DNA from: Deltaproteobacteria bacterium
Lineage (GTDB): Bacteria; Desulfobacterota; Binatia; UTPRO1
Direction: 5' to 3'
Length of the DNA stretch: 32,961 nt
NCBI GenBank assembly: GCA_029262315.1
Contig: JAJCZP010000240.1
Location: forward strand, 1-32,961
Part shown: positions 1 to 32,961 of the stretch, one piece after another
How the letters are laid out: each line of letters opens with the position of its first letter
Position numbering within the stretch: position 1 is the first letter of the stretch
Program-made: the position numbers and the translations under genes
The notes under the pieces: generated by a model
Seen by the model: only the letters and a program-made list of their open reading frames with translations
The model's database searches: none
Told to the model about the DNA's origin: nothing

Positions 1-759
1 CGCGAGATCAATCTGCAGGTCGCGGCGCTCGACGTCGGGATTCTCTACGTGCTGGCGATGTCGTCGTTGGCCGTCTACGGCGTGGTGCTCGGTGGCTGGG
101 CGACGAACAGCCGTTGGTCGTTGCTCGGTGCGGTGCGGGGCTCAGCCCAGATGATCTCGTACGAACTCGCCCTTGGCCTCGCCTTGGTGGCGGCGGTGAT
201 GACGTACGGTACGCTCGACATGCAGGCCATCGCCCGGGCGCAGGGCGAGCATCTCGGTGGTGTGTTGCCTCTGTGGGGGATCGTGTATCAGCCGATCGCG
301 TTCCTCATCCTGCTGATCGCGGGGATCGCGGAGAGCAAACGCGTGCCGTTCGACCTCCCGGAAGGCGAGTCGGAACTCGTCGCCGGGTATTTCACGGAGT
401 ACTCGGGCATGAAGCAGGCGACGTTCATGCTGAGCGACTTCGCCGAGACGGTCGTGGTCGGAGGACTCGCAGCCACGTTGTTCTTCGGTGCCTGGCAGGT
501 GCCGTTCCTGGCGCGCGATGGGTGGCATTTCCCCGGAGGCCTCTTCTTGGCGATGCCCCACCTGGCGGTCGTGGGACTGCAAGTAGCGGCGTTCACGCTC
601 AAGGTGTTCCTCCTCTGCTGCTTCCAGATTCTCGTGCGCTGGAGCCTGCCGCGCTATCGGTACGATCAGTTGATGGACCTCGGCTGGAAATTCCTCTTGC
701 CGCTGGCATTGGCGAACGTGGTCGTGACCGCGATCGTGATCGTCGTCTGGGCTGGCTGA
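1..759 (+). CDS. nuoH: NADH-quinone oxidoreductase subunit H (5' partial)
   Basis: This is the C-terminal 252 residues of the complex I membrane subunit that forms the quinone chamber and joins the peripheral arm to the proton-pumping arm. The frame is open from base 1, so the start lies outside the window. It shows the family's acidic quinone-site loop (AESKRVPFDLPEGESEL followed by AGYFTEYSGMK, about residues 108-139), which is the best-conserved part of NuoH/ND1, and several hydrophobic helices on either side. It heads a same-strand run of nuo genes. The next gene is nuoJ, 14 bases downstream, whereas most nuo operons have nuoI here. The identification is secure; only the missing N-terminus limits it. 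Confidence 0.96.
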   Translation, partial: REINLQVAALDVGILYVLAMSSLAVYGVVLGGWATNSRWSLLGAVRGSAQMISYELALGLALVAAVMTYGTLDMQAIARAQGEHLGGVLPLWGIVYQPIAFLILLIAGIAESKRVPFDLPEGESELVAGYFTEYSGMKQATFMLSDFAETVVVGGLAATLFFGAWQVPFLARDGWHFPGGLFLAMPHLAVVGLQVAAFTLKVFLLCCFQILVRWSLPRYRYDQLMDLGWKFLLPLALANVVVTAIVIVVWAG

Positions 760-773
760 GCGCGGGTGGAGTG

Positions 774-1274
774 ATGGGTACCTTCGCATTTCTCGTACTG
801 GCAGCGTTGCTGATCGGATCGGCGCTGGCGGTCGTCCTGCATCCCAACCCGGTGAAGAGCGCGATGGCGCTCGTGGCCACGCTCTTTCTGCTCGCAATCG
901 TCTTCGTCTTGCTCGGCGCCCACATGATCGCGGTGCTCCAGATCATCGTCTACACCGGCGCGATCATGGTGCTGTTCTTGTTCGTCATCATGCTCCTGAA
1001 TCTGGGTGACGAAGAGGTTCCGACCGAATGGCCGCGTGTCGTCCTGCGCGGCCTCGCGGGGATGGCGGGCGCGCTCATGGCGCTGCAACTCGTGCGCCTG
1101 GTCGCGGGTGCGCCACTCGGACGGATGGTCGACGCCCCGGAGGGCTATGGGGGCGCGCTCATGGTCGCCCGTAGTCTCTTTACGGACTACGTGCTGCCGT
1201 TCGAACTCACGGGGCTGTTGCTGCTCGTCGCGGTGATCGGGCCGGTCGTGCTTGCGCAACGGCGGGGGCGCTGA
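774..1274 (+). CDS. nuoJ: NADH-quinone oxidoreductase subunit J
   Basis: This is a 166-residue integral membrane subunit of complex I (ND6 homologue) with about five hydrophobic segments. The central segment around [20 protein letters not shown] matches the strongly conserved third helix of NuoJ, which takes part in coupling quinone chemistry to proton transfer. The ATG at 774 was chosen because family similarity starts there ([15 protein letters not shown]) and because the frame further upstream is only a shadow of nuoH. It lies 14 bases after nuoH and 5 bases before nuoK, so it is co-transcribed with them. The length fits the family. Confidence 0.95.
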
Positions 1275-1279
1275 GAGCC

Positions 1280-1582
1280 ATGGTGCCGATTAGCTGGTAT
1301 CTGACGCTGTCCGCCGTCCTGTTCGCGATCGGTGCCGTCGGGGTCGTCATCCGTCGCAACGTCATTGTCATCCTCATGGCCATCGAGATCATGTTGAATG
1401 CCGTCAATCTGACATTCATCGCACTCGCGCGGCAGCTCGGGAGCGTCGACGGCCAGGTCGTCGTCTTCTTCGTCATGGCCGTGGCTGCCGCGGAAGCTGC
1501 CGTCGGTCTGGCCATCATCGTTGCCTTCTTTCGGAATCGCGAGTCCGTGAACGTCGACGATCTCGCGTCGCTGCGGTGGTGA
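1280..1582 (+). CDS. nuoK: NADH-quinone oxidoreductase subunit K
   Basis: This is a 100-residue, three-helix complex I membrane subunit (ND4L homologue). The family's two buried glutamates are visible, one in helix 2 ([16 protein letters not shown]) and one in helix 3 ([17 protein letters not shown]). They form part of the E-channel that couples quinone reduction to proton pumping. The length equals the family norm. The gene starts 5 bases after nuoJ and ends 4 bases before nuoL, so the order J-K-L is tight and conserved. Confidence 0.97.
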
Positions 1583-1586
1583 GGGC

Positions 1587-3518
1587 ATGCACGACGCTCA
1601 CGTGATCGCATCGTCGACGCTGTGGCTGATTCCAGCGTTGCCGTTGCTCGGGTTCCTGCTTGCGATCACCTTCGGGCAGGCGCGGGCTCTCGTGCGCGTC
1701 GTCGCGCCGAGTGTCGTCGGGCTCGCGTTCGGCGTGGCGCTCATGGCCGTGCTGAGGCTCGTGGGGGCCGAGAGCGGCAGCCGGCTGGTCAATCACGTCT
1801 ACACGTGGATCGCCGCCGGTCCGTTTCAGGCGGACGTAACCTTCCGTCTCGACGCGTTGTCGGCGGTGATGGTGTTGATCGTCACCGGCATCGGCTTTCT
1901 CATTCACGTCTACTCCGTCGGCTACATGGCGCACGACGCAGATCTGCCGCGCTTCTTCGCGTACCTCAACCTGTTCATGTGCGCGATGCTCATCCTGGTC
2001 CTTGCCGACAACCTGCTGCTCCTCTTCGTCGGGTGGGAGGGCGTCGGGCTGTGCTCGTATCTCCTGATTGGCTTCTGGTACGAGAGCGATGCCAACGCGG
2101 CCGCTGGCAAGAAGGCCTTTATCGTGAATCGCGTCGGCGACCTGGGGATGTTGCTCGGTATCATGCTGCTGGCGTGGAGCGGATTCGAGGCTGGTGGTGG
2201 CGAGGTGATGAGCCTCGATTTCGCCCACATCGATGCGCATGCCGCGACGCTCGGAGCCGCCACGGCGACCACGATCGCCCTTCTCTTGCTCGTCGGTGCC
2301 GCCGGCAAGTCGGCGCAGCTACCGCTCTTCGTGTGGCTGCCAGACGCCATGGCCGGTCCCACACCGGTCTCGGCGCTGATCCATGCCGCCACCATGGTGA
2401 CCGCAGGCATCTATATGATCGCGCGCCTGCACCTCGTGTTCGAGGCCAGTCCGTTCGCACTCGACGTCGTTGCCGTGCTCGGCGTGGTCACGGCGCTCTT
2501 CGCGGCGACGATCGCGCTCGTCCAGACCGACATCAAGAAGGTGCTGGCGTACTCGACCGTGAGTCAGCTCGGATTCATGGTGCTGGCGCTCGGTGTCGGC
2601 GCCTTCGCGACCGCCATCTTCCACGTCATGACGCACGCGTTTTTCAAGGCCCTGCTGTTCATGGCGGCGGGGAGCGTCATTCATGGCATGAGTGACGAGC
2701 AAGACGTTCGGCAGATGGGCGGTCTTCGGACGCGCATGCCCGTGACGTACATGACCTTCTTGATCGGCACGCTCGCGATCGCCGGCGCACCCGGTCTCGC
2801 CGGCTTCTTCAGTAAGGACGAGATTCTCTGGCACACATGGGCGGGCGGCCATCCGGTGTTGTGGCTCCTCGCCGTGCTCGCCGCCACGCTGACGGCGTTC
2901 TACATGTTTCGGCTCTTGTTCCTCACGTTCTTCGGGGAGTTGCGGGCGACGCCGGAGATCGCCGAGCACGTCCATGAGTCACCAAAGTTGATGACGATCC
3001 CCCTCGTGGTCCTTGCTGCGCTGTCGGTCTTTGGCGGTTGGGTCGGGCTTCCCGAGGGTTGGCTGTGGGGACCCGCGTTCGGACGTTTCCTCGAGCCGGT
3101 GGTGGGTCATCCGCATCTCGATCATCACGGGATGCTCGGTGAGGGGGCGCTGATGTTGATCGCGACCGGCATGGCCGCGGCCGGTGCTGGACTCGCGTGG
3201 GTGTTCTACGTGCAGCGACCCGAGCTTCCGGCGCAGATCAGCGAGCGTTTTCGGGCCCTGCATGCATTGCTCGTGGGCAAGTACTGGATCGATGAACTCT
3301 ACGACGCGCTGATCGTGCGTCCGTACGTCCGCTTCTCCGGCATGCTCTGGCGCGTCATCGATCAGGGGATCATCGACGGCGCCGTGCAGGGTACGGCCGC
3401 GTTCGTCGTCGTGAACGGCCAGCTCTGGCGCGTCGTCCAGACTGGCAACGTGCAGCACTACGCGCTGATCTTCCTCGGCGGCGCGGCAACCGTGTTGCTC
3501 TACTACCTGGTGCGGTGA
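1587..3518 (+). CDS. nuoL: NADH-quinone oxidoreductase subunit L
   Basis: This is the 643-residue distal antiporter-like subunit of complex I (ND5/MrpA homologue). It has a long N-terminal multi-helix core. The conserved glutamate segment (LLFVGWEGVGLCSYLLIGFW) and the lysine segment (GKSAQLPLFVWLPDAMAGPT, then PVSALIHAATMVTAGIYMIAR) form the proton half-channels. The C-terminal part, from about residue 545, contains KYWIDELYDALIVRP and later hydrophobic stretches, as expected for the lateral helix that braces NuoM and NuoN. The start ATG lies 4 bases after nuoK with a GA-rich stretch just upstream. Nothing unusual was seen. Confidence 0.97.
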   Translation: MHDAHVIASSTLWLIPALPLLGFLLAITFGQARALVRVVAPSVVGLAFGVALMAVLRLVGAESGSRLVNHVYTWIAAGPFQADVTFRLDALSAVMVLIVTGIGFLIHVYSVGYMAHDADLPRFFAYLNLFMCAMLILVLADNLLLLFVGWEGVGLCSYLLIGFWYESDANAAAGKKAFIVNRVGDLGMLLGIMLLAWSGFEAGGGEVMSLDFAHIDAHAATLGAATATTIALLLLVGAAGKSAQLPLFVWLPDAMAGPTPVSALIHAATMVTAGIYMIARLHLVFEASPFALDVVAVLGVVTALFAATIALVQTDIKKVLAYSTVSQLGFMVLALGVGAFATAIFHVMTHAFFKALLFMAAGSVIHGMSDEQDVRQMGGLRTRMPVTYMTFLIGTLAIAGAPGLAGFFSKDEILWHTWAGGHPVLWLLAVLAATLTAFYMFRLLFLTFFGELRATPEIAEHVHESPKLMTIPLVVLAALSVFGGWVGLPEGWLWGPAFGRFLEPVVGHPHLDHHGMLGEGALMLIATGMAAAGAGLAWVFYVQRPELPAQISERFRALHALLVGKYWIDELYDALIVRPYVRFSGMLWRVIDQGIIDGAVQGTAAFVVVNGQLWRVVQTGNVQHYALIFLGGAATVLLYYLVR

Positions 3519-3525
3519 GGATTCG

Positions 3526-5199
3526 GTGAACGTCCTTCTCAGTATGGTCGTGTGGACACCGATGCTCGGTGCCCTTCTCATCCTGCTCGTACCCCGGGAC
3601 AATCCCGATGGTGCGCGGCGCGCCGCCCTTGCGTTCTCGTGCCTCACGTTCTTGCTCTCGCTGACACTCTGGCTCGGCTTCCGACTCGATACCGCTGAGT
3701 TCCAGTACGTCGAGGCGTACGCATGGATCCCCGACTTCGGCATTCAGTACCTCCTCGGCCTCGACGGGGTGAGTCTCTTCCTGGTGCTGTTGACGACGTT
3801 TCTCACGCCGCTCGTCGTGCTCTTCTCGTTTGGCGACATCACCGAGCGCGTGAAGGAGTATTTCTTCTTCGTCTTGATGCTCGAGACCGGCATGCTCGGG
3901 GCCTTCATGGCCCTCGATCTGTTCCTCTTCTACGTCTTCTGGGAACTCATGCTGGTGCCGATGTACTTCATCATCGGTGTCTGGGGCGGCGCCCGCCGCA
4001 TCTATGCGTCACTCAAGTTCGTGCTCTACACGTTGACCGCCAGCCTCCTCATGTTGGTCGCGATTCTCTATCTGGTGGGGATCCAGGCCGAGAGTGCGGC
4101 GATGACCTTCGATGTGCGGAAGCTCTACGACATCGGGCTCACGTCGACCGAGCAGATGTGGCTGTTCGCGGCGTTCGCGCTCGCGTTCGCGGTCAAGGTG
4201 CCGATGTTTCCGTTGCATACGTGGTTGCCGGACGCGCACGTCGAGGCACCGACGGGCGGCTCGGTCATTCTCGCGGGCGTTCTCCTGAAGCTCGGCACCT
4301 ATGGCTTCCTCCGCTTCGCGATGCCGCTCTTTCCGGTGGCGGTCGCGGCGGCAACGCCATTGTTCATGGGCCTTGCGATCGTCGGCATTCTCTATGGCGC
4401 CGCGGTTGCAATGGTGCAGCCCGATCTGAAAAAGCTCGTCGCCTACTCGTCGGTCTCTCATCTCGGGTTTGTCGTGCTGGGGATGTTCGCGCTGAACGTC
4501 ACCGGCATCGAGGGCGCGATCTACCAGATGGTGAACCACGGTCTCTCGACGGGAGCGCTGTTCTTGCTGGTCGGCATGATCTACGGCCGACGGCACACAC
4601 GCTTGATCGCCGACTTCGGTGGCCTCTGGAAGACGATTCCCCGGTTCTCGGCGGTGTTCCTGGTCGTGACCTTCTCGTCGATTGGGCTTCCCGGATTGAA
4701 CGGCTTTGTCGGCGAGTTCCTCATACTGCTCGGGACGTTTGGCCGGAGTCCGTGGGCGGCGGCCTTCGCCTGTGGCGGCATCGTGCTTGGTGCTGTCTAC
4801 ATGCTGTGGATGTATCAGCGCGTCGTCTTCGGCCCTGTGACGCATGAGGAGAACGCCGCGCTCACCGATCTCACCCGCCGCGAGATCATGGTGCTTGCTC
4901 CGGTGGTGACGATGATCGTGGTGATGGGCGTGTATCCGACACCGTTTTTGCGCGCGATGGAGCCGTCGGTCGAGGCGTTGGTCGCTCGGATCGAGGCGGC
5001 GCAGGCGCGCGCGCTCCCGAAAGACACGGCCTCCCAGCAGCCGCTGGCGCGGAGCGCGCGCCCGTTCGTGCAGGGTGGATGTGCTCCCGCGGAACCCGAA
5101 GGCGGATCGAGCAGCGCGGGCGCGTTGGCAGGGTCGCTCGACGACACTCCGTCGTCGCATCAGCCCCCTGCCGACTGTGCGACGGAGGTGCGTTCGTGA
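3526..5199 (+). CDS. nuoM: NADH-quinone oxidoreductase subunit M with a long C-terminal tail
   Basis: This is the middle antiporter-like subunit of complex I (ND4 homologue). It begins with GTG, 7 bases after nuoL. Visible motifs are the helix-5 glutamate segment (LFYVFWELMLVPMYFIIGVW) and the lysine/loop segment (KVPMFPLHTWLPDAHVEAPT). The antiporter fold ends near residue 485. The last 60-70 residues form a polar tail rich in Ala, Ser, Pro and Gly with two cysteines, and it has no membrane character. At 557 residues the protein is longer than the usual 490-520. The tail's last codons overlap the nuoN start (GTGA), so the tail DNA may mainly carry the nuoN translation start region. Confidence 0.95.
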   Translation: MNVLLSMVVWTPMLGALLILLVPRDNPDGARRAALAFSCLTFLLSLTLWLGFRLDTAEFQYVEAYAWIPDFGIQYLLGLDGVSLFLVLLTTFLTPLVVLFSFGDITERVKEYFFFVLMLETGMLGAFMALDLFLFYVFWELMLVPMYFIIGVWGGARRIYASLKFVLYTLTASLLMLVAILYLVGIQAESAAMTFDVRKLYDIGLTSTEQMWLFAAFALAFAVKVPMFPLHTWLPDAHVEAPTGGSVILAGVLLKLGTYGFLRFAMPLFPVAVAAATPLFMGLAIVGILYGAAVAMVQPDLKKLVAYSSVSHLGFVVLGMFALNVTGIEGAIYQMVNHGLSTGALFLLVGMIYGRRHTRLIADFGGLWKTIPRFSAVFLVVTFSSIGLPGLNGFVGEFLILLGTFGRSPWAAAFACGGIVLGAVYMLWMYQRVVFGPVTHEENAALTDLTRREIMVLAPVVTMIVVMGVYPTPFLRAMEPSVEALVARIEAAQARALPKDTASQQPLARSARPFVQGGCAPAEPEGGSSSAGALAGSLDDTPSSHQPPADCATEVRS

Positions 5200-6641
5200 T
5201 CCCGACCTTCCCCGCCATTGCGTGGCCGGCGCTTCTTCCGATCCTTATGGTGTCGGGACTCGGCTTGTTGCTACTCGGCGCAGGTCTCTACACCGACGAT
5301 GAGGAGACCCTTGGGTGGGGTGCGCTCGCCGGACTCATCGTGGCGGGCATCGTCACCTTGGTGCTCGTCGGCGGGGAGTCGGTGCGGACATTCAACGGCA
5401 CCTTCGCGCTCGATGGCTACGCGCTGTTCTTCGACTGGCTCTTCATCGCCGCCGGCGCCCTCATCGTGCTCATGTCGATGGGGTACCTCGGCGAGACAGA
5501 CATCGAGGTGGGCGAATATTACGCGCTCCTGATGTTCGCGCTCGTCGGGATGATGGTCATGGCCGCGGCGACCGATCTCATCGTCATTTTCCTCGGACTC
5601 GAGATCATGTCGATCAGTGTCTATATCCTGGTCGGTTCCTGGCGAACGCAGCCCCGTGCGAACGAGGCGGCGTTGAAGTATTTCCTGCTCGGCGCCTTCT
5701 CGACTGGATTTCTGCTCTACGGTATCGCGCTCATCTGGGGGGCGACCGGCTCCTTCCGCCTCGACGAGATTGCGGCCCGGCTTCCCCTGGCGGACGAGAG
5801 TACGCTGCTGCTGGCCGGGATCGCCATGCTGATCATCGCCTTCGGCTTCAAGGTGGCGGCGGTGCCGTTCCACATGTGGACCCCTGACGTCTACGAGGGG
5901 GCGCCGACGACGGTGACGGCGTTGATGGCGGTGGCGGTAAAGAGCGCCGCGTTCGCGGCTTTTATCCGTATCTTCTTGTGGGGACTCGCCCCTGTACACG
6001 CAGACTGGTGGGTCGTGCTCTGGGTGCTCGCCGCGGCGACCATGACCATGGGCAACCTGCTCGCGCTCGCCCAACGAAGCGTCAAGCGTATGCTCGCGTA
6101 CTCCAGCGTTGCACACGCCGGGTACGTACTGGTTGCCGTCACTTCGGGAAGCGCGGATGGTGGCGCGGCGGCGTTGTTCTATCTGCTCGTGTACATGTTC
6201 ATGACCGTCGGCGCGTTCGGTGTCGTCGCGGCGATCGGGCGCGCGGGTGAGCCGCTCGAGAATATCGAGGACTACGCCGGCCTCGCCACGCGCTCGCCGC
6301 TGCTCGGCGCAACCATGGCCATCTTCATGCTGTCGCTCATGGGAATGCCCCCGCTCGCGGGGTTCGCCGGTAAGTTCTACGTGTTTAGTGTCGCGGTCCA
6401 GCAGGATTTCATCGTCCTCGCTGTCGTGGGCGTGCTGAACAGCGTCGTGTCGGCCGCGTACTACATTCGACTACTGGTCGCGATGTACATGACCCCGGAG
6501 CCAGCCGAGGCGCCGGCGCTCGGACGTCGCCCCTATCTCATCGCGTCGATCGTCATTGCCGCTGGGTTCACGGTACTGATCGGTGTGTTGCCCGCCCTCG
6601 GGCTCCAGGTCGCACGGCTGAGCTTCTTGAGCATGCAGTAG
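5196..6641 (+). CDS. nuoN: NADH-quinone oxidoreductase subunit N
   Basis: This is a 481-residue antiporter-like subunit (ND2 homologue), the last gene of the operon in this window. The start is taken as the GTG at 5196. It overlaps the nuoM stop codon as GTGA and is preceded by a GGAGG Shine-Dalgarno sequence at 5184-5188, and hydrophobic NuoN sequence begins right there. The frame is open further upstream but reads only basic shadow sequence. Conserved segments are LEIMSISVYILVG (glutamate) and KVAAVPFHMWTPDVYEGAPT (lysine and loop), followed by MAVAVKSAAFAAFIRIF. The operon ends here, because the next gene converges from the other strand. Confidence 0.96.
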   Translation: MIPTFPAIAWPALLPILMVSGLGLLLLGAGLYTDDEETLGWGALAGLIVAGIVTLVLVGGESVRTFNGTFALDGYALFFDWLFIAAGALIVLMSMGYLGETDIEVGEYYALLMFALVGMMVMAAATDLIVIFLGLEIMSISVYILVGSWRTQPRANEAALKYFLLGAFSTGFLLYGIALIWGATGSFRLDEIAARLPLADESTLLLAGIAMLIIAFGFKVAAVPFHMWTPDVYEGAPTTVTALMAVAVKSAAFAAFIRIFLWGLAPVHADWWVVLWVLAAATMTMGNLLALAQRSVKRMLAYSSVAHAGYVLVAVTSGSADGGAAALFYLLVYMFMTVGAFGVVAAIGRAGEPLENIEDYAGLATRSPLLGATMAIFMLSLMGMPPLAGFAGKFYVFSVAVQQDFIVLAVVGVLNSVVSAAYYIRLLVAMYMTPEPAEAPALGRRPYLIASIVIAAGFTVLIGVLPALGLQVARLSFLSMQ

Positions 6642-6691
6642 CTTCGCCCCCGTGCGCCGATGGGCGTCGCGCCCGGAGTCCTGCTCGGGTG

Positions 6692-7111
6692 TTACCCGTT
6701 GAGGGGTTCGAGGTGGATTGGCACCGACTGTTCCCCGTCGCGAAGGGCGCTGATGAACGTGTCGGCGAGGCCGTACTTCTCGGCCATGAGGGCATGGACG
6801 CGGTCGCGCATGTCTGGGTCATGGATGGGCTGTGCGTGCATACGGGTCCAGGTGCCGCCCCGTTCGACCTCGATGCTCGGGTTGGCGACGAGCCGTACGT
6901 ACCATCCACTGGTCTTCATGCCTGAGCGCAGCCAGGCGGCGTCCTGGTGGTCGACGATCCACAGCCTGGTGTCGACGGTGGTTCCGTCCGCGTTCGTCGT
7001 GCGGACGGTGACGATCTCGGGCCCGAGCTCCGAGACCCCGTAGATCAATCCGACGAACGCCAATGCTGCGACCGTTACCATCGCCACCGCAAAGATCAGC
7101 CTTCGCATCAT
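6692..7111 (-). CDS. Membrane-anchored small protein, probable FMN-binding split-barrel (deazaflavin nitroreductase-like)
   Basis: The protein has 139 residues. Residues 3-25 form one hydrophobic segment, probably an anchor or uncleaved signal. The rest resembles the small beta-barrel proteins related to F420/FMN-dependent nitroreductases and DUF2255: VDTRLWIVDHQDAAWLRSG, then WYVRLVANPSIEV, then a C-terminal AEKYGLADTF. This assignment rests on pattern resemblance only, and no cofactor residue can be proved. An AGGAGG at about 7115-7120 precedes tandem ATG codons. The second (7108) has the better spacing (6 nt) and the first (7111) is close. The gene lies downstream of panE on the same strand after a 175-base gap and converges with nuoN. 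Confidence 0.6.
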   Translation of the reverse strand: MMRRLIFAVAMVTVAALAFVGLIYGVSELGPEIVTVRTTNADGTTVDTRLWIVDHQDAAWLRSGMKTSGWYVRLVANPSIEVERGGTWTRMHAQPIHDPDMRDRVHALMAEKYGLADTFISALRDGEQSVPIHLEPLNG

Positions 7112-7207
7112 GGGCCTCCTATCAGCTTCGGGTACGGACTGGCGCCTTCGCTATCATGGCACCGGGGCGCCAGGGAATCGCGAGCCCCACGTCACCAAAC
7201 CGCTCGG

Positions 7208-7243
7208 CATGCAGGTGCCGGCCGTCATGCAGGTGCCGGCCGT
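7208..7243. repeat. Perfect tandem duplication, 2 x 18 bp
   Basis: The 18-mer CATGCAGGTGCCGGCCGT occurs twice with no spacer, at 7208-7225 and 7226-7243. It lies in the 175-base gap between panE and the split-barrel gene, about 100 bases upstream of the latter's start. It contains a GCCGGC palindrome. It could be a replication-slippage product or a duplicated binding site, and nothing else in the gap distinguishes these. Confidence 0.9.
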
Positions 7244-7286
7244 ACGGTCCACCGCCGCAACGCGCGGCCGAGTCCAAGCGCATGAA

Positions 7287-8216
7287 CTAATCTTGCGGCG
7301 ATCTCAGGGCTGAGTCGAGTGCTCCCAGCAGATCGTACAAGACCCGATTGATGGGGGTCGGTACCGATGCCGCCGTGCCGAGGCGGACGACGGCGCCATT
7401 CAGCGCCTCGTGCTCGAGCCGGCCCCCGCGCTCGACGTCCTGGAGCATCGACGTGCGGAGGTCCCGGAGATGCTCGCGTGAGAAGGCCATCGTGTCCTCG
7501 ACGCGATCGCTGTCGAGGGGGATGCCGCGGGCGCGTGCCACGGCGCCGACCTCGTGCATGGCGTCACGGATGAGGGGGCCGGCGGTGGGGTGAGTTGCGG
7601 CCTGGCCGGCGGTGGAGCGTGTGAGTGCGGTGACCGCGTTGTGGGCAGCGTTCCACGCGAGTTTGTTCCAGAGACGGACGAGAATGTCGTGCGAGGCGCG
7701 ATGGGCAACGCCGGCCGACGCGAACATTGCGGCGAGGGTGTGGCTACGCGGGCTCTCGTGTCCGGTGATCTCACCGAAGAAGATCTCGCCTTCGCCGGTA
7801 TGCCGGACGACGCCCGGCGCGACCAGTTCAGCGGCGACGTGCGTCATGGCTCCGAGGAGCGGGGGCAGGTCGAGTTCCGCGGCCAGCACGGCCTCGTTCT
7901 CGACCCCGTTCTGGAGGGAGAGGACGACGGTTGCTGGCGTGATGACGGGCGCGATCAGTCGGGCGATCTTCGTTGTGTCGTACGACTTTGCCGTGACCAG
8001 CACGCAATCGACGCTTGGCCATCCCACGAGCGTTTCCGTGGCCGTCGCCGGCACCCGAAAGTTGCCGTCGATGCTCTCGATCGTGAGACCCACAGTGCGC
8101 AGCGCCTCCAGGTTCTTGCCGCGGGCAAGAAAGACGACCTCGTGCCCGCCGCGCGCGAGCAAGGCGCCGAAAAATCCACCGACGCCCCCTGCGCCGGCTA
8201 TCAGGACACGGCTCAG
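7287..8216 (-). CDS. panE: 2-dehydropantoate 2-reductase (apparent CTG start)
   Basis: This is an NADPH-dependent ketopantoate reductase of pantothenate/CoA synthesis (PanE/ApbA family), 309 residues with the start used here. The N-terminal Rossmann motif AGAGGVGGFFGALLARGG is present. The catalytic-lysine helix is seen in LWNKLAWNAAHNAVTALT and the C-terminal substrate glutamate region in MLQDVERGGRLEHEALNG. No ATG, GTG or TTG lies in frame upstream of the Rossmann glycines; the first such codon (TTG at 8162) would delete the nucleotide-binding motif. The most plausible start is CTG at 8216, overlapping the lemA TGA as CTGA, with ATT at 8219 as an alternative. A sequencing error is less likely because the frame is clean. 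Confidence 0.88.
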   Translation of the reverse strand: MSRVLIAGAGGVGGFFGALLARGGHEVVFLARGKNLEALRTVGLTIESIDGNFRVPATATETLVGWPSVDCVLVTAKSYDTTKIARLIAPVITPATVVLSLQNGVENEAVLAAELDLPPLLGAMTHVAAELVAPGVVRHTGEGEIFFGEITGHESPRSHTLAAMFASAGVAHRASHDILVRLWNKLAWNAAHNAVTALTRSTAGQAATHPTAGPLIRDAMHEVGAVARARGIPLDSDRVEDTMAFSREHLRDLRTSMLQDVERGGRLEHEALNGAVVRLGTAASVPTPINRVLYDLLGALDSALRSPQD

Positions 8217-8776
8217 AATTTCACCACGGGGACCTGCTGCGCTTCCTTGGGCGCCTCGAAGTAGGCGGCCGCCTCGAAACCGAGCATGCGGGCGGTGAGC
8301 AAGGTCGGGAAGGTCTTTACCCGCGTATTGTAGGTGCGCACCTCTTCGTTGTAACGGCGGCGCTCGGTCGCAATGCGGTTCTCCGTTCCCGCAAGTTCAT
8401 CGGAGAGGCGGGCGAACTGCTGATCGGCCTTGAGATTCGGATAGTTCTCGGCGACGGCAAGAAGGCGGGAGAGTGCCGAGCTCATCTCCGCCGCGGCCTG
8501 GATCTTGTTGACCCGCGTGCCCGCTCCCATCATCTTGGCGCGCGCTTTCGCCACGGTCTCGAAAATATCCTTCTCGTGACTGGCGTATCCCTTGGTGACC
8601 TCGATCAGGTTCGGGATGAGGTCGTTCCGGCGTTGCAGTTGGTTCTCGACCTGGGCCCAGGCCGCGTCGATCGACTCCTGAAGACCGACAAGGCCGTTGT
8701 AGCCGCACCCGCCGAGACTGAGCGACAGAATGAGCATCCCCAAGGGGGCTACGGCCCGTGTTCGTACACCTCGCAT
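8213..8776 (-). CDS. lemA: LemA family lipoprotein
   Basis: The protein has 187 residues. The N-terminus is a lipoprotein signal: basic start, hydrophobic core LGMLILSLS, and lipobox LGGC with Cys24 as the likely lipidated residue. The rest is the helical LemA fold with the family signature VENQLQRRNDLIPNLIEVTK and later MLGFEAAAYFEAP. The molecular role of LemA is not settled; it is usually found beside TPM-domain (YgcG-like) genes, as here. A GGAAGGAGAG Shine-Dalgarno sits just before the ATG. The gene starts 27 bases after the TPM gene and its stop overlaps the panE start, so the group is probably one operon. Confidence 0.93.
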   Translation of the reverse strand: MRGVRTRAVAPLGMLILSLSLGGCGYNGLVGLQESIDAAWAQVENQLQRRNDLIPNLIEVTKGYASHEKDIFETVAKARAKMMGAGTRVNKIQAAAEMSSALSRLLAVAENYPNLKADQQFARLSDELAGTENRIATERRRYNEEVRTYNTRVKTFPTLLTARMLGFEAAAYFEAPKEAQQVPVVKF

Positions 8777-8803
8777 TGTATCTCTCCTTCCGTCGTTACG
8801 TTT

Positions 8804-9589
8804 CTACCAGGATCCGCCGGCCCCGCCGCCTCCGAAGCCGCCACCGCCAAACCCGCCGAATCCGCCACCGAGCCCGCCGCCGAAACCCCCGCCCCTGCCT
8901 CCGAAGCCGCCGCCCCCGAAACCGGTGCCCCACATTGGCGCCATCCAGAGGCCGCGGCGGCCGTGTCGACGGCCGCCGACGAGTCGAAGGTTCGGCACGA
9001 TGACGAAGAGGACCAGAAGTAGCAGCAGAAACGGAATAGCATCGGTGCCACGTTTGGCACGCTGGCGCGGTTGCGGGCGACGACTGGGTGTTCCGTCGAG
9101 CGCGATTGCGTACTCGCGGGCGATGGCGAGGGTCAGTTGGTCGACGCCGGCCGCGATGCCGGCGCCGTACTCGCCGGTGCGAAAGCGAGGCAGAATGAAT
9201 CGGTCACGGATTTCGCCGACGAGGCCATCCGGGAGCGCGCCCTCGATGCCGTAGCCGGTGAGAATGTGCATCTTCCGGTCCGCGACCGCGGTTAAGAAGA
9301 TGATGCCGTTGTCCTTGTCGCGTGCGCCGGGCTTCCACGACTCGGCGAGGCGCAGCGCGTAGTCGAAGACCTCGTCGGGAGCGGTGCTCGTGAGGGTGAC
9401 CACCGCGATCTCCGCGCCGGTTTTCTGCTGGACCTCGCGGATGCGTGCGGTGAGCGTCGCTTCCGTCCGCGCATCGATGACCTGCGCGAAGTCCGAAATC
9501 AGACCGAGCGGGGTCGGCAGAGCGGTCGGCTCGGCGAACGCCGTGGCTGGCAGCAGCGCGAGCAGCGCCAAGCTCCGGCGAGCAGTCAT
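8804..9589 (-). CDS. TPM-domain (YgcG-like) exported, membrane-anchored protein with Gly-rich tail
   Basis: The protein has 261 residues. A signal peptide (residues 1-18, ending near AFA) is followed by a TPM domain at about 25-150, with typical segments GLISDFAQVID, TGAEIAVVTL, DNGIIFLTAVADRKMHILTG and a GEIRDRFILPRFRTGEYG-like stretch. A single membrane helix lies near 185-200 (PFLLLLLVLFVIVPN). The last 45 residues are almost pure Gly/Phe with a few Ala and Arg. TPM proteins of this architecture (formerly called TPM phosphatases) accompany LemA and are thought to act in envelope or membrane-complex maintenance. The start ATG at 9589 overlaps the upstream gene's stop (ATGA). The frame is open further upstream but reads only shadow sequence. 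Confidence 0.9.
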   Translation of the reverse strand: MTARRSLALLALLPATAFAEPTALPTPLGLISDFAQVIDARTEATLTARIREVQQKTGAEIAVVTLTSTAPDEVFDYALRLAESWKPGARDKDNGIIFLTAVADRKMHILTGYGIEGALPDGLVGEIRDRFILPRFRTGEYGAGIAAGVDQLTLAIAREYAIALDGTPSRRPQPRQRAKRGTDAIPFLLLLLVLFVIVPNLRLVGGRRHGRRGLWMAPMWGTGFGGGGFGGRGGGFGGGLGGGFGGFGGGGFGGGGAGGSW

Positions 9590-10305
9590 TGCGCGCCGTG
9601 CAAGGCACGATCGGCAATGGTAGCGAGCAGCTCCACGTCTTGCAGGTAGTCGTCGAAGTGCTGCTCGATGGGTTGATCGACGAGCGTTGGATCCAGCGCC
9701 GCCAGCGCGGGCATGGCGCACTCGTAGCAGCGTTCGAAGCGCTCGACGACGCTGTGCGGTGATCCCGCCCAGCCCTCGCCGCGGAGCTGGAGCAGCCCGC
9801 GCATCACCATAAGGAAGCTCTTGCGCGAGTCGAGCATGAGCGCGCGGAGCTCACGGCCCGAGCCCGCCAGCTCGAGGTAGAGTTCCCGGAGACGTACCAG
9901 CTTGCCCTTGGCCTCGCGCTCGCACTCGCGGCGGATGGCGTCCGCGGGGAGATCGAGCCCGGTGAACATGTCGGCGCCGGCGAGGACGCGATGATACGCC
10001 TGGATGTCGAGGAACTCGAGTGGGAAGACGTCGAGCGAGCGCGCGAGGTCGGTCGTGGAGAGGAGGAGCGGCGCCGCGAATCCCTCGGGGCGCCACTGCG
10101 TCAGCCATTGCGCGACCTGGCCCAGCTGAGCAAAGCCGAGCGGCTCGGCGACGACAGCGAGATTCACGTTGGAGCGTCGCGGGTCGAAGTCGTCTCGTGC
10201 GGCGCTACCGTAGACGACGAGCGACCGCAACGGCTCGCCCAGCGTCGTGGCGAGTTCCGCTGCGGCGGTTGGGATCATCCGCTCGGGTGCTGTTCGCCAC
10301 GGCAT
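9586..10305 (-). CDS. Nucleotidyltransferase-like protein with altered active site
   Basis: The protein has 239 residues from the ATG at 10305; MIPTAAAEL at 10278 is an alternative start. Residues 25-52 read like the start of a minimal nucleotidyltransferase fold, with the GS motif VYGSAARDD and then RRSNVNLAVV. In active enzymes the latter would carry Asp-x-Asp (SDIDL or similar), but here both positions are Asn (N46, N48). The second half is helical and rich in Arg, Glu and Leu. A degenerate or regulatory nucleotidyltransferase domain is therefore likelier than an active enzyme. It is the first gene of the leftward operon, overlaps the TPM gene, and is divergent from the CobS-like gene 41 bases away. 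Confidence 0.7.
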   Translation of the reverse strand: MPWRTAPERMIPTAAAELATTLGEPLRSLVVYGSAARDDFDPRRSNVNLAVVAEPLGFAQLGQVAQWLTQWRPEGFAAPLLLSTTDLARSLDVFPLEFLDIQAYHRVLAGADMFTGLDLPADAIRRECEREAKGKLVRLRELYLELAGSGRELRALMLDSRKSFLMVMRGLLQLRGEGWAGSPHSVVERFERCYECAMPALAALDPTLVDQPIEQHFDDYLQDVELLATIADRALHGAQ

Positions 10306-10346
10306 GTGCGCGAATGATAGGAAGCAAGCCCGAGCGGCGCAACCAA

Positions 10347-11123
10347 ATGACCCCCGACATGAGCAATGACGAGCAGCAGGCAGCGTTGGAGGCTCGGCCA
10401 TCGGCGAACGAGCCGGCGGCTCTCGTTGTTCAGCTCCTGACGGCGATTCGTGAACTCACGATCGTGCCGATGCCAGGTGCGGACGACGAGGCGCGTGGCG
10501 AGAGCGCCCTGTTCTTTCCTGTCGTGGGGCTCGCCCTCGGAGCGGTGGCGCTCGCTGTGTCCGATGGGCTCCCCGCCGCAATGCCCTCGACTGTGCGTGC
10601 GATGCTGCTCGTCGGGGTGCTGGCCGTGTTGTCGGGGGGTCGTCATCTGGGCGGCGTTGCGCGGACGGCGACCGCGCCCGGATGTGGGAACGATGGAGCG
10701 ATCCGTGCGCGCGGTGTGGCGGTGGCCGCCGCGCTTCTGCTGGCGCAAATCAGTGTGCTGGCGGGATTGACCGGGGGTGCGCTCATCGCGGGGCTGTTGT
10801 TCGCACCCACACTCAGCCGTTGGTCGATGGTCGCGTTCGCGTTCGGGTCGCGCACGGTCCGTGGCGGCACGGCCGACGATCTGGCGCTTCGCGGCATGAA
10901 GTTTCGCGAGTTCGCCGGCGCCAGCGTCATGGCGCTCGGGGTGACGCTCACCTACACCGAAGCGTGGGGGCTCGTGGTCATTCTGGCGGTAGGAGTATTC
11001 GCGATCGGTAGCCGCGTGGTGGCCCATTCGGTATGGGGCGGTGTGACGCGTCCGTTGGTCGATACCGTCGGCGTATGCAACGAAACGATCGCGCTCGGGA
11101 TGTTCGCGCTCGCCAACGGGTAG
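10347..11123 (+). CDS. CobS-like membrane protein lacking the metal-binding motif
   Basis: The protein has 258 residues and about six hydrophobic segments. The order of features follows cobalamin synthase (adenosylcobinamide-GDP ribazoletransferase): LTAIRELTIVPMP near the N-terminus (compare F-TRLPVP in CobS), FFPVVGLALGA, and then SGGRHLGGVARTATA at 96-110. The last corresponds to the CobS signature GGFHLDGLADTCDG, but its three aspartates are replaced by Gly102, Arg106 and Thr109. The later GTHG-type motif is also absent (AIRARG). No other cobalamin gene is nearby. It is probably a CobS paralogue without transferase activity. Other starts are possible at 10314 and 10359. Confidence 0.68.
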   Translation: MTPDMSNDEQQAALEARPSANEPAALVVQLLTAIRELTIVPMPGADDEARGESALFFPVVGLALGAVALAVSDGLPAAMPSTVRAMLLVGVLAVLSGGRHLGGVARTATAPGCGNDGAIRARGVAVAAALLLAQISVLAGLTGGALIAGLLFAPTLSRWSMVAFAFGSRTVRGGTADDLALRGMKFREFAGASVMALGVTLTYTEAWGLVVILAVGVFAIGSRVVAHSVWGGVTRPLVDTVGVCNETIALGMFALANG

Positions 11124-11156
11124 GGCGGGGCGCGTCGCGCGCAACGGGAGGGAAGC

Positions 11157-12650
11157 ATGGCGACTACACCGACATATGTGATGTCGATCGATCAGGGTAC
11201 GACCGGATCGACGGTGCTTGTTTTCGATCGCCGCGGCCGGATCGCCGGTCGCGCGTATTCGGAATTTCGCCAGTACTATCCGAAGCCGGGGTGGGTCGAA
11301 CACGACCCCGAGGAGATCTGGCGCGTGACGCTGAAGGTCGCGCGTGCCGCACTGCGGAAGGCGAAGATTACCGCGGCACGCCTGTCCGGGATCGGTATTA
11401 CCAATCAACGCGAGACGACGATCGTGTGGGATCGTCGCACCGGACAGCCGGTGCACAAGGCGATCGTCTGGCAGGACCGTCGTACGACCGACACATGTCA
11501 GGAATTGAAGGAAGCGGGTCACGAGGCCTCGGTTCGGGCCAAGACCGGCCTCGTGTTGGATCCGTACTTTTCGGGGACGAAGGTGGCGTGGATTCTCGAT
11601 CACGTGCGCAATGCCAGGGCCCGCGCCGCGCACGGTGATCTCGTCTTCGGGACAATCGACTCCTGGTTGATCTGGAAGCTGACCGGTGGGCGGGTGCACG
11701 CCACCGATCCGACGAATGCGTCGCGGACGCTGCTCTACGACATCAACGACCAACGGTGGGATTCCACATTGCTCCGGCTCTTCGATGTCCCGGAGTCGAT
11801 GCTCCCGACGGTGTATCCGTCGAGCGGGGTGATCGCCGAAACTGAGCCAAAGCTCTTCGGCACGGCCGTGCCGATCGCGGGGGTGGCGGGCGATCAGCAG
11901 GCGGCCCTCTTTGGCCAGGCCTGTTTCGAGCCTGGCAAGGTCAAGAATACTTACGGGACGGGCTGCTTCGTCCTGATGCCGACCGGCCCCAAGGCCGTCA
12001 TGTCCGATCGGGGTTTGCTGACGACGATCGCATGCGGGCCGGGTGGTCGGGTGAGCTACGCGCTCGAGGGGGCGATCTTCATTGCGGGCGCGGCGATCCA
12101 GTGGCTCCGTGACGGGCTCCAGATCGTCAAAAAGGCCGCCGATAGCGAGGCGCTCGCCCGGAGTGTGGACTCGACCCTCGGGGTCTACGTCGTCCCGGCG
12201 TTCGTCGGCCTTGGCGCCCCACACTGGGATCCTGAGGCCCGGGGCGCGATTCTCGGCCTGACGCGGGGGGTGACCCGGGCCCATATCGTGCGGGCGACGC
12301 TCGAGTCGCTGGCCTACCAGACCCGCGATGTTCTCGATGCCATCAGCGCCGAGGCGGGCACCAAGATCGACATCCTGCGGGTCGACGGCGGGGCCGCTGC
12401 CAACGGGTTCCTGATGCAGTTTCAGGCCGATATTCTGGGGATTCCGGTCGATCGGCCCAAGGTGCTCGAGACCACGGCGCTCGGGGCGGCGCTGCTGGCT
12501 GGCCTCGGCACCGGCCTCTGGACCCAGGCCAACCTGGACCGCGTGCGGGCTGTGGATAAGGTCTTCAAGCCCAAGATGAAGGCTCCCGTTCGCGAGCGGC
12601 ACTATGCCGGTTGGCAGGAGGCCGTCTCCCGGGTCCGCACGGGACGTTGA
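11157..12650 (+). CDS. glpK: Glycerol kinase
   Basis: This is a 497-residue FGGY-family kinase that phosphorylates glycerol to sn-glycerol-3-phosphate with ATP. The N-terminal phosphate loop [15 protein letters not shown], the segment [20 protein letters not shown] and the substrate region [14 protein letters not shown] are typical of glycerol kinase. So are the later [18 protein letters not shown] and the C-terminal ATP-site signature [19 protein letters not shown]. The length matches the family. GGGAGGGA precedes the ATG. It starts 33 bases after the CobS-like gene. No glycerol facilitator or GlpD is adjacent. Its last codons overlap the promoter of the next operon. Confidence 0.96.
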
Positions 12651-12675
12651 AGGAGCGCGGGGGCCTTGTTATAGT
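12647..12675 (+). promoter_or_regulatory. Sigma70-type promoter for the rpmE-his operon
   Basis: A TTGAAG -35 box (12647-12652), a 17-base spacer and a TATAGT -10 box (12670-12675) match the housekeeping consensus closely. The predicted start of transcription, near 12682, is about 25 bases before the rpmE ATG. The -35 box overlaps the glpK stop codon. AT-rich hexamers with this exact spacing are rare in such GC-rich DNA, which supports the call. Confidence 0.65.
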
Positions 12676-12706
12676 GCTCGTTTCCCGGCGGCAGGAGGGT
12701 TCAACC

Positions 12707-12922
12707 ATGAAGGAAGGCATTCATCCGGCGTACGCGGCCGCGAAGATCACTTGTGCGTGCGGTAGTATCATCGAAACGCGGTCGACTGTCGCCGACATCC
12801 ACGTCGAGATCTGTTCTGCGTGCCATCCGTTCTATACCGGCAAGCAGAAGCTCGTGGACACTGCCGGCCGCGTCGAGCGTTTCAAGCGCAAGTTCGGCGA
12901 CACCCGCGCCGGACAGCGCTAG
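12707..12922 (+). CDS. rpmE: 50S ribosomal protein L31 (zinc-binding type)
   Basis: This is a 71-residue ribosomal protein of the large subunit. The start ATG at 12707 follows a GGAGGG Shine-Dalgarno, and family sequence begins there (MKEGIHPAY). Cysteines in CAC near residue 16 and in [11 protein letters not shown] form the zinc-binding set of the C+ type of L31, so the protein would normally be incorporated under zinc-replete conditions. The tail [11 protein letters not shown] is typical. It is the first gene after a promoter at the end of glpK, and prfA follows 126 bases downstream, a common pairing in bacteria. Confidence 0.97.
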
Positions 12923-13048
12923 ATTCGTCCGTTCGGTTCCGCTCCCGTGCGTGCGGCCGCTTCGCGGCTGTGCGCCGTGCGAAGGAGTTCCCTCGCCATC
13001 GGTGGCATGCAGGATCGCGCGTAGTGCGCGGGTGGGGGCGACTGCGTA

Positions 13049-14116
13049 ATGTATGAGAAGCTGGATGCGGTCGAGCAGCGGTTCGTGGAGCTCGAGCGGC
13101 TGCTCGTCGACGCCGACGTCATCGCCAACCGGGCCGAGTACGCCAAGCTCGCGAAGGAGCGCTCCGGGATCGACGAGATCGTGCGGTCCTTTCGCGCCTG
13201 GCAGGAGTTGCAGGCGCAGATCGAGGGCAACAAGTCGCTCCTGCAAGACTCGGACGAGGACATGCGCGCGATGGCCCAGGAGGAACTTCCCGGGCTCCGA
13301 GCGCAATGCGAGGTCATCGAGGAGGAGCTGAAGCGCCTGCTGCTGCCACGCGATCCCAACGACGAGCGGAACGTCCTGCTGGAGATCCGCGCTGGCGCCG
13401 GTGGTGATGAGGCGAGTCTGTTCGCGGCCGAGCTGTTCCGTATGTACGGCCGCTATGCGGAGACGCGTCATTGGAAGGTCGACGTCCTCAGCTCCAGTGA
13501 GACCGGACTCAAGGGTTTCAAGGAGGTCATTGCGTCGATCGAGGGGCAGGGCGCGTTCAGTCGACTGAAGTACGAAGGTGGCGTGCATCGCGTGCAGCGC
13601 GTGCCGCTCACCGAGGGCTCGGGGCGCATTCACACTTCCGCGGTGACGGTTGCGGTGTTGCCCGAGGCCGACGAGGTCGATGTCCACATCGAGGACAAAG
13701 AGCTGAAGATCGATGTCTACCGCTCGTCAGGGCCCGGGGGGCAGAGCGTCAACACCACGGACTCGGCGGTTCGGGTCACGCACTTGCCGACCAATCTCGT
13801 CGTCACCTGCCAGGATGAGAAGTCGCAGCACAAGAACAAAGCGAAGGCGCTGAAGATCCTGCGCGCCCGTCTCCTCGACCGGGCGATGGCGGAGCAGCAC
13901 TCGGAGATTGCCGCCAACCGGCGCAGTATGGTCGGGACCGGCGATCGGTCCGAGCGCATCCGGACCTATAACTTTCCGCAGAGCAGAATTACCGATCACC
14001 GCATCAATCTGACGTTGCATTCGTTGGACAAGACGCTCGAGGGTGAGCTCGACCCGCTCATCGACGCGCTCGTGACGCACTACCAGGCCGAGGCCCTGAA
14101 GGCGGCGGCCTCGTGA
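13049..14116 (+). CDS. prfA: Peptide chain release factor 1
   Basis: This is a 355-residue class I release factor that reads UAA and UAG and triggers peptidyl-tRNA hydrolysis. The GGQ motif that enters the peptidyl-transferase centre is at 230-232, within [17 protein letters not shown]. The codon-recognition PxT motif is PLT at 186-188, which marks RF1 rather than RF2 (SPF). The length is normal. The ATG is preceded by GGTGGGGG. The stop overlaps the prmC start (GTGA). PrmC methylates the GGQ glutamine of this protein, so the coupling makes functional sense. Confidence 0.97.
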
Positions 14117-15000
14117 TCGCGGAATCGAACGGCGTCGCCCAACCGGAGGCGCCACGGACGGTGCTCGACTATCTCCGCCGGGCGACCGTGTTCCTTACCC
14201 AGCACGACATCGCGACGCCACGGCTCGATGCCGAGGTCTTGCTCGCCTTCCTTCTGGAGGCCAACCGGGTCGACGTCTACCTGCGCTTCGATCAGCCGCT
14301 CGGCGAGGCCGAAGTGGTGGCGTACCGCGAACTGGTGCGCCGGCGGGGGCTCGGCGAGCCGGTTGCGTATCTGACGGGACGGCGCGAATTCTGGTCGCGG
14401 GACGTTCGCGTGACGCCGGATGTCCTCATTCCGCGTCCCGAGACCGAGCTCCTGGTCGAGCGCGCGCTCGCGGATCTCGGCGATCGCGCCCGGGTCCTCC
14501 GCGTGCTCGATCTCGGTACCGGGAGCGGTGCGCTCGCGCTGGCGCTTGCCACGGAGTTGCCGGGCGCGCACGTGGTCGCGCTCGATGTGTCGCCGGCGGC
14601 GGTGGCCGTGGCGCGGGGCAACGTCGAGGCGGCCGGCCTCACCGATCGTGTCGAGGTCGCCGTTTCGGATTGGACCGCGTCGATCGACGGCGGCCCGTGT
14701 TTCGATCTGATCGTGTGCAATCCCCCTTACGTCGAGACGGCAGCGATCGACACCCTCGCGACCGAGGTGCGTCAGGAGCCGGCACTCGCGCTCGATGGCG
14801 GCCCGGACGGTCTCGCGGCCTACCGGACGTTCGTGCCGATGGCGGTGCCACTCCTGGCGTCCGGAGGGAGGCTGTTGCTCGAGGTTGGCGAAGGCCAGGC
14901 CGAGCCAGTGGCGGCGCTTCTGGGCGCCGCGGGCTCGCGAGAGATTGCCAGCTATCGGGACCTGGCGGGTATCGAGCGGGTGGTCGGAGGCCACGCCTGA
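14113..15000 (+). CDS. prmC: Protein-(glutamine-N5) methyltransferase, release-factor specific
   Basis: This is a 295-residue SAM-dependent enzyme that methylates the GGQ glutamine of release factors. A helical N-terminal substrate-binding domain (about 15-90) leads to [20 protein letters not shown], a family hallmark. The SAM-binding loop LDLGTGSGA is at 132-140 and the catalytic NPPY at 203-206. The GTG start at 14113 overlaps the prfA stop. Its own stop TGA shares its last base with the murA ATG. The length is standard. Confidence 0.95.
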
Positions 15001-16268
15001 TGGAGAAGATCGTGATCGAGGGCGGACGAGCGCTCCGGGGGGAGGTGCCCGTCAGCGGCTCGAAGAACGCGGGACTGCCGTTGCTGTTCGCGACCCTGCT
15101 CACTTCCGAGCGTTGCGTCGTCCGTGGTTTGCCCCACGTCCGGGATATGACGACCAGTCTTCGGCTGCTCGAGCAGATGGGCGCGCGTGTGGGCGACGAC
15201 GGTTCGAATGGCATGGTCGTCGAGGCCCGCACGCTCGCGTCCACGGAGGCACCGTACGATCTCGTGAAGACCATGCGGGCGTCTTTCCTGGCGCTCGGTC
15301 CGCTGGTTGCGCGGACGGGTCATGCACGGGTTTCGACCCCAGGCGGATGCGCTATCGGTAGTCGCCCCGTCGATATTCACCTCTCGGGCCTCGAGCGGCT
15401 TGGCGCGTCGATTCGCCAGAGTCACGGCTACGTCGAGGCCGAAGCCTCGCGTCTCCAGGGTGCTCCGGTGCCGCTCGAGTTTCCCTCCGTGGGCGCGACC
15501 GAAAACCTGATGATGGCCGCCACCCTCGCACGTGGAACCACCACGATCGAGAATGCGGCCCGCGAGCCGGAGATCATCGATCTGGCCGACACGCTGATCG
15601 CCATGGGCGCTACGATCGACGGTGCGGGGACGTCGACGATCACGATCGAGGGTGTGCGCGAGCTCGGCGGCTTCGACCATGTGGTCATTCCCGACCGGAT
15701 CGAGGCGGGGACGCTGATCATCGCCGCGGCGATCACGGGCGGTGACGTGTTCGTGCGTGGCGCACGGCCCGATCATCTCCAGGGGTTGCTGCCGAAGCTC
15801 GAAGAGGCGGGCGTCTCGCTCGAGGCTCGCGACGGCGGACTCGCGGTGAGCGTGCCCGCGGGGCTCAAGGCGGTCGACCTCCGGACGGCGCCCTTTCCCG
15901 GTTTCCCGACCGATCTGCAGGCGCAGTTCATGGCGCTCATGACGACAGCGCGTGGGCGAAGCGTCATGATCGAGAGCATCTTCGAGAACCGATTCATGCA
16001 CGTGCAGGAGCTGGTGCGGATGGGGGCCGATATCAAGATCGACGGCAACAGTGCCGCGGTTCGTGGCGTGTCCCACTTGTCCGGCGCGCAGGTCATGGCC
16101 ACCGATCTGCGGGCGAGTGTGTGCCTCGTCCTGGCCGGGTTGGTCGCGAGCAACACGACCGAAGTGTCGCGCGTGTATCACCTCGATCGTGGCTACGAAC
16201 GTCTCGAAGAGAAGTTGACGGCACTCGGCGCCTGCGTGCGTCGGGTTCCTGCAGGGAGCACTCCCTAG
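15000..16268 (+). CDS. murA: UDP-N-acetylglucosamine 1-carboxyvinyltransferase
   Basis: This is a 422-residue cytosolic enzyme of the first committed step of peptidoglycan synthesis. It transfers enolpyruvate from PEP to UDP-GlcNAc. Lys22-Asn23 (GSKNAGLPLLF) and the active-site loop TPGGCAIGSRPVDIH with Cys117 are present. That cysteine is the fosfomycin target, so the enzyme is of the sensitive type. The C-terminal FPTDLQAQFMAL and IFENRFMHVQEL are conserved. The ATG at 15000 overlaps the prmC stop by one base, and the stop overlaps the hisD GTG by one base, giving strict translational coupling across unrelated pathways. Confidence 0.96.
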   Translation: MEKIVIEGGRALRGEVPVSGSKNAGLPLLFATLLTSERCVVRGLPHVRDMTTSLRLLEQMGARVGDDGSNGMVVEARTLASTEAPYDLVKTMRASFLALGPLVARTGHARVSTPGGCAIGSRPVDIHLSGLERLGASIRQSHGYVEAEASRLQGAPVPLEFPSVGATENLMMAATLARGTTTIENAAREPEIIDLADTLIAMGATIDGAGTSTITIEGVRELGGFDHVVIPDRIEAGTLIIAAAITGGDVFVRGARPDHLQGLLPKLEEAGVSLEARDGGLAVSVPAGLKAVDLRTAPFPGFPTDLQAQFMALMTTARGRSVMIESIFENRFMHVQELVRMGADIKIDGNSAAVRGVSHLSGAQVMATDLRASVCLVLAGLVASNTTEVSRVYHLDRGYERLEEKLTALGACVRRVPAGSTP

Positions 16269-17605
16269 TGGCGAAAGCCTCAGCGGGGCCGTTGGCCGTG
16301 TTTACGGTGCCCGGGCGTGCGGCCGCGGCGCGGGTGACGTTCCTCGAGGGGCGCGGTGAGCGCATCTCCGGTGATGTCGAGCGCCGCGTGCGTACGATCG
16401 TCGACGGCGTGCGGCGTCGCGGGGATGCCGCCTTGTTCGCGTATACCAAGCGTTTCGACGGCGTGACGCTTTCGGGGCGGACCATCGAGGTGCCGAAACG
16501 CGAGATGGCGCAGGCCGAACGGTCGCTTGCGCCGGATGTGCGGCGTGCCCTCCGTCTCGCGGCGCGACGTATCGAGGCGTTTCATCGCCGCCAGCGACCC
16601 GCGTCGTGGCGTTTCCGCGATGCCAGCGGTGCACAGCTCGGCCAGATCGTTCGGCCGCTCGATCGCGCGGGGGTGTATATTCCTGGGGGTACCGCTGCGT
16701 ATCCATCCTCGGTGCTGATGAACGTCGTGCCCGCGAAGGTCGCGGGCGTTGGGGAAGTGATCGGCGTCACGCCGGCAGGGCGCGGCGGCATCGCGCCGTC
16801 GGTCCTTGCCGCGGCCCACATCGCTGGCGTCGACCGACTGTTTCGGATCGGGGGCGCGCAGGCGGTTGCCGCGCTCGCGTACGGCACGCGCACGGTACCG
16901 CGCGTCGACAAGATTACGGGGCCCGGGAACGCCTACGTGGCCACCGCCAAGCGTCTCGTGTTCGGTACCGTCGACATCGACATGATCGCGGGTCCGAGCG
17001 AGATCCTGATTGTGGCCGATGGCAGTGCCCGACCTGATTTCGTCGCTGCCGATCTCCTCGCGCAGGCCGAGCACGATCCACTCGCCGCGGCGATTCTGGT
17101 GACGGCGTCGGGCACGTTGGTTGCGAAGGTGCAGGCCGAGTTGACGGCCCAGCTCGCGCGCCTGCCGCGTCGGACGATCGCACGCCGCGCCCTCCGGAAG
17201 CAGGGCACCGCCTTTGTCACCCGCAGTCTCCGTGAGTCCATGGCGCTCGCCAACCAACTCGCGCCCGAGCACCTGGAGCTTGCGGTGCGTCGTCCCGAGC
17301 GTTTGCTTCGCCAGGTGCGGCATGCGGGCGCGGTCTTTCTCGGCGAGCACACGCCGGAGGCGTTTGGCGACTATCTGGCGGGTCCGAACCACATTCTCCC
17401 GACCGGGGGCGCGGCGCGTTTCTCGTCGCCGCTCGGTGTCTACGATTTCGTCAAGCGATCGAGCGTGATTGCGGCCTCGGCGGCGACATTGCGGCGGCTT
17501 GGTCCGTCCGTGATGCGCCTCGCCGAGCTCGAGGGGCTCGACGCTCATGCCGTCGCGGTGGGGGTGCGCCTCGGCTACAATGGTCGTCGAAAGGATCGCG
17601 AATGA
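16268..17605 (+). CDS. hisD: Histidinol dehydrogenase
   Basis: This is a 445-residue zinc enzyme for the last two steps of histidine synthesis (histidinol to histidine, two NAD+ reduced). The GTG at 16268 overlaps the murA stop, and family sequence starts soon after. The catalytic pair Glu334-His335 is in LAPEHLEL. Zinc ligands are seen at Gln266 and His269 (LLAQAEHD), Asp368 (AFGDYL) and a His near 428. NAD-site segments GVYIPGGTAAYPSSVLMN and KITGPGNAYVATAK are clear. It lies directly after murA; hisG, which precedes hisD in many relatives, is not there. Confidence 0.96.
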   Translation: MAKASAGPLAVFTVPGRAAAARVTFLEGRGERISGDVERRVRTIVDGVRRRGDAALFAYTKRFDGVTLSGRTIEVPKREMAQAERSLAPDVRRALRLAARRIEAFHRRQRPASWRFRDASGAQLGQIVRPLDRAGVYIPGGTAAYPSSVLMNVVPAKVAGVGEVIGVTPAGRGGIAPSVLAAAHIAGVDRLFRIGGAQAVAALAYGTRTVPRVDKITGPGNAYVATAKRLVFGTVDIDMIAGPSEILIVADGSARPDFVAADLLAQAEHDPLAAAILVTASGTLVAKVQAELTAQLARLPRRTIARRALRKQGTAFVTRSLRESMALANQLAPEHLELAVRRPERLLRQVRHAGAVFLGEHTPEAFGDYLAGPNHILPTGGAARFSSPLGVYDFVKRSSVIAASAATLRRLGPSVMRLAELEGLDAHAVAVGVRLGYNGRRKDRE

Positions 17606-18279
17606 AAAAGCGTGTGACATCCATTGCGCCTCGGAGTCGGACTTCGAAGGCTCGAGCAACCAGCAGAACCAAAGGACGCGCCCCGAGTTCGCGGGGTCGG
17701 CAGGCGCGTGTGTCCCGGCACACCAACGAGACCAACATCGAACTTGCGCTGACCCTTGATGGGTCCGGCCGGTACGATGTCGCGACCGGGGTGCCGTTCC
17801 TGAATCACATGCTCGAGCTTTTTACCCGTCATGGGTTCTTCGATCTGCAGGTGCGTGCCACGGGCGACGTCGAGGTCGACGATCATCACACGGTGGAAGA
17901 TGTCGGGCTGGCCCTCGGGGAGGCGTTTCGCGACGCATTGGGCCCCAAGACTGGGCTCCGCCGATTCGGCGAGGCGACAGTCCCGCTCGATGAGTCGTTG
18001 GTGCAGGTGGTGGTCGATCTCAGCGGCCGGCCGTTTCTCGCCTACGATCTGAAGACCAGACAGCACCGGGTAGGCACCTTCGACATCGAGTTGATTCACG
18101 ATTTTCTGCTCGCGCTCGCCAACCAGCTCGGCGCCAACATTCACGTGCGCATGCTGGCCGGGCGCAATCCGCATCACATCATCGAAGCGGCCTTCAAGGC
18201 GTTTGCGCGCGCGATGGATCTCGCCACGCAGCGTGATCCTCGTGTCGTGGGTGTCCTGTCCACCAAGGGAACTCTCTAG
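17602..18279 (+). CDS. hisB: Imidazoleglycerol-phosphate dehydratase with basic N-terminal extension
   Basis: This is the monofunctional dehydratase of histidine synthesis, 225 residues. The core starts near residue 37 (RVSRHTNETNIELAL) and carries the manganese-binding signatures FLNHMLELFTRHGFFDL, DDHHTVEDVGLALGEAF and HHIIEAAFKAFARAM. Typical enzymes have about 195 residues. The extra 30-36 N-terminal residues are Arg/Lys/Ser/Thr-rich and look disordered. The ATG at 17602 overlaps the hisD stop (ATGA) and has AAAGG upstream. No ATG, GTG or TTG start closer to the core is obvious except the GTG codons near 17707. The extension may be real or a start artefact. Confidence 0.94.
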   Translation: MKKRVTSIAPRSRTSKARATSRTKGRAPSSRGRQARVSRHTNETNIELALTLDGSGRYDVATGVPFLNHMLELFTRHGFFDLQVRATGDVEVDDHHTVEDVGLALGEAFRDALGPKTGLRRFGEATVPLDESLVQVVVDLSGRPFLAYDLKTRQHRVGTFDIELIHDFLLALANQLGANIHVRMLAGRNPHHIIEAAFKAFARAMDLATQRDPRVVGVLSTKGTL

Positions 18280-18282
18280 TAC

Positions 18283-18930
18283 ATGACCATCGCCATCATC
18301 GATTACGACATGGGCAATCTCCGGAGCGTACAAAAGGCGCTCGAGCGGGTCGGTGCGTCCACGACGATCACCCGTGATCCGGCCGTGATCGCCGGGGCCT
18401 CGGCTGCCGTCTTGCCCGGTGTCGGTGCGTTCGGGATGTGCATGCAGAATCTCAACGGCTACGGGTTGGCCGACCCGGTCCGTGCGTTCGTTGCGAGTGG
18501 TCGGCCGTTCCTCGGTATCTGCGTCGGGATGCAGATTCTGTTCGATGAAAGCGACGAATTCGGTCGTGTCGAGGGGCTTGGGATCCTTCCTGGGCGCGTG
18601 ACGCGCTTCCCGAACGACCCCGACGGACACCGGAAGGTGCCGCAGATGGGCTGGAACACGATCTCCATCCGGCGCCGGGCGCCTCACCTCGCAGGCGTCC
18701 CCGAGGATGCCTACGTCTATTTCGTGCACTCGTACTACGCCGAGGCCGCGGACGACGCGGACGTCGCGACGACTACGGAGTACGGCAGGCCGTTCACGTC
18801 GGCGGTCTGGCGGGACAACCTGTTTGCGACACAGTTCCACCCCGAGAAGAGCCAGGCGGTCGGTCTGCGCGTGCTGGCGAACTTCGCGGGGTTGGTCGCG
18901 GCCACGAACGGCACGGCCGTCGCCTCCTGA
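18283..18930 (+). CDS. hisH: Imidazole glycerol phosphate synthase, glutamine amidotransferase subunit
   Basis: This is a 215-residue class I glutaminase that hands ammonia to HisF. The catalytic triad is visible: Cys80 in FLGICVGMQILF, and His186 with Glu188 in QFHPEKSQ. The oxyanion region PGVGAFG is present. It starts 3 bases after hisB and ends 7 bases before hisA. The order B-H-A-F is the common bacterial one. The length is normal. Confidence 0.96.
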   Translation: MTIAIIDYDMGNLRSVQKALERVGASTTITRDPAVIAGASAAVLPGVGAFGMCMQNLNGYGLADPVRAFVASGRPFLGICVGMQILFDESDEFGRVEGLGILPGRVTRFPNDPDGHRKVPQMGWNTISIRRRAPHLAGVPEDAYVYFVHSYYAEAADDADVATTTEYGRPFTSAVWRDNLFATQFHPEKSQAVGLRVLANFAGLVAATNGTAVAS

Positions 18931-18937
18931 CCCAGTC

Positions 18938-19672
18938 ATGCTCGTCATTCCCGCGATCGATTTGAAGGGCGGCCGCTGCGTGCGTCTCGTGCAGGGCGAC
19001 ATGGAGCGGGAGACCGTCTTTGCTGACGATCCCGTTCCCGTGGCGCGCGGCTTTCAAGAGGCCGGGGCCGAATGGATTCACGTCGTCGATCTCGACGGCG
19101 CGATCAGCGGCTCGCCGGTGAACGCCGAGGCGATCGCCGCCGTATGCCGGAGCGTTGACGCGCGGGTCGAGGTGGGCGGCGGGATTCGCGACCGCGACAC
19201 GCTCGAGCGCGTGTTTGCCGCAGGGGCCGGGCGCGTCGTGCTCGGGACCGCCGCGCTGGAAGATCCCTCGTTCTTCGCGGCGGCCTGCATGGCCCACCCC
19301 GGTGCGATTCTGGCCGGGATCGACGCACGGCGCGGCAAGGTGTCGGTGGATGGCTGGACCAAAGACAGCACGACCGATGTGTCGACCCTGGCGGTCCGCG
19401 TCCGCGATGCGGGCGCCGCCGGCATCGTGTTTACCGACATCAGTCGTGACGGCACGGGAGACGGAGTCAACGCGACGGCCGTCGACGAGTTGGCGGCGCA
19501 GGTGGACATGCCCGTCATCGCTTCTGGTGGCGTGGCGTCGCTGGGCGACGTGCGAGCCCTGGTTGCGCTCGGTAGAACCAATCTCACCGCCGTCATCGTC
19601 GGCCGCGCGATCTATACCGGCGCCGTCGATCTCGCGACCGCGCTCCGCGTCGGACACGGCACCGAGGCGTAG
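18938..19672 (+). CDS. hisA: ProFAR isomerase (phosphoribosylformimino-AICAR-phosphate isomerase)
   Basis: This is a 244-residue (beta-alpha)8 barrel that catalyses the Amadori isomerisation before the HisF/HisH step. The two catalytic aspartates are Asp8 ([12 protein letters not shown]) and Asp129 ([10 protein letters not shown]). Phosphate-binding loops VEVGGGIRD and [10 protein letters not shown] are present. The ATG at 18938 is 7 bases after the hisH stop; the frame extends upstream but reads only shadow sequence there. It lies 2 bases before hisF, its paralogue. Confidence 0.96.
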
Positions 19673-19674
19673 GC

Positions 19675-20448
<774 letters not shown>

Positions 20449-20498
20449 GGGTCGAGGCGGATCGTGCGCAGGTACGCGGGGGCGAGACGGTGCAGCAC

Positions 20499-20585
20499 AT
20501 GGAGCCCGCATGGACGCCCGAGATCGAGCAAGCGTGGCGTGATGCACTCCGACCCGGAATCGCGTTGATCGCGGGTCTGTACTGA
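20499..20585 (+). pseudogene. Remnant resembling the C-terminal end of a globin-like protein
   Basis: Starting 50 bases after hisF, 28 codons read MEPAWTPEIEQAWRDALRP and end in IALIAGLY and a stop. The pattern WTPE-x3-AW-x2-AL resembles the last helix of single-domain bacterial globins. No upstream globin body is visible in any frame, because hisF sequence lies directly before it. I read it as the 3' scrap of a gene lost when the island formed. The family assignment is a guess from one short motif, and a chance ORF cannot be excluded. Confidence 0.3.
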
Positions 20586-21012
20586 CGCGGGCCGTAAGCC
20601 GTCGTCCAACTTCGGCCGTTCGCGAGCGACTGCATCGTCCCCGACAGGGCGCTCCTTACATGGACGCGACCCCTCGACAGTGCCATGACGCCTCCGCTTC
20701 GCCATGCATCCTCATCTATCCGTTCCATAGAGGCGTGTTATTCCGAAGCGATGTCGTGGGGAGCGGTGTGGTGAAGACCAAAACCCGTGTCGCGGGGTCT
20801 CGGTTCCAGACGAGGTTGACGTGTCCTTGGACGACGACCGCGTTCTTAGCCGCAAGGTCACGGTTGCTGCGCGACGGCTCGGCGCGCACACTGGAGCGAT
20901 TGAATTCGCAATGGCACCTGACCCTGGACGAGATCGTATGGTTGCGGAAGCGCCTGGGGTGATGGGCTGAATCGCGGATCTCACCGATTCGACGTATTTG
21001 GGGACTGTCACT
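20586..21012. other. Non-coding stretch at the left edge of the island
   Basis: No convincing gene was found in about 430 bases. One + strand frame ends at 20962 with a helical-looking tail (LERLNSQWHLTLDEIVWLRK) and one - strand frame reads NAVVVQGHVNLVWNRDPAT. Neither has a ribosome-binding site, a credible start or a recognisable family. The base composition looks less GC-rich than in the his genes. This may be decayed coding DNA. Confidence 0.5.
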
Positions 21013-21031
21013 CACTACTTTCCTAGTAGTG
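21013..21031. promoter_or_regulatory. Island dyad element, copy 1
   Basis: This is the most symmetrical copy: CACTACT, a 5-base loop, then AGTAGTG, giving perfect 7-bp arms. It fits the CACTA-N9-TAGTG pattern. It lies between the hisF-side remnants and the 3' end of the membrane protein gene at 21144. A second copy lies 36 bases further on. Confidence 0.7.
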
Positions 21032-21067
21032 TCCATGCGGCATTCTCGCCCTCTGCGATGTACGATC

Positions 21068-21086
21068 GACTAGTTTGGGAATAGTG
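21068..21086 (-). promoter_or_regulatory. Island dyad element, copy 2
   Basis: On the minus strand it reads CACTATTCCCAAACTAGTC, with the same 5-9-5 layout and one mismatch in the last base. It lies 57 bases beyond the stop of the gene at 21144-21680. Confidence 0.6.
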
Positions 21087-21143
21087 ATCATCCGTCGCGC
21101 TCGGCATCGACGAGTTTCCTACTAATTCGCTCGGATGCATACG

Positions 21144-21680
21144 CTACTTCGCTGCGAGCGGGGTCTTCTCCGGCGTCGGGCTCGGCGGAGGACGCTGGCC
21201 AGCCTTGAGCGTCTGCTCGATACGCTCAAGGGAGGCGAGCTTCTCCTCAATACGTTCGAGAATCCCGACCGCCTTCCCGATCGTCTCCTCGAGCTGTTCG
21301 ATCGCGGCTTCCGTGGCTCCCGCAGCGACCGCTCCGTCACCGGGCGCGTCCTCCGGGCGCGCCCCGTTCACAAACTGCGCAGCGGCGACGGCGACGGATA
21401 CGACCATCGCGACGACACCTATCCTGATCGCCCAGTTCGCATGGCTTCTGGCCTCCCGCACCGCGACGAACTGGAGCATCGTCGGAACCACGGACGCTTG
21501 GAGGAAGTACTTGCCCTGCTGGTCCCTCGAGAACAGATGAGCGGCGTACTTGTCGAAATCGTCCGAGGAAATCCCTGTGGCTGTGACCGCGGCGTCCTTC
21601 TCGATCGGAGCGTGATCGGCGGCGTACGTGAGCAGCTTCGCGTAGTAGGTACGTTCGATGGCGGTCATCGTTCTCGGCAT
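21144..21680 (-). CDS. Unknown single-pass membrane protein with C-terminal coiled coil
   Basis: The protein has 178 residues and no family is recognised. Residues 5-75 look like a small helical domain (IERTYYAKLLTYAADHAPIE, then GISSDDFDKYAAHLFSRD), possibly winged-helix-like. One membrane helix spans about 83-104 (WAIRIGVVAMVVSVAVAAAQ). A linker rich in Ala, Gly and Asp and then a coiled coil at about 122-160 (EQLEETIGKAVGILERIEEK) follow, with a Pro-rich end. Two ATG codons (21680, 21668) are possible and neither has a clear Shine-Dalgarno. Dyad elements lie on both sides, 57 bases beyond the stop and 193 bases before the start. A nuclease-gene remnant separates it from the upstream dyad. 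Confidence 0.72.
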   Translation of the reverse strand: MPRTMTAIERTYYAKLLTYAADHAPIEKDAAVTATGISSDDFDKYAAHLFSRDQQGKYFLQASVVPTMLQFVAVREARSHANWAIRIGVVAMVVSVAVAAAQFVNGARPEDAPGDGAVAAGATEAAIEQLEETIGKAVGILERIEEKLASLERIEQTLKAGQRPPPSPTPEKTPLAAK

Positions 21681-21688
21681 GTTGCGGG

Positions 21689-21760
21689 CTACGGGATCGT
21701 AAAGACAGCCTTCACGGGCCGGTGATCGCTGCGCTTGGCGTTGTCGTCCAATGGGTTGAG
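21689..21760 (-). pseudogene. 3' remnant of an endonuclease/exonuclease/phosphatase-family gene
   Basis: On the minus strand, 23 codons between two stops read LNPLDDNAKRSDHRPVKAVF plus TIP. The SDHRPV motif followed by a beta strand is the classic last catalytic block (Ser-Asp-His) of the EEP superfamily (exonuclease III, sphingomyelinase and relatives). No earlier part of such a gene is found upstream. The fragment ends 9 bases before the start of the membrane protein at 21680. It is most simply the decayed tail of a gene once lying between the dyad at 21874 and that protein. Confidence 0.6.
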
Positions 21761-21873
21761 TTACGGTCGAAGCCCTTAGCCGATCGGTCCGCAGTGAGCA
21801 CGGGGTATCCGGTCCGAGAGAGGGTAGGTGTTCCAGATTGCGACAGCACCGCGGTTCTCCCCCCTCTACGTAC

Positions 21874-21892
21874 GCCTATCCTTTGAATAGTG
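21874..21892 (-). promoter_or_regulatory. Island dyad element, copy 3
   Basis: The minus strand reads CACTATTCAAAGGATAGGC, with the left half intact and the right half changed in one base (TAGGC for TAGTG). It lies 36 bases beyond the TIR gene stop at 21929 and upstream of the EEP remnant and the gene at 21144-21680. Confidence 0.55.
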
Positions 21893-21928
21893 CGGTCAAG
21901 CATTGGCCCCCCAGATGGAGACAGCCGC

Positions 21929-23026
21929 CTAGTCATCGCCCATCGCCGGTTGAGCGGCCCTATCGTCATCGCTGCGCAAATCGCGCACCAGATGGGAGAA
22001 CTCCTTCTCGAACGCATCTTGATCTTTCCAGTTCGAGAACTCGGGGATGTAGTCTCGCCGAATTCGGGCGGCCAGATCTTCACCGTCGAGTGCCAGGAGC
22101 GTCCACCCCTGTAGGCGCTCGAATGGAAGAAGGCGGATCGGAAAGAGGACGCGGCGATTCTCCCGCTTTTCCCGATCGCAAGCTCGCCTCACCTCGGTCC
22201 TTACCCACTCACTGCCGAGGCTCGCTTCGGAAAGGACAAGCAGCACCTTGTCATGGACGCGGATGGCTTCGTCAACTTGGGGAAAGAGTTCCCGGCCACC
22301 CTTAAGATCCTCGGGTGCGTACCAGACGCGCAGCTTCTCGTCCCTCAATCGGGAGTGAATGCTCCTCGTGAACGCTTCATCGGCACTGCTATAGCTGATG
22401 AAGCACGAGTAGAATTGGATCGGCTCCAACGCCCCAAGCAGTGTCGGCAGGTAGTCGACCATCTCCTCTGGTACGCCAGCGCCGCAGAGGAACGATGCCG
22501 GGATGTTCCCACGGGACTTCATCAACGTATCGATGCCGATCGTGCTGGGCCCAACGTGCCTGATGGTTTCGAGCGCCTTAGTAGTTGAAAGATCGACGTC
22601 GGCGAACACCGTAGCCCTGCAGCTTGCGTCTCTTAGGTTCGCTTCGCTCAGACGCGCTCCGCTCAAGTTGGCAAAGGGCAGGTGTGCCGCTTGCAGGTTC
22701 GCACGGGACAGGTCCGCGGAGCACAGAGTCGCGGAGTGCAGGGACGCCGCGCTTAGATCCGCATCGCGCAGGTCCGCGGAGTTTAGGTTCGCAGCGGACA
22801 GTATGGAGGAGCGCATGTCCGTGGCGGCCAGGTTGGCGGAGTGCAGGTTAGCTTGGGACAGGTCGGCGCCGTGCAGAATGGCGGCGCCCAGGTCCGCGGA
22901 GCGCAGGTCCACGCGCCCGAGTCCCGCGCCACGCAGGTCCAGTCGAGTATCAACATTCACCGCTCGCCATTCTTGAATTGCGACCTTCCCCCGTCTGACG
23001 ATCTCTACATGCTGATGCTTAGCCAT
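21929..23026 (-). CDS. Pentapeptide-repeat / TIR-domain protein, paralogue 1
   Basis: The protein has 365 residues. Residues 29-148 are about 24 pentapeptide repeats of the A(D/N)LxxA type, which fold as a right-handed beta-helix. A linker carries the conserved GPSTIGIDTL (159-168) and FLCGAGVPEEMVDYLPTLLG. A TIR domain starts at about 205 (FYSCFISYSSADEAF), with WYAPEDLKGG and the helix SEWVRTEVRRA. Glu278 there aligns with the catalytic glutamate of NAD-cleaving TIR proteins. Hydrolysis of NAD+ is therefore possible but unproved. An AGGAGG lies 10 bases before the ATG. It is a tandem paralogue of the next gene, sharing its upstream region. No signal peptide was seen. Confidence 0.9.
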   Translation of the reverse strand: MAKHQHVEIVRRGKVAIQEWRAVNVDTRLDLRGAGLGRVDLRSADLGAAILHGADLSQANLHSANLAATDMRSSILSAANLNSADLRDADLSAASLHSATLCSADLSRANLQAAHLPFANLSGARLSEANLRDASCRATVFADVDLSTTKALETIRHVGPSTIGIDTLMKSRGNIPASFLCGAGVPEEMVDYLPTLLGALEPIQFYSCFISYSSADEAFTRSIHSRLRDEKLRVWYAPEDLKGGRELFPQVDEAIRVHDKVLLVLSEASLGSEWVRTEVRRACDREKRENRRVLFPIRLLPFERLQGWTLLALDGEDLAARIRRDYIPEFSNWKDQDAFEKEFSHLVRDLRSDDDRAAQPAMGDD

Positions 23027-23109
23027 GGCGCGCCGTCCTCCTAGTGGTGCAGCCAGTTTCGCCGATTCCGAGGGATGGGTCCATGTTTCAGAACGAGGCA
23101 GCTAGGCCC

Positions 23110-23128
23110 CACTATTCCTCGGGTAGTG
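23110..23128. promoter_or_regulatory. Island dyad element, copy 4
   Basis: CACTATTCCTCGGGTAGTG has both 5-bp half-sites intact with a 9-base spacer. It lies 83 bases upstream of the start of TIR paralogue 1 and one base beyond the stop of TIR paralogue 2. Confidence 0.75.
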
Positions 23129-23129
23129 C

Positions 23130-24125
23130 TCATTCGCGACGTGGCTCCGCAGATTGCTTCAGGTCACGCATGAGCCTCTTGAACGCGACCTCATAGGCAT
23201 CGTGGTTCTTCCATTTGGTGAAGTCACCTATGTGGCGACCATCCTGGTCCGCCTGGCGAATCCGCTTGGCCCACCCGAACTCCGCCTCCATGACCGCGTC
23301 GTCTATCCGAATCGGAAAGAGTACGTCGTCCGTGCGGCTCTCCTCGGCCTTGCACGCCTCCGTCACCTCGTGCTCCACCCAGTCGCTGGTCAACGAAGCG
23401 TAAGAGAAGATCAGGATCAGCTTGTCATAGACGCGGATCTGCTCGTCAATCACTTTTCGGATCCGGTCCCCGACTTTCAAGTCCTCCGGAGCGAACCAAG
23501 AACGCACGCCGTTCTCTGTAAGATCCGCGTGGAGCCGCTTTGCGAAATCCTCATCGGCAGCGCTGTAGCTTATGAAGCACGAGTAGAATTGGATCGGCGC
23601 CATCGACCCTAGGAGCGATGGGAGGTAGCTGACGAGTGCATCAGGAACGCCCGCTCCGCGGAGGAAGGAGTCGGGAATCTTTCCCCCTGACTCCACCAAC
23701 GTATCGATTCCGACCGTACTAGGACCGAAGTGATCAGTGTCCTCAAGACCCTTCGCGCCCGATAGGTCGACGCGAGCGAATACGGTGTCGAAACAGAGTG
23801 CATTGTCGAAGCACGCACCGCTCAGAATGGCCCCGGTCAGATTTGTGTCGTACAGGATCGATTTGCTAAGGTTCGCGTTGCCGAGATGGGCATTGTTCAG
23901 GTCCGCATGGTGCAGTTTCGCCCCCACCAGCCTCGTGTTGCTCAGGTCCGCACCGGTCAGGTCCTCACCGGTCAGGTCCGCGTTGGTCAGGATCGTGTCG
24001 CGCAGGTCCGCGAGGCTCAGATCCGCGTCGCGCAGGTTCAAGAGGAGTTCAGGATTCTCCGCCCGCCATTGTTGAATAGCGGCCCTTCCCTGCTTGGCGA
24101 TCTCGACCTGTGTAGGAATGGCCAT
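23130..24125 (-). CDS. Pentapeptide-repeat / TIR-domain protein, paralogue 2
   Basis: The protein has 331 residues and the same layout as its neighbour: about 18 pentapeptide repeats (28-122), linker GPSTVGIDTLVESGGKIP with FLRGAGVPDALVSYLPSLLG, and a TIR domain from about 180 (FYSCFISYSAADEDF, WFAPEDLKVGD, DKLILIFSYASL, SDWVEHEVTEA). Glu253 is the likely NAD-cleaving residue. The C-terminal RHIGDFTKWKNHDAY-like stretch is typical of this widespread pentapeptide-TIR family. A GAGGAGGT precedes the ATG by 9-10 bases. It has six fewer repeats than paralogue 1, so the repeat block varies while the TIR part is kept. Anti-phage or stress signalling is a reasonable guess for a TIR protein; the window does not prove it. 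Confidence 0.92.
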   Translation of the reverse strand: MAIPTQVEIAKQGRAAIQQWRAENPELLLNLRDADLSLADLRDTILTNADLTGEDLTGADLSNTRLVGAKLHHADLNNAHLGNANLSKSILYDTNLTGAILSGACFDNALCFDTVFARVDLSGAKGLEDTDHFGPSTVGIDTLVESGGKIPDSFLRGAGVPDALVSYLPSLLGSMAPIQFYSCFISYSAADEDFAKRLHADLTENGVRSWFAPEDLKVGDRIRKVIDEQIRVYDKLILIFSYASLTSDWVEHEVTEACKAEESRTDDVLFPIRIDDAVMEAEFGWAKRIRQADQDGRHIGDFTKWKNHDAYEVAFKRLMRDLKQSAEPRRE

Positions 24126-24186
24126 CGCGCGCCTACCTCCTCGTGGCGACCGTAGTTTCGCCGATTACAGAGAACGAAGCCATGAC

Positions 24187-24405
24187 TCAGAACGAGACGC
24201 CCACTATTCTAGTGTCCGTGTGCTCAGCCATCGTCATCCGGTATCCGGGGGCGGAGCCAGAATCCCACCGCCACTCCAAACATATAAGTAGCGAACGGTT
24301 CAATCTCGGGTGCAAGCCGACGAAGAAGAGCATCGCTGCTAGGGTTACGAGAAATGCCGGCGTGGGCGGCAGGTCCTCGGTGACGATCTCTCGAGCAGTG
24401 GTCAT
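24187..24405 (-). CDS. Possible small membrane protein (uncertain)
   Basis: A 72-codon frame starts at ATG 24405 and has one hydrophobic helix (AFLVTLAAMLFFVGLHP). It is flanked by TTAREIVTEDLPPTP and a polar tail. No Shine-Dalgarno is evident, and its last codons run through the dyad element upstream of TIR paralogue 2. It may be real because other island genes are also small membrane proteins, but it could equally be a chance frame in the 673-base gap. Confidence 0.25.
   Translation of the reverse strand: MTTAREIVTEDLPPTPAFLVTLAAMLFFVGLHPRLNRSLLICLEWRWDSGSAPGYRMTMAEHTDTRIVGVSF
24202..24214. promoter_or_regulatory. Island dyad element, shortened copy 5
   Basis: CACTATTCTAGTG has both half-sites perfect but only 3 bases between them, instead of 9. 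It lies 76 bases upstream of the start of TIR paralogue 2, at the position corresponding to copy 4 before paralogue 1. The DNA around both copies is similar (shared CAGAACGAG and CCCACTATTC on the + strand), so the six-base difference arose after the gene duplication. Confidence 0.65.
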
Positions 24406-24462
24406 TCCCCGATGGGTTCCAGGTCTACGCGGCGTGAGGCTCACACGGCGAGCGTCCCAATT

Positions 24463-24488
24463 TGAGACGGTGCGCACCCACTGTCTCA
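24463..24488. other. Inverted repeat in the gene-poor gap
   Basis: TGAGAC (24463-24468) and GTCTCA (24483-24488) form a 6-bp stem around a 14-base loop that contains the palindrome GTGCGCAC. It lies 120 bases upstream of a strong + strand terminator, so it could be part of a structured transcript. It is short enough to be chance. Confidence 0.35.
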
Positions 24489-24610
24489 CTCTGGCACGTG
24501 TCCGCCGCGCGCGAACTTTTCGAGATGTTCAGCCCATCGCAACCCGCGTACTCTTTTGCTTGGGCGTCGCAGACGGCAAGGACACGTTCCACGCCACGCT
24601 GTGCCGCTAA

Positions 24611-24645
24611 GGGGCTCGGGATCATTCTCGAGCCCCCTTTTTTTT
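24611..24645 (+). terminator. Strong intrinsic terminator
   Basis: GGGGCTCG pairs with CGAGCCCC; with GGA/TCT the stem reaches 11 bp including one G-U pair, around a 4-base loop. It is followed by eight T residues at 24638-24645. This is a textbook rho-independent terminator for + strand transcription. No convincing + strand gene lies upstream within the gap (24126-24610), so it may end an untranslated RNA or a decayed gene. It also insulates the TPR gene that starts at 24799. Confidence 0.88.
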
Positions 24646-24682
24646 GCGCACGAGCACTTCATTCGCAGGGTCAGCCATCGCG

Positions 24683-24701
24683 CACGATCCTCGGGATAGT
24701 C
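24683..24701 (+). promoter_or_regulatory. Island dyad element, copy 6
   Basis: CACGATCCTCGGGATAGTC keeps the 5-9-5 layout with one change in each half-site. Its spacer shares CCTCGGG with copy 4. It lies 97 bases upstream of the TPR gene start and just after the terminator. Confidence 0.55.
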
Positions 24702-24798
24702 ATTCGTCTTTCGTCTCGGGCTGATGATGATCCCGAATCGTTTCGCCCTGACACAGTTGTCCTGGGCGCCCGCGAGGCGGTAGGCTCGGCGGCTAGCA

Positions 24799-26169
24799 AT
24801 GGAGTGGCTGCCGCAGTGGACTACGGACCCCAAGATCATGGTGCCAGCGGTGCTCGTGATCATACTCGCGACGTTCAAAGGTCTATGGGAACTGTTCAAG
24901 CACTTCCGCTCACCTCGTGAGATCACAGGCATCTCGCCCGAGTCGCACGCCATGATCGTCAGGGCATTTGAGGAGCAGTACGCCTCGACCCGCGCGGAAC
25001 TTACCGACCAGCGAGAGCAAACCGCGGCGTTCAAAGCAGCCGTCGATGCCCTGGAGGCCGAGCATGATCGCCCAGGATTCTCGGACGCGGTGACGGCGCT
25101 TGCACAGGGAAAGACCGGGCAGGCGGAAGCTCTGTTCCGCAGCGTTCTCGATGAAGAGCGAGCCAGAGGTCACAGCGCCTTTGGGACAGCGGCCGCCGCC
25201 GCGAGACACTTGGGAGCGCTGGCCTTCCTGCATGATAGCAACGCAGCATTGGCCGCCTATCGCGAAGCAGTGGAGCTGGATCCAGCGTCGCTCGACGGGT
25301 GGAATCGGCTCGGGCACCTCCTGTTCCGTACCGGCGAGCTGGATGACGCGGCTAGCGCCTACAGGCGCGTGCAGTTGCTGAGTAGGGAAGCGAACGACCA
25401 GTCGGGCCTTGCCGTCGCCTACGGCAACCTGGGCATCATCGCGCAGGCGCGGGGCAACCTCGACGAAGCCGAAAGCTTCCAGCGCAAGGCGCTCGCTATC
25501 CACGAAGACCGCGTCCACCGCGAGGGCATGGCGAACCAGTACGGGAACCTGGGCCTCATCGCGCGGACGCGGGGCAACCTCGACGAAGCTGAGGAGTTCC
25601 TGCGCAAGAGTCTCGCCATCCACGAAGACCTCGGCCACCGCAGCGGCATGGCCGCGACCTACGGCAACCTGGGCATCATCGCGCAGACGCGGGGCAACCT
25701 CGACGAAGCCGAAAACTTCCAGCGCAAGGCGCTCGCTATCGACGAAGACCGCGGCCACCGCGAGGGCATGGCGAACCAGTACGGGAACCTGGGCCTCATC
25801 GAGCAGATGCGGGGCAACCTCGACGAAGCCGAGGACTTCCACCGCAAGGCGCTCGCCATCCACGAAGACCTCGGCCGCCGCGAGGGCATGGCGAACCAGT
25901 ACGGAAACCTGGGCCTCATCGAGCAGACGCGGGGCAACCTCGACGAAGCCGAGAAGTTCCTGCGCAAGAGTCTCGCCATCAACGAAGACCTCGGCCACCG
26001 AATGAACATGGCGAAGCAGTACGGTAGCCTGGGCAGCATCGCGCAAACGCGGGGCGACCTCGCTGAAGCTCGACGGCTCTACGAGCGATCGCTGGACCTC
26101 TTTCGAGCGGTCGGCGCTCAACCCGCGATCGAGCATGTGGAAGCCCTGCTTGCCGCCCTTCCGCAGTAG
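24799..26169 (+). CDS. Membrane-anchored tetratricopeptide-repeat protein
   Basis: The protein has 456 residues. A membrane helix at about 12-30 (KIMVPAVLVIILATFKGLW) is followed by a charged, probably coiled-coil stretch (50-90). Degenerate TPR-like helices follow (95-200, for example ALAQGKTGQAEALFRSVLDEE and AAYREAVELDPASLDGWNRLG). From residue 208 come five near-identical 40-residue units of the form YGNLGxIxxxRGNLDEAExF, each ending in a conserved LAI-x-ED helix segment, and one divergent unit ending near 447. TPR arrays of this kind bind partner proteins, so it is a likely scaffold or sensor at the membrane. It is divergent from the TIR genes. No enzymatic domain was seen. Confidence 0.88.
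   Translation: MEWLPQWTTDPKIMVPAVLVIILATFKGLWELFKHFRSPREITGISPESHAMIVRAFEEQYASTRAELTDQREQTAAFKAAVDALEAEHDRPGFSDAVTALAQGKTGQAEALFRSVLDEERARGHSAFGTAAAAARHLGALAFLHDSNAALAAYREAVELDPASLDGWNRLGHLLFRTGELDDAASAYRRVQLLSREANDQSGLAVAYGNLGIIAQARGNLDEAESFQRKALAIHEDRVHREGMANQYGNLGLIARTRGNLDEAEEFLRKSLAIHEDLGHRSGMAATYGNLGIIAQTRGNLDEAENFQRKALAIDEDRGHREGMANQYGNLGLIEQMRGNLDEAEDFHRKALAIHEDLGRREGMANQYGNLGLIEQTRGNLDEAEKFLRKSLAINEDLGHRMNMAKQYGSLGSIAQTRGDLAEARRLYERSLDLFRAVGAQPAIEHVEALLAALPQ
25420..26019 (+). repeat. Five tandem 120-bp repeats inside the TPR gene
   Basis: Units start at 25420, 25540, 25660, 25780 and 25900. A sixth, at 26020-26139, is diverged. Each encodes one 40-residue TPR. Long blocks, such as the DNA for GNLDEAE and for EGMANQYGNLGLI, are identical or nearly so between units, including at third codon positions. 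This indicates recent unequal exchange or gene conversion rather than selection on protein alone. Confidence 0.92.
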
Positions 26170-26201
26170 TCCCGCGACCGGTCGAGGCCGCTCGCTTCGA
26201 C

Positions 26202-26220
26202 CACTATTTGACGAGTCGTT
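26202..26220 (+). promoter_or_regulatory. Island dyad element, weak copy 7
   Basis: CACTATTTGACGAGTCGTT has an intact left half and a poor right half. It lies 32 bases beyond the TPR stop and 81 bases upstream of the start at 26302, the same distance as in the better copies. Confidence 0.4.
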
Positions 26221-26301
26221 GCTGCTCGGGTCCTGCTCATTTCTCGGCCCTTTGCCCTTCTCACCGGAGTTGCTACCAAGGCGAAATGCACGGGAGCAGG
26301 G

Positions 26302-26979
26302 ATGTCGGGCCGTCCACGACGCAAGCGACGTAGGCCCACCAGAACCAAAGCCCCGCCGCGTATGCGACCAGCCACTGTGCTGCGGACAACAGCGCGCGTG
26401 CTGGGCGCCGTAGCGTGGTTCTTCCTCGGCACGGCAAAGCGAACGATGGCCCTTGCCGTGTCATTGGCCACCATCCTCGGCCTCTATTGGACCGCCTACA
26501 TCAGCACGGCGGACATACTGCCGCTGCACCTCCGCGGTCGCCCAGGCGAACTCAGAGACGCGGCTAGCATCACGGCCACTGGGCCCTTCGCGCTGCATGA
26601 TCTGCGAACGGCTTGCATCGCAACCTCCACGTTCATGCTCGACGCACCGCCGGACGTGAGAAGCGGCTGCGATAAGCTGCTCAATACCCCCGATTGGGAC
26701 AAGGCCGCGAAGCGAAACATGATGGTCGAGCTGAAATCTCATGGGACCATTAGCCCTGCAGAATCCCAGGTGAAGCACGTCTGCAGGGGCTTCACCGTCG
26801 GCATGGTCGGGCCGAATTCCGGCTTTGCGTTGGCGGCTGAGTTCGAAACGAGCATTCTCTGGTTCTATCGCTGGCGGCGGCGCGTCTGTCGGGAGTTCGA
26901 AATCCTGATGGATGCGAACGGCCAGAGACGGTTTGTTCCCAGAGGGCCGAACGAGTTCCCCCCTTGGGCCAACGAATGA
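26302..26979 (+). CDS. Unknown membrane protein with basic N-terminus
   Basis: The protein has 225 residues and no family is recognised. Residues 1-27 are Arg/Lys/Pro-rich. Hydrophobic stretches at about 28-44 (LRTTARVLGAVAWFFLG) and 48-68 (TMALAVSLATILGLYWTAYI) would form one or two membrane helices. The remaining 155 residues form a soluble-looking domain with five cysteines (105, 123, 161, 196 among them) and an Arg/Trp-rich segment (ILWFYRWRRRVCREFE). GGGAGCAGGG precedes the ATG. It is in line with the TPR gene and is followed 15 bases later by a dyad element. The layout (charged head, membrane segment, small domain) recalls the gene at 27281. Confidence 0.7.
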   Translation: MSGRPRRKRRRPTRTKAPPRMRPATVLRTTARVLGAVAWFFLGTAKRTMALAVSLATILGLYWTAYISTADILPLHLRGRPGELRDAASITATGPFALHDLRTACIATSTFMLDAPPDVRSGCDKLLNTPDWDKAAKRNMMVELKSHGTISPAESQVKHVCRGFTVGMVGPNSGFALAAEFETSILWFYRWRRRVCREFEILMDANGQRRFVPRGPNEFPPWANE

Positions 26980-26994
26980 CATCGACGCTACGCG

Positions 26995-27013
26995 CACTAT
27001 CTTTTGGGTAGTC
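26995..27013 (+). promoter_or_regulatory. Island dyad element, copy 8
   Basis: CACTATCTTTTGGGTAGTC has one mismatch, in the last base. It lies 15 bases beyond the stop of the previous gene and 33 bases before the small membrane ORF at 27047. A partial site (CACCGGTAGTG) follows at about 27025. Confidence 0.65.
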
Positions 27014-27046
27014 ATCGATGGATCGCACCGGTAGTGTCCTGATGCC

Positions 27047-27154
27047 ATGGGTCAACGTGAGTGGAGGTTCCAGGGGGCGATGCTGGCCGCAGTACTCGCG
27101 GCTTCGCTATTGGCGGCCCTGCTGCTTCCACGGCTCCTCGGGTTTCTCTCGTAG
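27047..27154 (+). CDS. Possible 35-residue membrane peptide
   Basis: This frame encodes 35 residues: a short polar head (MGQREWRFQG), one hydrophobic helix (AMLAAVLAASLLAALLLP) and a short tail. It is too small for most gene callers. Support comes from its clean membrane-peptide pattern and from dyad elements on both sides (copy 8 before, copy 9 fifteen bases after). No good Shine-Dalgarno is visible before the ATG, and an in-frame GTG just inside is an alternative. It could act with the neighbouring membrane proteins, but that is a guess. Confidence 0.4.
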   Translation: MGQREWRFQGAMLAAVLAASLLAALLLPRLLGFLS

Positions 27155-27169
27155 CTGGCCCTCATCGAT

Positions 27170-27188
27170 CACTACTCCTTAGATTGTG
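27170..27188 (+). promoter_or_regulatory. Island dyad element, copy 9
   Basis: CACTACTCCTTAGATTGTG has an intact left half and one mismatch in the right half. It lies 92 bases upstream of the start at 27281 and 15 bases after the small membrane ORF. Confidence 0.55.
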
Positions 27189-27280
27189 GGTCACAGGACA
27201 GCCTCCGCCTCGAGGTTGACCTCGCAGGTCGTGGCGAATAGCTCTCATGCGGTCGCCCGCATCAGCAGCACGAGGCCGGC

Positions 27281-28015
27281 ATGAACGAAAAGTCCGAGGA
27301 CTCCGAGCGCAACAAAGTACCCGGCGAGATAGACGACCGGACCGAAATCCCGCGTCTCGATGATCACGCCAGCTACAATGAGTACGCCGAAGCCCGCCGC
27401 CAGAAACGCGCAGCCAAGAAGCGTCGTCAGCAGAAGCGAGCGGTCCGACGTGCCTTCCGGCTTGCCTCCGAGGCCATGGTCGTAGTTCTGACGCTTGGCG
27501 TAATTCTGATCACGTGTCGCCAGACGCGAATCCTGGACCGACAAACTGACATCCTTGGCCAGGAACATCGGGCGGTCGTCACGCTGGAAACCGGATCGCC
27601 CCTCTGGGAACGCCGCATGCTGCCGGTAACGATCGCTAACACGGGGGTCTTCGCTGCGCCTCGGTATGTCGTGCATGTGGCAGCACGCCGTACAGTCACC
27701 ACGACGGGGCCCTGCATAGGGGGGCGCGTCCATCAACTGCGAAGCCGAGAACCCCTGCGCCCGGGGCAGAGTCGAGCCACGTACACGGCGTTCTCCCTTG
27801 AGGAGTTCGCGGAGTCGGAAGTTGCGGACCTGACGGCCCGCCGAGAAACAATGATCGTCTTCGGGTGCGTCGAGTACGAGAATGGACTCGGCGGGAAGGA
27901 GTGGACTCGATTCTGCCGATGGTTCGACCCAGGAGGGTGGCAGGTCTGCGAGTATCCTAAGGACGATATCGCTCCCTGCAACGAAATCGGGGAAGATCGC
28001 AGCGCCTCCCAGTAA
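27281..28015 (+). CDS. Unknown single-pass membrane protein with charged cytosolic head
   Basis: The protein has 244 residues. Residues 1-60 are highly charged and end in a Lys/Arg/Gln-rich helix (ARRQKRAAKKRRQQKRAVRR). One membrane helix spans about 62-79 (LASEAMVVVLTLGVILI). The outer part carries a beta-rich pattern (HRAVVTLETGSPLW, then MLPVTIANTGVFAAPRY). It ends with MIVFGCVEYENGLGGKEWTRF and several cysteines. This pattern (membrane helix, then an 'N-x-G' strand and a late 'FG-x-V-x-Y' strand) is shared by many unnamed small membrane proteins of accessory regions. GAGG precedes the ATG by about 6 bases. The function is unknown. It is the last gene of the island. Confidence 0.72.
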   Translation: MNEKSEDSERNKVPGEIDDRTEIPRLDDHASYNEYAEARRQKRAAKKRRQQKRAVRRAFRLASEAMVVVLTLGVILITCRQTRILDRQTDILGQEHRAVVTLETGSPLWERRMLPVTIANTGVFAAPRYVVHVAARRTVTTTGPCIGGRVHQLRSREPLRPGQSRATYTAFSLEEFAESEVADLTARRETMIVFGCVEYENGLGGKEWTRFCRWFDPGGWQVCEYPKDDIAPCNEIGEDRSASQ

Positions 28016-28505
28016 GAATAGCGGACCCAGTCCGAGATTGCGGCCTCGATCTCTCATCGAGCACGATCCTTTCGATCGTTGCCGCCCTCGCCTCCCAGGA
28101 TCGGGAAGATCGTTCATGAGCGACCGAGTGACCCGCTCGTCATGTACGAGCTTCCGTCCATCGGTCATCTCTTCGCGCGTTCTCCACCCAATCATGGTGT
28201 CTTCCGCGAGCGACGGGCCGCCGATATGGGGAACGCTCATGACGCCCTCCCCCGAGCAGGAGCGACAGCTCCATCTCATGGATCTGAACATGTGGGAGAT
28301 CTACCGCGAGATGACGCGGGTCGCAGATGCGTGAGCGCAGAGGCCTACGCGACGTACGACCAACCGAAGGAACTGGCGGCGCATCTGTTCGCGTCGCTCG
28401 AGCGCGTCTGTGCGCTCGGAGTGCAGGTGTTCGTCGGTAGTCTGTGAGCGTTATCGGTCTGTGGTTTCGTCGCTCGAATCGTGATCTGGCGTCTATCCTG
28501 CAGCC
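28016..28505. other. Right border of the island, with possible gene scraps
   Basis: No full gene was found. A 31-codon + strand frame at 28239-28334 reads MTPSPEQERQLHLMDLNMWE and continues IYREMTRVADA. It looks like a genuine protein N-terminus, possibly of an acetyltransferase-like family (weak impression). A second frame ending at 28447 reads PKELAAHLFASLERVCALGV. The two are in different frames and joined by a stop, which suggests decayed genes beside trxB. No terminator or promoter was identified. Confidence 0.4.
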
Positions 28506-29450
28506 TCAGGCCGCGCTCTCTTCGCTCTCTGCCGCCTCGAGAAATCGCTCGGCGTCGATCGCTGCCATGCAGCCGGTGCCGGCGGCGGTGATGGCCTGGC
28601 GGTAGGTCCGGTCTTGCACGTCGCCGCAGGCGAATACGCCCGGGACGTTGGTCTCGCTCGAACTCTTCTTGGTGACGATGTAGCCGAACTCGTCCATGGC
28701 GACCTGGTTGGTGAACAGCGCGCTGTTCGGGGTATGGCCGATCGCCATGAACACGCCGTCGATGGGCATCTGGGTGGCGGCGTCGGTTTTGAGGTTTCGG
28801 AGGGACACGCTGGTGACGCCGGCGCCTTGTGGCTCGCCCTGGATCTCGTCGATGACGGAGTCCCAGATGAAATCGATCTTCGGATTCTTGGTGGCGCGCT
28901 CTTGCATGATCTTCGAGGCGCGCAGCTCGTCCCGGCGGTGTACGACGGTCACCTTGCTGGCGAACTTGGTCAAGAACGTTGCTTCCTCCATCGCGGTGTC
29001 ACCGCCGCCGACCACCAAGACCGCTTTGTCCTTGAAGAAGAAGCCGTCGCACGTGGCGCATGCGGACACGCCGTAGCCCATGAGTCGGGACTCGGACTCG
29101 ATGCCGAGGAGCTTGGCGGCGGCGCCGGTCGAGATGATCAGTGTCTCGGCTTCGACGTCGCCGCCGTCGAGCGTCAGGCGGAACGGGCGTCGGCTGAGGT
29201 CGACCGCGGTGACGTCACCCGTCCGGAACGTCGTACCGAAGCGCTCGGCCTGGGCGCGGAAGAGGTCCATCAACTCGGGGCCGAGGACGCCCTTCGGGAA
29301 CCCGGGGTAGTTCTCGACATCGGTCGTGATCGTCAGCTGGCCGCCTGGCTGGGCGCCTTCGATGACGAGCGGGGCGAGGTTGGCACGCGCGGCGTACAGC
29401 GCGGCGGTGAGGCCTGCGGGGCCAGAGCCGAGAATGACGATTTTGTGCAT
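28506..29450 (-). CDS. trxB: Thioredoxin-disulfide reductase
   Basis: This is a 314-residue FAD/NADPH flavoenzyme that reduces thioredoxin. The FAD motif [18 protein letters not shown] opens the protein. The redox pair is Cys131 and Cys134 ([10 protein letters not shown]). The NADPH motif [15 protein letters not shown] and the C-terminal FAD motif [19 protein letters not shown]-like block are present. The ATG at 29450 is chosen because the fold begins there; the longer frame would start at a TTG and add ten unrelated residues. A candidate promoter lies just upstream, shared with the divergent moaC region. The length is standard. Confidence 0.96.
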
Positions 29451-29479
29451 CGGCGGACCGTAATCACCCACGAGTGGCA

Positions 29480-29508
29480 ATGCAAGATGATGTTGTCATG
29501 CTGGTCAA
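29480..29508 (-). promoter_or_regulatory. Candidate promoter for trxB
   Basis: On the minus strand, TTGACC (29508-29503) and TTGCAT (29485-29480) are separated by 17 bases. The -35 box is good and the -10 box matches 3-4 of 6 positions. The predicted transcript would start about 20 bases before the trxB ATG. Its position inside the longest moaC frame argues for the later moaC start. Confidence 0.4.
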
Positions 29509-29530
29509 CCGTCAGTACGATGCGCGTCCC

Positions 29531-30028
29531 ATGGCGGCACGAGGAAAGCGGTTGTCTCACATCGATGCGCGCGGCCACGCGCGCATGGTCGACGTCGGCG
29601 ACAAGGCGGTGACGCGACGCCTCGCGGTCGCGGGAGCCCGAGTGCTCATGCGTCCGGCGACCCTGCGCATGATCACGACCGGTACGGTGCCCAAGGGTGA
29701 CGTGTTGGCGACCGCGCGCTTGGCGGGCATCATGGCCGCGAAACGGACGGCGGATCTCATCCCCCTGTGCCATCCGCTCCAGCTTTCACACGTCGACGTG
29801 GAGCTGACGCCGCGGGCACGTGGGCGACTCGACGTCGTGGCTTCGGTGCGACTCGACGGGCGCACCGGTGTCGAGATGGAAGCCCTGGTTGCCGCCAGTG
29901 TCGCCGCACTCACCGTGTACGACATGTGTAAGGCGGTGGATCGAGGCATGGAGATCACGGCGGTGCAGGTGCTCGAGAAGTCGGGAGGCAAGAGCGGGAC
30001 CTACGTCCGCGGACGGGCGCGTTCCTGA
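29531..30028 (+). CDS. moaC: Cyclic pyranopterin monophosphate synthase
   Basis: This is a 165-residue enzyme of molybdenum-cofactor synthesis that, with MoaA, makes cyclic pyranopterin monophosphate from GTP. Conserved blocks are [19 protein letters not shown], the lysine region [39 protein letters not shown] and [13 protein letters not shown] with the catalytic Asp and Lys, followed by [10 protein letters not shown]-type sequence. The ATG at 29531 gives the usual length and leaves an 80-base divergent gap to trxB. GTG 29474 or ATG 29480 would add up to 19 residues and are less likely. No other moa gene is adjacent. Confidence 0.94.
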
Positions 30029-30031
30029 CGC

Positions 30032-31195
30032 GTGGCGACCGTCATCCTCAAGCAGGGTCGTGATCGCGCCGTCCGCGGCGGGCACCCGTGGATCTTTTCG
30101 GGGGCGATCGCTCGCATGGATGGCGAGGCGGCGCCGGGAGAGGTCGTCGAGGTACGAACGGCCGGCGGCGTCAGCGTCGGGTGCGGGATGTGGAACGCCG
30201 CGACGTCGATCGCCGTGCGGATGCTCTGCCACGACGCCCCCGCGATCGATGAGGGATTCGTGGCGCGTAGGATCGAGGCCGCGCTCGATCTGCGTACGCT
30301 GGTCCATGATTGCGATGCCATGCGCTTGGTGCACGGCGAGGGTGATGGCTTCCCGGGTCTCGTTGTGGATCGGTACGGCGCCTACGTCGTGTGTCAGTTT
30401 CTCACCGCGGGCGCGGACCTGATGAAGGCGCAGGTCGTCGAAGCGCTGGTGCGCTTACTCGCGCCGGCCGGCATCCTCGAGCGTAGCGAGGGGAACGTAC
30501 GGAAGGCCGAGGGGCTCGCGCCGTCGACCGGCATGCTCCATGGCGCGCCGCCCCCGTCAGAAGTCGAGGTGATCGAACACGGACGACGGTACCTCGTCGA
30601 CCTGCATCGCGGACAGAAGACCGGTCTCTTTCTCGACCAACGTCCGAATCGCGATCTCGTGGGCGAGCTCGCCAAGGGACGTCGGGTGCTGAATCTCTTC
30701 GCCTACACGGGGGGCTTCGCAATCGCGGCGGCGCAGGGTGGGGCGCTGATCGTGAACTCGGTCGAGAGCTCGGCGCCGGCGCTGGTGCTGGCCAACGGAA
30801 GTTGGGGACGGAACGGGCTCGACGCTGCGCGGGGGGTGTTTACGCGGGGCGATGTGTTCGAGTACCTTCGGGGCACAGTCGAGGCTCCGGATCTCGTCAT
30901 CATCGATCCACCCCCCTTCGCGCGCCGGCGCGTCGACCAGCGGCGCGCGCTTGCGGGCTACAAGGAAGTGAATCTACGCGCGTTGGCGGCGTGCGCGTCG
31001 GGTGCCCTCGTGCTCACCTTCAGCTGCTCGCAGCATACCAGCGCTGACGATTTCGAGGCCGTCGTGGCGGCCGCGGCCGGCGATGCCGGGTGCCGAGCAT
31101 CGATATTGCGCCGACTTGGACCAGGGCTCGACCATCCCCAAGCGATTGCCCACACGGAGGGTCGATACCTGAAGGGGCTCTTGCTAAAAGTCTAG
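30032..31195 (+). CDS. rlmI: Class I rRNA (cytosine-C5) methyltransferase, RlmI type
   Basis: The protein has 387 residues. An N-terminal PUA domain (about 1-70, RAVRGGHPWIFSGAI) leads to an EEHEE-like subdomain and a Rossmann methyltransferase domain. Motif I is VLNLFAYTGGFAIAAA, motif IV is IIDPPPFARRR and the catalytic cysteine lies in LTFSCSQHTS. Strong family links are HRGQKTGLFLDQRPNR and the N-terminal HGEGDGFPGLVVDRYG. RlmI modifies C1962 of 23S rRNA; the exact target here is inferred. It starts with GTG, 3 bases after moaC. Confidence 0.9.
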   Translation: MATVILKQGRDRAVRGGHPWIFSGAIARMDGEAAPGEVVEVRTAGGVSVGCGMWNAATSIAVRMLCHDAPAIDEGFVARRIEAALDLRTLVHDCDAMRLVHGEGDGFPGLVVDRYGAYVVCQFLTAGADLMKAQVVEALVRLLAPAGILERSEGNVRKAEGLAPSTGMLHGAPPPSEVEVIEHGRRYLVDLHRGQKTGLFLDQRPNRDLVGELAKGRRVLNLFAYTGGFAIAAAQGGALIVNSVESSAPALVLANGSWGRNGLDAARGVFTRGDVFEYLRGTVEAPDLVIIDPPPFARRRVDQRRALAGYKEVNLRALAACASGALVLTFSCSQHTSADDFEAVVAAAAGDAGCRASILRRLGPGLDHPQAIAHTEGRYLKGLLLKV

Positions 31196-31197
31196 TT

Positions 31198-31983
31198 ATG
31201 ACGGCGGCGGCTCATACGCTTGCCTCGGTGCTGCTCTGGCTGGTGCTCTGCGCCACGTGCCCGGTCTTTTTCGTTGGGGCGCTTGTACTGTGGCTCGTCA
31301 CCGCCCCGTTTGATCGCCGTCTGCGGCTCCTGCACTTGTACTCGTGTGCGTGGGCGTCCTTCTACACGTACATTTTTCCCTTCTGGCGCATCGCAATCCG
31401 GGGGCGCGGGCGCATTCGCAACGATCGCGCGTACGTCTTGGTTTCGAATCATCAGTCCTGGTTGGACGTTCTCGTGCTCTTCCAGCTCTACCGCCACTTC
31501 AAGTGGGTCTCGAAGGCGTCGGTATTCAGCGCGCCTTTCCTCGGATGGAACATGCGGTTGAACCGATACATTGCCATTCGTCGGGGCGACGCGCACGACG
31601 CGCAGCGCATGATGACCGACTGCATCGCGACGCTCGCCAGTGGCAGTTCGATCATGATGTTTCCCGAGGGGACACGCTCCCTCGATGGTCACCTTCGGCC
31701 GTTCAAGCACGGGGCGTTCACGCTCGCCAAAGAGCAAGCGGTTCCCGTTCTGCCGATCGTGCTCGATGGGACGCTCGAGGCGCTCCCCAAACACGGCCTG
31801 ATTCTCCGCAGTGCGCCCGAGATCGTCGTGCAAGTGCTCGATCCGATCGACCCTGAGGCCTTTCCGAGCGTCGAGGCACTCCGTGACCATGTGCGGGCGG
31901 TGATGGAGCTGAAGCTTCACGAGTTGCAGGCCGAGCGTGAAGGGGGTGGGCTGCCCACGTCGGCGATCGGGGTGACCGCGTAG
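31198..31983 (+). CDS. plsC: 1-acyl-sn-glycerol-3-phosphate acyltransferase (PlsC family)
   Basis: This is a 261-residue membrane enzyme that acylates lysophosphatidate to phosphatidate in phospholipid synthesis. Residues 5-36 form one or two N-terminal membrane helices. The catalytic HX4D motif is NHQSWLD, preceded by YVLVS. The second signature is MMFPEGTRSLDG, with the downstream PVLPIVLDGT block. The ATG at 31198 is 2 bases after the methyltransferase stop, so the genes are coupled. Acyl-chain preference cannot be read from sequence. Confidence 0.92.
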   Translation: MTAAAHTLASVLLWLVLCATCPVFFVGALVLWLVTAPFDRRLRLLHLYSCAWASFYTYIFPFWRIAIRGRGRIRNDRAYVLVSNHQSWLDVLVLFQLYRHFKWVSKASVFSAPFLGWNMRLNRYIAIRRGDAHDAQRMMTDCIATLASGSSIMMFPEGTRSLDGHLRPFKHGAFTLAKEQAVPVLPIVLDGTLEALPKHGLILRSAPEIVVQVLDPIDPEAFPSVEALRDHVRAVMELKLHELQAEREGGGLPTSAIGVTA

Positions 31984-32109
31984 CGGTTCGCTGCACGCGC
32001 GCGTACGGATCTCGGCGTGTAGCCGTGGTTCGCGCCCGCCGGAGTGTCGCAATCCCTGCGGGTAGTGATGGCGTCCGGGGGTGCCGTTCGACTATCGAGG
32101 GCCGGCGCC

Positions 32110-32805
32110 ATGCCGCATACGTCGCACTCCATCAAGTCGTGGCCACTCGGCGAACGGCCCCGTGAAAAACTCGACGAGCACGGCGTCGGCTCGCTGAGCG
32201 ATGCCGAACTGCTGGCCGTGCTGATGCCCACACGCACGCGCGGTACGTGTGGCAGCGCTGTGGACCACAGCCGGATGCTTCTCGCGCGCTTCGGTGGCCT
32301 GCGTGCTCTTGTCGATGCCCCGCCGCGGAAGCTCACCCTGACCCTCGGCATCGGCCCCGCGCGCGCCGCGATGCTGGCGGCACTGGGTGAACTCGCGCGC
32401 CGCTACGCCGCCGAACGGCTCGATCGTGGGCGAGCGCTTCGCACGAGCGCCGAGGTGTTCCGCCACTGCGGCGTCCGGCTGAGCGCATTACGGAAAGAGG
32501 AGTTCCGGGTCATTCTCCTCGACGGCAAGAATCGTCCCATCCGCGACGTCAGGATCTCCGAAGGATCCCTGACCGCATCCCTGGTGCATCCGCGTGAGGT
32601 GTTCCTGCCCGCGATCGAAGCGGCAGCGGCCGCGATCATCCTCGTCCACAACCACCCGAGCGGCGACCCCACCCCAAGTGCCGAAGACCTGGAGATCACG
32701 AAGCGTCTCCGCCAGGCAGGCGAACTCCTCGGCATCCACGTCCTCGACCACATCGTCGTAGGCCGACACGCCTACGTAAGCTTCGCCGACGACCAGCTAG
32801 CATAG
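32110..32805 (+). CDS. radC: RadC family JAB/MPN-domain protein
   Basis: The protein has 231 residues with the start used here. The N-terminal part has the helix-hairpin-helix-like region LPREKL-type (GERPREKLDEHGVGSLSDAE) seen in RadC. The C-terminal JAB metalloprotease-like domain has its glutamate (SEGSLTAS), the metal motif HNHPSGDPTPSAED and the end LLGIHVLDHIVVG. The historical 'DNA repair' name is not well supported by experiments on this family. The ATG at 32110 gives the usual length; the longer frame from 32044 is possible. It is the last gene in the window. Confidence 0.93.
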   Translation: MPHTSHSIKSWPLGERPREKLDEHGVGSLSDAELLAVLMPTRTRGTCGSAVDHSRMLLARFGGLRALVDAPPRKLTLTLGIGPARAAMLAALGELARRYAAERLDRGRALRTSAEVFRHCGVRLSALRKEEFRVILLDGKNRPIRDVRISEGSLTASLVHPREVFLPAIEAAAAAIILVHNHPSGDPTPSAEDLEITKRLRQAGELLGIHVLDHIVVGRHAYVSFADDQLA

Positions 32806-32961
32806 CGCCAAGGCCTGAAACCTCCGCACGAGCGATCCCGCACGCTTGCCGTCTCAGGGTGGGGGTGTTGGGGCGCAGGCGCAGGACCCCCGGGGCTCCG
32901 CCCCGCGCGCAGGGACCCACGCCACCCCCCCCCCCACACACCGCCACCACCCCCCCCCAGC
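32806..32961. repeat. Low-complexity GC-rich end of the sequence
   Basis: This stretch has a GC-rich palindromic tract (GGACCCCCGGGGCTCCGCCCC) and long C homopolymers mixed with CA repeats in the last 60 bases. No gene is possible here. Such ends are common where an assembly breaks, and the final C runs may be sequencing artefacts. Confidence 0.75.

Follow-up and report, generated by a model that had tools for sequence, protein, structure and literature searches.

The window, i.e., the whole stretch of 32,961 nt that was analysed, is one entire contig (C240) of a 5.9-Mb genome in 298 contigs. It contains an island, an insertion of 7–8 kb at the junction of hisF and trxB (positions 20448–28506), which is flanked by HisF and TrxB and is lower in G+C (0.618 vs. 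0.660). In five genomes of the same family, hisF and trxB are either adjacent or separated by at most ~1.2 kb of other cargo, and neither the island nor the dyad described below is present. The cargo includes an acyltransferase in one relative and an amidohydrolase in another. The junction is a variable spot, which is nearly empty in some genomes of the family, occupied by other cargo in two, and occupied by the island here. The genes of the left half of the island are all on the minus strand and those of the right half all on the plus strand:

21144–21680, minus strand: 178-aa orphan protein with a predicted winged-helix fold, a transmembrane segment, and a coiled coil
21929–23026, minus strand: TIR1, with pentapeptide repeats and a TIR domain
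23130–24125, minus strand: TIR2, with pentapeptide repeats and a TIR domain, 51% identical to TIR1
24799–26169, plus strand: TPR protein with an N-terminal hydrophobic segment
26302–26979, plus strand: 225-aa orphan protein with one hydrophobic segment
27047–27154, plus strand: putative small hydrophobic ORF of 35 aa
27281–28015, plus strand: 244-aa orphan protein with one hydrophobic segment

All island proteins other than the TIR proteins have one strong hydrophobic segment each. No relatives of the 244-aa and 178-aa proteins were found in 148 genomes of the class, and a search of the orphan genes against plasmids gave no match. Structure prediction for the 225-aa protein was poor.

The gaps between these genes contain a 19-bp dyad, CACTA-N9-TAGTG. 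The initial annotation had listed eight copies of it plus a shortened one at 24202, and all nine were found in place, the copy at 26202 being weaker, as had been said. Its list was incomplete, since it left out a copy at 28062–28080, a doubtful one at 24382–24400, and a second locus in the genome, which is discussed below. The copies are as follows:

21013–21031, minus strand (orientation via the extended motif): dyad CACTACTTTCCTAGTAGTG, exact; terminal copy of the left half
21068–21086, minus strand: dyad GACTAGTTTGGGAATAGTG, one mismatch; 57 nt past the stop codon of the 178-aa gene
21874–21892, minus strand: dyad GCCTATCCTTTGAATAGTG, two mismatches by the program's count; 193 nt upstream of the 178-aa gene
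23110–23128, minus strand: dyad CACTATTCCTCGGGTAGTG, exact; 83 nt upstream of TIR1 and 1 nt past the stop codon of TIR2
24202–24214, minus strand: dyad with a central deletion of 6 bp (CACTA-GAATAGTG); ~76 nt upstream of TIR2
24382–24400, minus strand: candidate degenerate dyad, doubtful; 13.9 bits, the top background elsewhere in the window being 9.7
24683–24701, plus strand: dyad CACGATCCTCGGGATAGTC, two mismatches by the program's count; 97 nt upstream of the TPR gene
26202–26220, plus strand: dyad CACTATTTGACGAGTCGTT, the weaker copy mentioned above; 32 nt past the stop codon of the TPR gene and 81 nt upstream of the 26302 gene
26995–27013, plus strand: dyad CACTATCTTTTGGGTAGTC, one mismatch
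27170–27188, plus strand: dyad CACTACTCCTTAGATTGTG, one mismatch; 92 nt upstream of the 27281 gene
28062–28080, plus strand: weaker dyad CACGATCCTTTCGATCGTT; terminal copy of the right half

A possible 72-aa ORF with a hydrophobic stretch (24187–24405, minus strand) spans the deleted dyad at 24202, and its end lies within the TIR2 leader.

The dyad is strongly over-represented, and this is not an effect of composition. The island gaps (1,632 bp) contain 2, 5, and 9 matches at 0, 1, and 2 mismatches, respectively, against simulated means of 0, 0.01, and 0.29, and the maximum reached in 400 simulations was 2. All 1,024 five-base half-sites were also combined with spacers of 3–15 nt, and the resulting 13,312 combinations were screened in the island sequence. 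With at most one mismatch, ACTAT-N7-ATAGT (Poisson p = 5e-9) and CACTA-N9-TAGTG (p = 1.2e-7) were the top two words, and the smallest p across 100 Markov simulations was 6e-6. When one mismatch per half was allowed, a GC-rich word, CCTCG-N7, ranked above both dyad words. All ten sites, the one at 28062 included, lie entirely outside the seven called genes, as 21% of positions would.

Equal abundance of the motif elsewhere in the genome, which had been named as the outcome that would refute the initial reading, was not observed, and the clustering of the motif in the island is established. Both exact copies in the 5.9-Mb genome lie in the island. Allowing up to one mismatch brings the genome total to 19 copies, of which 5 are in the island and 14 elsewhere, scattered at 2.4 per Mb. 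The scan was done with patterns and a 35-nt profile behind a pre-filter, so that part of the candidates was scored and weak copies may be missed. The profile was built from the island sites, which match it by construction, and it revealed a single comparable place outside the island, at C154:766–794. A second, weaker copy, with 16 of 17 central bases as in the 21013 copy, lies 513 bp before it, and a 69-aa ORF with a hydrophobic segment is located between the two. In unselected sequence, matches as weak as this second copy occur about twice in every 90 kb, and the pair is therefore probably real. The locus (L086:251–798) is near a contig end, upstream of a gene for a secreted-looking protein with RTX repeats. 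Among the matches listed, no dyad arrays but only scattered singletons were present in 58 relatives, in 395 genomes of the phylum, and, with the profile, in 145 genomes of the class. One viral contig has a single match to a 24-nt pattern and no cluster. Within the genome itself, a dyad-like match on a 3.1-kb contig (C134, L088) was disregarded; with 35% G+C in a G+C-rich genome, this contig is probably contamination.

In the aligned copies, the arms are conserved and the centre is free, with a pyrimidine-to-purine gradient. Conserved arms around a variable centre are what would be expected of a binding site for a dimer. Ahead of one arm there is a one-sided extension, AWYGMG, and these ~6 nt of flank conservation give the site an asymmetric extended form. 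With flanks of 4, 6, 8, and 12 nt, the best of 1,024 assignments of orientation gives the four left sites one orientation and the five right sites its reverse, and this switch coincides exactly with the switch in gene direction. When nine sites with a 6-nt flank were considered, the gene-direction pattern was the best of 256 assignments. The orientation signal is absent from the 19-bp core alone. The agreement with the genes is modest evidence, the island pattern amounting to roughly 1 in 256. A fixed orientation throughout the island was rejected, since the all-plus assignment ranked only 5th to 107th of 1,024, with the gene-direction assignment first at flanks of at least 4 nt. A conserved hairpin or RNA element was rejected as well: around half of the cores lack a stable hairpin, and the flanked windows have z-scores of about 0. 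As no RNA hairpin is common to the sites, their recognition as duplex DNA is indicated. Apart from those of TIR1 and TIR2, the leaders have nothing in common beyond the dyad. A search for another promoter element common to them found none; a candidate, GGCGAA, was discarded because it was reached by 3 of 20 shuffles.

A narrow distance between the dyad and the start codon had been put forward in the initial annotation as the argument for a common operator. When recomputed, this distance is 83 nt for TIR1, ~76 nt for TIR2, 97 nt for the TPR gene, 81 nt for the 26302 gene, and 92 nt for the 27281 gene, and thus five genes are indeed found at 76–97 nt. However, two genes fall outside this range, i.e., the gene at 21144–21680 (193 nt) and the 35-aa ORF (33 nt), and the sites are even nearer to the preceding stop codons, from which the next dyad is 1–57 nt away in all seven genes. 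Because of this proximity to every stop codon, spacing alone is not decisive. Every island gene is flanked by dyads on both sides.

The dyad has been duplicated together with a gene. The leaders of TIR1 and TIR2 can be aligned over the dyad and onward as far as the start codon (z = 15.5), although the two proteins are only 51% identical; immediately upstream of the dyad, the DNA cannot be aligned (z = -0.9). Since the homology begins at the dyad, with none upstream, the dyad, the leader, and the gene travelled or were retained as one unit. This fits an operator associated with a promoter, and it also fits the edge of a cassette. Relatives of the TIR-pentapeptide proteins exist elsewhere, without a dyad cluster: none was found at nine genome loci or in G139, G111, and G023 of the class. 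One isolated dyad match was located 2.4 kb from the gene in an AT-rich locus.

The island thus contains a two-armed site that is over-represented, is confined to gaps, has a side-specific extension that agrees with gene direction, and was duplicated along with the TIR leader. We lean toward the view that the dyads are the operators of one dimeric DNA-binding regulator and that the island is one regulon. This view is favoured by the conserved arms around a free centre, the absence of a common hairpin, the position in 5′ leaders, and the orientation matching that of the genes, and also by the over-representation in gaps, the restriction to the island, and the retained TIR leader. The common operator of the initial annotation is therefore still the best-supported reading, although its spacing argument turned out weaker than was claimed. 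One dimeric protein would bind the dyads as double-stranded DNA, and every transcription unit would have a copy in the leader that belongs to it. The regulon, specific to the island, would then comprise the two TIR genes, the gene for the membrane-anchored TPR protein, and the genes for small membrane proteins, controlled either by repression or by activation. If so, the TIR-pentapeptide proteins, the TPR protein, and the orphan membrane proteins would be expressed together, as parts of one response, possibly an immune-like one, and not as a random collection. The dyad would also offer a handle for fishing out the regulator.

Several observations argue against operators. No regulator with a matching dyad at its own promoter was found, and a convincing target gene is missing for the terminal copies at 21013, 21068, and 28062. 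The loss of 6 bp from the TIR2 copy would turn its half-sites to another face of the helix. The genes at 193 and 33 nt break the spacing, which is equally regular past the stop codons, and neither a second promoter element nor an orientation signal in the core accompanies the sites. The sole island gene product with a DNA-binding-like fold is the 178-aa protein. Single-sequence prediction gave a winged helix (pLDDT 81–91 at residues 11–60), after which come a membrane helix and a coiled coil. Its structure matches in the PDB were weak and included MarR-, DtxR-, and IclR-type domains among others, with a best E of 0.15; a match to MarR had a probability of 0.97 at an E of 0.57. Since its presumed recognition helix is acidic, this protein is a weak candidate for the regulator, and the predicted winged helix may bind protein instead of DNA. 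The layout of the protein is reminiscent of ToxR and CadC.

Operator sets of dimeric regulators of the MarR, TetR, LexA, and Xre types resemble the island in having dyads of 16–20 bp with conserved arms and a free centre, placed in the 5′ leaders of multiple units that belong to one element. In contrast to these sets, the island has extra copies at its ends, and its sites also hug stop codons. Altogether, the behaviour of the sites is that of a known kind of system, an operator set specific to an island; within the scope of the searches, their sequence and the regulon are new.

The main rival is an integrase-less cassette boundary, which the initial annotation had also raised: the dyads would be recombination sites at unit boundaries in an array of single-gene cassettes, with the recombinase encoded elsewhere. 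It would account for the finding that n genes are accompanied by n + 1 sites, with every gene bracketed by sites and the ends of the two halves occupied as well, and for the short distance to every stop codon. The homology of the duplicated TIR units ends at the dyad, two of the units tested are orphan genes without relatives in the class, such dyads again lie next to an ORF for a small membrane protein at the second small locus, and relatives carry different cargo at the hisF-trxB junction, all as this reading would have it. However, no recombinase was found among the scanned window proteins, and none of 17 tyrosine-recombinase hits throughout the genome has a convincing dyad nearby. Conventional tyrosine recombinases require an identical overlap, whereas the centre of the site differs between the copies. 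Furthermore, there is no attC-like folded structure, an empty site marked by a single dyad is lacking in the five relatives, and among the matches listed an array was encountered in no other genome. With neither a recombinase nor a hairpin nor an identical centre found, recombination sites remain a rival to operators, and an unlikely one. Known systems resemble the island in part. Integron cassette arrays and CALIN (PMC8618304) share the gene-site-gene-site order of an orphan array with no adjacent integrase, and no integron integrase was found near the island array among the scanned window proteins. Unlike their sites, that of the island measures 19–35 bp and has no attC-like fold, and the island genes form two opposed blocks. 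The arms CACTA/TAGTG differ from the canonical R′/R″ boxes (GTTRRRY/RYYYAAC), and integron attC was rejected on account of the mismatch in architecture and the lack of a conserved hairpin. In Xer/pdif modules, short two-armed sites flank single accessory genes, as in the island. The pdif site has 28 bp in an 11-6-11 architecture (PMC6449649), and it was rejected too, since the island site is 5-9-5, differs in sequence, is conserved over ~6 nt of flank on one side, and is located in a chromosomal island. Quite doubtful is a non-integron cassette system, in which promoter-bearing single genes would be captured and stacked at duplex dyads of 19–35 bp by a putative recombinase; several TIR and membrane-protein genes would thereby share one array, with a second small array elsewhere in the genome. 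If the dyads were unit boundaries, they would point to a cassette-gathering process beyond the integron and Xer systems.

Alternatively, the dyads could act at gene ends, where a bound protein would block read-through between units, by analogy with the stoperators of mycobacteriophages. The operators and stoperators of L5 are asymmetric 13-bp sites, bound by a monomer of a repressor that the element encodes, and, like the dyads, they occur in many copies in the short gaps of one element, with an orientation correlated with transcription (PMC9283540). The latter agreement, the short distance to preceding stop codons, and the extra copies at the island ends are consistent with this possibility. 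Nevertheless, we consider it improbable, since the site is a two-armed dyad and not a monomer-bound 13-mer, and no phage gene or phage-type repressor was recognised in this bacterial island. Finally, the copies could be neutral relics of repeated local duplication of a unit, or a small dispersed repeat without function. TIR1 and TIR2 are clearly duplicates, dyad included, but the other leaders are unlike and the proteins look unrelated, and yet the arms and their spacing were kept. As a neutral relic would not retain just the two arms, such an origin is highly improbable.

Two further features of the island deserve mention. At its divergence point, 24565–24645 on the plus strand matches the Rfam sRNA BjrC68 just over the gathering score, and a strong intrinsic terminator forms its end. 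Since weak matches are common in the class (27 of 145 genomes), this is probably for the most part a generic terminator stem. The TPR gene is built of similar tandem repeats of 120 bp (25300–26189), of which the number is likely to vary.
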